From positions 62,001-126,000 of the forward strand of contig NZ_MLHN01000011.1 in the NCBI RefSeq assembly GCF_001999285.1: a DNA stretch of 64,000 nucleotides, given 5' to 3'. The notes under the pieces were generated by a model, which saw only the letters and a list, made by a program, of their open reading frames with translations, was not told the origin of the DNA and did not search any database. Position numbers and translations under genes: made by a program. Shown one piece after another: positions 1 through 64,000 of the stretch (its first letter is position 1; each line of letters starts with the position of its first letter). The stretch is from Rodentibacter genomosp. 1. Its GTDB lineage: Bacteria > Pseudomonadota > Gammaproteobacteria > Enterobacterales > Pasteurellaceae.

Positions 1-78
1 AAATTCCTCTGTTCCGATGCCGCCGCATCCATTTCAGGGGCTTGTTTACCGATGGATGGCGGTTGGACAGCCGGCTAG
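1..78 (+). CDS. 3-hydroxybutyrate dehydrogenase, C-terminal end (partial)
   Basis: The window opens inside a reading frame ending in a TAG stop, with 25 residues visible. The tail contains FLCSDAAASISG followed by PMDGGWTAG, the usual C-terminus of short-chain dehydrogenases, and it most resembles D-3-hydroxybutyrate dehydrogenase (oxidation of 3-hydroxybutyrate to acetoacetate with NAD). The GntP-type permease immediately downstream fits a ketone-body uptake and use module. Only the tail is visible, so another SDR is possible. Confidence 0.7.
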   Translation, partial: KFLCSDAAASISGACLPMDGGWTAG

Positions 79-86
79 TACCTCAT

Positions 87-126
87 AGCACAACTCACTG
101 CAAGCGGTGAGTTGTGCTGTCTTTTT
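87..126 (+). terminator. Rho-independent terminator after the dehydrogenase
   Basis: A perfect 12-bp stem (87-98 with 107-118) with an 8-nt loop is followed by a run of T. It lies 8 nt after the dehydrogenase stop. It also shows that the permease start cannot be the upstream in-frame codon at 114, which falls inside the hairpin. Confidence 0.9.
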
Positions 127-182
127 TCAATCAAGAACAAGCAGTACTCAACGTTCATTATAAAAATAATTGGGAGAACCCT

Positions 183-1508
183 ATGCTCAGTTTAATCGGC
201 ATTTTTGTAGGATTAGTTTTGCTTATGTTTTTAGCCTTTCGAGGCTATTCGATTGTTTGGATTGCCCCGTTGTGTGCAGCGATTGTTGCCTTCACAGGCG
301 GGCTAGATATTTTAGATGCCTATTTAGGCAGTTATATGAATGGCTTGGTCGGCTTTGTTAAAGCCTGGTTCCCTGCTTTTCTATTGAGTGCCGTATTCGG
401 CAATTTAATGGATGTCACAGGCGGTGCAAAATCCATTGCGGTTTGGCTAACCAAAGTGATGGGATCGAAAAGTGCGATCGCCTCTATTGTGTTAGGCTGT
501 GCATTATTGACCTATGGCGGCGTGAGTTTATTTGTGGTGGTGTTTGCCGTTTATCCCCTTGCGTTAGCGGTCTTTAAGGAAGCCAATATCAGCCGCCGAC
601 TAATTCCCGGCACCATTGCTTGCGGGGCATTTACCTTTACGATGACCGCATTGCCCGGTTCACCGCAAATTCAAAACTTAATTCCGACCCAATATTTTGG
701 CACAGACGCCATGGCGGCACCGATAATGGGCTTAACTGCCTCGGCTATTTTATTTTTCGGCGGGGTGGCGTATCTCGAATATCGCCGTAAAAAATATGCG
801 GCAAACGGTGAGTATTTTATCGAAGCGGATAATGCGATTGCGACAGAACCGCAGGAACGGCTGCCTAGCCCATTACTGGCAATTCTGCCGTTAGTAAGTG
901 TGATTGTGGTATTAAATTTTGTGCCGCCGTTAATTGGTTTTAAAAACGGCGATCCGAAAAATATCGTACTGGCGTTATTAGCGGGAATCAGTTTAGTGAT
1001 TTTGCTCAATTTGAAACAACGTAGCCACTTTATTCCCGCTATCGGCAAGGGGGCAAATGGTGCGGTAGGGGCGATTATCAATACCGCAGCGGCTGTCGGC
1101 TTTGGCAGTGTGGTGAGAATGGCACCGGGTTTTGAACATTTAACGGCAATGATCTTAAACATCCCGGGCAGTCCGTTAATTTCATTGTCGGTTGCAGTTA
1201 ATGTTTTAGCCGGTGCAACGGGATCGGCTTCCGGTGGAATGGGCATTGCGTTAGAAGCGTTAGGGGAAAAATATCTTGCGATAGCCAAACAGGCAAGTAT
1301 TTCGCCTGAAGCGTTTCACCGTATCGCCTCACTATCTTCCGGCGGTTTGGATACAATGCCCCATAATGGTGCGGTCTTAACATTACTTAGCAATACGGGA
1401 ATGACGCATAAAGATTCTTATCTTGAGATTGCCGTTACCTCATTTATTATGCCGATTGTAGCCACAATCATTGTCATCTTACTCTTTAGTGTATTTGGCA
1501 TTTATTAA
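183..1508 (+). CDS. GntP-family permease, probably for 3-hydroxybutyrate
   Basis: A 441-residue inner-membrane protein with about a dozen hydrophobic segments, the usual length for the GntP gluconate/organic-acid:H+ symporter family. The GMGIALEAL and GGLDTMPHNGAVLTLL stretches near the C-terminus are typical of GntP-type carriers. The ATG at 183 was chosen because it has GGGAG 6-7 nt upstream and the mature protein starts straight into a hydrophobic helix; a longer frame begins at 114 but runs through a terminator. Family membership is fairly sure. The substrate is inferred only from the upstream dehydrogenase: 3-hydroxybutyrate is likely, another short hydroxy acid possible. Confidence 0.75.
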   Translation: MLSLIGIFVGLVLLMFLAFRGYSIVWIAPLCAAIVAFTGGLDILDAYLGSYMNGLVGFVKAWFPAFLLSAVFGNLMDVTGGAKSIAVWLTKVMGSKSAIASIVLGCALLTYGGVSLFVVVFAVYPLALAVFKEANISRRLIPGTIACGAFTFTMTALPGSPQIQNLIPTQYFGTDAMAAPIMGLTASAILFFGGVAYLEYRRKKYAANGEYFIEADNAIATEPQERLPSPLLAILPLVSVIVVLNFVPPLIGFKNGDPKNIVLALLAGISLVILLNLKQRSHFIPAIGKGANGAVGAIINTAAAVGFGSVVRMAPGFEHLTAMILNIPGSPLISLSVAVNVLAGATGSASGGMGIALEALGEKYLAIAKQASISPEAFHRIASLSSGGLDTMPHNGAVLTLLSNTGMTHKDSYLEIAVTSFIMPIVATIIVILLFSVFGIY

Positions 1509-1520
1509 ACATTTATCTTG

Positions 1521-1544
1521 TTGGGCTGAAAACATTCAGTCCAA
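1521..1544. terminator. Possible weak bidirectional hairpin between convergent genes
   Basis: A 10-bp stem with one G-T pair (1521-1530 with 1535-1544) and a 4-nt loop lies between the permease stop and the uvrA stop. Neither side has a strong T run, so termination efficiency is doubtful. Confidence 0.35.
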
Positions 1545-1604
1545 AACATTCTATAAATTGACCGCACTTTATACCTAAACGGCTAGCAAGTTCGGTCAAT
1601 TTTT

Positions 1605-4436
1605 CTAAGGTTTTGCTAAAATCGGTTTCAAGAATCTCGCCGTATGAGAGCCTTCCACTTTTGCCACCTCTTCCGGTGTGCCGGTGGCAATGATCTGACC
1701 GCCTCCGCTCCCTCCTTCCGGTCCGAGATCCACAATCCAATCAGCGGTTTTAATCACATCTAAATTATGCTCAATGACAACAATGGTATTGCCCTGATCA
1801 CGCAAGCGGTGCAACACTTCAAGTAATTGTTTAATATCAGCAAAATGCAAACCTGTGGTCGGTTCATCCAAAATATAAAGGGTTTTCCCCGTATCCCGTT
1901 TGGAAAGTTCGGTAGCCAGCTTGACACGCTGTGCTTCCCCGCCGGAAAGTGTCGTGGAAGATTGCCCTAAACGAATGTACGATAACCCTACATCCATTAA
2001 AGTTTGCAGTTTACGGGCAATGATTGGAATGGCATCAAAAAACTCACGCGCCTCTTCCACTGTCATATCCAACACTTGATGAATAGTCTTTCCTTTATAG
2101 CGAATTTCTAAGGTTTCGCGGTTATAACGTTTGCCTTTACACTGATCGCACGGAACATACACATCCGGCAAGAAATGCATTTCCACTTTGATTACGCCAT
2201 CGCCCTGACAAGCCTCACAACGCCCGCCACGCACGTTAAAACTAAAACGCCCCGGGTTATAACCACGGGCACGAGCTTCCGGCACGCCGGCAAAAAGTTC
2301 TCGAATCGGCGTGAACAAACCGGTATAAGTGGCAGGATTTGAACGCGGCGTACGCCCGATTGGGCTTTGGTTGATGTCGATGACTTTATCGAAATGTTCC
2401 AACCCTTCAATGGATTTATAAGGGGCATAATCGGTTTTATCCGCACGATTTAGGGCATTTTGTGCTAACGGGAACATGGTATCATTAATCAATGTGGATT
2501 TGCCTGATCCCGATACCCCCGTAATACAAGTGAATAAACCAACAGGAATATCTAAATTCACATTTTTTAAATTATTCCCGGAGGCGCCTTTCAGTTTTAA
2601 CCATTTTTTCTTATCAAGTGCGGTCCGTTTTTTCGGAATTTCAATTTGCTCAACACCGGATAAGAATTTACCGGTGATGGAATCAGCATTCGCCATAATT
2701 TCTTGTGCATTGCCTTGTGCAATCACTTGTCCACCGTGTACGCCTGCACCCGGCCCGATATCAATAATATGATCTGCGGCACGAATGGCATCTTCATCAT
2801 GTTCTACCACAATCACCGTGTTACCAAGATTGCGTAAATGAATCAATGTATTCAATAAACGTTCATTATCACGCTGATGCAGCCCGATCGAGGGTTCGTC
2901 CAACACATACATCACCCCCACTAAACCCGCACCAATTTGGCTGGCAAGGCGAATTCGTTGCGCCTCGCCGCCCGAGAGGGTTTCGGCTGAACGGGAAAGA
3001 GAAAGGTAGTTCAAGCCCACATTCACCAAAAACTGCAAACGCTCACGAATTTCTTTCAAAATTTTCTCGGCAATCTGAGCTTTTTGCCCTGTTAATGAAA
3101 GTGCGGTAAAAAACTCTAGCGTTTCACCAATGCTTTTTTCAGAAATCATCGGTAAATTAGTCGGCCCGATATAAACATTACGTGCTTCCGGACGTAAACG
3201 TGAACCGCCGCAATCGGCACAAGGACGATTGCTGATATTTTTGGCGAGTTCTTCACGCACCGAGATTGACTCCGTTTCTTTATAACGGCGTGCCATATTG
3301 TTTAAAATGCCTTCAAAAGGATGTTTACGAATCACCACGTCACCGCGATCATTCATATATTGAAATTCAATCTCTTCCTTGCCGGAACCGTGCATAATGA
3401 TGTGCTGAATTTTTTTCGGCAAGGTTTCGTAAGGAGCGTCCACATCAAAATCGTAATGTTTGGCAAGCGAGGTAAGCATTTGATGATAATAGAAATTTCG
3501 ACGATCCCAGCCTTTTACCGCCCCACCTGAAAGGGAAATACTCGAATTTTGCACCACACGTGCTTCATCAAAATATTGCTGAACCCCCAAGCCATCACAA
3601 GTCGGGCACGCACCCGCCGGGTTATTAAAAGAGAACAAACGGGGTTCTAATTCGGGTACAGAATAACCACAATGCGGACAAGCAAAGTTTGCAGAAAAGA
3701 CCAGTTCCTCCGCTTTAGGGTTATCCATTTCCGCCACAATCGCCGTACCGCCGGAAAGCTCCAATGCCGTCTCAAAAGATTCCGCTAAACGTGTGGCTAA
3801 ATCTGACCGCACTTTGAAACGATCCACCACGACTTCAATAGTATGTTTTTTCTGTAATTCGAGTTTTGGCGGATCAGACAGATCACAAATTTCACCATCA
3901 ATCCGCGCTCGAATATAACCCTGTGCCGCAATATTTTCTAAGATTTTAACGTGCTCCCCTTTCCGATTTTTTACCACGGGTGCGAGCAACATCATTTTAG
4001 ATTCTTCCGGCAAACTTAATACTTTGTCCACCATTTGACTGATAGTTTGGGCTGTAAGCGGTACATCGTGATTTGGGCAGCGAGGTTCACCCACGCGAGC
4101 AAAAAGAAGACGTAAATAATCGTAAATTTCCGTAATCGTTCCCACGGTGGAACGAGGGTTATGGGAGGTTGATTTTTGTTCGATAGATATCGCCGGTGAC
4201 AAACCTTCAATGGAATCCACATCCGGTTTTTCCATCAAAGATAAAAACTGGCGGGCATAAGCCGAAAGCGATTCCACATAACGGCGTTGGCCTTCCGCAT
4301 ACAGGGTATCAAAGGCTAATGAGGATTTGCCGGAGCCGGAAAGACCGGTGATCACGATGAGTTTATCGCGAGGAATAGTTAAATTAATATTTTTAAGATT
4401 GTGAGTTCGCGCACCGCGAATATCAATATTTTCCAT
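1605..4436 (-). CDS. uvrA: Excinuclease ABC subunit A (UvrA)
   Basis: A 943-residue DNA-damage sensor ATPase of nucleotide excision repair, which loads UvrB onto distorted DNA. Visible features are Walker A GLSGSGKS at residues 31-38, the first zinc module with Cys 253, 256, 277 and 280, an ABC signature [12 protein letters not shown], a second Walker [10 protein letters not shown] around residue 640, a second zinc module (CEAC ... CDQC), and a second [12 protein letters not shown]. Length is the family norm. It is divergent from ssb, as in H. influenzae and E. coli; the 150-bp gap should hold both promoters. No SOS box was established. Confidence 0.98.
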
Positions 4437-4587
4437 AAATAATGCGTTCTGATGATTATTTTTTCAAAATTGCGAGCATTATCGCACATTTCAACATCTG
4501 TGCAAATATCCAGTTAAATTTTATAGATCTTTTCAAAAATTTCAGGCAAAATAACCGCACTTTTTTAATATGAAAAATGAGGATTCT

Positions 4588-5091
4588 ATGGCAGGAGTAA
4601 ATAAAGTTATTATTGTGGGGCATTTGGGCAGTGATCCCGAAATTCGCACAATGCCGAATGGTGATGCCGTTGCCAATATTAGTGTCGCCACCAGCGAAAG
4701 TTGGAATGACCGTAACACGGGTGAGCGTCGCGAGATCACAGAATGGCATCGTATCGTGTTCTATCGTCGCCAAGCGGAAATTTGTGGCGAATACTTACGC
4801 AAAGGTTCACAAGTTTATGTAGAGGGTCGTTTACGCACCCGCAAATGGCAAGATCAAAATGGTCAGGATCGCTATACGACAGAAATTCAAGGTGATGTAA
4901 TGCAAATGTTAGGCAGCCGCAACCAAAATGCTGGTGGCTACGGCGCGCCGGACATGGGACAAAGTAGCCCACAACCCTCTTATCAAACAAACTCTAGCAG
5001 CAGTTATCAATCATCTCGTCCAGCACCACAACAACCAAAACCGCAACCAGAGCCGCCAATGGATGGTTTTGATGATGATATTCCGTTCTAA
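4588..5091 (+). CDS. ssb: Single-stranded DNA-binding protein
   Basis: A 167-residue OB-fold protein that coats ssDNA in replication, repair and recombination. The N-terminal domain runs [14 protein letters not shown] to about residue 110, followed by a Gln/Pro/Ser-rich linker and the acidic protein-interaction tail ending DDDIPF. The ATG at 4588 is preferred over an in-frame ATG at 4570 because it gives the universal SSB N-terminus and has GAGG about 6 nt upstream. It is divergent from uvrA and ends in a strong terminator. Confidence 0.98.
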
Positions 5092-5104
5092 CAATCAAAA
5101 AAAC

Positions 5105-5131
5105 AAAAGGAAGCAACCGCTTCCTTTTTAA
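5105..5131. terminator. Bidirectional terminator between ssb and yafJ
   Basis: A 10-bp perfect stem (5105-5114 with 5119-5128) with an AACC loop. T-rich sequence follows on the plus strand and a longer T run on the minus strand, so it can serve both ssb and the convergent yafJ. Confidence 0.85.
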
Positions 5132-5202
5132 GTTTACACATGTGACAGACATTTTTATACTTATAATCCAGGTTAAAATCAAATACTGATATCATTTAAG
5201 AA

Positions 5203-6030
5203 CTAATTAGCTTTGTTCACCCCAAGTGTACCGTCATCTTCAATCTCTTTTGCTACGCCAATAACTTCAGCTAACTTATCCCCTTCTTTAAAGAATACAA
5301 AGCCACCGTTTTCCATTTTGGTCCAAGATTCATCTTTGGTTAGTGGAAAAGTCGTGATAATAGTCACTTTATCCCCCTCTTTTGCATAATCATTAAAGTC
5401 AATCACACCATCGTCATCAACACGATGTGCTTTACCAAAAGGAGCCTTACGGGTTAAGTAATGCAAGTTAGTCGAACAGTGTGCTATCATCCATTCCCCA
5501 TTAGAAAGAATAAAATTAAATGTACCATGGGTAACGAGTTCTTTAGTGACCTCTTGAATCACCTCAAAAATTTGCGTTTCTGTCGGTTTTTTACGAAAAC
5601 GGTTTTTTAAATATTCAGCCATATAACAGAAAGCAGTCTCGGAATCTGTAGAACCAATCGGTTGACAAAAATTTTCAGACATATCCGGTAAGTCTTTCAA
5701 ATTACCATTATGTGCAAATACCCAATTTTCACCCCATATCTCACGAATAAAGGGGTGAGTATTTTCAATATTTACTTCACCTTGAGTTGCTTTACGAATG
5801 TGTGCAATGACATTAAGAGATTTGATATTATACTGTTTCACACAATCAGCGATAGGCGAATGGGATGCCGGGCGATTATCTCGAAAAATTCTTACGCCAC
5901 GCCCCTCAAAAAAAGCAATACCAAAACCGTCAGAATGGCAATCTGTTAAACCTGCTCGACGCCGAAAGCCCTCAAAAGAAAAGACAATATCTGTTGGCGT
6001 ATTACAATTCATACCAAGTAATTGACACAT
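5203..6030 (-). CDS. yafJ: Class II glutamine amidotransferase, YafJ type
   Basis: A 275-residue protein of the Ntn glutaminase class (GATase type 2). Cys2 directly after the start Met is the expected nucleophile once Met is removed. The conserved blocks CHSDGFGIAFFEG, AHIRKATQG, NTHPF and FAHNGNL match the glutaminase fold seen in YafJ. No synthase domain is attached, and the acceptor for the released ammonia is unknown in this subfamily. It stands alone, convergent with ssb. Function beyond glutaminase-like hydrolysis is not established. Confidence 0.85.
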   Translation of the reverse strand: MCQLLGMNCNTPTDIVFSFEGFRRRAGLTDCHSDGFGIAFFEGRGVRIFRDNRPASHSPIADCVKQYNIKSLNVIAHIRKATQGEVNIENTHPFIREIWGENWVFAHNGNLKDLPDMSENFCQPIGSTDSETAFCYMAEYLKNRFRKKPTETQIFEVIQEVTKELVTHGTFNFILSNGEWMIAHCSTNLHYLTRKAPFGKAHRVDDDGVIDFNDYAKEGDKVTIITTFPLTKDESWTKMENGGFVFFKEGDKLAEVIGVAKEIEDDGTLGVNKAN

Positions 6031-6158
6031 AAAACCCTTCTAAAATACGACTAATCAATAACCTTATAATGAGTGATGATTTAACACCATTACAATGTTA
6101 ATTTCAAGAGAGGTTAGATAAGATTTTTGGTTTCAAATACATCGTAAAGTAGTAAAAA

Positions 6159-6536
6159 CTATTTATATAGGGTATGGTACATCTTTCTTAATTCCGGCAT
6201 CTCACTAAGCTTTTCTTTTGCTTCACTTAACCTATTTTGATTAGCAAGGACTACGGCCTCCTTTGCTACGTCAATAACGTTCTGTAAACCTTGCTGATAA
6301 CCTGGAAATTGTGAAATATCTCCTTTCCATTTAGATGGAACAATGGTTTTAGATTTTTCTGCTGCCTCAATAAACTTATCCATGTTGTTTTGAAATTCAT
6401 CAACCGAATAAGCTCTATTAGCAAAATTCAAACGCTGAGCCATAACCATCATCTCATCACGAAGACTGATGTGATCCGATGCAAGGATTGAAATGGTAAA
6501 AAAAGAGAAGATAAATGATGTGAAAAATTTTTTCAT
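6159..6536 (-). CDS. cybC: Cytochrome b562-family periplasmic protein
   Basis: A 125-residue exported protein. Residues 1-19 form a signal peptide, with likely cleavage near Ser-Asp at 20-21. The rest aligns by eye with the four-helix cytochrome b562: Met29 in the LRDEM segment corresponds to the axial Met, and His121 in RKMYHTLYK corresponds to the axial His of the RNAYHQKYR end of the E. coli protein. Both heme ligands are therefore present. Its redox role is unclear, as for the family in general. It stands alone between yafJ and the tRNA pair. Confidence 0.75.
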   Translation of the reverse strand: MKKFFTSFIFSFFTISILASDHISLRDEMMVMAQRLNFANRAYSVDEFQNNMDKFIEAAEKSKTIVPSKWKGDISQFPGYQQGLQNVIDVAKEAVVLANQNRLSEAKEKLSEMPELRKMYHTLYK

Positions 6537-6612
6537 AGGTGGTTCCTTATAACTTCATTTATTATGTAGTTGGGAAAGACTATTCTTAAGACAAATAGTT
6601 TTTTTAGAAAGT

Positions 6613-6638
6613 AAAAAACCGCTAAATCTCTTTAGCGG
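6613..6638 (-). terminator. Terminator of the tRNA-Phe/tRNA-Asn transcript
   Basis: An 8-bp stem (6619-6626 with 6631-6638) with a TCTC loop, followed on the minus strand by six T residues. It lies just downstream of tRNA-Asn. Confidence 0.8.
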
Positions 6639-6649
6639 CTTCTTGAATT

Positions 6650-6725
6650 TGGCTCCTCCTGCGGGACTCGAACCTGCGACATATGGATTAACAGTCCACC
6701 GTTCTACCGACTGAACTAAGGAGGA
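6650..6725 (-). tRNA. tRNA-Asn (anticodon GTT)
   Basis: A 76-nt cloverleaf on the minus strand with encoded CCA end. The anticodon loop reads CTGTTAA, giving GTT. The T arm carries GGTTCGAGTCC, and the acceptor TCCTCCT pairs with AGGAGGA. It lies directly after tRNA-Phe in the same transcript. Confidence 0.97.
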
Positions 6726-6730
6726 ATTGA

Positions 6731-6806
6731 TGGTGCCTCGAGGCGGAATCGAACCACCGACACGGGGATTTTCAATCCCCTGCTCTACCGACTGAGCTAT
6801 CGAGGC
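6731..6806 (-). tRNA. tRNA-Phe (anticodon GAA)
   Basis: A 76-nt cloverleaf on the minus strand with encoded CCA. The anticodon stem is GGGGA/TCCCC and the loop holds GAA. The acceptor GCCTCGA pairs with TCGAGGC. Only five bases separate it from tRNA-Asn, so the two are surely co-transcribed. Confidence 0.97.
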
Positions 6807-6989
6807 GTTATCACTATCGGCTACTGCCTGACAACGGAGCGTATTAAACTATTTTTTCAGTGTTCGGTCAACAACTAAATTTAAAAAAAGTGGAAAAATA
6901 AGTTTGTTTGAGTGGTTAATAATCAAAACGTATATAAAAAAACCGAATTTTGTAAGTTTACTTAAAGTAGCTGCACTTTTTATATTTAT

Positions 6990-7020
6990 AAAAAAGTCCG
7001 AAGAAATTTGTTCGGACATT
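6990..7020 (-). terminator. Terminator after mltC
   Basis: A stem GTCCGAA/TTCGGAC (6996-7002 with 7011-7017) is followed on the minus strand by a run of T. It lies 16 nt past the mltC stop and closes the mutY-yggX-mltC operon. Confidence 0.85.
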
Positions 7021-7035
7021 TTTTAAATATGGGGA

Positions 7036-8112
7036 TTATCGTCTTACTCGGAATTTCTTCTGAGCTTTATCTACTTTTAACAAGTAGTTTCGGGCTTGAA
7101 ATGAAGGATGCGCCGTTGTTAAAATACGATAAACCTGTTCTGGATACATTTGATTGATTTTGTAGATAGCCTCATCTTTATCGTTATCAAATACACGTAA
7201 TACAGCTCCAGCTCCACTGTTGTAAGCAGAAATCATTGCAAAACGTTTAGAGGTAGGATTCGTAATACCATCTAAATACTGATTTTGCAGGATCCATAAA
7301 TAAGCAACACCAGCATCAATATTATTTGCCGGATCATACAAATAACGAGTTGATGGCTGACCGCTTTTTCCTTTCATAGCAAAAATATCGCGACCGGCTG
7401 TATGGGGTACTACCTGCATTAAACCAATAGCATTTGCATAACTGATGGCATAAGGGTTAAAACTTGATTCAGTTTGCATAATTCCCAAAATTAAACTTTC
7501 ATCAATACCATAACGTTGTGCCGCTTTTCTTACCAATGGTAAATATTTTTGAGCACGTACTTCAACATGGTTGGCAATCATCGGGATTGTCACAAATTGC
7601 ACCATATTGCCATTTTGTAAACGGCGAGTTTGCAATTTATTTTGAATTAAATAAGTCGCAAAATTGCCTGCGATGAACTGATTTGAAATTTGCTGACCAT
7701 TGTTATCAACCACTTGTCCAAGAAGAAAAGGTCTTGAGCTGATCGGCACATCACCTGATGCGAATAAATCGATCCCTTTTGCATCAGAGCCCATTAACAG
7801 AGTATGTACTATCGCATTATGTAAACGATTAAAATCCTGCTGAGTTTCAATAATAATATTACCTTCATCAAAACTCACATGACTACGAGTATAAAAAGAA
7901 TCAGTATATTTCACATAATCTTTACGACTCGCGACAAGCAACTCGTTTACTCCCCAAATGCGATCGATATTATGGGAAAATTGCCCGGTGAGAATATCTA
8001 AACCTTGCGTATCTTTCGCAAAAACTTCATCATAATTTATGCTACGGCGATTGGGAGAATCACTACACGCATATAAAAGTGGCAATAATGCCAATAACCA
8101 ATACTTTTTCAT
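7036..8112 (-). CDS. mltC: Membrane-bound lytic murein transglycosylase C
   Basis: A 358-residue outer-membrane lipoprotein that cleaves the MurNAc-GlcNAc bond of peptidoglycan to give 1,6-anhydro ends. It has a lipoprotein signal with lipobox LLYAC (Cys16) and a C-terminal SLT domain in which the catalytic Glu lies in [13 protein letters not shown], followed by the GLMQVVP and AYNSGAGAV motifs. Length matches MltC. It is the last gene of the mutY-yggX-mltC operon, 13 nt after yggX. Confidence 0.96.
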
Positions 8113-8125
8113 TATTTAATGCCAA

Positions 8126-8398
8126 TTATTTAGATTGGGGAACATAGCCTTCAATATGCACATCTTTTCCTTCAAATAGGAAGCTTACCATTTCTTGTTC
8201 AAGTAATTGGCGGTGCTCCAGATTCATCATATTCAGTTTTTTCTCATTCACTAACATCGTTTGTTTTTTTATCCACTCAGCCCAAGCTTGTTTGCTGATA
8301 GAATCAAAAATTCGCTTACCCAATTCCCCCGGATAAAGTTGGAAATCTAAGCCTTCCGCTTCTTTTTTGAGATACTCACAAAACACTGTTTTAGCCAT
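8126..8398 (-). CDS. yggX: Fe(II)-trafficking protein YggX
   Basis: A 90-residue protein beginning [18 protein letters not shown], the signature of YggX, which helps protect and repair iron-sulfur clusters under oxidative stress. Cys7 is the conserved cysteine. Its start overlaps the mutY stop by 8 nt, implying translational coupling. The neighbour mutY encodes a [4Fe-4S] enzyme, which suits the role. Confidence 0.96.
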
Positions 8399-9509
8399 AA
8401 TGATTCCTTACAAATTGCATTAATAAATTTTTTACAGGCTGCGCCAGCCCGATCTGTTCGGGATTTCTCGGATCATACCAATATTTGACCGCACTTGATA
8501 GACTTGGTTTGTATTCTGTTGGTTTTTCCATCACTTTACGCCAATCCCGATTTTCCTGCTCAATTTGAATATTATCTTGCTCAGCATAAATTGGATAAAT
8601 ATCTAAATGAAAATGGCTAAATGTATGACGAAAACTCGGCCAGCTCTGATAATACGAAATCCCTTCGTTGCTCAAATAAGTGAGTAAATCTTCTCGTGAT
8701 TCAAACTGAGGAAAACAGAATAATCCTCCCCATAAGCCCGAATTTTCTCGTTGTTCCAACCATACTTTGCCATTTTTAGACAGAATTAAAAAATACGTCT
8801 CTCTTTCCGGTAGCATTTTTTTCGGTTTTTTACCGGGAAATAACGCCCAACTTTCATTCTTATAAGCTAAACAACCTTTTTTCAGAGGACACAAGTCACA
8901 TTTTGGTTTTGTACGTGTACAAATCATGGCGCCAATATCCATCATCCCCTGATTAAAATCTGAGACGTACTGAGTTGGTGTAACCTCTTCCGTTAGATGC
9001 CATAAGCGATTTTCCACCTTTTTTTCACCCGGCCAACCTTCTACGGAAAAATAACGAGCTAACACCCGCTTTACATTACCGTCTAAAATGGGGTAAGGCT
9101 GATTCAACACAGAAGACAAAATTGCCCCTGCCGTTGAACGCCCCACTCCCGGCAATGCCCAAACTTGTTCAAAACTCGTAGGGAAAATGCCATTAAATTC
9201 ATCTCTCACTTTCTGTGCGGCTTTGTGTAAATTACGAGCCCTCGCATAGTAACCTAATCCAGTCCATAAATGTAGCACTTCATCTAGTGAAGCATTAGCA
9301 AGTTCGGTTACATTTGGAAAAGTTTTAATAAATCGTTCAAAATAAGGAATCACAGTCACAACTTGAGTTTGTTGAAGCATCACCTCAGAAAGCCATACGC
9401 CATAAAGCGTTTTATTTCTCTGCCAAGGTAAATGTTTGCGTCCAAATTGGTCATACCATTTCAATACCGATTGGGCAAAAGGCGCCTGTGGAGAAGATTT
9501 TGCTAACAT
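8391..9509 (-). CDS. mutY: A/G-specific adenine glycosylase
   Basis: A 372-residue base-excision enzyme that removes adenine mispaired with 8-oxoguanine. It shows the HhH motif [13 protein letters not shown], the catalytic Asp region [14 protein letters not shown], the cluster-binding cysteines in the pattern C-x6-C-x2-C-x5-C ([17 protein letters not shown]), and a C-terminal NUDIX-like 8-oxoG recognition domain. It is the first gene of the operon with yggX and mltC. Confidence 0.97.
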
Positions 9510-9698
9510 AACTTTCCTAAAATGAATCTAAAGTGCGGTTAAAAATAACATCAATTCTACACGAAAATGGGGCTTGTTTATCTCTATTTTTTCAGTATAA
9601 TTTGCACCCTATTTTGGTGCCAAATATGGCGTATTATTCACTCACGCGGTGTAAGAAGAAAGTTCTTATAGCGGCGTGGTTTCATTTTGAGGTTTTCT

Positions 9699-9911
9699 AT
9701 GAAACAAGGTATTCATCCTGAATATAAAGAAATCACAGCAACTTGTTCCTGTGGCAATGTGATCAAAACTCGTTCAACTTTAGGCAAAGACATCAACCTT
9801 GATGTTTGTGGAAACTGCCACCCATTCTATACCGGTAAACAACGTGTTGTAGATACAGGCGGTCGTGTTGAGCGCTTTAACAGCCGTTTCAAAATTCCAA
9901 GTACAAAATAA
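9699..9911 (+). CDS. rpmE: 50S ribosomal protein L31
   Basis: A 70-residue ribosomal protein of the zinc-binding (C+) type, with Cys16, Cys18, Cys37 and Cys40 in CSC and CGNC motifs. The ATG at 9699 gives the conserved [10 protein letters not shown] start and has TGAGG 7-8 nt upstream; an earlier in-frame ATG at 9687 is less likely. It is divergent from mutY and ends in its own terminator. The zinc-free paralogue that replaces it under zinc starvation in other bacteria is not in this window. Confidence 0.97.
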
Positions 9912-9928
9912 TTTTGAATTTTTCTCTG

Positions 9929-9960
9929 AACCCTGCTTACTTAATAGTAGGGTTTTATTT
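9929..9960 (+). terminator. Terminator after rpmE
   Basis: A 9-bp stem with one G-T pair (9929-9937 with 9946-9954) is followed by TTTATTTT. It begins 18 nt after the rpmE stop. Confidence 0.8.
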
Positions 9961-10243
9961 TACTTACTATCTTGTGTAAAGTTTCTATAAAAATGTATTA
10001 AAACTCTAAACTATCTCAGTATTTTTAACATTCACAAAAAATAAGAGAAAATATATTATTGACTTAATTTATGAATTCAACTACCCAGTTATTAAGCTAA
10101 CTTTTATTAGCCCATCATAAAAACTTCCACTACTGCGATTTGCAAACAGTCTGATGTCGTTACCTGACGTGGAAATTATAAAAGCTACCTTAAGACCGGC
10201 TAGAAAAAACATCTTAACTGATAAATTAAAAATGTAGCACATT
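9961..10243. other. 283-bp intergenic gap before smpB with no recognised gene
   Basis: I find no convincing open frame with a ribosome site here. The first part is AT-rich. A GC-richer block at about 10120-10185 can form short stems, with TTCCAC near 10127 pairing with GTGGAA near 10180 and a TGCGATTTGCA near-palindrome between them. It may hold the smpB promoter or a small RNA; nothing can be assigned. Confidence 0.4.
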
Positions 10244-10726
10244 ATGACAAAGAAAAAACTAAAACCAGGTTCAAATACGATTGCTTTAAATAAGCGTGCT
10301 CGCCATGATTATTTTATTGAAGATGAAATCGAAGCAGGGCTTGAATTGCAAGGTTGGGAAGTTAAATCAATGCGTGCAGGTAAAGCCAATATTAGCGACA
10401 GCTATATTATTTTCAAAAATGGAGAAGCTTATTTATTTGGTGCGACAATCCAACCACTCAGCTTAGCTTCAACACATATCGTATGTGATCCTACTCGAAC
10501 CCGGAAACTTTTACTCAATCGACGTGAATTAGAATCTCTATTTGGAAAATCTAGCCGTGATGGTTTTACTATTGTTGCCCTTTCTCTATATTGGAAAGGT
10601 GCTTGGGCGAAAATTAAAATCGGTTTGGCCAAAGGGAAAAAACAACACGATAAACGTGATGATATTAAAGATCGTGAGTGGAAATTAGCAAAAGAGCGTA
10701 TTATGAAAAATGTCAATCGTGGATAA
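10244..10726 (+). CDS. smpB: SsrA-binding protein SmpB
   Basis: A 160-residue OB-fold partner of tmRNA in trans-translation, rescuing ribosomes stalled on non-stop mRNA. Conserved features include [24 protein letters not shown], split here as [10 protein letters not shown] and [11 protein letters not shown], and the basic C-terminal tail [19 protein letters not shown] that acts as the codon-anticodon mimic. tmRNA itself was not found nearby. The window also carries arfA, the back-up rescue factor that is switched on when this pathway fails. Confidence 0.97.
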
Positions 10727-10744
10727 TTTTTCTATCTAAAAAAT

Positions 10745-10787
10745 AAAGTGCGGTCGATTTTAACAATAAAATCAACTGCACTTTTTT
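10745..10787. terminator. Uptake-sequence inverted pair acting as bidirectional terminator
   Basis: An 18-bp stem with two mismatches or wobbles (10745-10762 with 10767-10784) includes one perfect AAGTGCGGT and one degenerate complement. T-rich sequence follows on both strands, so it can end both smpB and the convergent obgE operon. Confidence 0.8.
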
Positions 10788-10794
10788 AGATGCA

Positions 10795-12000
<1,206 letters not shown>

Positions 12001-12924
12001 CTATTTTACTCTATGCGATGGTAATAATTTGTGTCCAATTGCAGATAAAATTGCTCCGCATACTACAATAAATGCCCCAATATAGCTAATGCTATTTAAT
12101 TCCGGTGCACTAAAATGTTCTGGGCTAAGAGTATGAGCAATATGGGAAAAGAGAATGGTAAAAAGTGGTACTAATGTCACTACAACACTAACTTTTGAGA
12201 CCTCCCAACGATTTAAAGCTTCTGCATAAGCGCCATAACCAATCAATGTATTTAAACAGCAGTAAATAAAACAGATCAATGCTAAAGGTGTTAAAGTATT
12301 GACTTGAGAAAATTCTGCCATTGGTGTGAATACTATTACACATCCGAAATACATCATGAGTAGGATTTGTTGTGAACTAAATTTTCTCAGCATTAATTTT
12401 TGTACCATGCCATATGCCACCCATACTAAAGCGGCACTCACACTTAATATCACACCTGTTGAATATTGGTTAAGTTCGGAGAAGGCCTCAAAACGATCAT
12501 TGAAAAATAGCCCTAAACCGCTCAATAAAAGTATGATTCCTATCTTTTGATGTAAACCTAATGTCTCTTTGAAAATAAGTACACCGAAAATTAGCATACC
12601 AAAAGAAGAGAGGTGGATAAAAATCTGTGCTATTGAAGGTTCAATATAATTAAGGGAGGAACTAAATAGTAAAAAATTACCCGCAAGCCCAAATACACCG
12701 ATTATTGCTAGCCAACCATACCGCCCGATTTTTCTTGCTTCGGGGAGTTTCTTTTTATAAGCCAGTAAAAACAACAGAGCGAGAGAAGCCACAACAAAAC
12801 GATACCAGACTATAGTTTGAGCATTCATTATTGCCACCACTTGCTTCAATGCAATAGGCAATGATCCCCAAGCCATTGCTGTAATCAGTGCAAAAATAAA
12901 ACCTAATAGGGGTTGTTGTTTCAT
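12001..12924 (-). CDS. EamA/DMT-family membrane transporter
   Basis: A 307-residue protein with about ten hydrophobic helices in two EamA repeats, typical of drug/metabolite exporters. The ATG at 12924 (MKQQPLLGFIFAL) is chosen because GAGAGAG precedes it; an in-frame ATG at 12957 adds an unlikely polar extension. It sits between rpmA and obgE, an arrangement I recall from H. influenzae. The substrate cannot be read from sequence. Confidence 0.85.
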   Translation of the reverse strand: MKQQPLLGFIFALITAMAWGSLPIALKQVVAIMNAQTIVWYRFVVASLALLFLLAYKKKLPEARKIGRYGWLAIIGVFGLAGNFLLFSSSLNYIEPSIAQIFIHLSSFGMLIFGVLIFKETLGLHQKIGIILLLSGLGLFFNDRFEAFSELNQYSTGVILSVSAALVWVAYGMVQKLMLRKFSSQQILLMMYFGCVIVFTPMAEFSQVNTLTPLALICFIYCCLNTLIGYGAYAEALNRWEVSKVSVVVTLVPLFTILFSHIAHTLSPEHFSAPELNSISYIGAFIVVCGAILSAIGHKLLPSHRVK

Positions 12925-12952
12925 ATCTCTCTCACTTATAAAAGTTAAAAAA

Positions 12953-12985
12953 GACAAAAACGCCCCACAATCTTGCGGGGCGTTT
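12953..12985 (-). terminator. Terminator after rpmA
   Basis: A GC-rich stem CGCCCC/GGGGCG (12961-12966 with 12977-12982), extended by A-T pairs, is followed by a T run on the minus strand. It separates the two ribosomal protein genes from the EamA and obgE genes, so those need readthrough or their own promoter. Confidence 0.85.
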
Positions 12986-13003
12986 AGTTAAATCTATTTT
13001 AAA

Positions 13004-13261
13004 TTACTCAGTAACAATACTTACGTACTTACGGCTTTTTCCGCCTTTTACTTCAAATTTAACTTTACCATCAGCGGTTGCGAATAAGGTATGATCTCTA
13101 CCCATACCTACATTAGTTCCCGCATGGAATTTAGTACCGCGTTGGCGAACAATAATACTACCTGCTAATACAGATTCACCACCAAAACGTTTAACCCCAA
13201 GGCGTTTAGCTTCAGAATCGCGACCATTACGAGTTGAACCACCAGCTTTTTTAGTTGCCAT
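13004..13261 (-). CDS. rpmA: 50S ribosomal protein L27
   Basis: An 85-residue protein beginning [20 protein letters not shown], the canonical L27 N-terminus that reaches the peptidyl transferase centre. There is no cleavable N-terminal extension of the Firmicutes kind. It follows rplU by 19 nt as in most bacteria. Confidence 0.98.
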
Positions 13262-13280
13262 CTACTTGCTCTCCTCTGAA

Positions 13281-13592
13281 TTATGCTTGAATCCCAGTGA
13301 TTTTCACTTCAGTGAACCACTGGCGATGACCTTGTTGTTTACGACTATGTTTGCGACGACGGAATTTAACAATCTTCACTTTCTCGCCACGACCTTGTGC
13401 TACTACTTCAGCAACAACTTTAGCACCGGCTAAAACAGGTGCACCAATTTTAACATCTTCACCGTTAACGACCATCAACACCGAATCGAATTCAACTGTT
13501 TCTCCAGTTGAAAGCTCAAGTTTTTCTAAACGAACAACTTGGCCTTCGCTTACACGGTGCTGTTTACCGCCACTTTGAAAAACTGCGTACAT
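13281..13592 (-). CDS. rplU: 50S ribosomal protein L21
   Basis: A 103-residue protein with the L21 start [18 protein letters not shown] and the C-terminal [21 protein letters not shown]. The frame extends upstream to 13652, but the ATG at 13592 gives the conserved start and family length. It is first in the rplU-rpmA operon and divergent from ispB. Confidence 0.98.
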
Positions 13593-13808
13593 AAATACTC
13601 CGCTCAACTGTGTTTTTCTGCCCTCACCGGCAGTCCACACTTCAAAATTCATATAAATAGGTCGCGAATTCTACGGAAAAAACCATCTTATGGCAAGAAT
13701 TTATTTACGATAAAACAAAAAAATTCCGTTTTCTTTCTGATTAATTTTAGAAAGTGTAAAAATTCAGGTAAAATGCACCGCACTTTTATTTAAAATCAAT
13801 CACAAAAG

Positions 13809-14798
13809 ATGAAAAAACAAGATTTAATGGATATGCCTACCATTCAGCAATTAGCTGATTCGGATATGCAAAAAGTTAATCAAAATATTCTTGCTCAGCT
13901 AAATTCCGACGTTGCCTTAATTAATCAACTTGGCTTTTATATTGTTCAAGGTGGTGGGAAAAGGATCCGTCCTTTAATCGCTGTTCTCGCCGCACGTTCG
14001 CTAGGATTTGAAGGATCGCAAGTCACCACCTGTGCAACTTTTGTAGAATTTATTCATACGGCTTCTTTATTACATGATGATGTAGTAGACGAATCCGATA
14101 TGCGCCGAGGTCGTGCCACTGCAAATGCGGAATTTGGTAATGCTGCAAGCGTATTAGTCGGTGACTTCATTTATACTCGGGCATTCCAACTTGTTGCACA
14201 ATTAGAATCTCTAAAAATCCTTCGTATCATGGCAGATGCGACAAATGTTCTCGCAGAAGGTGAAGTGCAACAATTAATGAATGTAAACGATCCGGAAACC
14301 AGCGAAGCTAACTATATGCGTGTAATCTACAGTAAAACGGCACGGTTGTTTGAAGTTGCGGGACAAGCTGCGGCGATTGTTGCAAATGCCACGGAACCAC
14401 AAGAAAAAGCCTTACAGGATTATGGTCGCTATCTCGGTACGGCATTTCAGCTTGTTGATGATGTATTAGATTACAGTGCAAACGCCCAAGACTTAGGCAA
14501 AAATATAGGTGATGATTTAATGGAAGGAAAACCTACTCTTCCTTTACTTCATGCAATGCGTCACGGCAATGGAAAACAGGCAGCATTGATTCGTGAAGCG
14601 ATTGAACAAGGCGGTAAACTTGAAATCATTGATGAAATATTAGCTATTATGGCAGAACATAAATCACTAGAGTACGCAATGATGAAGGCAAAACAAGAAG
14701 CACAAAAAGCGGTAGATGCTATTTCCATATTACCGGAAAGTGAATATAAACAAGCTTTGATCTCTTTAGCATATTTGTCTGTTGATAGAACCTACTAA
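13809..14798 (+). CDS. ispB: Octaprenyl diphosphate synthase
   Basis: A 329-residue trans-prenyltransferase making the C40 side chain of quinones from FPP and IPP. Both aspartate-rich motifs are present: [11 protein letters not shown] (first) and [10 protein letters not shown] (second), plus GGKRIRP for IPP binding. It is divergent from rplU, the same arrangement as in E. coli. Length matches the family. Confidence 0.97.
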
Positions 14799-14842
14799 CA
14801 CTTGAAATATTTTATCTTTTTCTACTTTTAAATGATCACTTT

Positions 14843-15553
14843 ATGAATAACACGAAAGCACAAAATACTTGCACTGCGAAAAAAAAACTAAAGAAAGAGC
14901 CTAATGCCCCCTTTATTCGCGAAAAACTTGAGCTACCGAATGGACACAATAAACTTCTTCTTCACTCTTGTTGTGCGCCTTGTTCCGGGGAAGTAATGGA
15001 AGCCATTCTTGCTTCAGGCATTGAATTTACGATTTATTTCTACAATCCCAATATTCATCCACTCAAAGAATACCTAATCCGTAAAGAAGAAAATATTCGT
15101 TTTGCCAAAAAATTTGGAATTCCATTTATTGATGCGGATTACGACCGCCAAAATTGGTTCGATCGAGCGAAAGGGATGGAGTGGGAACCTGAGCGCGGTA
15201 TTCGTTGCACCATGTGTTTTGATATGCGTTTTGAAAAAGCGGCTGAATATGCTCACCAGCACGGTTTTCCTGTCTTCACCAGTTGTCTTGGCATTTCACG
15301 TTGGAAAGATATGAACCAAATTAACGGTTGCGGCCACCGAGCAGCAGAAAAATATGATGATGTCATTTATTGGGATTATAACTGGCGTAAAGAAGGCGGT
15401 TCGCAGCGAATGATCGAAATCAGCAAGCGTGAACGTTTTTATCAACAAGAATATTGTGGCTGTGTCTATTCGTTACGCGATAGCAATAAATGGCGCGAAG
15501 AAACAGGACGTCAAAAAATTGAAATCGGAAAACTTTATTATTCACCGGATTAA
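14843..15553 (+). CDS. queH: Epoxyqueuosine reductase QueH
   Basis: A 236-residue iron-sulfur enzyme for the last step of queuosine synthesis in tRNA, the non-homologous alternative to QueG. The vicinal cysteines in LLHSCCAPC and the further motifs [19 protein letters not shown] and YCGCVYS fit QueH (formerly DUF208). A lysine-rich N-terminal extension of about 25 residues precedes the domain. It follows ispB by 44 nt and may be co-transcribed. Confidence 0.93.
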
Positions 15554-15635
15554 AATACGCGAAAAAATGACCGCACTTTCTCCAAATACCAACTATCCTG
15601 TAAATATTTTTACTGAAAAATAAACGAAGGAAAAA

Positions 15636-16052
15636 ATGGAAGAGAACCAACCAGAAAAATTACCGGCATTTGTCGTTAACATACTCAAATATGTCTTAAG
15701 CACAGCGCTTATTGCACTATCTATCGTTTTGATTATTGCCTTAGCCAAAATCACCTATTCTCTTGCTTTAATGGTGATAAATCCTTCCACTGTTGTGCCT
15801 TATGCACTAGCGGAACAGGCTGTTATGTTTTTCTTGTATTTTGGTTTCATCGGCTTAATTGTTCAGTATTTTAAAAGCGGCTATCATTTCCCATTACGTT
15901 ATTTTATTTATGCCGGTATAACGGCGATGCTCCGACTAATTATTGTGAGCCATGAAAATGCCGTAGATACACTTCTATTTGCCGGTGCAATTTTGATTAT
16001 GGTACTTGCACTCTGTTTAGTGCTTTATTCCAATAAATTAAGGAATTTCTAG
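15636..16052 (+). CDS. psiE: PsiE-family membrane protein
   Basis: A 138-residue inner-membrane protein with four hydrophobic segments, matching the phosphate-starvation-inducible PsiE family in length and in the FPLRYFIYAGITAMLRLIIV and HENAVDTLL blocks. Its molecular role is unknown. The start has GAAGGAA upstream. It is the last chromosomal gene before the integrated element; its original downstream neighbour was presumably tRNA-Ala across the shared terminator. Confidence 0.88.
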   Translation: MEENQPEKLPAFVVNILKYVLSTALIALSIVLIIALAKITYSLALMVINPSTVVPYALAEQAVMFFLYFGFIGLIVQYFKSGYHFPLRYFIYAGITAMLRLIIVSHENAVDTLLFAGAILIMVLALCLVLYSNKLRNF

Positions 16053-16110
16053 AGCTGAAATACACAGTGTTTATTAGTGCTTCTTAAATTTAACAAGATG
16101 AGCAAATACG

Positions 16111-16143
16111 AAAAAAGCAAGGTGATTTACCTTGCTTTATTGA
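16111..16143. repeat. Left attachment-site repeat of the integrated element
   Basis: These 33 bp are identical to 23939-23971 in the same orientation. The repeat contains the stem GCAAGGT...ACCTTGC and flanking A/T runs, so it is itself an intrinsic terminator. The two copies bracket an all-minus-strand gene block with an integrase at its right end, hence attL/attR. Confidence 0.8.
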
Positions 16144-16212
16144 TAATCACAACAAAACAGAAGACATAACTGATTGATTTAATTAAATATCAAAAGCAAC
16201 ACAATCAAACCT

Positions 16213-16236
16213 TGTTACTAAACGTGTTACTAAAAA
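16213..16236. repeat. Candidate integrase arm-type site, left copy
   Basis: The 24 bp from TGTTACTAAACG to TGTTACTAAAAA are identical to 23843-23866 and contain GTTACTAAA twice in tandem. Position about 70 bp inside the left repeat, with a matching copy about 75 bp inside the right repeat, fits arm sites bound by the integrase N-terminal domain. Confidence 0.65.
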
Positions 16237-16339
16237 CAAAAGTCATCATTTAGTTTTGTCATATTCCGCTTAATCCCACATTATCCAACATAATCCCGCA
16301 TTGTTTTTATTTTCAAGTTAGTTAGCAACAGGGCTTGAC

Positions 16340-16375
16340 TAAAAAAATGAAAAATAGCCCTTTTTAGGGGCTATT
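16340..16375 (-). terminator. Terminator after the capsid gene
   Basis: An 8-bp stem AATAGCCC/GGGCTATT (16353-16360 with 16368-16375) with a 7-nt loop is followed on the minus strand by a T-rich stretch. It closes the activator-protease-capsid operon of the element. Confidence 0.8.
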
Positions 16376-16385
16376 CTGCGGGATT

Positions 16386-17309
16386 TTATGCACTAATGCA
16401 ACCCTTGATAAGGTAGCCGGCTGACTTGCCAACAAGGTGCGGTTTGTGAATATCCGTACAGCGGATGATTTGAACCTTTCCGCCTTTTTCCGGATAAGTA
16501 TCCACAAATAGCCCGCCTTTGCGTCTTACAGTGTAGCCATAAGACGGGTCAAAAATGCTGCCGTCTTTGCCTTTTGCTTTGGTGGATACATAAGCAAGAA
16601 TTATGCAATCCGTCCAAATTGGTTTTAATTCTCCCTCTATTTCTTGCATAGACGCACCAATTTTTACTTGTTCAACATCAATTAGCTCGGCAAATACAGC
16701 CGGTGTAAGAATGCCGGTGCGGGTGTATTTGATACACTCTAATAGCGTTTCATTTTTCTTTAATACGGCCCAAACATCAGCGGAAATGACGCAAACGTTA
16801 GGCTTTCGCCCAATGGTGGAATAAATCGCATTAATACCAGAATCAATCACCTCTAACGGATTTGATTTTGCATTGCTGAATTTTGCGTTGCCGGATAAGG
16901 TGATTTTGTTCTGCTCGATATAATTGGCTTCATCTTGCGCAAGTTTTGCTGTTTCGACCTCCCGCCCTAGGGTGATCAAATCTTGCACCACTGAAAGCGC
17001 ATATTTTTTCAATGGATAACTGGCATCATTGTCTTCTCGGTAGTCAATCGGGTATTCAATATCGTGTTCTTCAAGCTCGACATTGATTGCGCTGACATCT
17101 TCCGGGGTCAATCGGTTACTGTCGCCTAATACTTGGCGAACGGTGGATTGTTGACGGAAAGCCAAGCGCCCAAATTGTGGGATTTTGCCCGCTTCTTTCT
17201 CAATTTCCACCACAGGGAAAAGGCTTTCGCATACCATTTCGGCATTATAATAGCCTTGCGCCAATTCGGTTAAAATAGGGTCTTGAATTCGTTTTTCTGT
17301 TAAGCTCAT
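16386..17309 (-). CDS. Phage major capsid protein (probable)
   Basis: A 307-residue soluble protein. The N-terminal block (residues 1-60: RIQDPILTELAQGYYNAE, then LFPVVEIEKEAGKIPQFGR) is the type seen at the start of HK97-fold major capsid proteins of one phage group, where the FPV-x-EAGKIP-x-FG region contacts neighbours. It directly follows a protease/scaffold gene, the usual head-gene order, and has AAGGAG 5 nt before its start. It does not resemble phage Mu gpT by eye. No portal or terminase gene lies nearby. The fold is inferred, not shown. Confidence 0.65.
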   Translation of the reverse strand: MSLTEKRIQDPILTELAQGYYNAEMVCESLFPVVEIEKEAGKIPQFGRLAFRQQSTVRQVLGDSNRLTPEDVSAINVELEEHDIEYPIDYREDNDASYPLKKYALSVVQDLITLGREVETAKLAQDEANYIEQNKITLSGNAKFSNAKSNPLEVIDSGINAIYSTIGRKPNVCVISADVWAVLKKNETLLECIKYTRTGILTPAVFAELIDVEQVKIGASMQEIEGELKPIWTDCIILAYVSTKAKGKDGSIFDPSYGYTVRRKGGLFVDTYPEKGGKVQIIRCTDIHKPHLVGKSAGYLIKGCISA

Positions 17310-17324
17310 TTATTGCTCCTTAGT

Positions 17325-18188
17325 TTATTTATGAATAAGGTTAAACGCTGTTTTATAATCAATGTGGTGTTCTTTCATACATTGGCGGATTTGTTGGTCA
17401 AGTGCGATAACATCCGCCGGGGTATTTTCGGCATACTCCACTAAATCATTAGATTGCCCGCTTACCGCACGTTCTTTTGTGGCAAATTCCCCAAATTGAA
17501 TGATTTGAGGTTGAAGGCTTAAAAACTCCCGCACTTTTTGCGCAAGGCTTTCCCCTTCGTTGAAATTAATCACGCCCGCTTGGTCACATTCCTCCGCATA
17601 GTTCAAGATTTCTACGGCTTTTTCTCGTACAACCGGAGCAAGTCTGCCGGAATCAATTAAACTCTCGGTAAACTCTAACGTGTCTTTCTGTGCAGATTCC
17701 GCTTTTAGCCGCGCAATTTCCGCTTTAAGTGCGGTGATTTCGTCATCTTCAATATTCACCGCAAAATTTACAACTCCGCTTTCATTGTCGGTAAATTCAG
17801 GATTACGCAAGCCTTTCACCGCCGGAGGCATTGCCCCTAAAAATCCCACGTGGCGCAAATATAAATAACCGGGCTTTGGATTGTGTGGACTGTCGGCAAG
17901 ATAGAATGAGGCGGATACTTTTTTAAATCGCCCGGCTTCCACCATTTCAGCAAAATTCGGGTCAATCTGTGTCAACTCGGCTTTTAAAGTATCGCCCTCA
18001 ACATTAAGCCGTTTTACCCACGCATAAGCGGGGGCATTGTCTTTCGGGTGTCCTATCACTGCTGGGGCTTCGTGTAATTCGGGATTGTAAGCCGTCACGG
18101 CTTGGATTAAATCTTGTAATTTAATTTCTATCATTTGCCCACTAGCGTCCGGTCGTTTTCCGGTTTTAAAAATTTCAATGAGTTTCAT
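17325..18188 (-). CDS. Phage prohead protease/scaffold, Mu gpI-like
   Basis: A 287-residue protein. Residues 1 to about 130 (APAVIGHPKDNAPAYAWVK, AELTQIDPNFAEMVEAGR, KKVSASFYL) resemble the protease half of Mu-like gpI proteins. A coiled-coil stretch at about 147-170 (DDEITALKAEIARLKAE) and a helical C-terminus are typical of the scaffold half. In Mu-type heads the scaffold is the C-terminal part of the protease gene. It lies 15 nt before the capsid gene and overlaps the Mor-like gene by 14 nt. Its start has GGAGAAAG upstream. Confidence 0.7.
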   Translation of the reverse strand: MKLIEIFKTGKRPDASGQMIEIKLQDLIQAVTAYNPELHEAPAVIGHPKDNAPAYAWVKRLNVEGDTLKAELTQIDPNFAEMVEAGRFKKVSASFYLADSPHNPKPGYLYLRHVGFLGAMPPAVKGLRNPEFTDNESGVVNFAVNIEDDEITALKAEIARLKAESAQKDTLEFTESLIDSGRLAPVVREKAVEILNYAEECDQAGVINFNEGESLAQKVREFLSLQPQIIQFGEFATKERAVSGQSNDLVEYAENTPADVIALDQQIRQCMKEHHIDYKTAFNLIHK

Positions 18189-18492
18189 TTTGCGCTTTCT
18201 CCTGTTTTTTCTTGCTTTTTCTTAAAATTGAATAGATCCATTGAACTGATAATCCATACTTTTTCGCAAGTTCAGTGTGATTTATTCCGTTAAATTCCTC
18301 TATGATCGCTTTATCTCTGTCGGAAGTTTGATGGCTACTTTTCCATTTCGGGATATATAAATTCAATCCACCGCATTTAAACTGAAATGTTTTTAACGCT
18401 TTTGAACTTAGCTCTTCGCCCTTTAGTCCTAATGCTTCCGCTTCTTGAACGCTTGATTGGAATGCATAGGCAAATTCTTTAAAACTTAACAT
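18175..18492 (-). CDS. Mor-family transcription activator-like protein
   Basis: A 105-residue protein with a C-terminal HTH: RDKAIIEEFNG, HTELAKKYGLSVQWIYSILRK matches the Mor/C activator family of phage Mu, which turns on middle and late genes. The N-terminal half (residues 1-55) would be the dimerisation part. It is the first gene of the operon with the protease and capsid genes, so it could activate its own head operon or respond to a helper phage; both are inference. A GGGGG stretch about 12 nt upstream is the best ribosome site. Confidence 0.75.
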   Translation of the reverse strand: MLSFKEFAYAFQSSVQEAEALGLKGEELSSKALKTFQFKCGGLNLYIPKWKSSHQTSDRDKAIIEEFNGINHTELAKKYGLSVQWIYSILRKSKKKQEKAQNETH

Positions 18493-18558
18493 TCTTTTAA
18501 ATTTCCCCCTTAATACTCTTCAATAGGTGAACTTTAAACAAATTAAAAAACCGTTTCT

Positions 18559-18574
18559 TTTAAACTACTTTAAA
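18559..18574. promoter_or_regulatory. Operator-like inverted repeat, copy 1
   Basis: TTTAAACTACTTTAAA is an inverted repeat of TTTAAA around a 4-nt centre. The exact reverse complement occurs at 22164-22179, upstream of the HTH gene. It sits 67 nt upstream of the Mor-like gene. A shared repressor or activator site is inferred. Confidence 0.5.
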
Positions 18575-18616
18575 GAATTAAAAGAGAAAAAAACGTTGTT
18601 GAAAATGTTGTAAGAA

Positions 18617-18659
18617 AAGTTTTGAAAATTTTTTTCACTTTTTCACTTAATAGACTAAA
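18617..18659. repeat. Left arm of a long inverted repeat within the element
   Basis: About 37 bp here match the reverse complement of about 22466-22503 with two or three substitutions and a one-base length change in a T run. The shared core reads AAAAGTTTTGA, then a T run, then CACTTT-x-TCACTTAAT. The arms flank the primase/Icd/HTH region. Confidence 0.55.
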
Positions 18660-18750
18660 GCCTTGCGGCGTAAGGCTTTAACTTGTTTTGTCTAGGAAAA
18701 ATAAAATCACTTTTTCAAGTGATAATTTATAAAACACGGCTTTTTTATAC

Positions 18751-18774
18751 AAAAAAAGAGCGGTTGCCCGCTCT
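18751..18774 (-). terminator. Terminator after the primase gene
   Basis: A perfect 7-bp stem AGAGCGG/CCGCTCT (18757-18763 with 18768-18774) with a TTGC loop is followed on the minus strand by seven T. It lies 29 nt past the primase stop. Confidence 0.85.
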
Positions 18775-18802
18775 GTTTTTGTTGGTTATCCTTCCCACTG
18801 CC

Positions 18803-20605
18803 TTATTGATAAATCCCGATTTTTCCAATAAACATTCGTTGTCGGGTGTCCGTAGTGCATTTTGTCCTCATAGGGGATTTTTCCCCTAGTATTTTGAAGG
18901 CGTCGGCGATTGAATTATTAAAGCTAAAGCGATTTATTGGCGTTAATCCATTACATTCGCAAAAATACAAATAGGCGGAATAAATACTATCTGGTCTGCC
19001 GGTTCTGTCACCGTAGGGAATAAATCCGCCCTGAGCTTTGCCCACTCTTAGGGCTTTTTCGGTGCGGTGCTCTCTGATTTCAAAATGCCCTAGGAAGTCA
19101 ATTAAATGATTGGCTTCCCGTTTAATATTTTTCCCTTCGTCCAATTCCTTATAATCTTCTAAAATGGCTCTCGCTTTATCCGGTTCCGGAAAAAGGGCGA
19201 GAAGTTTATTCACTATGCCATAAACTTCCGCTTGCACTTTTTCCGTGAAATGCACGTCTTTTTTCTCTTTCGGGATTGCTCGGTCAAACGGGATAATAAT
19301 TCGTCTGCGCCCGATTCCGCCGTTGCGGTCAATAAAATTCAACGGATAATTTGTTACCAACATAAAAACAGGTGTGAGTTTAGTGGAAAAATCGCCAATA
19401 TAATTGATTTTGACGGTAATACTATCTCCGCCGGTAATGGCTTTCAATTCGTCCGCACTGCCTTTATAGGGCTTTTGGTCGGGGGAAATTGCGAGGCTTT
19501 TTCCGATTAGCATTGCCCGCTTTTTATCAATTTCCAATTCTTGCAAACTGATGTATGCCGTATTGCACCCACCGTTGATAATGGAGGCAATTTGGCTAAA
19601 TACCGATTTACCCGCACCCGCTACGCCTGTTGCTTCCAAAAATAAGCCCCATTCGTGCCGATTGGTGAGTACCATATAAAGCCCGGCTAAAATCGCGTTC
19701 TTTTTGTTGGTGTTGCCATTGCAAACAAATTCCAACCAGTCATCAAAGTGCGGTGTATTTTGGCTTTGAATATTGCACGAAAACTTTTCTATTCCCCGTA
19801 AAAAATGGCTAATATTATGCGCTAAAAATTCGCCCGTTTTCTTATTCAGTACGCCATTTTCAAAACCAATAAAATCAGGACTTTGGGCGGGGATTTCGTC
19901 CGCTTTCAAGACAATCAAATCCGCAATCGATTTTAAATGCCGTGCGGTATAATCTCCGCCAAATTCATCATAAAAATCCATCACTTTACGCTGTAAATGA
20001 TGTTCTTGCACAGGCTCCCAATATAAGCCGTTATATTCAAGCGGTTTCCCCTCATTAATATCTCGTCTTAGTGGTTTATCAATCCAATCTAAAAAGGCTT
20101 CGGCGATTTCTTTTTGTGTTGGCTTCTCGCTTAAAAAATCAATCATCACGGCTTTTTTATTCTGCTTTTCCGCCACCATCTCCGCCACGCTGTCGCCTGC
20201 CTGTTCTCGGGTGCGTTTAAGCCAGTCGGATAAATCCCCATTTTCTTGCAATACCCCTAAACTGTCGCACAAGGTAAGCCGTTGAACTTGGGTATTTTTC
20301 GCCAAATTTGCCACCACTGCCGGCAATGCTTCAGAATGGGAGAATTTGCCAAATTGACAAAGGCGAACGGAAGTGCGGTCATTTTCTGCAAGATTTAAGC
20401 GGTTGATTTCCGCTAATTGGCTTTCACCCATAATTACAGGTGGTTGTTTAGGATTGGTTTTAATGGCTTGTGCCAATAACCCCCATTCTAGCCCCTCACC
20501 TTTATTCCACGCCTGCCACGCTTTAGAACCGATTAAAATAATCAATTCCGCGCCGTCTTGTACTTGTTCCGCTAAATACGGGGCATTTTTACATACCTTC
20601 TTCAT
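18803..20605 (-). CDS. P4-alpha-like primase/SF3 helicase
   Basis: A 600-residue replication protein. The central D5_N-like region includes GFENGVLN (about residue 247) and the SF3 helicase domain has Walker A GVAGAGKS at 327-334, followed by the MLVTNYPLNF and RRRIIIPFDR motifs. It is shorter than P4 alpha (777 residues) and lacks an obvious N-terminal zinc-finger primase module; residues 1-160 instead look like a degenerate Toprim-type region. It probably drives autonomous replication of the excised element. It overlaps the upstream small gene by 17 nt. GGGAG precedes the start. Confidence 0.88.
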   Translation of the reverse strand: MKKVCKNAPYLAEQVQDGAELIILIGSKAWQAWNKGEGLEWGLLAQAIKTNPKQPPVIMGESQLAEINRLNLAENDRTSVRLCQFGKFSHSEALPAVVANLAKNTQVQRLTLCDSLGVLQENGDLSDWLKRTREQAGDSVAEMVAEKQNKKAVMIDFLSEKPTQKEIAEAFLDWIDKPLRRDINEGKPLEYNGLYWEPVQEHHLQRKVMDFYDEFGGDYTARHLKSIADLIVLKADEIPAQSPDFIGFENGVLNKKTGEFLAHNISHFLRGIEKFSCNIQSQNTPHFDDWLEFVCNGNTNKKNAILAGLYMVLTNRHEWGLFLEATGVAGAGKSVFSQIASIINGGCNTAYISLQELEIDKKRAMLIGKSLAISPDQKPYKGSADELKAITGGDSITVKINYIGDFSTKLTPVFMLVTNYPLNFIDRNGGIGRRRIIIPFDRAIPKEKKDVHFTEKVQAEVYGIVNKLLALFPEPDKARAILEDYKELDEGKNIKREANHLIDFLGHFEIREHRTEKALRVGKAQGGFIPYGDRTGRPDSIYSAYLYFCECNGLTPINRFSFNNSIADAFKILGEKSPMRTKCTTDTRQRMFIGKIGIYQ

Positions 20606-20936
20606 TTTTTATTCTCCCAATATTTAACAAATTTGTGCGTTGATTTTCAGGTAAATGTAAATAAAAATTCGCTACTTCTTTTGATGCAGATAAACTTTGT
20701 AATAACGTTATATTTTGCAAAAAGAGTTCGCCTAAATCATAAAATAAATCCCCTGTAATCACTTCCTTTTGTAAATCTTCATCAAGGTTGATGAGTTCTT
20801 TCATTATCTTTGCAGAACCTTGCAAGCCTAGTGAGATGGCTTGCTGCTTTTCAGTAAGAAATTTTTTATATTCTTCTAAACGTTCAGGGGAATTTTGATT
20901 AACCACAACATAAGCGTTAAAAATATCATTAAGCAT
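20589..20936 (-). CDS. Small satellite protein of unknown function
   Basis: A 115-residue, mostly helical, Leu- and Glu-rich protein (LNDIFNAYVVV at the start, helices rich in LQKEVITGDLFYDLGELF in the middle). I do not recognise a family. The start at 20936 is chosen because GGAGGTGG lies just upstream and its ATG overlaps the stop of the Icd-like gene by 8 nt, a coupled arrangement. The frame continues up to 20969 without a better site. It sits between the Icd-like and primase genes, where satellites often carry small replication or copy-control genes. Confidence 0.6.
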   Translation of the reverse strand: MLNDIFNAYVVVNQNSPERLEEYKKFLTEKQQAISLGLQGSAKIMKELINLDEDLQKEVITGDLFYDLGELFLQNITLLQSLSASKEVANFYLHLPENQRTNLLNIGRIKNEEGM

Positions 20937-21483
20937 AAACCACCTCCGAACGGTTGGAGGTGAAGACAATAGATACAGTTTTGGCGGTGTTTCCGCTTCG
21001 GGTTTGGTAGGTTTTCATTTTGAATTGTCTCTTATTAGTAATTAGTAAATTTGAAATGCCAACCTGTAAAAGGCGTGGCAAGGCTTCAACTACCGCTAAT
21101 AATCGGCTCGCCTTATTCGTGCGGATAAACTCCGCCTTATTTCGACGTATAGACCTTGCCACAAATTCGGCTTTGAATAGGTGTAGTAAACCTATTGAGG
21201 GAATTTGAGGTGTAAAAAATCCGCAAGTCTTACGGGTGCGGTGTCCGTTATTAGTGATAGTGCCACAGATACTACCCACATCAACGGCATTTGGCAAGCT
21301 GTGATTTTGTTCAGGTGAAAAAGTACGGTCATTTTTAAGATTGATTTTGCCGGCAAGGACAAGCACAAATTCACGGGATAAAACAGCACGGGCTTGTTGT
21401 TCGCTGTCAGCATTAATGCGGATTTTTTGGATATGATTGGTTAAATCGGTGCGACGTATTGCCGCAAAAATGAATTGATACAT
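20929..21483 (-). CDS. Host cell division inhibitor Icd-like protein
   Basis: The 184-residue form starts MYQFIFAAIRRTDL at 21483, with GGAG 9 nt upstream. The block IQKIRINADSEQQARAVL followed by REFVLVLAGKINLK is the recurrent core of satellite and prophage Icd-like (ash/kil-type) proteins that block division of the host. The same frame stays open to an ATG at 21921 that overlaps the HTH gene's stop, giving a 330-residue form, but the extra part would translate through the antisense-RNA leader, so I treat it as leader. The C-terminal half (residues 70-184) is Arg/Asn-rich and low in similarity to anything I know. Inhibition of division is inferred by family. Confidence 0.6.
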   Translation of the reverse strand: MYQFIFAAIRRTDLTNHIQKIRINADSEQQARAVLSREFVLVLAGKINLKNDRTFSPEQNHSLPNAVDVGSICGTITNNGHRTRKTCGFFTPQIPSIGLLHLFKAEFVARSIRRNKAEFIRTNKASRLLAVVEALPRLLQVGISNLLITNKRQFKMKTYQTRSGNTAKTVSIVFTSNRSEVVYA

Positions 21484-21493
21484 TTGTGTAACT

Positions 21494-21540
21494 CCACTGA
21501 ATAGTTTTTCAAGAGTTACCGCTCGGAAGTTTCCAGGCTT
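21494..21540 (-). promoter_or_regulatory. seqC-like target of the antisense immunity RNA
   Basis: On the minus strand this block begins AAGCCTGGAAACT and ends ATTCAGTGG, the same two words as the block at 21699-21728. Both words are complementary to the element inside the candidate CI RNA. It lies just before the Icd-like start and includes its ribosome site, so pairing could block translation or favour termination. Confidence 0.6.
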
Positions 21541-21545
21541 TGGGC

Positions 21546-21622
21546 GGTAACGTGTAACGGGCTGGAAAACTGCGATCAGTGGAACACAGCAAAGGGCGAA
21601 ACCTTTCCCGCTACACGCTACC
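21546..21622 (-). ncRNA. Candidate CI-like antisense immunity RNA
   Basis: A 77-nt segment whose ends pair in a 16-bp stem (21546-21561 with 21607-21622) containing two G-U pairs. The 45-nt loop holds a small AAAGG/CCTTT hairpin and, at 21562-21582, a stretch complementary to both flanking blocks (CCACTGAT and AGTTTTCCAG on the RNA strand). Satellite P4 makes a 69-nt CI RNA with one seqB element complementary to flanking seqA and seqC, processed from the leader and causing early termination of the operon. The size, order and complementarity match this plan. Processing and activity are inferred. Confidence 0.65.
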
Positions 21623-21664
21623 ATAGATAGACGCTCTAGGCGTTCTTTAGGTGTGTGTAAACCA

Positions 21665-21698
21665 CGCATAAAAAAACACGCTTTCGGCGTGCTATGCG
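21665..21698 (-). terminator. Leader terminator within the immunity region
   Basis: On the minus strand the stem CACGC/GCGTG (21687-21691 with 21677-21681) is followed by seven T. An outer stem CGCATA/TATGCG (21665-21670 with 21693-21698) can extend it. It lies between the HTH gene and the candidate antisense RNA, next to the seqA-like block, so RNA pairing there could control termination. Confidence 0.65.
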
Positions 21699-21728
21699 CC
21701 ACTGATAGATAGTTCGAGTTTCCAGGCT
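21699..21728 (-). promoter_or_regulatory. seqA-like target of the antisense immunity RNA
   Basis: On the minus strand this block reads AGCCTGGAAAC at one end and ATCAGTGG at the other, repeated at 21494-21540. Both words are complementary to 21562-21582 in the candidate CI RNA. It is directly upstream of the leader terminator. Confidence 0.6.
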
Positions 21729-21917
21729 CGGCGGTCGTTTTTTGCGACTGCGTGGGAATAATGCCAAAATTGACCGCACTTTGTAAAGCCTTTTTGGCAA
21801 AAAAAGAAAATATTTTGTTAGAATGTGAATCAGTCATTGTTTTGCTCGCTTGGCTAAATGATGATAAGGGGCTTTTTGGTGTTGGCGCACTGAAAAGCCC
21901 CACCTGTTTTTGTGTCT

Positions 21918-22100
21918 TCATTGGTTGATACTCGCTAAATAACGTTGGACTTCTGTCGCTTTGTAAAGCGTGGTTGCGCCAAATTTCGTTTTCTTGATTT
22001 TTCCCTCTCGGGCTAATCGGTCTAATTTGCTTCTTGATACGCCAAAAAGCTCGCCCATTTCGCGCACGGTGTAATGCTTGTCGTTGGTTTGTGTGTTCAT
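21918..22100 (-). CDS. Small HTH DNA-binding protein, AlpA/excisionase-like
   Basis: A 60-residue protein with a MerR-type winged HTH: YTVREMGELFGVSRSKLDRL, then AREGKIKKTKFG and an ALYKATEVQRYL-like end. Such proteins in P4-like satellites and PICIs act as AlpA-type activators or excisionases. AGAGGG lies 8 nt before the ATG. It is the first gene of the left operon, upstream of the immunity leader, and its own upstream region carries one copy of the 16-bp operator-like repeat, so autoregulation is plausible. Confidence 0.7.
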   Translation of the reverse strand: MNTQTNDKHYTVREMGELFGVSRSKLDRLAREGKIKKTKFGATTLYKATEVQRYLASINQ

Positions 22101-22163
22101 TTGTTTTCCCTCTTATTATTAATTCATCGTAAGTCAAGATAAATCAGCGTGGTGCAAAAATCT

Positions 22164-22179
22164 TTTAAAGTAGTTTAAA
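22164..22179. promoter_or_regulatory. Operator-like inverted repeat, copy 2
   Basis: TTTAAAGTAGTTTAAA is the exact reverse complement of 18559-18574. It lies 64 nt upstream of the HTH gene start, nearly the same spacing as copy 1 has to the Mor-like gene. Confidence 0.5.
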
Positions 22180-22465
22180 GATTTTTTATTCATACAAAAT
22201 AATAAAAAGATGAAAATATTTAATAACACTTAAAGCACGATTTAAGCTGGGTTAAATTGTGATAAAGGAAAATTGAAATGATGTTACATATAGTGAAAAG
22301 CTCTCATTTGCTTGGTTTAGTAAATCCTACTTTAACCGGAACAAAATGATTTTTTCCATTTCCTACTTAAAGCGGAATTTTTCCACTTAATCACTTGTCT
22401 TTCTTATTTTTATCACTTCTTTATTTTTCCTTTTATTTCAATATGTTAAAAAGAAAAAATAATAG

Positions 22466-22503
22466 ATTAAGTGATAAAGTGAAAAAAAAATCTCAAAACT
22501 TTT
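22466..22503. repeat. Right arm of the long inverted repeat within the element
   Basis: This is the reverse-complement partner of 18617-18659. It sits in the AT-rich gap next to the integrase terminator. The arms are about 3.8 kb apart and bracket the replication and immunity genes. Confidence 0.55.
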
Positions 22504-22534
22504 AAAACGAAAAGAGAGAAAGGAAAACTGCGGA

Positions 22535-22561
22535 CGAAAAAATAGGGCGATTGTTCGCCCT
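22535..22561 (-). terminator. Terminator after the integrase gene
   Basis: A perfect 7-bp stem AGGGCGA/TCGCCCT (22544-22550 with 22555-22561) with a TTGT loop is followed on the minus strand by a six-T run. It lies 23 nt past the integrase stop. Confidence 0.85.
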
Positions 22562-22583
22562 GTGGTGTGATGATGATTGGTGA

Positions 22584-23798
22584 TTATTTGAATAACTCCG
22601 TGCCTTGTGAGCATTGTTCGACATAGTCGCCCCAATCTTGCATAATTTTCTTGCGTTGCTTCATATAGGTGGCGTGGTTGTAGGATTGGCTTACATTGCT
22701 CCCTGTTCGGTGAGCTAAACAGGCTTCGGCGTGTTCATAAATCACATTCGTGTCGGCTAAATGCGTACGGGCCAACCCTCTTAAACCGTGGGCGGTCTGC
22801 TTTCCGGCATATCCTAGGCGTTTAATTGCCATATTTGCGCTTGAAGAGTTCATTGGCTCGTGGTTGTTGCCCCGTTTCGGGAATATATACTTAAAACGCC
22901 CGGTAATCGGCTCTAGTTCCTCTAATATCTTAATGGCTTGGCTTGATAATGGAATAATATGCACTTCACGGGCTTTCATTCTCTCTGCCGGTATTGTCCA
23001 TAATTTCTTGGCTAAATCAATTTCCGACCATTGCGCCCCGCTCGCTTCATTCGGGCGGGTCATTGTGAGCATTTGGAATTGAACAAGAAAGCGGGTTTGC
23101 GGTTGTATTTTGGCATTTGCTAACGCATCCATAAATGCCGGTAATTCTTCGCTATTTATGTGCGGATTATTCTCTTTTTTGTGCTGTTTAAGAGTTTTAT
23201 TCATCTTCAAGCAAGGATTGAACGGAATAAGCCCACCATTCACGGCAAAATTTAATATTTCGTTGATATAACCCGCTAGGCGGTTTGCCATATCAATATT
23301 ATTGCGCTGTTCAACTCTTTGTAATGGGATAAGGGCAAGAGTGGGGACTATTTCGGCTATTGGGTATGAGCCAATAAAAGGGAATATATGAAGGCGCAAA
23401 CTACCCCAATATTTCGCAAGAGTCTTATCAGCTATTTCCCCCTGTTTCTTTGCCCGCCATTTTTCCGCCACCGCTAAAAAGGTGTTCGCTTCTGCAAGTT
23501 CTTGTTCACGTTCTAGGCGTGCTTTATGGGTTTGAGGGTCTATCCCTTGAGCAAGTAAAGCCCGCCATTCTTCACGCAGTTGCCGTGCCTGTGCAATGCT
23601 GATTTCAGGGTGGTTGCCTATGGTGAAATTTGTTCTTTTTTTGGTGGTGGGGTGATAGTAATTAAAGATCCAAGTTTTCGCCCCTGTGGTTTTAACACGT
23701 AGGCTTAATCCTCGCCCGTCTACAAGGTTATATTCTTTTTCTTTCGGTCTTGCCCTTTCAACCTCTGTATTAGTTAAAGGCTTGGTAACACGTGCCAT
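22584..23798 (-). CDS. int: Tyrosine-recombinase integrase, P4 type
   Basis: A 404-residue integrase. The N-terminal arm-binding domain (residues 1-90) carries the GRGLSLRV and TIGNHPEISIAQAR motifs of the P4-type DUF4102 region. Catalytic residues can be placed as Arg248 (TRPNEASG), His337 and Arg340 (HGLRGLART), His363 (CLAHRTG) and Tyr373 (SYNHATY), so the enzyme looks intact. The ATG at 23798 has AAGGGGA upstream; a longer frame to 23819 lacks one. It is read away from the adjacent right repeat and probably recombines the tRNA-Ala terminator site. Confidence 0.95.
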   Translation of the reverse strand: MARVTKPLTNTEVERARPKEKEYNLVDGRGLSLRVKTTGAKTWIFNYYHPTTKKRTNFTIGNHPEISIAQARQLREEWRALLAQGIDPQTHKARLEREQELAEANTFLAVAEKWRAKKQGEIADKTLAKYWGSLRLHIFPFIGSYPIAEIVPTLALIPLQRVEQRNNIDMANRLAGYINEILNFAVNGGLIPFNPCLKMNKTLKQHKKENNPHINSEELPAFMDALANAKIQPQTRFLVQFQMLTMTRPNEASGAQWSEIDLAKKLWTIPAERMKAREVHIIPLSSQAIKILEELEPITGRFKYIFPKRGNNHEPMNSSSANMAIKRLGYAGKQTAHGLRGLARTHLADTNVIYEHAEACLAHRTGSNVSQSYNHATYMKQRKKIMQDWGDYVEQCSQGTELFK

Positions 23799-23842
23799 AA
23801 AATCCCCTTTTAGTAACAAGATTTCGTGTTACTTTATCATAA

Positions 23843-23866
23843 TGTTACTAAACGTGTTACTAAAAA
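23843..23866. repeat. Candidate integrase arm-type site, right copy
   Basis: Identical in sequence and orientation to 16213-16236. A related GTTACT word also occurs at about 23828, just upstream of the integrase start, so integrase binding may also regulate its own promoter. Confidence 0.65.
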
Positions 23867-23938
23867 TTACGGTCAACATAACTCAGAATGAATCAAAATA
23901 AACGATAAAATGCCCTGAAATGCTTTATTTTAAACGAA

Positions 23939-23971
23939 AAAAAAGCAAGGTGATTTACCTTGCTTTATTGA
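23939..23971. repeat. Right attachment-site repeat, also the tRNA-Ala terminator
   Basis: The 33-bp direct copy of 16111-16143. On the minus strand it forms AAGCAAGGT/ACCTTGCTT followed by eight T, the terminator of the adjacent tRNA-Ala gene, whose CCA end is only two bases away. The identity between the two copies stops before the tRNA itself. Confidence 0.8.
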
Positions 23972-23973
23972 AT

Positions 23974-24050
<77 letters not shown>

Positions 24051-24127
24051 AAAGATGGCGGTATCTTAAATTTTACCGCTATCGCTGTCAATATGAAATT
24101 GTCTCGAAAAAATCAGACGATTAAATA

Positions 24128-25570
24128 TTAAGCATTTTGAGCTTGAATAAAATCAATCGCACGTTGAATCCGAGCAAGCACACGTTCACGACCAATTCCC
24201 ACTAAAGTCACATCCATTGATGGCGATTGCCCGGAACCTGTCACTGCCACACGTAACGGCATTCCTACTTTCCCCATTCCCACTTCAAGCTCCGCAGCGC
24301 TTTGTTCAATCACTTCATGGGTAGAATGTAAATCCCAAGTAGAAAGTGCGGTCAATTTTTCTTTTACTTTTTCAAGTGCATCAACAGCACCGGCTTTGAA
24401 ATGTTTTTTCACTGCCGCTTCATCAAAAGTCTCAAACTCTTCAAAGAAATAACGGCTGGCAAGTGCCATTTCCCGTAGCGTTTTACAACGATCAGCTAAC
24501 ATTTTGACGATTTCCGCTAAAGCAGGCCCATTGGTTGTATCAATGCCGAGATCCCGATATTGCCATTCAAGATGTTTTGCGACATATTCCGGTGCTAATT
24601 CACGAATATAATGATGGTTTAACCACAAAAGTTTATCAGTATTAAATGCACTGGCAGACTTACTCACATGATCCAATTCAAAATATTTGATCATCTCTTC
24701 GAGACTAAAAATCTCTTGATCGCCGTGTCCCCAACCTAAACGCACAAGATAGTTGACTAACGCTTCCGGTAAATACCCTTCATCACGATATTGCATCACA
24801 CTGACTGCACCATGACGTTTAGAAAGTTTTTGACCGTCATCACCGTTGATCATAGAAACGTGGGCATACACCGGAATCGGTGCCCCAAGGGCTTTTAAGA
24901 TATTAATTTGACGTGGCGTATTATTAATATGATCTTCACCACGCACAACATGAGTAATGCCCATATCCCAATCATCCACCACCACACAGAAATTGTAGGT
25001 CGGCGAACCATCGGTTCGGCGAATAATTAAGTCATCTAATTCGCTGTTGCTGATTTCAATACGACCACGCACCGCATCATCAAATATAACCGACCCTTCT
25101 GTTGGATTTTTAAAACGTACAACATGAGGCTCATCAGGTGAATGACCGTGATCATGCAAACAATGACGATCATAACGCGGTTTTTCTTTATTTTGTTCTT
25201 GCGTATGACGCAACTCTTCCAAACGTTCTTTAGAACAATAACAACGATAAGCCAAGCCTTGTTCAAGCATTTCATCAATCACTTGATTATAACGATCAAA
25301 ACGTTTGGTTTGATAATAAGGACCGTGTTCCCAAGCAAGATTAAGCCATTCCATCCCTTCCAAAATCGCCGCGGTTGCTTCCGGTGTTGAACGCTCTAAA
25401 TCCGTATCTTCAATGCGTAACACAAATTCACCTTGGTTATGTTTTGCAAATAGCCAAGAATAAAGTGCGGTACGCGCACCGCCTACGTGCAAATAGCCCG
25501 TCGGGCTTGGAGCAAAACGTGTGCGTACTTTTACATTTGGATCTAAATCAAAAGGGGCATCTAATTTCAT
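24128..25570 (-). CDS. gltX: Glutamyl-tRNA synthetase
   Basis: A 480-residue class I synthetase charging tRNA-Glu. The HIGH-type motif is in [13 protein letters not shown] near residue 20 and the KMSKS-type motif is KLSKRHG around residue 253. A cysteine-rich stretch [11 protein letters not shown] follows the HIGH half, as in other GltX proteins. Length matches the family. tRNA-Ala lies downstream on the same strand. Confidence 0.98.
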
Positions 25571-25693
25571 TTTCTAACCTATATTCAATAAAAAATTAGT
25601 CGCTATTCTACTACGACTAGACACAGTTCTGAATAAAAAAGCTATTTTTATGTTTATTTTTACGACAATTAAGTTAAATTTTATAAAAAATGA

Positions 25694-25721
25694 TTGACTG
25701 AAAATGCATTATCCCTATAAT
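25694..25721 (+). promoter_or_regulatory. Sigma-70 promoter of the tRNA-Val cluster
   Basis: TTGACT at 25694-25699 and TATAAT at 25716-25721 are separated by 16 bp and followed by a GC-containing discriminator. It lies 18 nt before the first tRNA-Val, as expected for a strong stable-RNA promoter. Confidence 0.85.
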
Positions 25722-25739
25722 GCCAAGCCACAACGTTAA

Positions 25740-25815
25740 GGGCGATTAGCTCAGTTGGGAGAGCACCTCCCTTACAAGGAGGGGGTCACTGGTTCGAGAC
25801 CGGTATCGCCCACCA
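25740..25815 (+). tRNA. tRNA-Val (anticodon TAC), copy 1
   Basis: A 76-nt cloverleaf starting GGGCGATTAGCTC with encoded CCA. The anticodon loop CTTACAA gives TAC, reading GTA and other GTN codons. It is the first of four identical tandem copies. Confidence 0.97.
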
Positions 25816-25856
25816 CTTTTTCCAAAGTATCTTAATGTTGTAGAGTTTGACCAAGC

Positions 25857-25932
25857 GGGCGATTAGCTCAGTTGGGAGAGCACCTCCCTTACAAGGAGGG
25901 GGTCACTGGTTCGAGACCGGTATCGCCCACCA
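25857..25932 (+). tRNA. tRNA-Val (anticodon TAC), copy 2
   Basis: Identical in sequence to copy 1, separated from it by 41 nt. The four genes have no promoter-like sequence between them and are probably one transcript. Confidence 0.97.
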
Positions 25933-25995
25933 CTTAATTCAGTTTAAGTATCTTTTCCGCTCAAACTTCCCTTTTATTTAAACGCTATCTTAAGT

Positions 25996-26071
25996 GGGCG
26001 ATTAGCTCAGTTGGGAGAGCACCTCCCTTACAAGGAGGGGGTCACTGGTTCGAGACCGGTATCGCCCACCA
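25996..26071 (+). tRNA. tRNA-Val (anticodon TAC), copy 3
   Basis: Identical to copies 1 and 2; the spacer before it is 63 nt. The ACTTAAT following its CCA end is shared with copy 2. Confidence 0.97.
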
Positions 26072-26125
26072 CTTAATCAAGTGTTTAAATAAACCGAAAT
26101 ATAAGGCACAAGTCTTAATATTATC

Positions 26126-26201
26126 GGGCGATTAGCTCAGTTGGGAGAGCACCTCCCTTACAAGGAGGGGGTCACTGGTTCGAGACCGGTATCGCCCACC
26201 A
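26126..26201 (+). tRNA. tRNA-Val (anticodon TAC), copy 4
   Basis: Identical to the other copies, 54 nt after copy 3. It is the last of the cluster, before the convergent amidohydrolase gene. Confidence 0.97.
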
Positions 26202-26249
26202 ATTCTCACTATTCAAATGCCTTTTCTCGTTTTTACTTTTTCTGACAAG

Positions 26250-26284
26250 ATAAAAAGCGACCATAAGTTCTCATTTATGATCGC
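26250..26284 (-). terminator. Terminator after the amidohydrolase gene
   Basis: A 10-bp stem with one mismatch (GCGACCATAA near 26257 with TTATGATCGC ending at 26284) is followed on the minus strand by a T run. It lies between the convergent tRNA-Val cluster and the amidohydrolase. Confidence 0.7.
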
Positions 26285-26301
26285 GCTATACAAAGTATTA
26301 A

Positions 26302-27294
26302 TTAAATCGGATCTAACCCCAATACTTTCCGTCCATTAATACTTGCAATATCCACCATTGCGTCCAAATGTGGAAAACGGCACCCCGCTGCAAGTAAACT
26401 TAATTCCTGCCATAAATCCCCCTCACAAAGTGGCACCATATAATCACAAATATTATCCGTTCCCAGCGCCACAGTAATCCCTTCAGGGATCATTTCATCT
26501 GCAGGGGTTAAGGCATTATGAAATGGCATCAAATCTTCTTTACGATTACTATCAATCCACGCCATTGGACAGGCGATCATCATCATTTTTGCCTTACGCA
26601 TTTTTTCGTAAAGTTTATAGCGATATTCTTTTGAATGAGAGCCGATTGAAATGCCGTGAATCCCCACAACCCGTCCTTCCATTCCATGTTCGATGGTTTT
26701 ATCGCAAAGTTGTTCCGTTTCTTTTTCACTTGGATTATTGAATTGATCCACATGCACATGACACATAATACCGAGCGATTTGGCTTTATCGAGCAAAATA
26801 TCCATGGCTTCGAGCCCCCGCCCATAATCTAACTCATCACGATAAGGCAAACCACCGATCATATCCACCATTTCTGAGCCGATATCGAACCATTTCCGTG
26901 CCGTCGGTTCAATCACGCCTTTTAAGGTTTGATTCGCAAATTTAAGAATAATATCGTGTTTATACACTTCACGGGCTTTATGAGCAGCGATAATCGCACG
27001 ATCCTCACAAATCGGGTCAATATCAACAAAAGTACCGAATGCCGTTACCCCTTGAGAAATCATTAATTCAATGGATTGGCAGAAACGTGCATAATAGTCA
27101 TCCACACTAGAGGTTCGTTTTACCTCATCGACCAAATCCCATTTTTGTTGCAAATTACTGCTGTGATAAATCCCGATTTTCTCCGGTGTCATCGTAAAGG
27201 CGCGGTCTGCGTGAGCGTGAGCATTGACCCAGCCCCCTTTTTTAATGATTTCATCACGGATATAAGTTTTAAAACTACGAACATGGCTTTTCAT
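26302..27294 (-). CDS. Amidohydrolase, cytosine-deaminase-like
   Basis: A 330-residue TIM-barrel metallohydrolase. Metal ligands can be read as HAHAD near residue 25, HVHVDQ in the middle, VGIHG and GTDN toward the end, the pattern of the CodA/Trz branch of the amidohydrolase superfamily. It is shorter than E. coli CodA (about 427), lacking much of the flanking beta-sandwich. The substrate, a cyclic amidine or amide, cannot be deduced. Its upstream region shares an unusual GC-rich element with the MFS transporter at 38641-39858. Confidence 0.75.
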   Translation of the reverse strand: MKSHVRSFKTYIRDEIIKKGGWVNAHAHADRAFTMTPEKIGIYHSSNLQQKWDLVDEVKRTSSVDDYYARFCQSIELMISQGVTAFGTFVDIDPICEDRAIIAAHKAREVYKHDIILKFANQTLKGVIEPTARKWFDIGSEMVDMIGGLPYRDELDYGRGLEAMDILLDKAKSLGIMCHVHVDQFNNPSEKETEQLCDKTIEHGMEGRVVGIHGISIGSHSKEYRYKLYEKMRKAKMMMIACPMAWIDSNRKEDLMPFHNALTPADEMIPEGITVALGTDNICDYMVPLCEGDLWQELSLLAAGCRFPHLDAMVDIASINGRKVLGLDPI

Positions 27295-27423
27295 ACAAAC
27301 TCCATAAAAAGAATGAGGATAAAAAGACGAGAAGCGTATTAATTGAAAGGCACGACAAACGTGGCGAGAAGCATTGTAATAATGTTATGAAAAACTCACG
27401 GATTTTCATTAATAACATCTTTT

Positions 27424-27448
27424 CAGTCTTAAACCGGGGCGCAAGTAT
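27424..27448 (-). promoter_or_regulatory. GC-rich element upstream of the amidohydrolase, shared with the MFS gene
   Basis: On the minus strand the sequence runs CTTTATACTTGCGCCCCGG and on through TTTAAGACTG, and it closely matches the minus strand at about 39927-39953. TATACT could be a -10 hexamer followed by the GC-rich stretch. It lies about 130 nt before the start codon, so a long leader follows. Confidence 0.45.
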
Positions 27449-27476
27449 AAAGGGTAAAATATCAAAAAGCTATTCA

Positions 27477-29225
27477 TTATTTCTCAAAAAATGAATTTTC
27501 CCGTTTAAACATTTCTAAGAACAAACCTAACGGTGGGCGTTCGGAAGACAGCTCTTGATAAGTGCGGTCAAATTTTTTGTAATTTCCTTTACGATCAATG
27601 TGATATTGCGTGCCATCGGGCTGAACCAACACATTCCAACGATAATTAGACACTAGTACCCAATCATCACCATTACGCTCAAACAAATTATGACCTTGTG
27701 AATAATCATTGAAAGGATTCTCAACATTAAACACATTTTTCATCAATGCAGGGAGCAAATCCGTATGGCTTGTCAACCCCTTTTCACTCCCCACCGGTAA
27801 ATCCTTCCAATAAATCAACAACGGCACTTGAACTTCATCTCGACCAAAATAATTGAATCGCTCTTTTTCACTCATTTCATTAAACGTCCAACCATGCTCA
27901 GCGGTGATAATGACCATCGTATTATCTAACGGTGTCTTCGTTAATACACTTTCAAGTTGCTGATCGATTTGTACTAAAGCGCGTTCATAGTCCATTTGAT
28001 TTTTAGCTTTCAGTTCAAGATCAAGGTAAGCAAACCAAGCTTCATTCGTTTTTCTCGCCGTAATAAATTCGTTGAAATTTTTGACCGCACTTTCATTACC
28101 CAATTTACCTTGAGGTAATTTCATTCCCCGGAATAATGCTTGGCGGAAAAGACTCTCTTTAAAATGGGTTGCGGAGAACAAACCAAATTGATATTTCTCC
28201 GCACGTAATTTTTCAATCAATACTGATGGCGTATGATTACTTAAAATGCTGTCCATATAAGTGGCGTTTAATCCATAGAACAGCCCAACCAATCCCGCAT
28301 TATTCGTATTACCACTACTATAATGATTGATAAATTGGGTCGAACTGGTGGCAAACTCCGCCAATTTGGGCATTTTTTCATTGGAAATCGCATCATAACG
28401 CAAACCTGAGATCGTAATGAGTAAAATATTCGGTTTCGATACCATTGATGCAAAACTGAGCGTATTTTTAGGATAACCAATTTTCAACGCATCTAAGCGC
28501 CCTTCCTGATCTAATTTTTGTGTATATTGTTCCCCATCCAGCCAGCCGTGTCTCTCTAAGAACGAACGGGCGGTCATTGGATAAGAAAGAGGGAAGTTTG
28601 AACGTTGCATCGTGATAGGGCGATACAAATACGCATCTGCCCAGGCATAAATAAGATGGGTTGCAATAAAGGTTAAAGTGAAGAAAATCCCCACCGTTTT
28701 TAACCATTTTTGGCGTTCCAAACTACGAAGTTTTTCCCAGCTCCAACGGGAAAACAGCATTTGCACCAAGAGAATAATCGGCATTGGTACAAAGAAAATT
28801 TGCCAATCACGAGACATTTCACCATTTTCCGGATTGACTAATAGTTTCCATACCACCGACGACAAATGTAAATTAAATCGGTGGAATACTTCCGTATCAA
28901 AGAGCAATAATGTTGTACAGATAGTGGATAGAATTACGGTTAAGCCGCGAAAAGTGCGGTGATTTTTCACAATAAAACTTAGCGGAAAAATCACTAACAA
29001 ATAAATGGCAAAAACACTAAAGCTGAAATGCCCAAACAAGCTGACAAAAAAGTAAAGTTTTCCGCCAAGTGTATCGGGCCAATCAATCAGGAAAGCATAA
29101 CGTGCCCCCACAAGAATTGCGATAATAATATTAAAAAAGGCAAACCAATGTCCCCACGAAATTTTTTGTGAGGTCTCATCACGGTATTGTTTTCCACTAA
29201 ATGTGCCTTTTTTAAACCACATCAT
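27477..29225 (-). CDS. yejM: Inner-membrane sulfatase-like protein YejM/PbgA (LapC)
   Basis: A 582-residue protein with five N-terminal membrane segments (about residues 25-190), a linker and a periplasmic alkaline-phosphatase/sulfatase-type domain (NILLITISGLRYDAISNE, then FINHYSSGNTN and TAEHGWTFNE). In enterics this protein controls LPS synthesis by acting on LapB/FtsH and senses LPS in the periplasm. The metal-site residues are degenerate, as expected in this non-catalytic family. It follows yejL by 3 nt on the same strand. Confidence 0.93.
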   Translation of the reverse strand: MMWFKKGTFSGKQYRDETSQKISWGHWFAFFNIIIAILVGARYAFLIDWPDTLGGKLYFFVSLFGHFSFSVFAIYLLVIFPLSFIVKNHRTFRGLTVILSTICTTLLLFDTEVFHRFNLHLSSVVWKLLVNPENGEMSRDWQIFFVPMPIILLVQMLFSRWSWEKLRSLERQKWLKTVGIFFTLTFIATHLIYAWADAYLYRPITMQRSNFPLSYPMTARSFLERHGWLDGEQYTQKLDQEGRLDALKIGYPKNTLSFASMVSKPNILLITISGLRYDAISNEKMPKLAEFATSSTQFINHYSSGNTNNAGLVGLFYGLNATYMDSILSNHTPSVLIEKLRAEKYQFGLFSATHFKESLFRQALFRGMKLPQGKLGNESAVKNFNEFITARKTNEAWFAYLDLELKAKNQMDYERALVQIDQQLESVLTKTPLDNTMVIITAEHGWTFNEMSEKERFNYFGRDEVQVPLLIYWKDLPVGSEKGLTSHTDLLPALMKNVFNVENPFNDYSQGHNLFERNGDDWVLVSNYRWNVLVQPDGTQYHIDRKGNYKKFDRTYQELSSERPPLGLFLEMFKRENSFFEK

Positions 29226-29228
29226 ATT

Positions 29229-29447
29229 TTAGTGCGTTTTGACTGCGTGAATTAAAGAATGGGAGAAAGCTTGCGCCAAGGCTTCACGTTGAGTTTGCGG
29301 TACACTGCTGGTAAGTAAATTACTTACCATGTTACCTAATGCGATTAGAGATAAATCAACCGGTGCTTTATGCTTTTCTAATACGGCAATCATATCATTG
29401 ACAATGGCGCTTAATTGCGCATCAGAATACTTAGAATGTTGAGCCAT
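29229..29447 (-). CDS. yejL: YejL family protein (DUF1414)
   Basis: A 72-residue helical protein (AQHSKYSDAQLSAIVNDMI at the start, then SLIALGNMVSNLL), the size and pattern of YejL. Its function is unknown. It is first in the yejL-yejM pair and divergent from yejK, the same arrangement as in E. coli. Confidence 0.92.
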   Translation of the reverse strand: MAQHSKYSDAQLSAIVNDMIAVLEKHKAPVDLSLIALGNMVSNLLTSSVPQTQREALAQAFSHSLIHAVKTH

Positions 29448-29580
29448 TTCGTTAAAAAATAAATAAAGAAAAAAGTTGCTCTATCATACCTGATTATTTA
29501 TGAGATCCTAAACAATTTCTTTTTTCTTGCTGAAAAAGTGCGGTTATAATTTGCCTTGTTTTTTAAAAGAGGGAATGAGA

Positions 29581-30597
29581 ATGAGCATTACTGTAAATCA
29601 AATTGTACTGCACCAATTAGTCAAACAAATTGACGATGAAAATCCAAAAATGGAAAGCATTCTACGTGATGAATTGCTGACGGTTACACCTGAAGCGGAA
29701 CAAATGATGTTACAGCTCCACCAAGGTTATCAAAATAAAGCCAAAGCGTTTGGGATATTCCAAGAAAATTCGGTATTTGCACAACATTTGAACCGTTTAC
29801 TGGAACAAGAAATAGAATTTTTAGGCTTTAGCCAGTATGCAACGAAACTCTTAGCCGATGAATTAAGCAAATATAATTTTGCTGACAGCGGTACGCTGAT
29901 TTTGTGCCAATATAATTTCTTAGCCACCGATTACTTATTTATTGCGTTGTTGGATAGCCGTCACAGCATGTTGGTCGATGAACATTTAGACATTCGCCGA
30001 ACAGAATATCTCGACATCACACAATTTGATATCGCAGCACGGGTGAATTTGACGGATTTACAGGTGAATGCTAATTCCAACCGCTATTTAACTTTTATTA
30101 AAGGTCGCGTAGGACGAAAAATCAGTGATTTCTTTATGGATTTTTTAGGTGCGGAAGAAGGGTTAAATCCACAACTTCAAAATCAATGCTTGTTACAAGC
30201 CGTCAGTGATTATTGCCAACAAGGCGAACTCAACAACATACAGACCCAAGCTATAAAAAAACAAGTTTTTGAGTATTGCAAAGGACAACTTGCTGGTGGT
30301 GAAGAAATTGAATTAACGGAACTTTCTGCAAACTTACCGACTCTAAACGAACAATCTTTTATTTCCTTTGCTGAAACACAAGATTACGGGTTGGAAGAAA
30401 ATATCCCACCCGTGCGTTCCACATTAAAATCACTCACAAAATTTTCCGGTTCGGGTAAAGGTGTCACATTAAGTTTTGATGCGGATTTACTCAACACTCG
30501 TGTTCACTGGGATCCAATGGCTGATGAGCTCACAATTAAAGGCTTACCACCTAATTTGAAAGACCAATTACAGAAATCCCTCAAATCAGAGAATTAG
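29581..30597 (+). CDS. yejK: Nucleoid-associated protein YejK/NdpA
   Basis: A 338-residue nucleoid-associated protein. The start [15 protein letters not shown] and the block [15 protein letters not shown] match the NdpA family. The ATG at 29581 is chosen with AGAGGGAATGAG upstream; a longer frame from 29527 adds an unlikely Cys-rich extension. It is divergent from yejL. Confidence 0.95.
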
Positions 30598-30660
30598 TTT
30601 GGCAAGCTTATTAACTTTGGGTATTATTTGATTAAATTTGCAAAAATTAAGGTAAAGAAA

Positions 30661-31074
30661 ATGCAATTCAAAACTCTTTTTAGCGTAGCTGTGTTGGCAT
30701 TAAGCCTTTCAGCCTGTTCCACCGTTGAAAAAGTGGTTTATCGTATTGATGTGCCACAAGGCAACTATTTAGAAGCCTCTAATGTCGCACAAATCAAACA
30801 AGGAATGAACGTTCAGCAAGTCCAATACTTGCTTGGTACCCCTGTTTTAATTGATCCTTATAGCAATTCCACTTGGTATTATGTATTCTTACAACAACGA
30901 GCCTACCAATCACCGGAACAATATACTTTCAAAGTGAAATTTGACCAGCGAGGTATAGTCACTGAAACCAATCTCGACAAACCATTGCCGGAAGTGGCTT
31001 CACAAAACGAAAATAACACGATTATTGAACGTAGGGGTGACACAACTAAAAAATCTTGGTGGAAATTTTGGTAA
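30661..31074 (+). CDS. bamE: Outer membrane assembly lipoprotein BamE
   Basis: A 137-residue lipoprotein of the BAM complex that folds outer-membrane beta-barrels. The signal peptide ends in the lipobox LSAC with lipidated Cys19. The SmpA/OmlA domain shows KQGMNVQQVQYLLGTP and WYYVFLQQ. The ATG at 30661 (SD AAGGTAAAG) gives the proper signal peptide; a longer frame starts at 30628. It sits between yejK and cpxR. Confidence 0.95.
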   Translation: MQFKTLFSVAVLALSLSACSTVEKVVYRIDVPQGNYLEASNVAQIKQGMNVQQVQYLLGTPVLIDPYSNSTWYYVFLQQRAYQSPEQYTFKVKFDQRGIVTETNLDKPLPEVASQNENNTIIERRGDTTKKSWWKFW

Positions 31075-31144
31075 TCCCTTTGTCGCCTGCTCTGCAGGCA
31101 CTTTCCTTTCCGATTTATTAAGAATAATCTCAAGAGGCTAAATA

Positions 31145-31855
31145 ATGTCCAAGATTTTATTAGTTGATGATGATACCGAACTCACTCACTTACTTTCGGA
31201 AGTACTCTCGTTATCAGGCTTTTGCGTAGATATTGCCAATAACGGACAAGAAGCACTTGATAAGCTCAAACAAGACTACTCACTCATTTTGTTAGATGTC
31301 ATGATGCCTGTACTCAACGGTATTGAAACGCTCAAGCAAATCCGCCAACAATCCAATATTCCGGTCATGATGCTCACCGCTCGAGGAGAAGACATTGACA
31401 AAGTACTTGGCTTAGAACTCGGAGCCGATGACTATCTCCCAAAACCGTTTAACGATCGTGAATTAGTTGCTCGAATCAAAGCGATTTTACGCAGAAGCGA
31501 AGGTAATTATCCGGAGCCGGCTGAAAATACCACAACACAGAAAGAGGATGACAATTGGCTCTATTTTGATGAACTAAGGCTTCACACAGGACACCAACAG
31601 ACATTCTACAAAACACAAGAGCTTTTCCTTACAGCCTCAGAATATTCCCTGCTTGAAGCACTTATTCTCTCTAAAGGCGAACCTATTACACGTGAAACAC
31701 TTAGTATGCATGTATTAGGTAAACCGCTTAGCCCCTTTGACCGCTCCATTGATATGCACATGTCAAATTTACGCAAAAAATTACCGCCAAGAGAAAATCG
31801 GTTACCTTGGTTTAAAACCTTACGAGGTCGTGGATATCTCCTCATCAGAGAATAA
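31145..31855 (+). CDS. cpxR: Envelope-stress response regulator CpxR
   Basis: A 236-residue OmpR-type regulator. The receiver domain has acidic residues D8-D10, phospho-acceptor Asp51 in LLDVMMP, Thr in MLTARGE and Lys in LPKPFND. The C-terminal winged helix ends RGRGYLL. It is paired with cpxA, whose ATG follows 6 nt after the stop. It probably answers envelope misfolding, which suits its place after bamE. Confidence 0.93.
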   Translation: MSKILLVDDDTELTHLLSEVLSLSGFCVDIANNGQEALDKLKQDYSLILLDVMMPVLNGIETLKQIRQQSNIPVMMLTARGEDIDKVLGLELGADDYLPKPFNDRELVARIKAILRRSEGNYPEPAENTTTQKEDDNWLYFDELRLHTGHQQTFYKTQELFLTASEYSLLEALILSKGEPITRETLSMHVLGKPLSPFDRSIDMHMSNLRKKLPPRENRLPWFKTLRGRGYLLIRE

Positions 31856-31860
31856 TAGCA

Positions 31861-33276
31861 ATGCAATATCAAAATAAATTTAGTTTAAATCAGCTCACTA
31901 TCCGAACATTTACCGTATTTTGGCTCGGCTTCTTTGCGATGATGATGCTTGTGGTGACACTACCCTATTTTGATAATAGTCTTTACTCTTTATTAAAAGG
32001 GAGTGAAATTACTTACTACCAAAAGAAAATTGAAGAATCAATTCGTAGCAATAAAATTAAATCACTGATGTCTGAAGTTCCTGTGCTACCCATTGATAAA
32101 TCGGATAATGCACGACCTATCCTATTCAACCCTAACACAAAAGAAATCCTCGGTGCATTTAGCAGTGAAAAAGACCACATTTATCGCTTCATTGATAATG
32201 TCAGTGAATTTTCTCACCCAATGAAGAAAACATTTAAAGATATTCAGATTGCAGGTCCTTTTCAAATTTACTTAGATGACTTTAATGAGCCCTTTTCACT
32301 TTTGTTTATCTCTTGTATAAATCCATATCAAGAGATATTAGTATATATGATTGATCACCCTATTATTCTTTTATTACTGACTGTCTTTATTACCAGCCCA
32401 TTGTTATGGTGGTTTACCTATACTATTGTAAAACCAATCTCACATTTACAAAAAGCCGCTAATTCTATTGCACTCGGAAATTTTGAGGTTAACCCACAAT
32501 TAACCAAACATGGGCCACTAGAGCTTCGCCAAGTAGGGCAAAGTTTCAATCGAATGGCCAAATCAATCAATCATTTGATTTCAAATCATCAAAACTTACT
32601 TTCTTCTATTTCCCATGAACTCAAAACACCGCTTACCCGATTACAATTAGCGACAGCTCTTATTCGCCATCAAATGGGTGATAGCCTTGCGGTGAAGCGA
32701 ATTGAAAAAGAAATTGAACAAATGGATAAAATGATCAATGAATTATTACTCATCTCCCGTCAAAAAATGAATACACACATTGAGCGAGATGTTTTCCCCG
32801 CGGAAAATATTTGGAACAACGTGATACGGGATGCCCTCTTTGAAGCCACTCAGAAAAAAATTAAATTTGAACAAAATATCAGTTTGCCAGACGATGGTAA
32901 ACAAGTCTTCCTCAACGGCAATATTAGTTTATTGCAAAGTGCGGTCGAAAATATTGTTAGAAACGCGTTGAAATATACAAAGGATAAGATCAAAATTAAT
33001 ATTTTTATCCAAGAAGAAGAAGAAGAAGAAGAAGAATTTCTCAGGATCCGCATCGATGATAACGGATCCGGTGTACATCCCGATGAATTTGAAAAAATCT
33101 TCGACCCATTTTATCGTGTTGATGAAGCCCGTACACGCGCAACCGGCGGCACCGGATTAGGTCTATCAATTGTTTTAAACACAGTTAAAGAACACCAAGG
33201 AAAAGTTTGGGCTGAAAAAAGTGAACTCGGCGGCTTAGCCGTGACGATGGCTCTGCCACTTTGGCTAAATAAGTAG
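31861..33276 (+). CDS. cpxA: Envelope-stress sensor kinase CpxA
   Basis: A 471-residue histidine kinase with membrane segments at about 13-35 and 165-187, a periplasmic domain between them, then HAMP and kinase domains. The phosphoacceptor is His252 in SSISHELKTPLTRL, with N box NALKYT, G1 DDNGSGVHPDEF and G2 GGTGLGLSI. Just after the N box a (GAA)8 tract codes eight Glu (385-392), an insert in a loop of the ATP domain. Confidence 0.93.
   Translation: MQYQNKFSLNQLTIRTFTVFWLGFFAMMMLVVTLPYFDNSLYSLLKGSEITYYQKKIEESIRSNKIKSLMSEVPVLPIDKSDNARPILFNPNTKEILGAFSSEKDHIYRFIDNVSEFSHPMKKTFKDIQIAGPFQIYLDDFNEPFSLLFISCINPYQEILVYMIDHPIILLLLTVFITSPLLWWFTYTIVKPISHLQKAANSIALGNFEVNPQLTKHGPLELRQVGQSFNRMAKSINHLISNHQNLLSSISHELKTPLTRLQLATALIRHQMGDSLAVKRIEKEIEQMDKMINELLLISRQKMNTHIERDVFPAENIWNNVIRDALFEATQKKIKFEQNISLPDDGKQVFLNGNISLLQSAVENIVRNALKYTKDKIKINIFIQEEEEEEEEFLRIRIDDNGSGVHPDEFEKIFDPFYRVDEARTRATGGTGLGLSIVLNTVKEHQGKVWAEKSELGGLAVTMALPLWLNK
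33013..33036 (+). repeat. (GAA)8 trinucleotide repeat in cpxA
   Basis: Eight perfect GAA codons in frame encode Glu385-392 of CpxA. Length changes would alter the Glu run without shifting the frame. Confidence 0.9.
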
Positions 33277-33335
33277 TGACTACCCTTTTTACAATATTAT
33301 TATTCTGAGGTGAACACAAATGCTTACATTTAGGA

Positions 33336-33704
33336 TCACTTTTCACTAGCACTTACAGCCTTTTTCTCAACAATAATCCCAACACGGTGGGCTTGAGCGA
33401 CCGCTTGAGGCTTGCTTATCTTTAATCGTAGCCATAAAATGCCAAAACGCTGTAGTAACTGGTCAGCCACCTCATAAGCGACTCTCTCAATCAATAAGAA
33501 AGGTTTTGACTGTACATAATCTAGGATAAATTGGCTCACTTCCGCATAATTTAGGCAATGTTGTACATCATCGGTTTCTGCTGCTTTTCGGCAATCCCAC
33601 GCCATTTCAAGATCAAAAATAAGCTTTTGCTTAATTTGTTGCTCCCAATCATAAACGCCAATTTGAGCAAATACCGTTAATTCTTCAATAAAAACTTTAT
33701 CCAT
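33336..33704 (-). CDS. folB: Dihydroneopterin aldolase
   Basis: A 122-residue folate-pathway enzyme converting 7,8-dihydroneopterin to 6-hydroxymethyl-dihydropterin. Characteristic parts are FIEELTVFAQIGVYDWE, the catalytic Glu region FLLIERVAYEVAD and KISKPQAV with the conserved Lys. Length is the family norm. It is divergent from plsY. Confidence 0.95.
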   Translation of the reverse strand: MDKVFIEELTVFAQIGVYDWEQQIKQKLIFDLEMAWDCRKAAETDDVQHCLNYAEVSQFILDYVQSKPFLLIERVAYEVADQLLQRFGILWLRLKISKPQAVAQAHRVGIIVEKKAVSASEK

Positions 33705-33790
33705 GGTTAGATTCCTTCAAAATTATTGTAGGCGTATGCTATCAAGTTTAGGTAGAATATCGAATCAATTTTATCGTTCTGAGGTAAAAA

Positions 33791-34390
33791 ATGAGCCTAT
33801 TTGCTATTCTTTATATGATTTTTGCCTATCTTTTAGGCTCAATTTCCAGTGCTATCTTAATTTGTAAAATGATGGGATTACCCGATCCTCGTCAGCATGG
33901 TTCTCATAATCCCGGTGCGACGAACGTACTTCGCATTGGAGGCCGATGGGGAGCATTGGGGGTACTGATTTTTGATATTTTAAAGGGAATGTTTCCTGTT
34001 TGGGTCGGATATTACCTTGGACTTACACAATTTGAATTAGGAATGGTGGCATTAGGTACTTGCTTAGGGCATATTTTTCCCATTTTTTTCCAATTTAGGG
34101 GAGGAAAAGGCGTTGCTACAGCATTCGGTGCGATTGCGCCAATTGCATGGGCGGTAGCCGGATCTATTTTTAGTACTTGGCTTATTATCTTCTTGGTGAG
34201 TGGTTATTCTTCTTTAAGTGCAGTGATTACCGCATTACTCGCACCTTTTTATGTATGGTGGTTTAAACCTGAATTTACTTTTCCTGTTGCATTAGTAAGC
34301 TGTTTATTAATTTACCGCCATCATGATAATATCCAACGTTTATGGCGTGGGCAAGAAGACAAAATGTGGTCAAAATTTAAGAAAAAATAA
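33791..34390 (+). CDS. plsY: Glycerol-3-phosphate acyltransferase PlsY
   Basis: A 199-residue membrane protein that transfers acyl from acyl-phosphate to glycerol 3-phosphate, the first step of phospholipid synthesis. Conserved motifs are [22 protein letters not shown] and [18 protein letters not shown]. Divergent from folB, as in E. coli. Confidence 0.96.
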
Positions 34391-34412
34391 AACCTGCTAC
34401 TCAGCAGGTTTT
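34390..34412. terminator. Bidirectional terminator between plsY and rpoH
   Basis: A 9-bp stem AAACCTGCT/AGCAGGTTT with a short loop lies between convergent stops. The stronger T run is on the minus strand, serving rpoH; the plus-strand run is short. Confidence 0.75.
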
Positions 34413-34428
34413 ACACTTTAAAAAATCC

Positions 34429-35274
34429 CTAAAAACTGACCGCACTTTTCAGTTTTTTCAATGCGTTAGCTTCTAGTTGTCGAATACGCTCTGCAGAAAC
34501 ATTATATTTTGCCGCTAAATCGTGTAAGGTTGCTTTATCATCATCTAACCAACGGGTTTTAATAATATCCTGACTACGAGCATCAAGGTTCTTCAATGCA
34601 ACGCTTAACTGCTCTACAGCTTGGCTTTCAAAATTTTCATTTTCAAGTTCAGCTGCAAAATTAGAACTTTTATCTTCTAAATAAAGCGATGGTGAATAAG
34701 TTTCTGAATCACTATCATCTGTGGGTAAGTCAAAGCCCACATCTGCACCTGTCATACGTGATTCCATTTCAATCACATCTTCTTTAGATACGCCTAGTTC
34801 ATTTGCGACCATATCGACTTCATTGTCATTGAACCAACCTAAGCGCTGTTTTGTTTTACGTAAATTAAAAAATAATTTACGTTGTGCCTTTGTCGTTGCC
34901 ACTTTCACGATGCGCCAGTTTCGTAAGACATACTCGTGAATCTCAGCTTTAATCCAATGTACGGCAAATGAAACTAAGCGTACGCCTACTTCCGGATTAA
35001 AGCGTTTAACCGCCTTCATTAAGCCAATATTGCCCTCTTGGATCAAATCCGCTTGAGGTAAACCATAGCCGGAATAACCACGTGCTACGTGAATAACAAA
35101 ACGAAGATGGGACAATACTAATTTTTTAGCGGCCTCAATATCACCGTTATAATACAAACGTTCTGCTAATTCTTTTTCTTCCTCAGCAGTCAACATTGGA
35201 TATTCATTTGCTGCACGAATATAGCCTTCAATACTGCCCTGAGGAACCAACATCATTTGTGTTTCTTTATCCAT
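34429..35274 (-). CDS. rpoH: Heat-shock sigma factor RpoH (sigma-32)
   Basis: A 281-residue sigma-32. Visible are [20 protein letters not shown] (region 1.2), [36 protein letters not shown] (region 2, given here as [15 protein letters not shown]), the RpoH box [12 protein letters not shown] and region 4 with the [19 protein letters not shown]. The ATG at 35274 has AAGGA upstream. A TTG at 35304, with AGAGG six bases before it, would add 10 residues and cannot be excluded. Confidence 0.95.
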
Positions 35275-35396
35275 CTTTTCCTTCTTTTCGTTGGCATCTG
35301 CCAATTAATGCCTCTAGTTATAGCACAATAAAAGGTTTTATTGAACTAATTTGTATGGTAAGACAGGTTTTACCAATCAAAAGTTCAAATTTTTGA

Positions 35397-35711
35397 TTAA
35401 TTCTTTAATGCTTCAAGATGTAGTACTAACTCTTTCTCAATAACATTGAAAAGTAAATCAATGTTCGGATGTTTACCCGGATTCTGTCTAGCATCTTCAA
35501 CGTGTTCAGCAAACCATTCTATACCTTGCTGTGCAGAAGTGCGGTCTAATTTTCCATTAAATTTCTCTGCAAGCCCATAATAGAGACGTAACGAGCCAAG
35601 TTTACCCTGTATTGCAGGAATATGATGAACGACCTCATCTCCCTGTTTCACATTTAATCCTGATAGATGCTCAATCGTTGGAAGTCCATTCAAAATTTCG
35701 TTAAAAGTCAT
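35397..35711 (-). CDS. DUF2322-like conserved protein
   Basis: A 104-residue acidic protein (FNEILNGLPTIEHLSGLNVK at the start, then IEWFAEHVEDARQNPGKHPNI). I place it in DUF2322, a family of unknown function found in Pasteurellaceae and Neisseriaceae; this is from memory of its start and size. It lies between murB and rpoH, with a 92-nt gap to rpoH. Confidence 0.6.
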   Translation of the reverse strand: MTFNEILNGLPTIEHLSGLNVKQGDEVVHHIPAIQGKLGSLRLYYGLAEKFNGKLDRTSAQQGIEWFAEHVEDARQNPGKHPNIDLLFNVIEKELVLHLEALKN

Positions 35712-35779
35712 TTTATTGTCCTTTATATTTATAAGATTCTTCTACCTTTATGCCATTATGTTTGAGTGAGTTTTTCTAG

Positions 35780-36805
35780 TTAAGAAATCGCTTTTTCACT
35801 ATCTACTTCACCATCTTTCCCTATAAACCGTACTTCAGGTTGTAAAAATACGCCGAATTTCTCCGCGACGGTTTTACGCACATAATGAGCTAATTTCACA
35901 ACATCTTTTCCCGTAGCATTCCCTTTATTAATCAAAACCAGCGCCTGCTTTTCATGAACCGCTGCCCCACCAATTTGGAAACCTTTGAGATGACATTGAT
36001 CTATTAACCAACCTGCAGCTAATTTGACCGAACCATCGGCTTGTGGAAAGTGCGGTACATTTTCAGCCTGTTTTTGAATTTCAGCGAACTGTTCAGCAGT
36101 CACCACTGGGTTCTTAAAAAAACTACCGGCATTACCCAATTCATTTGGATTCGGTAACTTATTTTGACGAATCCGACAAACTTCATCAAAAATTTGTTTT
36201 GCTGTGACTGTTTTAGGATCAAAATTAACAAGTGAGCCGTATTTCAACACAGGTTGCCAATTTTTTGCAACTTTTAATCCCACCGCTGTAATAACATACC
36301 CCGTTTGATAATGATGTTTAAAAACACTTTCACGATAACCAAATGCACAATCTTCCGCACTTAAACGGCATAATTCATTGGTATTCAAATTTAGCACCTC
36401 TACATAATTGCAGAAGTCTTTAAATTCCACACCATAAGCCCCAATATTTTGAATCGGTGCGGAACCGGCACAGCCCGGGATCAAAGCAAGATTCTCTAAA
36501 CCATAAATCCCTTGTTCAAGAGACCATTTCACTAAATTATGCCAATTCTCACCGGCATTAACGTGAAGATAATGGAAATCATCATCTTGCTTATAGCTAA
36601 TGCCGAGCAAATGGTTAATGATTACCACTCCCTTAAAATTTTCTAAAAATAGCATATTGCTACCTTGGCCAAGAAAAAGTATCGGTAAATTTTGAGCAAG
36701 AGCTTCAGCCCAAGTTTGTTTTAGATCCTCGAGCGCTTTTACTTCAATAATCTTATGTGCCTCAACCGGAATATGAAAAGTATGAAATGGTTGTAAACTT
36801 TGCAT
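35780..36805 (-). CDS. murB: UDP-N-acetylenolpyruvoylglucosamine reductase
   Basis: A 341-residue FAD enzyme of peptidoglycan synthesis reducing the enolpyruvyl group to form UDP-MurNAc. Motifs include [41 protein letters not shown] and the active-site Ser in [10 protein letters not shown]. It is the type I (E. coli-like) MurB. It follows narQ by 9 nt and is likely co-transcribed. Confidence 0.97.
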
Positions 36806-36814
36806 TGTATTTCC

Positions 36815-38548
36815 TTAAAATAATGTCTGTGGCAAGGTAATTTTGACTTGCGTACCGCCTTGTTGACGGTGATTAATGGTTAATTCAGCATTAAGCTGGC
36901 GACTCCGCTCCGCCATAATATTTAAACCGTAGTGCCCCGTTGGTTCATCTAAGCTTGGAATACCAATACCATCGTCTTGAATCAGTATTTCATATTCACC
37001 CTCGGTATTCGTATAAGCTCTAATTTCAATGAATTGCCCCTTTGAATGTTTAATCGCATTCAGCGTGGCTTCCCTTACAATTTGCAATAAATGAACAAGT
37101 TGTTGCGGGTTTAAACTTTGTGAGGGTAATTCACTACTAACGGTCATCTTCATTGATGTTTGTGGACGTAAGGAATCAATCACTTGCTCTAATGCTAGTT
37201 GTAGGTTCGCCTCTTGTACCGTTAATCGGAATGTCGCCAATAATTCACGTAACTGAGCATAACCACTGGAAAGGGCTTGCTCAAAATCCTCAATAATCGT
37301 TAGACTTTTCTGTTTGGCAAGCTCACCTTCTTTCTGTAAATTATGTTTCAATAAGGTCAGTTGGATTTGTAAAAACGATAATACCTGAGCCAAAGAATCA
37401 TGTAATTCTCGTGCGATAATTGACCGCTCTTCCATTAATAAAAGATGCTCTTGTTGTCTTTGGCTCTTGTGAAAGAAAAGTGCACGCGCTAACATCTGAG
37501 CCAAATTTTGCATCATACGAGGATCAGGGCAAGGTAACCCAGCTTGCCAAGAAAGCACGCCTAAGGTTTCATTTTCAACTTTCAATTCAACGACTTGTAA
37601 ACTTTGATCTGTCTGTTTTTCACCAAAAAGGATATCCCAATGTTCTGCCCCCAACACTTCCAATTCAATATAGCGCAAATGTTCACTAACACATATGTGA
37701 TTCAACAACTGACTAAGCGTTGTCTCATTAATTGAATTGACCGTAAGTAATTGAGAACTATGATAAAGCGTCATTAAAGAGCGGTTACTTTGGCGCAATT
37801 TTTGGGTTTGCTCGTTTACGGCATCTTCAAGTCTCGAGTAGAGTTTACCCAATTCTGTTGACATCTGCGTAAACACTCGAGATAAAGTACCAAGCTCATT
37901 ATCATTTTCTGTATGCAATGGAATATGGTTAAACTGGCGCATTTGTACTTGCATACTCGCCCTTGTCAGTAACTTTAAGGGTTTTACCACTTCACGTCGG
38001 GTAAACCAAATCACATAAGATACCATGCCTACAATCAGTAACATGGAAAAACACAAGACAGATAAGGCAAAAAACCATTTTTGTTCACTAAAACGTTGCA
38101 ATTCAAACACAAAATAATCTACTTCACTCACATAATCCGTCAGATTCAGGCTGTATTGCTGAATATCGCTTTGGCGGGCAAAATTTTCCATTTCGGCCCA
38201 ACGTTTAAGAATAGTTTGATAGGACTGTTTGACGCCATCAGGGGTGAAAAGCTGATGTTGAATATCAACCAAACTTGGCGCTCGGAGACTTTTTTCATAA
38301 AAACTCAGATTTTTTTCAACCGTGTCCGGTTGCTTTTCCATCAAATATAACAGGCGATAACTTTGCATCCGCAAAGATCCGGAAACATTAATGGCTTCCG
38401 CATCGGATTTATTGCTTGCCATAATTGCCAAACTCAAGGAAATGATCACCCCTGCGACAATAATGATAAGAGAAAGATATTTCGCAATACGTAAAGAAAC
38501 GGAACGGGTAGCCTGCACGACAATGCCTTTACTAGAAAAAATTGACAT
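36815..38548 (-). CDS. narQ: Nitrate/nitrite sensor histidine kinase NarQ
   Basis: A 577-residue membrane kinase of the NarX/NarQ type. It has two membrane segments (about 22-45 and 160-180) bounding a periplasmic domain with the P-box-like SGSLRMQSYRL, a HAMP, a central GAF-like region, and a HisKA_3 kinase with SIIARELHDSLAQ and GHYGLNIMAERS. It probably phosphorylates NarP; the partner is not in the window. H. influenzae likewise has narQ next to murB. Confidence 0.94.
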   Translation of the reverse strand: MSIFSSKGIVVQATRSVSLRIAKYLSLIIIVAGVIISLSLAIMASNKSDAEAINVSGSLRMQSYRLLYLMEKQPDTVEKNLSFYEKSLRAPSLVDIQHQLFTPDGVKQSYQTILKRWAEMENFARQSDIQQYSLNLTDYVSEVDYFVFELQRFSEQKWFFALSVLCFSMLLIVGMVSYVIWFTRREVVKPLKLLTRASMQVQMRQFNHIPLHTENDNELGTLSRVFTQMSTELGKLYSRLEDAVNEQTQKLRQSNRSLMTLYHSSQLLTVNSINETTLSQLLNHICVSEHLRYIELEVLGAEHWDILFGEKQTDQSLQVVELKVENETLGVLSWQAGLPCPDPRMMQNLAQMLARALFFHKSQRQQEHLLLMEERSIIARELHDSLAQVLSFLQIQLTLLKHNLQKEGELAKQKSLTIIEDFEQALSSGYAQLRELLATFRLTVQEANLQLALEQVIDSLRPQTSMKMTVSSELPSQSLNPQQLVHLLQIVREATLNAIKHSKGQFIEIRAYTNTEGEYEILIQDDGIGIPSLDEPTGHYGLNIMAERSRQLNAELTINHRQQGGTQVKITLPQTLF

Positions 38549-38582
38549 TAGTTTAGCATGAAAATGTGATGAATTTTAAATA

Positions 38583-38613
38583 CAAATCCACCCATTAGTA
38601 TAAGGTGGATTTG
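38583..38613 (-). terminator. Hairpin between the MFS gene and narQ
   Basis: A perfect 10-bp stem CAAATCCACC/GGTGGATTTG (38583-38592 with 38604-38613) lies downstream of the MFS transporter. The T tract on the minus strand is weak (TATTTAAAATT), so it may be only partly effective. Confidence 0.55.
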
Positions 38614-38640
38614 ATAAATTAGGCGAAAATCAACCGCACT

Positions 38641-39858
38641 TTATTGTAATGCTTTGCCTTTTAATTCCGGTATAAGAAAAACCGTGGCAACCATATCAAT
38701 CACATAAATAATTGCTAAGAATGCAATGGCAAGGCTGAATGAGTAGGTAGAAACAATCGCACCCACAACAACCGGCCCGAAACCTCCGACTGCCCGCCCT
38801 AAGTTGAACAGGACATTTTGTGCGGTAGCTCGTGCTTCCGTAGGGTAAGCCTCCGCCATTAAGGCACCATATCCTCCCATCATACCGTTCACAAACATCC
38901 CCAGAAACGCACCGGCAATAAGCATTACAGTAGGATCGGTAAGTTGAGAATAAGCAATAATGCTGACAACCGCACCGAATTGGAATAATAAGAAACTTGG
39001 TTTTCGCCCTAATTTATCGGCAAGGCGACCAAAAACCCAAATCCCTAACATCATGCCACATACGGTAACTGCCGTCCAAATGCCTGATTTTGTTAAACTA
39101 AATCCGAGTTGTTTGGAAAGGAAATTAGGCATCCAGATCATAATGCCGTAGTAGCCAAAATTTTGTACGGATGTCAGCACGACAACCCCTAAACTCACTT
39201 TAGCCGTCGCTTTATCTTTCACTAAAAGTTTAAAAGATTCCAATTTTGATGTTTTTTGTGCTGAAAGTGCGGTCTGTTTTTGAGTAAAAATTTCAGGTTC
39301 GTGCAAACGAGAACGTAAATACCACGCCACAAATGCCGGAAAAATACCAAGAATAAACATACCACGCCAGCCAATATGAGGTAGTAATATCGGTGTCAAT
39401 AATGCCGCACCTAACACACCGACTTGCCAACCCAGTGCCACATAAGAAGCCGCTTTTGCACGATGGCGTGCCGGCCAAGCCTCAATAGCAAGTGCCATAC
39501 CGATGCCAAACTCACCGCCCAAACCGATACCGGCGATAGTACGATAAATAAGCAAATCCCAGTAACCTTGGGCTAATGCGCATAAACCGGTAAAAACAGC
39601 AAATAATACGATAGTCCAAGTCAGGACACGTACTCGACCGTATTTATCGCTTAATGCCCCGAATACGATTCCACCGAATACGGCGCCGATTAGCGTCCAA
39701 GTAACAAGCGATCCTGACTGAGCAGGCGTAAGACTCAGATCGGCAGAAATCGCGCTGAGCATAAAACCAAGAATCAGTAAATCGAAACCGTCCATAGCAT
39801 AGCCGACGGCAGAGCCAATAAGGGCTTTCCAGCCGTATTGATTGACTTTAGTTGTCAT
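38641..39858 (-). CDS. MFS transporter, metabolite:H+ symporter type
   Basis: A 405-residue protein with 12 predicted membrane segments. The GALSDKYGRVRV loop, GIGLGGEFGIGMALAIEAWP and the C-half GRLADKLGRKP loop are the MFS signatures, closest to the aromatic-acid/sialate type of metabolite:H+ symporters. No substrate is implied by neighbours. AGGAC precedes the start. Its upstream region holds the GC-rich element shared with the amidohydrolase gene, which hints at common control. Confidence 0.8.
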   Translation of the reverse strand: MTTKVNQYGWKALIGSAVGYAMDGFDLLILGFMLSAISADLSLTPAQSGSLVTWTLIGAVFGGIVFGALSDKYGRVRVLTWTIVLFAVFTGLCALAQGYWDLLIYRTIAGIGLGGEFGIGMALAIEAWPARHRAKAASYVALGWQVGVLGAALLTPILLPHIGWRGMFILGIFPAFVAWYLRSRLHEPEIFTQKQTALSAQKTSKLESFKLLVKDKATAKVSLGVVVLTSVQNFGYYGIMIWMPNFLSKQLGFSLTKSGIWTAVTVCGMMLGIWVFGRLADKLGRKPSFLLFQFGAVVSIIAYSQLTDPTVMLIAGAFLGMFVNGMMGGYGALMAEAYPTEARATAQNVLFNLGRAVGGFGPVVVGAIVSTYSFSLAIAFLAIIYVIDMVATVFLIPELKGKALQ

Positions 39859-39926
39859 ATTGATGTCCTTTTACTACTCACAGGTAGTGTTTAAAGTGAT
39901 AGAGGGGTTATGTGATGAGCCAAAAA

Positions 39927-39953
39927 CTATCCAGACTCAAAACCGGGGGCGTA
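39927..39953 (-). promoter_or_regulatory. GC-rich element upstream of the MFS gene, shared with the amidohydrolase
   Basis: On the minus strand it runs CTTTAAACTACGCCCCCGG and on through TTTTGAGTCTG, matching 27424-27448 closely. It lies about 70-95 nt before the MFS start. Confidence 0.45.
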
Positions 39954-39985
39954 GTTTAAAGAATCTTTTTCTTTTAAGCAAATAA

Positions 39986-40013
39986 AAAGCACAGGGGCAA
40001 AACACTGTGCTTT
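39986..40013 (-). terminator. Terminator after glmS
   Basis: A perfect 9-bp stem AAAGCACAG/CTGTGCTTT (39986-39994 with 40005-40013) with a 10-nt loop is followed on the minus strand by a T-rich run. It closes the DeoR-glmS transcript. Confidence 0.85.
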
Positions 40014-40039
40014 AAAAATTATGCTAAATCAACCGCACT

Positions 40040-41872
40040 TTATTCAACGGTTACTGCTTTTGCAAGATTACGTGGCTGATCCACATCTGTCCCCTTGATT
40101 AAAGCCACGTGATATGCCAATAACTGCATTGGTACCGTATAAAAAATCGGCGCAATGATTTCGTTTACTTTTGGCATAGTGATAATTTTCATCCCTTCTG
40201 TTTCAGTGAAACCGGCCTCTTTATCCGCAAAGACATATAATTGCCCCCCACGAGCGCGTACTTCTTCAATGTTAGATTTTACTTTTTCTAATAAATCATT
40301 GGTTGGCGCTACCACGATCACCGGCATATCTGCATCAATGAGTGCCAATGGACCGTGTTTTAATTCCCCGGCGGCATAGGCTTCTGCATGAATGTAAGAA
40401 ATTTCCTTTAATTTCAAAGAGGCTTCCATGGCAATCGGATAATATTCGCCACGACCTAAAAACAGTGCATGATGTTTTTCAGCAAAATCTTCCGCAAGAA
40501 ATTCAATATCTTTATCAAATGCTAAACCTTTTTCAATATCTGCCGGAAGGGAATGCAATGCCTTAACAATTTCTTTCTCTTTTTCATCAGAAATATTGCC
40601 ATTGAGTTTTCCAATTGCGGTCACCAACATGAGCATTGCCGCTAATTGGGTCGTGAAAGCTTTTGTTGACGCCACGCCAATTTCCACGCCGGCACGAGTC
40701 ATAAAGGCAAGGTCGGATTCGCGCACAAGAGAAGAACCTGCCACGTTACAAATTGTCATTGCCGCCATATAGCCCTTTTCTTTCGCTAAACGGAGTGCTG
40801 CCAAGGTGTCCGCTGTTTCACCCGATTGAGAAAGAGTGAGTAATAAGCTGTTTGGGCGAGTGACAAATTTGCGATAACGGAACTCAGAGGCAATTTCCAC
40901 ATCACAGCTTACACCTGCAAGAGCCTCAAACCAATAACGTGCGACCATACCGGCATTATAAGATGTACCACAAGCGACAATTTGTATGTGCTGAACTTTC
41001 TCTAAAATGTCTTTCGCCCCATTGCCAATAGATTCCACTATCACGTTATTATGATTAATACGACCCTCCATCGTATTGATCAGTGCAGTCGGTTGTTCAA
41101 AAATTTCTTTTTGCATAAAGTGACGGAATTTGCCTTTCTCCGCCGCATCATTTTCAAGATTAGATTCATGCACTTCACGCTCAATCTTATTACCCTGCAT
41201 ATCATAAATATCCACAGTACGGCGGGTGATTTCTGCAATATCACCCTCTTCTAAGAAAATAAAACGGCGGGTTACGCTCAATAATGCTAACTGGTCTGAT
41301 GCTAAGAAATTTTCACCAATCCCTAAACCAATCACTAATGGGCTACCGGAACGGGCTGCCACCAAATGTTCTGGATGATTGCGATCTAGCACCACCATAC
41401 CATAAGCACCGGTAAGCTGTTTTACGACTTTTTGTACCGCTTCAAGTAAGGAATCCGAACTGCGCATTTCCCATTCCACAAGATGGGCTATCACTTCCGT
41501 ATCAGTTTGTGAAAGAAACACATAACCACGGGATTTTAATAATTCACGTAATTCTTCATGATTTTCGATAATACCGTTATGTACCACCGCAAAATTGCCT
41601 GAAGTATGAGGATGGGCATTGGTTTCTGATGGTTCACCATGCGTTGCCCAACGTGTATGCGCAATACCGGTGCCACCGATTAACGGGTTTACTGCAACCG
41701 CTTCATCCAATGCTTTAACTTTGCCCAAGCAACGTACACGTTGTAATTCACACTGTTCATTGACCACCGCTACACCGGCTGAATCATAACCACGATACTC
41801 TAAACGATGTAATCCATTAATTAAAATTTCTGCTACATCACGTTGTGCTACCGCACCGACAATACCACACAT
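40040..41872 (-). CDS. glmS: Glutamine-fructose-6-phosphate aminotransferase
   Basis: A 610-residue enzyme making glucosamine 6-phosphate for the cell wall and LPS. Cys2 of [12 protein letters not shown] is the glutaminase nucleophile; the HTRWATHG and HNGIIENH blocks belong to the same domain. Two SIS isomerase domains follow ([15 protein letters not shown]), ending [12 protein letters not shown] DeoR-type regulator lies 56 nt upstream on the same strand. Confidence 0.98.
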
Positions 41873-41928
41873 AAGTTTTCCTTAATTGACTAACTACTTT
41901 GAAAAATAATGATAATTTTGACCGCACT

Positions 41929-42726
41929 TTAAACGCAGATTACTTCTACACCCTGTGCCAAAATTGCTTGTTTATCTTGTTCCAACAACCCACTGTCTGT
42001 AATCAATACATTAATTTGCTGCCAATTCAATTCTAGATTTGGCATTTTTCGACCAATTTTTTGGGATTCCACCATCACAATCACTTCGCGTGAAACTTCT
42101 GCCATTACTTGGCTTAACCTGACCAATTCATTAAATGTGGTTGTTCCTCTTTCGAGATCAATACCATCTGCGCCAATAAAAAGCTGATCGAAATCATAGG
42201 AGCGTAACACCTGTTCCGCCACATTGCCTTGAAACGATTCGGAACGGGTATCCCAAGTCCCGCCCGTCATCAGTAGAGTCGGTTCATTTTCCAACCCCCT
42301 AAGCTCCGTTGCCACCGACAGGGAATTTGTCATCACAATCAAGCCTTGTTTTCGATTCAGTTGCTTAATTAATGCCGCCGTGGTGCTGCCACTATCTACA
42401 ATAATACGATTATGATCTCGAATACGCTCTGCGGCTGCCTTGGCTATGACTATCTTTCGTTTCGAAAGTTCCTCATTTTCACTTTCATCAATTATTTCTT
42501 TCGGCATTAGGATTGCCCCGCCATATTTACGCAGTAAAAAACCACTACTTTCCAACGCGGTTAAATCCTTACGGATAGTCACTTCTGAAGTGTCAAACAA
42601 CTGAACCAGTTGTTCCACTGCCACTTCACCCTGCTGTTGTAACAGTTGCATGATCGCATGTCGGCGTTGCTGTGTATTACGTGGCTGGCTGTTTCGTTTC
42701 ATTGGCTGATGATTAGGATTTTGCAA
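41929..42726 (-). CDS. DeoR-family regulator next to glmS
   Basis: A 265-residue regulator with a DeoR HTH at about residues 20-75 (RRHAIMQLLQQQGEV, then FDTSEVTIRKDLTALE) and a C-terminal sugar-phosphate-sensing domain (DSGSTTAAL, TGGTWDTRSESF, GADGIDLERG). It lies directly upstream of glmS on the same strand. Control of amino-sugar genes, perhaps including glmS, is likely from position but not shown. DeoR proteins usually respond to a phosphorylated sugar. Confidence 0.85.
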   Translation of the reverse strand: MQNPNHQPMKRNSQPRNTQQRRHAIMQLLQQQGEVAVEQLVQLFDTSEVTIRKDLTALESSGFLLRKYGGAILMPKEIIDESENEELSKRKIVIAKAAAERIRDHNRIIVDSGSTTAALIKQLNRKQGLIVMTNSLSVATELRGLENEPTLLMTGGTWDTRSESFQGNVAEQVLRSYDFDQLFIGADGIDLERGTTTFNELVRLSQVMAEVSREVIVMVESQKIGRKMPNLELNWQQINVLITDSGLLEQDKQAILAQGVEVICV

Positions 42727-42785
42727 GATAAATTTCGGTTCGGAAGTTTATAGAAGAGCAATGTCTTTGTAAAGCTATTTTAGGT

Positions 42786-42815
42786 AACAAAAAACCCTGT
42801 TAAAAAACAGGGTTT
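42786..42815 (-). terminator. Terminator after hupA
   Basis: A perfect 10-bp stem AAACCCTGTT/AACAGGGTTT (42792-42801 with 42806-42815) is followed on the minus strand by a six-T run. Confidence 0.9.
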
Positions 42816-42834
42816 ATCATCATTCTTATATCAA

Positions 42835-43107
42835 TTATTTAATTGCATCTTTTAATGCTTTACCGGATACGAATGCCGGCACTTTAGACGCAGCAATTTG
42901 AATTTCCGCACCGGTTTGTGGATTACGACCGGTACGTGCAGCGCGCTCGTTTACTTTGAATGTACCGAAACCGATTAATTGTACCGGCTCACCTTTTTTA
43001 AGGCTTGCAGTGATCGCATCTAAGGTTGCTTCTAATGCAGCTTTAGCTTGTTTTTTATTTAGCTCTGCAGCACTTGCAATTGCATCAATTAAATCTGTTT
43101 TGTTCAT
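42835..43107 (-). CDS. hupA: DNA-binding protein HU-alpha
   Basis: A 90-residue nucleoid protein beginning [18 protein letters not shown], with the DNA-binding arm containing [10 protein letters not shown] and the end [10 protein letters not shown]. Typical HU; it bends DNA as a dimer. It is last in the nudC-hemE-yjaG-hupA cluster, with a 149-nt gap that should hold its own promoter. Confidence 0.97.
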
Positions 43108-43256
43108 AACTTGTACCTTTTGTTAATTTAATTTGTTTCTCTAATATAAAGCGCGCTACCAAGCACTCTGTCTAGGCAACAACAGCTGAGCGAAAGGATA
43201 ATCTAAGTTTTAAGGAAATAAAAGTAAGATTTTTAAAATTTGTGATAAATCTCACG

Positions 43257-43862
43257 TTATTGATTAAATTCTACGCCAATGTTGGATATACATTCAGCCC
43301 GAATCTCATTCTTTAGATCCAAAATCAGGGCGACATCCCGCTTTTCACAAGCTCTTAACAAGCGATAAATCTGCCACTGAATATCCAATTCTCGTTGAAT
43401 ATCCTCATTCTCTTTTAGCTCATGTTCAGAAAAATCACGACTATTTTCTGTTTCTAATAATGACCTGATCGTACCTAAGGAAATTTGGCTAATTTCAATC
43501 GCTTTTTCTAAGGTTTCACCCGCAATAATCGCATGTAAAATTTCGGCGAGCGCCTCTGCTGCGTCCAATGCGGCGACTACGCCGAAATTGTCATAATTGT
43601 TCACATCAGGAATAATGTTTTCTAGCTTTTCAAGCTGATTTTCAAAATTGATTTTTGCCTCTTTTATCGTTAAATATTCCCAAACAAGGTTGAGAATATT
43701 TTGATAAATTTTTGCTTCCCTTTCTTGATCATTCATTTTACAGAACAACTTGAAATTTGGAGCCATACGTTCACACAAGGCAGCCATAAAGGTTAAATGT
43801 TGCCAACTTTCAAGGTTTTCTAAACGTTTATGAATAGGATTTCTCAGAGATCTTTGCATCAC
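43257..43862 (-). CDS. yjaG: DUF416 protein YjaG
   Basis: A 201-residue helical protein of the YjaG/DUF416 family (LESWQHLTFMAALCERMAPNF at the start). Function unknown. It follows hemE by 6 nt, keeping the hemE-yjaG-hupA order of E. coli. Confidence 0.9.
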   Translation of the reverse strand: MMQRSLRNPIHKRLENLESWQHLTFMAALCERMAPNFKLFCKMNDQEREAKIYQNILNLVWEYLTIKEAKINFENQLEKLENIIPDVNNYDNFGVVAALDAAEALAEILHAIIAGETLEKAIEISQISLGTIRSLLETENSRDFSEHELKENEDIQRELDIQWQIYRLLRACEKRDVALILDLKNEIRAECISNIGVEFNQ

Positions 43863-43868
43863 TGTTCC

Positions 43869-44933
43869 TTATTTATGGTAGGCTTTGGAATAATCGTGAA
43901 CAGCATCCACAAACACTTTTGGTGCGTTTTCAGGCACATCTTGATGGATACCATGTCCTAAATTAAACACATGCCCACTTCCTTCGCCAAAATCAGCTAA
44001 AATTGACCGCACTTCTTGTTCAATACGCTCTGCCGGTGCATAAAGTACACTTGGATCCATATTGCCTTGCAGGGCAACTTTATGTCCGACACGGGCTTTT
44101 GCTTCTGCGAGGTTTACTGTCCAATCTAAACCGATAGCATCACAACCGGTATCCGCTATTGCTTCAAGCCATAGTCCGCCACCTTTGGTAAAGAGTGTGA
44201 CCGGCACAGCCCGTCCTTCACTTTCACGAATCAAACCATCAACGATTTTATGCATATATTGGAGAGAAAAATCCAAATATTCACGATGACCCAATACGCC
44301 GCCCCAGGTATCAAAAACCATCACCGATTGTGCTCCGGCTTTAATTTGAGCATTAAGGTAAAGAATCACTGCATCCGCCAATTTATCCAATAATAAATGC
44401 AATGTTTGTGACTCCGCATACATCATTTTTTTAATTTTAGTGAAGGTTTTGCTCCCCCCGCCTTCTACCATATAAGTGGCAAGCGTCCATGGGCTACCGG
44501 AAAAGCCGATGAGCGGAACTTCGCCTTTGAGTTCTCGGCGAATGGTACGTACCGCATTCATCACATATTGTAGTTCTTGCTCCGGATCGGGAATAGGAAG
44601 ATTTTCCACCGCACTTTTACTTTCAATCGGTCTGGCAAATTTCGGACCTTCGCCAGCGCCAAAGCTTAATCCTAGGCCCATTGCATCCGGAATAGTTAAA
44701 ATATCAGAGAATAAAATGGCCACATCTAAATCATAACGGCGAAGCGGTTGCAAGGTCACTTCACAGGCTAAATCCGCATGACGACAGAGAGACATAAAAT
44801 CCCCAGCTTGGGCACGTGTGGCTTTATACTCAGGTAAATAACGTCCGGCTTGGCGCATCATCCACACCGGCGTGCAATCCACGGGTTGGCGCAATAGGGC
44901 TTTCAAGTAACGATCATTTTTTAGTGCTGACAT
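43869..44933 (-). CDS. hemE: Uroporphyrinogen decarboxylase
   Basis: A 354-residue heme-pathway enzyme converting uroporphyrinogen III to coproporphyrinogen III. The N-terminal [22 protein letters not shown] with the two conserved Arg, the [14 protein letters not shown] block and the C-terminal NLGHGIHQD are family signatures. Its start overlaps the nudC stop by 13 nt. Confidence 0.97.
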
Positions 44934-45736
44934 TTAAATTTCCTTTTATTGTTATCTGCTGCTTCACAAAGCTCAAGCGTAGCATGAATTAATTTGCGTG
45001 CGATAGTACCTGTTGGTGGTAATTCTGGCAAGGGTTGATGATAAGAAAACCATTGTGCATCGTGAATTTCAGTTTCCTGTAATTGAATCTCGCCACCTTC
45101 ATAATCAGCCAAAAATCCCACCATTTGTGAGTTAGGAAACGCCCAAGGTTGACTACCAAAATAACGAATATTATTTACCTCAATTCCCGTTTCCTCAAAC
45201 ACTTCACGGCGAACCGCTTGTTCAAAGGTTTCGCCTACTTCGACAAAACCGGCAAGTGTTGTATATATTCCACCACCGGGCTGATAATGACGCTTGTGAT
45301 TAGCAAGTAAAATCTGAGTATCACGGCGTACTGCGACAATAATGGAAGGGTGAATGACAGGATAGGTGCGATAGCTACAATGAGTGCATTGCATGGCGAG
45401 TTCATCTTCCGTTTGTTGATTCAAATGACCACACTTGCCACAAAATTGATGGTTTTTTAGAAAATGATTAATTTCTACCCCACGACTTAACAAATAAAAT
45501 TTTTCTTCCGGCAAAAAAAGCTGAGTGCGTAAATTCACATACTCACGTTGTTCATCATTCTGTTCTTCAATAAGCCATAGTGGTGATTCATTCCACTCGC
45601 CTATTATCATTCCCTTTAAACCGACAAATCCAAGTGATGAGGCTGTTCCATAAGGCAATTCACCATGAATTAAATATAAATGGCTCCCCTGTGTGAGGAG
45701 CCAATAACCCGAATCATTTGACTCAATATGGCGCAT
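44921..45736 (-). CDS. nudC: NAD(+) diphosphatase NudC
   Basis: A 271-residue Nudix hydrolase that cleaves NAD(H) and can remove NAD caps from RNA. It has a four-Cys zinc site (CGKCGHLN and CTHC) and the Nudix box [22 protein letters not shown] (given in part as [14 protein letters not shown]), followed by the SQPWAFP motif specific for NADH substrates. The ATG at 45736 with AGAGGA upstream is chosen; the frame stays open to 45886 without a start of similar quality. Confidence 0.94.
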
Positions 45737-45810
45737 AAAATCCTCTGTAAAAACGACCGCACTTTGAATGATAATACGCCATATAGTAGCTGAAAACCAC
45801 TCGATTTTCT

Positions 45811-46578
45811 CTAAATATAATAATCTAAATCCACGCTCATTTTCGCTTGTAATAAAAATTGCTTGGTTCTCGCTTTCTGAGGACAAGTAAAAAATAACTC
45901 GGCACTATTTTGTTCCACAATATTGCCTTCAGCCATTAAAATCACACGATCTGCCACCTCCTTGGCAAAATTCAATTCGTGCGTCACAATAATCATCGTC
46001 CAACCTTCCTGTGCCAGTAATTTTAGCGCTTGTAATACTTCACCCACCAACTCGGGGTCAAGTGCAGAAGTCGGCTCATCCAACAAAATAAGATCGGGTT
46101 CAACCGCAAGAGCTCGTGCAATCCCAACCCTCTGTTGCTGACCACCGGAAAGTTGTGAGGGGAATAATGTTGCTTTGTCTTTAAGTCCCATCTTGTCTAA
46201 CAAGACAAGAGCTTTTTCTCGAGCTTGTTCTTTTGTTCGTTTTTGAACAACAACCATTCCCTCCATCACATTTTCAAGTGCTGTTCGGTGGGGGAAAAGA
46301 TTATATTGCTGAAAGACCATTGAAGAACGGCGACGTAATTTCAATTCATCCGATCTAGTGATTTTTTGGCTGAAATCAATGTTTAAGCTACTGTCCGTAA
46401 ATGCCAATTTCCCTTGTTCCGGCCGTTCCAATAAATTTAAACAGCGTAAAAAAGTGGTCTTGCCTGAACCTGATGGGCCAAGGATTGCCACTACTTCGCC
46501 TTTTTTAATGTCAAAATCAATACCCTTTAATACTTGATGGCCATTGAAATTTTTATGAATATTTGTGACTTTTAACAT
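45811..46578 (-). CDS. Amino-acid (cystine-type) ABC transporter ATP-binding protein
   Basis: A 255-residue ATPase of the polar amino-acid class. Walker A is GPSGSGKTT, signature LSGGQQQRVGIA, Walker B LILLDEP. The ATG at 46578 is preceded by AGGGAA and gives the normal start MLKVTNIHKNF; the frame extends to 46656. It is last in the binding protein-permease-ATPase operon. Cystine is the likely substrate from resemblance to TcyC-type systems and a motif shared with cysK. Confidence 0.88.
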   Translation of the reverse strand: MLKVTNIHKNFNGHQVLKGIDFDIKKGEVVAILGPSGSGKTTFLRCLNLLERPEQGKLAFTDSSLNIDFSQKITRSDELKLRRRSSMVFQQYNLFPHRTALENVMEGMVVVQKRTKEQAREKALVLLDKMGLKDKATLFPSQLSGGQQQRVGIARALAVEPDLILLDEPTSALDPELVGEVLQALKLLAQEGWTMIIVTHELNFAKEVADRVILMAEGNIVEQNSAELFFTCPQKARTKQFLLQAKMSVDLDYYI

Positions 46579-46586
46579 AGCATTCC

Positions 46587-47309
46587 CTATAAATGACGTG
46601 ATAGGTGCTTTTCCAAACGCATTTGCCCCATAGACAGGAGAAAACAAAAAATCCAATAGATCAAGGCTGCTTCACTGTAAATAAGAATAAATTCATAGTT
46701 TTCAGCCGTGATATTTTGTGCCACCCGAAATAACTCGGCAATCCAAACCAACGAGGCAAGAGAGGTATCTTTTACTGTACTGATAAAGGTGTTAGATAAG
46801 GAGGGCACAGAAATACGTAATGCCTGTGGCATAATAGTGCGAATAAAGGCTTGTGAATAATTCATACCAATCGCATAAGAGGCTTCCCACTGTCCTTTGG
46901 GAATGGCTAAAACAGAGGCTCTCACTGTTTCTGCGGCATAAGCACCAATATTAATAGAAAAGGCAATAATGGCTGTTGGGAAGGGGTCAAGCGTAATCCC
47001 GACTTCCGGTAAACCATAAAAGATAATAAATATTTGCACTAACATTGGTGTACCACGAATCATCGAAATATACACCCGACAAATGGCTTGTAAAATTTTA
47101 GTGGGAAAACTTGGGTGCGGAAGTGTGCAAATTACCGCCACAATAACAGCAATGAATAGTCCGCAAACAAAGGAAATGACCGCGAGGGGAATCGTATATA
47201 CAATCGCAGCTTCCAACATAGGCAAAAACGAACTGATCACATAATCAGCCCGTTCTGCTGTCATAAATGGCAAGCTTGCTAACAAATTATTGAGTAATGT
47301 CATCACCAA
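46587..47309 (-). CDS. Amino-acid (cystine-type) ABC transporter permease
   Basis: A 240-residue inner-membrane permease of the His/Glu/Gln class with about five membrane segments and the EAA loop [20 protein letters not shown]-like stretch ([16 protein letters not shown]). Its start overlaps the end of the binding-protein gene by about 20 nt; a second Met two residues in at 47303 is an alternative. The ATPase gene follows. Confidence 0.88.
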
Positions 47310-48063
47310 ACCATTTCGTTGAAAGTTGTTTTAATGTCCCGTCTTGACGAAGCTCTTCAAGAGCGTTATTCACTTTAGCGATAAGTTCTTCTTCGCCTTT
47401 TAGGAAAGCAAAACCCGTTGGAATTTTTTTATCACTTTCCACCGCAATTTTTAACCCCGCATTGGGTTGTTTTTTGAGATAATCCAGCACAGCTAATTTA
47501 TCATTTACCGTGGCGTCCACCCGCCCTTGTTTTACCGCCTCAAGATTTTGTGCCAAGCTATCGACCGTAATAATAATCGCCCCTTGCTCACGGGCATCCT
47601 TACTCCAATTACTTGTCGCAGATTGTGCTGATTTTTTCCCTTTTAAATCTGAAAAGGTTTTAATGCTATCGTTATCGGCCCGAGTAACAATCACGCCGGC
47701 AGAATAATTATAAGGTGCGGAATAATCATATTTCTTTAACCGTTCAGGGCTAGGATTAGTTTGATTGGCAATCACATCAAACCGTTTGGCATTTAAACCG
47801 GCATACATTCCATCCCACGCCGTTTCTTTAAATTCAACTTTCCAACCTAATTTTTGGGCAATTCGCTCAATAATCTCTACATCAAAGCCCGTGAGTTTTC
47901 CGTCTTTATCGTGGAATGTAAAAGGAGCATAAGTTCCCTCCGTGCCAACTAACAATGTTTTGTTTTTTTCAACACGATCGGCAATTTCCCCCGCATGGGT
48001 CAAGGTTGAAAAAGTAAGACTCACCGCTAAAAGTGCGGTAGAAAAAAAAGATTTTTTCATCAT
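47287..48063 (-). CDS. Amino-acid (cystine-type) ABC transporter binding protein
   Basis: A 258-residue periplasmic family 3 solute-binding protein with a signal peptide probably cut after THA (about residue 24). [20 protein letters not shown], then [11 protein letters not shown], is the family signature and resembles FliY/TcyJ cystine-binding proteins. AGAGGAA precedes two adjacent ATG codons, so the start may be 48063 or 48060. The upstream AGTTATAACAC at 48159 also occurs before cysK. Confidence 0.88.
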
Positions 48064-48386
48064 AAGTTCCTCTTAGGTTATATGTTTTGCAATGATTTGG
48101 ATTATAAAAGCCCCATTTAATAAAAAACAAGACGATTTATTTATGAGTTAGATGTTTTAGTTATAACACAAAATTTACCTCTTGATTCATTCTAAAAAAA
48201 CAAACCGCACTTTAGCAAAAAATGGTGTGAAGTTAGGTATTAGTCTTCTTGAGCAAATCTCATATATTATTTCCTTTTAGTAAAATATCTTTCAATAAAT
48301 CCAGTATTTATTCACTTTTCCGTAATCGTATAATACACGCCATCAACAGAACGATAAGTTCTATCAACAAACTTAAGGAGATTGAT
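48064..48386. other. Divergent gap between the ABC operon and the pirin gene
   Basis: These 323 bp contain no convincing gene. They hold the AGTTATAACAC element at 48159-48169, an uptake word near 48209, and a TATAAT at 48329-48334 about 50 nt before the pirin start that probably belongs to its promoter. An open frame from 48249 runs into pirin but lacks a good ribosome site. Confidence 0.6.
48159..48169 (-). promoter_or_regulatory. AGTTATAACAC element upstream of the ABC operon
   Basis: The 11-bp word is identical in orientation and strand to 52980-52990 upstream of cysK. Both precede minus-strand sulfur-amino-acid genes. A CysB-type regulator site is possible. Confidence 0.4.
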
Positions 48387-49268
48387 ATGAAAAAAGTAGC
48401 GAATGTTTTCACAGCACCGGAAAAACACTGGGTGGGTAATGGTTTCCACGTGGCATCTATGTTTAGTTATAATGACAAAGATAAAAATCTTGATCCGTTT
48501 CTTTTAATGGATTACAACCCACCAAAATTTTTCCAAGGTGGCCGTCGTGATAATTCAGAATTTGATTTACGTGGCGTGGAAGAACATCCTCATCGTGGCT
48601 TTGAAACCGTTACCATTGCTTATCAAGGTGAAGTGTCTCACCGAGATTCTCACGGCGGTGGTGGAACCATAGGTACGGGCGATGTTCAATGGATGACGGC
48701 AGGTTCAGGTGTGATGCACGAAGAAATGCACTCAGAAAGATTCGCAAAAGAAGGCGGATTATTTGAAATGGTGCAACTTTGGGTAAATTTGCCGGCAAAA
48801 GATAAAATGACAACACCAAAATATCAAGCCATTAAATCAGCGGATATTCCGATTGTTAGCTTGCCGAATGAGGCAGGTTCTGTTCGGGTTATTGCCGGAG
48901 AATTGCTTGGTAAAAAAGGTTCGGCAAGCACATTCAGCCCAATTAATATGTGGGATACCACAATGAATGCGAATGCTACACACGCTTTTAGCGTGCCGGC
49001 AAGCCATAACGTCGTCATCCTCGTATTAGAGGGGACTATTCAAGTTGGGGGGGAGGCTATCGCTCGCCGTGGTGAGTTAGTCACATTCGAGCGTGGTGGC
49101 AGCAATGTCCTGATCGAAGCTAACAATGATGCCAAATTGTTAATTTTGACCGGTGAGCCACTTAATGAGCCAATTGTGGGTTATGGCCCGTTTGTGATGA
49201 ATACCCGTGAGCAAATTATTGAAGCATTTAATGATGTGCGTGCCGGTAAATTTGGTCGATTAGACTAA
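48387..49268 (+). CDS. Pirin family protein
   Basis: A 293-residue bicupin. The metal ligands of pirin are visible as EHPHRGFET (His-x-His), SHRDSHGG and GVMHEEMHSE. Family members bind Fe or Ni and some degrade quercetin. The ATG at 48387 with AAGGAG upstream is chosen, since the longer frame from 48249 adds a Ser/Ile-rich tail with no counterpart. A terminator follows. The in vivo substrate is unknown. Confidence 0.9.
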   Translation: MKKVANVFTAPEKHWVGNGFHVASMFSYNDKDKNLDPFLLMDYNPPKFFQGGRRDNSEFDLRGVEEHPHRGFETVTIAYQGEVSHRDSHGGGGTIGTGDVQWMTAGSGVMHEEMHSERFAKEGGLFEMVQLWVNLPAKDKMTTPKYQAIKSADIPIVSLPNEAGSVRVIAGELLGKKGSASTFSPINMWDTTMNANATHAFSVPASHNVVILVLEGTIQVGGEAIARRGELVTFERGGSNVLIEANNDAKLLILTGEPLNEPIVGYGPFVMNTREQIIEAFNDVRAGKFGRLD

Positions 49269-49270
49269 AC

Positions 49271-49300
49271 AAAAAGCCACCTGAAAGGGTGGTTTTTTTG
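49271..49300 (+). terminator. Terminator after the pirin gene
   Basis: A hairpin of AAGCCACC with GGTGGTTT (one G-T pair) lies right after the stop and is followed by TTTTTTT-type sequence. Confidence 0.75.
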
Positions 49301-49484
49301 TTGAGTATGCACACAGCTTACTTTGCACCTCACGTTTATTTTCCCCTCTACAGGAGGGATTTATTGCAATCCCTTCAAAAATAAATGAGTGATTCAATCA
49401 TCATAAATTCAAAAAAATTTGTAAGAAATGAAACCATTCCTCGTCTAAAACAATATCGCTTCAATATTAAAGGAGGAATCTATA

Positions 49485-50552
49485 ATGAAATTTTCAAAAA
49501 TCTTTCTATTTTTGACCGCACTTTATGTGACAAGCCAATCAGTTTTGGCAGGAGAAAAAACCATACCAACGCAAAATACGGAGCAAAAAACCATGACTGA
49601 AAATCAACAAAATATTCGCGAAATTTATTTAGCCGGTGGCTGTTTTTGGGGTGTAGAGGCGTATATGGAACGCATTTACGGTGTGAAAGATGCGGTTTCA
49701 GGCTATGCCAATGGCAATACGGATAAAACCAGCTATACGCTTTTAGCCGTTACAGATCACGCTGAGGCGGTCAAAGTCACTTACGATGCAAACCAAATTT
49801 CACTGGATAAATTGCTGCAATATTATTTCAAAGTGATCGATCCAACCAGTGTGAATAAACAAGGCAATGACCGAGGACGACAATATCGTACGGGGATTTA
49901 CTATCAAGATAGCGCAGACAAAACCGTAATCGACCGTGCGATTGCCACACTTCAAACGAAGTACAAAAATAAAATTCAAATCGAAGTACACCCCCTTAAA
50001 AACTACACAGAAGCAGAAGAATATCACCAAGATTATTTGAAAAAAAATCCCAATGGCTATTGCCATATCGACATTACACAGGCAGACGAACCGATGATTA
50101 ACGAGAAAGATTACCCAAAACCAAGCGATGAAACTCTCAAAGCGACATTAACCCCATTGCAATATTCGGTGACTCAGAATAAGCACACGGAGCGTTCCTT
50201 CAGCAATGAATACTGGGATAACTTCCAGTCGGGCATTTATGTCGATGTCACAACCGGTGAACCGCTGTTTTCATCCAATGATAAATTTGAATCAGGCTGT
50301 GGCTGGCCGAGTTTCACTCACCCGATCGCCAAAGAGGTGGTGCATTATCAAACGGACAACAGCTTTAATATGCAACGCACTGAAGTGCTAAGTCGCAGTG
50401 GTAACGCTCATTTAGGGCATGTTTTTGATGACGGTCCGAAAGATAGAGGCGGTTTACGTTATTGCATCAACAGTGCCTCCATCAAATTTATACCTTTGGC
50501 TGAGATGGAAAAAGCCGGATATGGATATTTAGTGAAAACCATCAAAAAATAA
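49485..50552 (+). CDS. msrAB: Periplasmic methionine sulfoxide reductase MsrAB fusion
   Basis: A 355-residue exported fusion. The signal peptide is residues 1-22. The MsrA domain has GGCFWG with nucleophile Cys53; the MsrB domain follows with [12 protein letters not shown] and catalytic Cys in RYCINSAS. The MsrB part lacks the two CxxC zinc pairs of many homologues. GGAGGA precedes the start. The following ccdA- and tlpA-like genes can supply electrons, as in Neisseria PilB. Repairs oxidised Met in envelope proteins. Confidence 0.95.
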
Positions 50553-50611
50553 TGTGGGTAAGAGGTGTGCACGCCGTTTTCGCACCTTACAAAATATAAG
50601 GAAATAAAATA

Positions 50612-51253
50612 ATGTTAGACCAACAACTTCTTATCGGTACAGTATTTTTAGCGGGAATCGCCTCTTTTCTTTCCCCTTGTATTTTTCCGATTATCCCGAT
50701 TTATTTTGGTATTCTCAGTAAGGGAGGGAAAAAAGTCCTCAACACCTTTTTATTTATCTTAGGACTTTCACTTACCTTTGTGAGCCTCGGCTTTAGCTTT
50801 GGTTTTTTAGGGAATATTTTATTCAGTGACACGACCCGTGTGATTGCCGGTATTATCGTGATTATTCTCGGAATTCATCAACTTGGTATCGTTAAAATCG
50901 ACTTGCTTGAACGCACTAAATTACTGGAAATCAAAACATCGGGAAAATCTACCGCACTTGAAGCCTTTGTGCTTGGTTTAACCTTTAGTCTTGGCTGGAC
51001 GCCCTGTATTGGCCCAATACTCACCTCTGTTCTTGCGCTTTCTGGTGACGAAGGTTCGGCAATTTACGGTGCCTCTATGATGTTTGTTTATGTGCTCGGT
51101 TTGGCAACCCCTTTTATGCTGTTTTCATTCTTTTCCGATACTTTGCTTAAACGAACTAAAAGTTTAAATAAGCACCTAGATAAGTTCAAAATCGGTGGTG
51201 GAATTTTAATTATTGTGATGGGATGTTTACTCATCACCAATAACTTAGCCTAG
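50612..51253 (+). CDS. ccdA: CcdA/DsbD-type thiol-disulfide transporter
   Basis: A 213-residue inner-membrane protein with six hydrophobic segments. SFLSPCIFPIIP and FSLGWTPCIGPIL carry the two conserved Cys of the CcdA/DsbD-beta family that pass electrons across the membrane. It sits between msrAB and the TlpA-like gene, forming an electron chain thioredoxin-CcdA-TlpA-MsrAB. It could also serve cytochrome c maturation. Confidence 0.9.
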   Translation: MLDQQLLIGTVFLAGIASFLSPCIFPIIPIYFGILSKGGKKVLNTFLFILGLSLTFVSLGFSFGFLGNILFSDTTRVIAGIIVIILGIHQLGIVKIDLLERTKLLEIKTSGKSTALEAFVLGLTFSLGWTPCIGPILTSVLALSGDEGSAIYGASMMFVYVLGLATPFMLFSFFSDTLLKRTKSLNKHLDKFKIGGGILIIVMGCLLITNNLA

Positions 51254-51368
51254 CATTTGCTATGCAGGTTCTTAAACTAAGCCATATCGTAGTTTTAGAA
51301 AACCATCAATATGACTTGAATTGAATAACCCGCCCCCTTGGTATAACAAAACAAAAAGGAAAAAATAA

Positions 51369-51839
51369 ATGAAAAAATTACTCTCAATCTTATTAATGGT
51401 GTTTAGCTTTCAGGCTTTTGCAACAACCAACTTGGCGGACATTCCCCTCAAGGATTTAAACAATCAACCTATTACGCTTGAGCAATACAAAGGTAAACCT
51501 GTATATATCAAAATGTGGGCATCATGGTGTCCTATCTGTTTAGCCGGTTTAGCCGAAATTGACGATGTTAGTGCGGAGCAACATCAAAATTTTGAAATCA
51601 TTACGATCGTTTCCCCCTCTCATAAAGGAGAGAAAGCAACGGCAGATTTCATTGAATGGTACAAAGGTTTAGAATACAAAAATATTACGGTGCTACTTGA
51701 TGAAAAAGGGGAAATGATTGATCGTGTTCGGGTGCGTGGTTACCCCTTTAATGTGTTTTTAGAGGCGGATTTAAATGTCAAAAAAACCATACCGGGGCAT
51801 ATAAATGTAGAGAAAATTCAACAATTTGTCGAACAATAA
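51369..51839 (+). CDS. TlpA-like periplasmic thioredoxin
   Basis: A 156-residue exported redoxin with signal peptide cut around AFA (residue 18) and active site WASWCPIC (Cys54, Cys57). RGYPFNVF supplies the cis-Pro loop. It is third in the msrAB-ccdA-tlpA cluster, with a 115-nt gap after ccdA. It probably reduces MsrAB with electrons from CcdA. Confidence 0.92.
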   Translation: MKKLLSILLMVFSFQAFATTNLADIPLKDLNNQPITLEQYKGKPVYIKMWASWCPICLAGLAEIDDVSAEQHQNFEIITIVSPSHKGEKATADFIEWYKGLEYKNITVLLDEKGEMIDRVRVRGYPFNVFLEADLNVKKTIPGHINVEKIQQFVEQ

Positions 51840-51881
51840 TCTTAAAAGTGCGGTTATTTTTATAGTCGTTTTCCGTCATAA

Positions 51882-51910
51882 AAAATGCGGCTTATTTCTA
51901 GCCGCATTTT
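51882..51910. terminator. Bidirectional terminator after the TlpA-like gene
   Basis: A perfect 11-bp stem AAAATGCGGCT/AGCCGCATTTT (51882-51892 with 51900-51910) with a 7-nt loop. A separate 9-bp hairpin at 51942-51963 lies closer to the cysK stop. Confidence 0.8.
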
Positions 51911-51990
51911 CTCCTTAATATACTAATATTATGGCTCAGTTATAAACCTGACTTCAGGTTTATTTGTAGGGATGCGCGAGCCTTCCAAAA

Positions 51991-52938
51991 TTAGGCTTCA
52001 ATGCCTTCAAACAATGCCGTGCTAAGGTAGCGTTCTGAGGCAGAGGGAAGAATAACCACAATCAGTTTGTCCTTAAATTCCGATAACCTTGCAATACGGT
52101 CGGCAACAGCAACTGCTGCTCCGGAAGATATTCCCGCTAAAATGCCCTCTTCTGCCATCAAACGGCGGGCAGTCGCGATAGCCGTTTCACTATCCACCGT
52201 TTCGACACGATCAATTAAGGACAAATCTAAATTTTTCGGTACAAATCCGGCACCGATACCTTGAATTTTATGTGGACCCGGTTTGACTTCTTCACCGGCT
52301 AAGGTTTGAGTAATGACAGGGGATTCACTTGGTTCAACCACCACAGAGGTAATCGCCTTACCAAAATCCAGTTTAATTGCACGAGAAACACCTGTGATTG
52401 TCCCTCCAGTGCCGGCTCCGGCAACGACCACATCCACTTTGCCTTCCGTATCATTCCAAATTTCTTTACCGGTTGTTTCACGGTGAATTTGTGGGTTAGC
52501 CGGATTTTCAAATTGTTTCAACATCACATAGCGATTCGGATCAGAAGCGACAATTTCTTCGGCTTTGGCAATGGCACCTTTCATTCCTTTTGCGCCTTCG
52601 GTCAGCACAAGGTTCACGCCCAAACCACGCAACAAACGTTTACGCTCTAAACTCATGGTTTCCGGCATAGTAAGGGTGATTTTATACCCCCTTGCTGCAG
52701 CGACATAAGCAAGTGCAATACCGGTATTACCACTGGTGGCATCCACAATTTCTTTGTTTTTAGTCAGAATACCATCTTTTTCTGCCTGCCATACCATATT
52801 CGCCCCAATGCGACATTTCACGCTGAAACTCGGGTTTCTCCCCTCAATTTTTGCGACCACATTGCCGTGACCAAAATTTTTTAAGCGTACCAACGGTGTG
52901 TTACCAATACTATAAGAATTATCTGCATGAATTGTCAT
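51991..52938 (-). CDS. cysK: Cysteine synthase A
   Basis: A 315-residue PLP enzyme making cysteine from O-acetylserine and sulfide. The PLP Lys is Lys41 in [11 protein letters not shown], with TSGNTG (substrate loop), GTGGTITG (phosphate loop) and GISSGAA. Length fits CysK. cysZ, a sulfate transporter, lies just upstream on the same strand, and the AGTTATAACAC element is 42 nt before its start. Confidence 0.97.
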
Positions 52939-52979
52939 ATTTCTCCCCTATGAAGATGATTGAATATTACCGATAACGC

Positions 52980-52990
52980 AGTTATAACAC
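52980..52990 (-). promoter_or_regulatory. AGTTATAACAC element upstream of cysK
   Basis: Same word as at 48159. More ATAAC/GTTAT half-words lie nearby at about 53012 and 53030, a pattern that could suit a LysR-type regulator such as CysB. Confidence 0.4.
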
Positions 52991-53040
52991 TGATATTGAC
53001 ACGACAAAAATAGTTATTTGATCTATTTTATAACTAAATG

Positions 53041-53889
53041 CTATTTCACAATTTGGTTATTGTTTGTACCAACATCCGTTCCCTTAGTACAGGTCGTTAC
53101 CTCTGTCGAAGGATTGCCTCGGCGATAATCAAAATTCATATCAAAGCGTAAACGATCGCGATAATTTTCAACCCACATTACCGTCGCACCACATACTGCA
53201 ACAGGAATAATCACTAAATTCACAACAGGTAAAAACGTACAACAAGTAATTAAGCTCCCAAAGGTGAGATTTTGTGAGCGTTGTTCCCCCAAGGCGTTTT
53301 TCATCACATTAAATGAAATCTTATGGTTATCAAAAGGATAGTCACAATATTGAATTGCCATCATCCAAGCTGTGAATAAAAACGTTAAAACCGGCACAAT
53401 AGTTTGCCCGACAATGGGAATAAACCCCAATAAAAACAAGCCGACAATTTTGGGCAAGCTATACCACAATTTTTGCCATTCTCGGTGTAGCATTCGTGGT
53501 ACATCTTTCATGACATCCAGCCAATTATCATCGTTAATAGGTTCACCGGTTAGCATTTTTTCCAATTTTTCTGACAATAACCCGTTAAAAGGTGCGGCGA
53601 TAAATCCGGATAAAGTCGTGAAAGTGAAATAAAACAATAACAGAATCATTCCAATAGAAAGCACCAGCAAAATGATACTCAAAAAGCCGAGCCAGTCCGG
53701 AACAAAACTCATCAACCAATCAATCATGGTACTAATTTGTGAAATAAACAGCCAAAATAACCCCGTGAGTAAAACCACATTCAATAGAATAGGCATGATG
53801 ACAAAACGGCGTAGCCCTTTTTGAGTAATAAAATGCCAGCCCATCACAAAATAATGAAAGCCGGATTTAATTTCTTGTTGATTAATCAT
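53041..53889 (-). CDS. cysZ: Sulfate transporter CysZ
   Basis: A 282-residue inner-membrane protein with four main hydrophobic segments, of the CysZ sulfate-uptake family ([13 protein letters not shown] at the start, [23 protein letters not shown]). The ATG at 53889 with AAGGAAAA upstream gives the usual start; an open frame runs to 53940. The C-terminal tail (about 25 residues after YRRGNP) is longer than usual. It feeds sulfate to the cysK pathway. Confidence 0.93.
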
Positions 53890-54044
53890 TCTTTTTCCTT
53901 CTTTGAAACTATATTCATAATAGTTGATAAGTGCGGTCAAGTTGGACTATATTTTTGCTATGAAATTCCCCCCGAATGCCCTGTTTTTTCAGCTTTTAAA
54001 ATATGGTAGCATTAGTGCAATTTTATTGCCTATAAGGAGCAAAA

Positions 54045-55007
54045 ATGGATCTTAATACAATCTTGATTATTTTAGGTGTCGTGGCACTTATTGCCCTTAT
54101 CGCACACGGATTATGGTCAAATCGCCGTGAGAAATCAAAGTATTTTAAAAACGCAGCCACTTTTAACCGCACTTTCTCGCAAGATCAACAAACGCAGTCA
54201 GAACAAAGCACTTCTGAATCCGTATCGGTTTCAGATTCCAACCCGCCCACCTCTGTGACATCGACACAATCATCTTTTGATTATCATCAACCCGTGTCGC
54301 AAGTAGATTATCGTGAAACCGAACGCACGGTAGATGATATAAAAATATCTATTCCTCATACCGTCACACAGGAACGTGAGCCGGTTCGTATGGAATACAA
54401 TATGAAACCGACACAGACACAAACTCCCCCCAATCCTGCTACGATGACACTTGAACAATTGGAATCACAAAACAGTGAACTTGAGAGAATTAATTCCTCC
54501 TCGCCTGAATTACGTGAACAACTTTCACAAATGTCACGGGGGGAATTAGATGAAATAAAACCAACCGTACATTTTAATGAAGTACGCCAACCTGAAGCAG
54601 AGGTGAAAAAACAAACCTCGGGCTATATTCAACTTTATGTTATTTCGCCACAACATCGTGAATTTCACGGTTCACGTTTAATTCAATCTCTTGAAAACTT
54701 AGGCTTTATTTTTGGTAAGCATAATATGTATCACCGCCATTTTGATTTAAGCGTAGCAAGCCCTATCCTATTTAGTGTTGCTAATGTACAAGATGAAGGT
54801 GGCTTTGATCCATATAGTGGGGATTTTCGAACTATTGGCGTAACATTGTTTATGAAATTACCTTCCCCCGGCAATGATCTTGCCAATCTTAAATTGATGA
54901 TTCGTGCGGCTAAAACTCTCGCAGAAGATTTAGGCGGTTCGGTGCTTACCGAAGATGAACACATCTTTGATGATGACCAAGAGCAACATTATCTTGCACG
55001 AGTATAA
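54045..55007 (+). CDS. zipA: Cell division protein ZipA
   Basis: A 320-residue protein with an N-terminal membrane anchor (about residues 4-24), a charged then Gln/Ser/Pro/Thr-rich linker, and the C-terminal FtsZ-binding domain from about 190 (YIQLYVISPQHREFHG, MKLPSPGNDLANLKLM). It tethers FtsZ to the membrane. AAGGAG precedes the start. ligA lies downstream, and zipA-ligA and cysZ are the usual neighbours. Confidence 0.96.
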   Translation: MDLNTILIILGVVALIALIAHGLWSNRREKSKYFKNAATFNRTFSQDQQTQSEQSTSESVSVSDSNPPTSVTSTQSSFDYHQPVSQVDYRETERTVDDIKISIPHTVTQEREPVRMEYNMKPTQTQTPPNPATMTLEQLESQNSELERINSSSPELREQLSQMSRGELDEIKPTVHFNEVRQPEAEVKKQTSGYIQLYVISPQHREFHGSRLIQSLENLGFIFGKHNMYHRHFDLSVASPILFSVANVQDEGGFDPYSGDFRTIGVTLFMKLPSPGNDLANLKLMIRAAKTLAEDLGGSVLTEDEHIFDDDQEQHYLARV

Positions 55008-55052
55008 AACCCATTAATATTCAACCGCACTTTAGTTTCTGGCGAACACTGA

Positions 55053-57116
<2,064 letters not shown>

Positions 57117-57153
57117 TGCTTAACCGAGAAAATCTAGCTCTAAATTTTACTTA

Positions 57154-57197
57154 AAAAATACCGCACTTTGTCCTGATGGTAAAGTGCGGTATTTTTC
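57154..57197 (+). terminator. Uptake-word inverted pair terminating ligA
   Basis: A perfect 16-bp stem (57154-57169 with 57181-57196) is built from AAGTGCGGT and its complement, with an 11-nt loop and T-rich 3' side. It is one of the clearest cases of paired uptake words used as a terminator here. Confidence 0.9.
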
Positions 57198-57385
57198 TCA
57201 TTTTGGCTAATTGGGCTCATAAAAGAGTTGCATATTATAACTGACAATAATTTGCCCGACTGAATTTTCACTGAAGGTGATTATATAAGGTCGCGAACCT
57301 TTATCAGTTACTAAGTTTGCACGGCAAACTAATTGCTTACTATCCCTTTAAGGGTTTCAACATTTTTATATCGACAATCTCCTAA

Positions 57386-57643
57386 GGCTGGGACGGAGCG
57401 ATCGTTTCAGTCGGTATAACCGGTGAATCTGCGACACTCAGTACTGAAGAAAATGTAAAAGTGATTGAGAAGACCGTGGAACCGGCAAACGGTCGTATTC
57501 CTGTTATTGCCGAAACAGGTACTAATGCCACCGGTGATGAAGCCATTGTGATGATGAAATTATTACGTGATAGCGGAGTACACCTGAATATTGGTTTTAT
57601 TTTAGGGTTAGGCGTGATAGACTGTGCGTCCAAATTTATTTAG
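57386..57643 (+). pseudogene. dapA: Remnant of dapA (4-hydroxy-tetrahydrodipicolinate synthase)
   Basis: From about 57388 the frame reads [18 protein letters not shown], then [15 protein letters not shown], matching the substrate- and Thr-motif region (GTTGESATL, GRIPVIAGTG) of DapA/NanA-type aldolases. A stop lies directly upstream and the similarity fades after residue 60 or so, so only about 150 bp of a 880-bp gene is left. The last part of the frame is unrelated by eye. An intact dapA must lie elsewhere, since this enzyme is normally essential. Confidence 0.7.
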
Positions 57644-57667
57644 CAGCGTTAATATTAAGGAAACATT

Positions 57668-58228
57668 ATGGCAAAAATTCTCGTGATTTCTGCACACCAA
57701 AATCTTGAACAATCTGTCAGTAATAGCCTCATTTTAAGTGCCTTAGAACAACATTTTGGCGATAAAATTAGCGTTCGCCGTCTATCTAGCCTCTACCCTG
57801 ATTTCAATATTGATATTACCGCAGAGCAAGCTGCCTTAGTGGAAGCTGATATTGTTGTATTCCAATACCCAACTTTTTGGTTTAATACTCCAGCTATTTT
57901 GAAAAAATGGCTAGATGATGTGTGGACTTATGGGTTCGCTTACGGTACCGGTGGTGATAAATTACACGGCAAAAAACTTTTCGTTTCCACATCAACAGGC
58001 TCTCCGGCCCAAACCTATGACGGTAAAATTGAACCATTAATTGAGGATTTGGTAAAACCGGTTGAAGCCTCTGCCCTTTATTCAGGTTTTGAATGGCACG
58101 GTGTAGAAGCCTTATATGGTCAACTTTATATTCCGGGTTTACACGGTGAAGAAGATTTAGCCCGTGTTCAAAATAATGCTCGTGAACATGCAGGCAAAGT
58201 GATTGCTAAAATTGAAAAGTTACTATAA
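57668..58228 (+). CDS. Flavodoxin-fold NAD(P)H oxidoreductase, KefF/MdaB type
   Basis: A 186-residue quinone-reductase-like protein. The FMN-binding pattern is KILVISAHQNLEQS, with QYPTFWFNTPAILKKWLDDV as the characteristic central motif and STSTGSP following. It resembles KefF/YheR/MdaB-type enzymes that reduce quinones or flavin-linked substrates. It stands alone with SD AAGGAAAC-type upstream, after the dapA remnant. Substrate unknown. Confidence 0.85.
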   Translation: MAKILVISAHQNLEQSVSNSLILSALEQHFGDKISVRRLSSLYPDFNIDITAEQAALVEADIVVFQYPTFWFNTPAILKKWLDDVWTYGFAYGTGGDKLHGKKLFVSTSTGSPAQTYDGKIEPLIEDLVKPVEASALYSGFEWHGVEALYGQLYIPGLHGEEDLARVQNNAREHAGKVIAKIEKLL

Positions 58229-58254
58229 TTAATTTTTAATGAATGTTTATCTGA

Positions 58255-58284
58255 AAAAGTGCGGTCATTTTTGACCGCATTTTG
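58255..58284. terminator. Uptake-word inverted hairpin between convergent genes
   Basis: A stem GCGGTCA/TGACCGC (58261-58267 with 58272-58278) extended by A-T pairs, with one intact AAGTGCGGT, has A/T-rich sides on both strands. It lies between the oxidoreductase and the small gene at 58301. Confidence 0.8.
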
Positions 58285-58300
58285 CTTTCCGAGTATCACA

Positions 58301-58597
58301 CTATTCCGCTTTCACACCAAGATTACCAATTTTTACGCCAAGTACACCAAGGGAGACGGCATCTAAATAATCTCCCAAAAACTTAAATAGTTCATTTAAT
58401 TCGGTGAATGAGCGTTGGATTTTAACTTGGTCTTCAACTCTTCGCACAAATTCATAGCGAATCCCATTTTCTTCAAAGTGCGCAGTAAGGGTTAAATAAA
58501 CGGTTTCAAAAAAATGGCTATGTGCGCCTTCTTCACCCGGATCACTAATACGTACGTTCCATGTTGTATTGAATAATGTTTCTGTTTTATTTGACAT
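58301..58597 (-). CDS. Conserved small protein of unknown function
   Basis: A 98-residue protein beginning MSNKTETLFNTTWNVRISD; acidic, with the block FFETVYLTLTAHFEENGIRYEFVRR. I do not recognise the family. The ATG at 58597 has GAGGT upstream and overlaps the extreme end of arfA's frame. It lies downstream of the internal terminator of arfA, so it is either expressed by readthrough or has its own promoter inside arfA. Confidence 0.65.
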   Translation of the reverse strand: MSNKTETLFNTTWNVRISDPGEEGAHSHFFETVYLTLTAHFEENGIRYEFVRRVEDQVKIQRSFTELNELFKFLGDYLDAVSLGVLGVKIGNLGVKAE

Positions 58598-58599
58598 TT

Positions 58600-58863
58600 T
58601 TACCTCACATTGCATTTTTTACTTAAGAAAAACCCGATTATAAAGTTTCTGAAATCAAAAAATTTATAATCGGGCTTTTCAAAAAATGTCCCTACGTGTT
58701 TTGCTTTTCGTTGGTAGCTGCCTTTTCCTTTACGTTTTTTCTCAATACGCTGGCGGAATAATTTATCATGTAATAATGCCATGATCGCATTATCCCTTAC
58801 CGAGCCTCTCATGTGCTGATAAACGGTTTGATTTTCAACCGCACTTTTTTGTTTTTTTGCCAT
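58600..58863 (-). CDS. arfA: Alternative ribosome-rescue factor ArfA
   Basis: An 87-residue frame whose residues 10-55 ([37 protein letters not shown]) are the ArfA core that recruits RF2 to ribosomes stalled on non-stop mRNA. The hydrophobic end (residues 70-80, [10 protein letters not shown]) would destabilise the full-length protein. An intrinsic terminator lies inside codons 64-77, so most transcripts should lack the stop codon and give ArfA only when SmpB/tmRNA fails. Confidence 0.93.
58627..58674 (-). terminator. Terminator inside the arfA coding region
   Basis: A perfect 12-bp stem (58663-58674 with 58633-58644) with an 18-nt loop is followed on the minus strand by TTTTTC. It ends transcription before the arfA stop at 58600-58602, making a non-stop mRNA. 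The stem may also be an RNase III target, as in E. coli. Confidence 0.88.
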
Positions 58864-58931
58864 AATTTTTTCCTTAAAAAAGCCGTGAAGACATTTCCAC
58901 GGCGGTGGTATTATACGGATAAACCTTAAAA

Positions 58932-59282
58932 TTACAAAATTTCAAGCACACTCTCAGGTGGCCGTCCAATTTTTGCTTTGTCGCCATTCACCACAATAGG
59001 CCGTTCAAGTAAAGCGGAATGCTCACTGATTGCATTCAATAGTTCTTCATTCGTCAATGCCGAATCCGCAAGATTTAGCGAACGATAAAGTTCATCTTTC
59101 ACTCTCATCATCAAGCGAATATCCGTGATAGCTAATTTTTCTGCAAGTTGTTGTAATTCTGTAACGGTATATTGTTTTTGCAAATAAAGCTCAATGTTCG
59201 GATGAATACCTTTTTCCTCTAGTAACGCCAAGGTTTCTCGGCTTTTGGAACAACGAGGATTATGATAAATAATAACAGACAT
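58932..59282 (-). CDS. ArsC-family protein, YfgD-like
   Basis: A 116-residue thioredoxin-fold protein with Cys11 in [11 protein letters not shown] and the Arg-containing [17 protein letters not shown] end, which is the arsenate-reductase (glutaredoxin-type) signature. Size and sequence suit the YfgD branch more than the true plasmid ArsC. No other arsenic genes are nearby, so arsenate detoxification is uncertain. Confidence 0.85.
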
Positions 59283-59361
59283 AGAATTTCCTTTAGCTAG
59301 CTATAACTGGAGGAAATTTTAACTTATAATGGCGAAAAATGCTCTCGGGGATGTTGTAATT

Positions 59362-60426
59362 ATGTTAGAAATGTTGAAAAGCTGGTATGCACGCCGTTTA
59401 GGCGATCCACAGGCTATGGGGTTATTGGCAATTTTACTTTTTGGTTTTATTGCTATTTATTTTTTCGGTGATTTAATCGCCCCCTTGCTTATCGCTATTG
59501 TGCTTGCTTATTTATTAGAAATGCCAATCCATTTTCTAACAAGCAATCTAAAACTACCACGTATGTTAGCCACGATTGTTATTTTTGGTGGGTTTATTGG
59601 TTTAGCAACGGTGTTCTTCTTGGTTCTTGTCCCGATGCTTTGGAATCAAACGATTTCCCTACTGAGTGATTTACCGGCTATGTTTAATAAACTTAATGAA
59701 TGGCTACTTAGCTTACCGGAAGATTATCCTGAACTCATTGATTACTCCATGGTAGATGCGATTTTTAATTCTGTACGGGAAAAAATTCTCGGCTTTGGGG
59801 AATCCGCAGTCAAACTTTCTCTCGCTTCGATTATGAACCTCGTCTCACTTGGCATTTACGCTTTCCTTGTTCCATTAATGATGTTTTTTATGTTGAAAGA
59901 TAAGGGTGAGCTTTTACAAGGCGTGAGCCGTTTTTTACCCCGCAACCGCCATCTTGCTTTCAAAGTATGGACAGAAATGCAACAACAAATTGCCAATTAC
60001 ATTCATGGAAAACTCTTAGAAATTTTAATTGTCACCTTGGTCACTTACGTAATTTTCTTAATCTTCGGATTAAATTATCCACTCTTGCTATCCGTTGCGG
60101 TTGGGCTTTCAGTCCTCGTTCCTTACATTGGTGCGGTGCTTGTGACCATTCCTGTTGCGCTTGTTGCGTTGTTCCAATTCGGCATTAGTCCGACCTTTTG
60201 GTATATCATCATCGCTTTTGCTGTGAGCCAATTATTAGACGGAAATTTATTAGTCCCTTATTTATTCTCTGAAGCGGTAAATTTACACCCACTCATCATC
60301 ATTATTGCTGTCCTCATTTTCGGTGGGTTATGGGGATTCTGGGGGGTATTTTTTGCAATCCCACTTGCGACTCTCGTGAAAGCCGTGATAAATGCCTTAC
60401 CGGAAGATGAAATAGAAAAGGGCTAG
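59362..60426 (+). CDS. perM: PerM/AI-2E family membrane transporter
   Basis: A 354-residue protein of the AI-2E/PerM (UPF0118) family with seven or eight hydrophobic segments: [56 protein letters not shown] and the end [19 protein letters not shown]. The start at 59362 gives MLEMLKSWY as in other Haemophilus PerM; the frame also offers 59329. Function is unclear; related proteins act as ion/H+ exporters or permeases. Confidence 0.9.
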
Positions 60427-60454
60427 CTCACTGTGTTCCTCTTAAAACACACAA

Positions 60455-60482
60455 AAAAATAACCGCACTTTTAAAGTGCGGT
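60455..60482 (-). terminator. Uptake-word inverted pair terminating tyrP
   Basis: Complementary words ACCGCACTT (60462-60470) and AAGTGCGGT (60474-60482) form a stem with a 3-nt loop, followed on the minus strand by a T run. It is bidirectional in position between perM and tyrP. Confidence 0.85.
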
Positions 60483-60498
60483 CATATTCAACGTCTTT

Positions 60499-61701
60499 TT
60501 AACCCACGACAAATGGGAGGTAGCCGGCTCGGATGGCAAATGGGATAGAGGTAATCACCACACCTAATATCAATACGATAAGTAAGGTTACATTGCCTCC
60601 CCATACTCGGTATGGAAGATTAGGATGAAGGTTGCGCGCTTTCCAGACAAGACTTACCGGCAATACCACCGCATAGAAAGCAAACATTTGCCCCGCATAA
60701 CCTAACGCTAAGATAAATCCTTCCGGATAAAACAAAGCGAAAGCTAACGGCGGAATAAATGTCAGTAAACCGAGAGAAATACGCCCTGCAGAAATGTTAA
60801 ACGAACGTTTTAACAAATCCTCAATACATTCCAACAAGCCCAATCCTACGCCTAAGAAAGAGGTCACTAAGGCTAAGGTAGAAAATAATTTCACCGCACT
60901 GGCAATCACCGAACTGCCCGTAATAGCAAGGGTTGCCTTAACTAAACCATTTAAAGTGGCATCTTCTTTTAGAATTTGTAAAAATTCATTTTGGGTGAGC
61001 AAACCATGGGTAGAAAGCTGCCATAAAATATAAGCACCAAGCGTAATCGCTGATCCCAATAAAATAGAAATTCGTAGTGCCTTAACATTTCCATCTAAAT
61101 ATTTATTCAAACTTGGAATAGAGCCATGGAAACCAAAAGCGGTAAAAAAGACCGGGCTGGCGGAGATAATCAATGCACTATCAATTGGCATTGCTAACAA
61201 ATTATCCATTTTGATTTCCGGTAACATCAATCCTAATACCACGACAAATGCAGCCAACATAACAAAGAATAAAACACGGTTAATGCGATCCACACTATGT
61301 GTACCAATCACAATAAAAGCACCAAAAATCAAGGTAAACAAGATAATGCCGACACTGTTCCCCAGCCCTTCCGATAATAAACTATTTAATAAAGAGCCAC
61401 CACCACTGATGTAGGCCGCAATTAAGGCATATAAAAAGATAATAAGAACAGCAGTAGCGACAACACGCCCGAACTTACCAAAATATTGTTCGGCGAGTGT
61501 CCCGATCCCGGCATCACTGTCTGCAGTTTGATAAAGTTCCACAAATAATAATGCGGTAAACGTTAGTAATGCCCAGAGCCCTAATAATAAAACTAATGTA
61601 AAACCAAATCCGATCCCTGCGGAAGTCAATGGCATCGCCAACATTCCTGCTCCAATCATCGTGCCGGATACCAGCAATGTGCTACCAACCGTTTTGTTCA
61701 T
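60499..61701 (-). CDS. tyrP: Tyrosine/aromatic amino acid permease TyrP
   Basis: A 400-residue permease with eleven hydrophobic segments of the HAAAP family. SGTMIGAGMLAMPL at residues 12-25 and FFTAFGFHGSIPSL in the middle are the family motifs. Similar to E. coli TyrP and Mtr; the two TyrR boxes in its promoter favour an aromatic amino-acid role, tyrosine most likely. Confidence 0.92.
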   Translation of the reverse strand: MNKTVGSTLLVSGTMIGAGMLAMPLTSAGIGFGFTLVLLLGLWALLTFTALLFVELYQTADSDAGIGTLAEQYFGKFGRVVATAVLIIFLYALIAAYISGGGSLLNSLLSEGLGNSVGIILFTLIFGAFIVIGTHSVDRINRVLFFVMLAAFVVVLGLMLPEIKMDNLLAMPIDSALIISASPVFFTAFGFHGSIPSLNKYLDGNVKALRISILLGSAITLGAYILWQLSTHGLLTQNEFLQILKEDATLNGLVKATLAITGSSVIASAVKLFSTLALVTSFLGVGLGLLECIEDLLKRSFNISAGRISLGLLTFIPPLAFALFYPEGFILALGYAGQMFAFYAVVLPVSLVWKARNLHPNLPYRVWGGNVTLLIVLILGVVITSIPFAIRAGYLPFVVG

Positions 61702-61714
61702 AACATTTCCTTTT

Positions 61715-61732
61715 TGTAAGATAAAATTTACA
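61715..61732 (-). promoter_or_regulatory. TyrR box 1 upstream of tyrP
   Basis: TGTAAGATAAAATTTACA differs from the TyrR consensus TGTAAA-N6-TTTACA by one base. It lies 14 nt upstream of the tyrP start, downstream of the -10 hexamer. Box spacing to box 2 is 23 bp, the known spacing of the two E. coli tyrP boxes. Confidence 0.85.
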
Positions 61733-61735
61733 GAA

Positions 61736-61764
61736 ATTGTATTTTAAAATTTACATCCTGTAAA
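61736..61764 (-). promoter_or_regulatory. tyrP promoter
   Basis: On the minus strand TTTACA (61759-61764) and TACAAT (61736-61741) are separated by 17 bp. TyrR box 2 covers the -10 and most of the spacer, so TyrR could repress by blocking polymerase. Confidence 0.75.
61738..61755 (-). promoter_or_regulatory. TyrR box 2 upstream of tyrP
   Basis: TGTATTTTAAAATTTACA matches TGTAAA-N6-TTTACA with two differences. It overlaps the spacer and -10 of the promoter and lies 23 bp from box 1. Confidence 0.8.
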
Positions 61765-61854
61765 CACCTACCACAAAAATATCTTTAGAATTCACTACGC
61801 TTTCTCGTTACAATAGCCAACAAATCAACTAAGACATAAAAAATAGGAGATCTT

Positions 61855-62718
61855 ATGATTTATAGTATGACAGCCTTTGCCCGCCTTGAAGTCAAAAAAG
61901 ATTGGGGCGATGCCGTGTGGGAAATCCGTTCTGTTAACCAACGCTATTTGGAAACCTTCTTTCGACTGCCTGAACAGTTTCGAGGTTTAGAAAATACATT
62001 GCGTGAAAAACTCCGCCAAAATCTCACTCGTGGCAAAGTTGAGTGTACGTTACGCATTGAAACCAAAAAGCAAGTCAATGACGAACTCAATCTCAATAAA
62101 GAACTGGCAAACCAAGTGATTCAATCTTTACAATGGATAAAAACTCAAGCAGGTGAAGGTGAAATTAACCTAACAGACGTTTTGCGTTATCCCGGCGTAG
62201 TGGAAACTCAAGAACAGGATTTGGATACCATTAGTCAAGATCTATTGATCGCCTTTGATGAATTACTCACCGACTTTATCGCAATGCGTAGCCGTGAAGG
62301 TGAAAAGTTACAAGATATTATTCAACAACGCTTAACCGCCATTACAATTGAAGCCGATAAAGTGCGGTCGCAAATGCCTGCTGTTTTACAATGGCAACGT
62401 GAACGTTTGTTGCAACGTTTTGAAGACGCCCAAATCAACCTTGAACCTCAACGTCTTGAACAAGAAATGGTTTTACTCGCACAACGCGTAGATGTCGCAG
62501 AAGAGCTTGATCGTCTACAAATGCACGTTAAAGAAACCACAAATATTTTGAAAAAAGGGGGGGCAGTCGGGCGTAAATTAGATTTTATGATGCAAGAGCT
62601 CAACCGTGAATCCAATACCTTAGCTTCAAAATCAATCAATGCGGATATCACTGCAGCAGCAGTAGAATTAAAGGTGTTAATTGAACAAATGCGTGAACAA
62701 ATTCAGAATTTAGAATAG
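61855..62718 (+). CDS. yicC: YicC family protein
   Basis: A 287-residue protein of the YicC/YloC family, described as endoribonucleases or stress-related factors. Start MIYSMTAFAR, the GKVECTLRIE block and the C-terminal KLDFMMQELNRESNTLASK are characteristic. GGAG lies 6-7 nt upstream. It precedes ygfZ by 9 nt, probably one transcript with ygfZ and anmK. Confidence 0.94.
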   Translation: MIYSMTAFARLEVKKDWGDAVWEIRSVNQRYLETFFRLPEQFRGLENTLREKLRQNLTRGKVECTLRIETKKQVNDELNLNKELANQVIQSLQWIKTQAGEGEINLTDVLRYPGVVETQEQDLDTISQDLLIAFDELLTDFIAMRSREGEKLQDIIQQRLTAITIEADKVRSQMPAVLQWQRERLLQRFEDAQINLEPQRLEQEMVLLAQRVDVAEELDRLQMHVKETTNILKKGGAVGRKLDFMMQELNRESNTLASKSINADITAAAVELKVLIEQMREQIQNLE

Positions 62719-62727
62719 GAGAAAAGG

Positions 62728-63567
62728 ATGGCTCAATTTATTCCATTAAATCAATATCAGCTGATTGAAGCACAGGGCGCTGATGCCGAAATCTATCTGC
62801 AAGGGCAACTCACCACCGATGTCATTACATTAGCTAGCGGAGCAACAACCCTTACTGCACATTGTGATCCCAAAGGCAAAATGAACGCAATCTTTCGTTT
62901 ATTCAAAGTGAGCCAAACACAATTCTTTTTATTGGTGAAAAGAGATTTGTTGCCCGGTGCGCTAGAAGCACTAAAAAAATACGCCGTATTTTCCAAAGTC
63001 AGCTTTGATTTGTTGGATTGGCAAATTGTGGGCGTGATGGGAGAAAAATGTGGAAAAATTCAACCGCACTTTTCATTGGAAATAGATGAACAACGCACTA
63101 TCCTACTCAATGAAACCCCATTATCGATCACCTTTAATGCTGAGGAAAAACTGTGGGAAGTGGCAGATATTCAAGCCGGTTTACCGGACTTAACGACAAA
63201 AACACAAAATGAATTTATTCCACAAGCTTTAAATCTTCAAGCGGTTGAACAGGCGATCTCCTTCACCAAAGGCTGCTATCTTGGACAAGAAATTGTGGCA
63301 CGAGCGAAATACCGTGGTGCCAATAAGCGAGCGATGTTTATTCTCAAAGGGGAAACTACCGCCCAGCCCGAAATCGGTGATACTATTGAAATGCAAATAG
63401 ACAATCATTGGAGAAAAACCGGCACGATCACAAGTGCGGTTAATCTTGGGGGGACTTTGTGGTTACAGGTCGTGATGAACAACGATGTGGAAACCGACCA
63501 ACCATTCCGTTTAGTAGGAGATAACATTCCTCTTACCGTTCAACCCTTACCTTATGTATTAGAGTAA
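62728..63567 (+). CDS. ygfZ: tRNA-modifying/folate-binding protein YgfZ
   Basis: A 279-residue folate-binding protein of the GcvT-like YgfZ family that supports iron-sulfur enzymes such as the tRNA thiomethylase. The signature [17 protein letters not shown] (residues about 180-196) contains the conserved Cys. A shorter member of the family, and complete. It is 9 nt after yicC and 1 nt before anmK. Confidence 0.94.
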
Positions 63568-63568
63568 A

Positions 63569-64000
63569 ATGGACGCACAATATTATATTGGGATAATGTC
63601 CGGTACGAGCCTAGACGGCGTAGATGTGGCACTGATGGATTTTTCCTCTACGCCACCTAAATTAGAGGCGACAGATTTTACCCCAATGCCCCAGCATCTA
63701 CGTGAAAAAATCACCACGCTTGTGCAATCGGGCGAAACATCCTTACAACAACTGGGCGAATTAGATCATCAATTGGGACGGTTGTATGCAGATTGCGTTA
63801 ATGCTTTCTTACAGAAATACCACCTTTCTCCGAAAGAAATTCAAGCCATTGGTTGTCATGGGCAGACCGTATGGCATTCCCCAAAAGGGCAATATCCCTT
63901 TACGATGCAAATCGGCGATATGAATTTACTTGCGGCTCACACCGGCATAACAACCATTGGTGATTTTCGACGCAAAGATATGGCATTCGGTGGGCAAGGA
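63569..64000 (+). CDS. anmK: Anhydro-N-acetylmuramic acid kinase (partial)
   Basis: The window ends inside this gene after 144 codons. The frame starts [19 protein letters not shown], the unmistakable AnmK start, followed by [11 protein letters not shown]. The enzyme opens and phosphorylates anhydro-MurNAc during cell-wall recycling, using the products of lytic transglycosylases such as MltC. Its ATG overlaps almost directly with the ygfZ stop, indicating one operon. Confidence 0.96.

Follow-up and report, generated by a model that had tools for sequence, protein, structure and literature searches.

A C4-type immunity RNA and a putative second antisense RNA share one reading frame in a P4-related satellite of Rodentibacter

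The window analyzed here, a 64,000-nucleotide stretch of a Rodentibacter genomosp. 1 contig, contains a mobile element whose minus-strand leader carries an RNA that, by its sequence, is a genuine member of the known C4 / P4 CI kind, together with its two target blocks (Table 1). Farther downstream in the same reading frame lies a group of features, designated module 2, that appears to contain a second, previously unrecognised antisense-type RNA working like C4. The explanation that we consider best for the whole region, with a probability of roughly 0.8, is that it is the immunity leader of a P4/PICI-type satellite in which the C4 lock and module 2 would act in series. This explanation rests on RNA family membership, covariation of structure and of words, conservation of the reading frame, and the position of the promoter-like site.

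Table 1. Features of the element in the window. Coordinates are window positions; a dot indicates that no strand applies.
Feature	Coordinates	Strand	Basis
Mobile element	16111..23971	.	bounded by 33-nt direct repeat 16111-16143 and 23939-23971, adjoining tRNA-Ala
Tyrosine integrase	22584..23819	-	Pfam PF00589/PF13356, phrog_1
AlpA/excisionase-like HTH gene	21918..22100	-	PF12728, TIGR01764, phrog_66
Promoter-like TTTACA-18-CATTAT (PLE position)	21758..21787	-	sequence
isrK-type leader RNA (seqA block and terminator)	21671..21751	-	Rfam RF01394, 50.9 bits, cut-off 50
Target block A (a1/b1, seqA equivalent)	21699..21728	-	complementary to C4 words
Intrinsic-terminator-like hairpin and T run, 3' of block A	21670..21693	-	
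C4 antisense RNA (CI equivalent)	21540..21628	-	Rfam RF01695, 65.2 bits, cut-off 45; fold z -6.6
Antisense words a' (CCACTGAT) and b' (TTTTCCAG) within C4	21562..21582	-	
Target block C (seqC equivalent)	21492..21540	-	complementary to C4 words
eta-like open frame through block A, terminator, C4, block C, kil-like gene and module 2	20929..21921	-	Pfam Phage_ASH
kil/Icd-like gene, in frame with eta, module 2 inside	20929..21483	-	NCBIfam NF033153, 71 bits
Module 2 promoter-like TTGCCA-17-TAGTAT	21269..21297	-	
Module 2 putative early target (holds CTAATAA)	21245..21264	-	
Module 2 terminator-like hairpin and T run	21214..21241	-	
Module 2 antisense-type hairpin RNA	21071..21172	-	model R1, 108.8 bits (window copy among 21 training sequences); covariation
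Module 2 putative late target (holds CTAATAA), beside start signal of 29-codon ORF (ATG 21018-21016)	21028..21049	-	
Small ORF (ATG at 20936), start overlapping end of eta frame, before primase	20589..20936	-	
P4-type primase/helicase	18803..20605	-	D5_N, DUF5906, phrog_864; TIGR01613 82 bits, below cut-off 108.7
Mor-family late activator	18175..18492	-	PF08765
Head maturation protease-like	17325..18188	-	phrog_976
Major head protein	16386..17309	-	phrog_1005

The element is a satellite-like mobile island within the genome of a Pasteurellaceae bacterium. The empty site, consisting of the joined outer flanks, was found intact in four of 15 genomes of the genus, the genome of the window being among the 15. 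On the minus strand, the integrase gene is followed by the AlpA-like gene, the leader, the kil/Icd-like gene, the small ORF, and the genes for the P4-type primase, Mor, the head protease, and the major head protein. Thus int, alpA, and a P4-type primase are all present, the latter with a TIGR01613 score under the cut-off of that family. The small ORF had no family match among Pfam, PHROG, and NCBIfam profiles. In contrast to P4, no match to psu, sid, or delta was detected among the nine ORFs scanned with Pfam and PHROG, and we therefore consider the element P4-related in its control and do not class it as a P4 phage. The order of zones resembles that of Gram-negative PICIs, namely int-alpA, an immunity/Bro zone with C4 and isrK, replication, and late genes (PMC10111431, excerpt). 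The element differs from PICIs in its late part, which comprises the head protease and the major head protein and had no accepted terminase match among the same nine ORFs. A PHROG match of the AlpA-like protein to a terminase small subunit (E 0.00075) was attributed to the shared HTH and rejected. In named genomes, the closest relatives of the primase are those of Rodentibacter rarus, with 81% over the best segment (residues 1-164), and of Necropsobacter, with 75%. A blastn search of the element against phage records returned four records, the best of which covers just 9%.

Several side observations concern elements of this kind. A second repeat of 37 nt (86%) lies near both ends of the element (16213-16249 and 23843-23879) and perhaps corresponds to integrase arm sites. 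The Rfam int-alpA RNA (RF02996) was found in two distant relatives of the element (L135 and L139) and was not reported for the window. One genome (G087; loci L128 and L129) harbors a head-to-tail array of near-identical units of a 7,872-bp satellite and accounts by itself for 27 C4 matches.

The first-pass annotation had read the leader as an antisense circuit resembling P4 CI. This interpretation is supported, since the RNAs matched by the Rfam C4 and isrK models, and their order, are the same in the window as in phage P4, where C4 was located at 8420-8507(-), isrK at 8615-8692(-), and c4-a1b1 just under its cut-off. In the window, C4 passes its cut-off clearly (65.2 versus 45 bits) and isrK narrowly (50.9 versus 50 bits, a borderline score). 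The individual elements described in that annotation were also recovered. The words AGCCTGGAAAC and CAGTGG occur in each of the two blocks; CCACTGATCGCAGTTTTCCAG, the central element, is flanked by the two halves of a long stem, and block A is followed by a hairpin plus T run. The fold of 21540-21628 has a predicted energy of -39.3 kcal/mol (z -6.6 relative to shuffled sequences), and the CAGTGG of block C continues into GGAG ahead of the kil-like ATG (21483). The longest matches of word a' to blocks A and C are 8 and 8 nt, and those of word b' are 7 and 7 nt. None of 5000 dinucleotide-shuffled versions of the flanks yielded these four matches together; taken singly (a'-A, a'-C, b'-A, and b'-C), they were reached in 19, 33, 179, and 143 of the 5000. 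A SymR-like Rfam match on the opposite strand (21832-21904, +) was sub-threshold (32 bits, cut-off 61).

The window and P4 also share the word-to-target logic that links CI to seqA and seqC, a long frame with a nested start, an AlpA-like gene upstream, and a primase downstream. They differ in the words themselves and in the presence, in the window, of a second antisense-type module before the primase. The C4 RNA of phages P1 and P7 bears the same name and likewise acts by sequence-specific pairing near a ribosome-binding site, its target being the ant antirepressor mRNA (PMC12197685, excerpt) in place of the kil/Icd-like gene of the window; the likeness to P1/P7 is one of description. In Gifsy-1, an isrK leader precedes a processed RNA located inside an ORF (isrK-orf45-anrP), activation by IsrK in trans has been reported, and the downstream genes are unlike those of the window (PMC4825925, excerpt). 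The same text calls IsrK a structural homologue of P4 SeqA. The Rfam C4 and isrK models have already been reported to find immunity RNAs in PICIs (PMC10111431, in the part available).

C4 matches were present in 96 of 140 Pasteurellaceae genomes, including that of the window. A set of leaders was assembled from 125 loci taken from the listed C4 matches, best scores first, plus P4; not included were most G087 copies, a single match located at the end of a contig, and five tandem partners, which were examined apart. Removal of four duplicates gave 122 distinct leaders with P4 and 121 without. Word a', located in the loop, had a match of at least 7 nt upstream in 104 and downstream in 115 of the 121 loci; for b', the figures were 112 and 119. 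Non-cognate combinations of different words reached this length in 795 (5.5%, upstream) and 1221 (8.5%, downstream) of 14338 cases for a', and in 579 (4.5%) and 441 (3.4%) of 12936 cases for b'. The words are short and often AT-rich, so that single matches mean little and the cognate excess carries the weight; the counts are not independent, as the loci are related by descent, and the word windows were chosen after the first examples had been seen. All four matches (a' at least 7 nt, b' at least 6 nt) were retained in 100 of the 121 loci, and at least one was absent in the other 21. Within these bounds, the antisense words covary with both targets. Pairing not maintained by compensatory changes, which the first-pass annotation had named as grounds for abandoning the P4 CI reading, was not what we observed: the stem predicted for the window, examined over 77 distinct 89-nt class I sequences (defined below), was paired in 2199 of 2310 cells and showed double changes in 17 of 30 pairs.

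Code diversity was high, with 55 a' words, 21 b' words, and 93 combinations in 121 loci. A second satellite of the same genome (L002) has a leader near-identical to that of the window, with one base different in each word, and the target words in blocks A and C carry the same change as the antisense words. The predicted duplexes of the window a' with its own targets (-11.2 and -13.5 kcal/mol) weakened to -5.0 and -7.3 kcal/mol on the targets of the other satellite. The corresponding comparison for b' was asymmetric, as b' of the second satellite was predicted to pair at -9.5 kcal/mol with the window targets and at -8.3 kcal/mol with its own. Exclusion of same-code pairs within genomes had been predicted. 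In 33 genomes, with tandem neighbours counted as pairs and G087 omitted for its repeated copies, six of 68 pairs were identical versus 0.45 expected (genomes G043, G137, G086, G005, G007, and G138). Same-code copies are not kept out of one cell. C4 modules also occurred in tandem, in nine arrays of which one is a triple (L190 = G066:C37, L191 = G066:C12, L131, L040, L075, L070, L071, L065, and L076). The a' words of tandem neighbours differed in 10 of 10 steps, and the eta frame was continuous through both modules in five of the 10.

The eta-like frame of the window starts at the stop codon of the AlpA-like gene (overlap ATGA), passes upstream of the promoter-like site, and runs through the RNA into the in-frame kil-like gene; the same script returned the same arrangement for P4. 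The stop of an upstream ORF was located at the eta start in 32 of 107 loci, a lower bound given the short flanks. The reading frame set by the downstream ATG was open throughout C4 in 104 loci of the set of 122 that includes P4. The two other forward frames were open in 2 and 8 loci, and the reverse frames in 8, 5, and 5. On the basis of the C4 sequence only, the loci were divided into class I (108, counting P4) and class II (14). Between block A and C4, class I displayed 29 distinct spacings that fell into one phase in 93 of 108 loci (11 and 4 in the others), versus a spread of 5/5/3 for the 13 class II loci in which block A was located. Between C4 and the ATG, the spacing fell into one phase in 101 of 107 class I loci. 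A preference for one phase was also seen for that interval in class II (7/3/3 of 13), and the interval therefore separates the classes less well. In nine C4 copies of 88 nt, the ATG is located one base later than in the commonest copies of 89 nt, so that the frame is kept. The frame extended past block A on the upstream side in 101 of 108 class I loci. In 99 of them, the -10 element of the best promoter-like site ended 30-34 nt before block A, and in 91 of the 108 the promoter-like score was at least 9 of 12, versus 14.5% of mononucleotide-shuffled segments. A strict scan detected a terminator after block A in 51 of the 108. Among 28 C4 loci external to the Pasteurellaceae, the frame was open in 10 and the other frames in 9 and 3, indicating that the eta frame is no general property of C4.

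The Pfam family Phage_ASH (PF10554) scored 82 bits on the eta frame of P4, and its cut-off was passed by five of the six frames examined; it maps to 20929-21921 in the window and to 8171-8821 in locus L035. The Phage_ASH family in these elements is the translation of the C4 immunity leader. The same leader frame is matched by PHROG 1743 and 6928, both named 'transcriptional repressor', and the P4 record still labels the overlapping ORF a cI gene product; this label may be the source of the PHROG name. The coupling of eta to the alpA homologue and the prevention of termination by eta translation have been described (PMC10111431, excerpt, citing Forti et al., 1999). The eta/kil logic is already published, and what is added here is the family-wide statistics on frame and words.

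Module 2 spans 21297-21016, downstream of C4 and in the same frame as eta and kil. The kil-like frame is shorter in the close relatives L134 and L142 than in the window, where its last 131 codons had relatives in 26 of 140 genomes. Alignment of the DNA of that part (22 copies) revealed a hairpin RNA flanked by two words: ahead of the RNA come a promoter-like site, the early word, and a terminator, in this order, and behind it comes the late word, immediately in front of an ATG. The 21 RNA copies aligned had been found via the protein, not the RNA, and the structure drawn from them, after the first examples had been seen, was paired in 97.6% of 495 cells with double changes in 16 of 24 pairs. 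Slid versions of this structure were paired in 30-42%. Four of five covariation measures were reached by 0 of 500 shuffles; the fifth, based on further pair types, was reached by 89 of 500. RNAalifold alone predicted 20 pairs, all of which belong to the 24 drawn.

The word in the hairpin loop was compared with the early and late sites in 26 of the 38 strong matches to the model of this RNA, R1 (24 distinct loci, 18 words). Matches of at least 6 nt were found with the early target in 23 and with the late target in all 24 distinct loci, versus 69 and 66 of 540 for non-cognate words. In the window, the word matches 7 nt at each site, a combination seen in five of 5000 mononucleotide shuffles. In all 26 loci, the module 2 frame was that of the downstream ATG, the other two frames being open in 0 and 0, and it extended at least 130 nt upstream of the RNA in 23 of the 26. 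A C4 RNA was located on the same strand within about 0.7 kb of module 2 in 19 of the 20 loci scanned (of 25), upstream in 17 and downstream in 2; there was none at L231. R1 had no match at E<=1 in P4, in two P1 stretches, neither of which carries an annotated c4, or in the second satellite L131. It also had none at this threshold in the close relatives L134, L138, L142, L143, and L144, indicating that module 2 is not needed for this kind of satellite. A blastn search of module 2 against phage records returned three records at E<=1, two of them at E 0.3. In Pasteurella phage Pmp8 (OR544139.1, 4470-4566), the similarity is 79% identity to the hairpin part over 29% of the query, and the stretch sits under a gene annotated 'transcriptional repressor'. 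An exact pattern derived from the conserved internal loop of the RNA was present in 20 IMG/VR stretches (viral contigs L241-L260).

Rfam returned nothing on the module 2 RNA at E<=1 in window positions 20500-23900. The family sRNA-Xcc1 (RF02221, cut-off 53 bits) was not matched in 11 of 12 module 2 loci, including that of the window, at E<=0.5; the twelfth, L203, gave a sub-threshold match of 32 bits on the module 2 RNA. At E<=0.001, R1 had matches in 46 of 140 Pasteurellaceae genomes. Their scores fall into two separate groups, 38 matches above 91 bits and the remainder at 46.5 bits or less. In the order, 15 of 295 genomes matched, four of them outside the family. Nine weak R1 loci (40-67 bits, two near-identical) lie outside the training of the model; Rfam calls seven of them sRNA-Xcc1, five over the cut-off and two below, and had no match for L237 and L238. 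With one tandem partner added (10 rows, 9 words), the weak loci matched their own words at the early site in 10 of 10 and at the late site in 9 of 10 cases, versus 6 and 2 of 88 for non-cognate words.

The same word logic was examined in sRNA-Xcc1 itself, for which Rfam reported matches in 69 of 140 Pasteurellaceae genomes and 20 of 274 genomes of the class. In 60 RF02221 loci, the mean cognate match exceeded all 5000 permutations at both sites, in and outside the Pasteurellaceae. A fixed stretch of 22 nt was used, which raises the non-cognate rates at the threshold of at least 7 nt to 13-20%. At that threshold, Pasteurellaceae loci matched in 30 of 31 (early) and 25 of 32 (late) cases, versus 147 of 918 and 199 of 980 for non-cognate words. 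Outside the family, the early site matched in 22 of 27 cases (non-cognate, 132 of 698) and the late site in a modest 13 of 28 (101 of 752). Ten chosen downstream proteins were examined over their first 56-70 residues: nine matched Bro-N, KilA-N, P22_AR_N, AntA, or SymE, with two of the Bro-N matches scoring under the cut-off, and the tenth had no match. At L263, where the protein is SymE by Pfam, both words were visible by eye in the leader and at the start signal. Close tandem pairs of sRNA-Xcc1 matches were also seen (L235, L240, and listed pairs in G011, G012, G027, and G064).

Thus, sRNA-Xcc1 loci share with module 2 the order promoter, word, terminator, RNA, and word as well as the word logic, a criterion that is defined here and is not that of Rfam, and the module 2 RNA is unlike sRNA-Xcc1 in scoring below the RF02221 cut-off. 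Judged from sequence comparison, there is good evidence that the module 2 group is related to sRNA-Xcc1, mostly below its detection by Rfam, and follows C4 logic; the word test suggests that sRNA-Xcc1 may be a second C4-type antisense repressor. The literature, as excerpted, describes sRNA-Xcc1 as an sRNA with predicted distant targets (PMC2996969), as a symE-linked RNA of integron cassettes (PMC12444791), and, in Xylella, as an RNA carried by vesicles, one genome having a cluster of five copies and another a C4-isrK-sRNA-Xcc1 group (PMC12189769). No antisense or immunity role in cis was found in the portions of the literature surveyed, which did not include the 2011 sRNA-Xcc1 paper.

Expression, processing, termination, and immunity are predictions of the following scheme, as is the function of module 2. 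A constitutive promoter (21787-21758) would produce a leader beginning with block A, and most transcripts would stop at the hairpin behind it. Read-through transcripts would yield the C4 RNA, whose words a' and b' would pair with blocks A and C. The kil-like gene has its ribosome-binding site directly beside the CAGTGG of block C, so that pairing at this block is expected to prevent kil translation, and the uncoupled transcription would then terminate before the primase. Transcripts initiated upstream of alpA would escape, as translation of the eta-like frame through the whole leader would override termination, as published for P4. The module 2 RNA would apply the same logic to the point where translation next begins ahead of the primase, making C4 and module 2 two antisense locks in series in one frame.

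Other explanations were weighed for the C4 part. The leader RNA (21751-21671) might act in the manner of IsrK, opening the downstream start in trans by pairing with the C4 region and serving mainly as an induction switch. The isrK match lies just above its cut-off, and IsrK of Gifsy-1 pairs with orf45 and activates anrP (PMC4825925, excerpt), yet the gene downstream is here kil/Icd-like and the architecture equals that of P4, where the pairing represses. We consider this mode unlikely as the main function, although it is compatible with repression by C4 and does not exclude it. It is also rather doubtful that C4 blocks translation at block C alone, as in P1, the termination arm being unused: block C does abut the start signal and strict terminators follow block A in only about half of the class I loci (51/108), but block A is kept with a positioned promoter (99/108) and the gene order is of the P4 type. 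That words and frame simply reflect coding conservation of an Ash/Icd protein, the RNA being incidental, would account for the coverage of the leader frame by Phage_ASH and for the conservation of the frame. However, stem pairs change on both sides, words change along with both targets, and the nine 88-nt C4 copies offset the missing base by an extra base before the ATG, so that the intervening protein changes and the frame stays. This explanation is hardly credible and was rejected, since words and stems covary while the protein between them varies.

For module 2, the alternative is a translational attenuator or a decayed C4 module providing no antisense lock. The close relatives that lack it and the shortness of the word matches in the window would fit such a role. 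Strong covariation of the pairs argues against it, as does the presence of cognate words at two outside sites, also in distant matches outside the model, and on these sequence features we regard it as improbable.

Considering the module 2 RNA and sRNA-Xcc1 jointly, we lean, with some reserve, toward a second large class of C4-type repressors, which would guard phage antirepressor-type genes (Bro-N, KilA-N, P22_AR_N, and AntA), SymE toxins, and the replication leaders of satellites. The layout proposed for this class is one hairpin RNA with a specificity word in its loop and two targets in cis, before a terminator and at a start codon. Satellites would carry several such locks one after another in a single uninterrupted frame, the words differing between locks, resulting in a multi-key immunity. 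If this is true, the 'virulence' and vesicle-RNAi readings of sRNA-Xcc1 would need revision. Module 2 points to a way in which an orphan RNA family may act; in the texts as excerpted, that family has been reported from integron cassettes and genomic islands as virulence-linked or vesicle-borne. The C4 part extends the classic paradigm of RNA immunity from P4 to much of the Pasteurellaceae.
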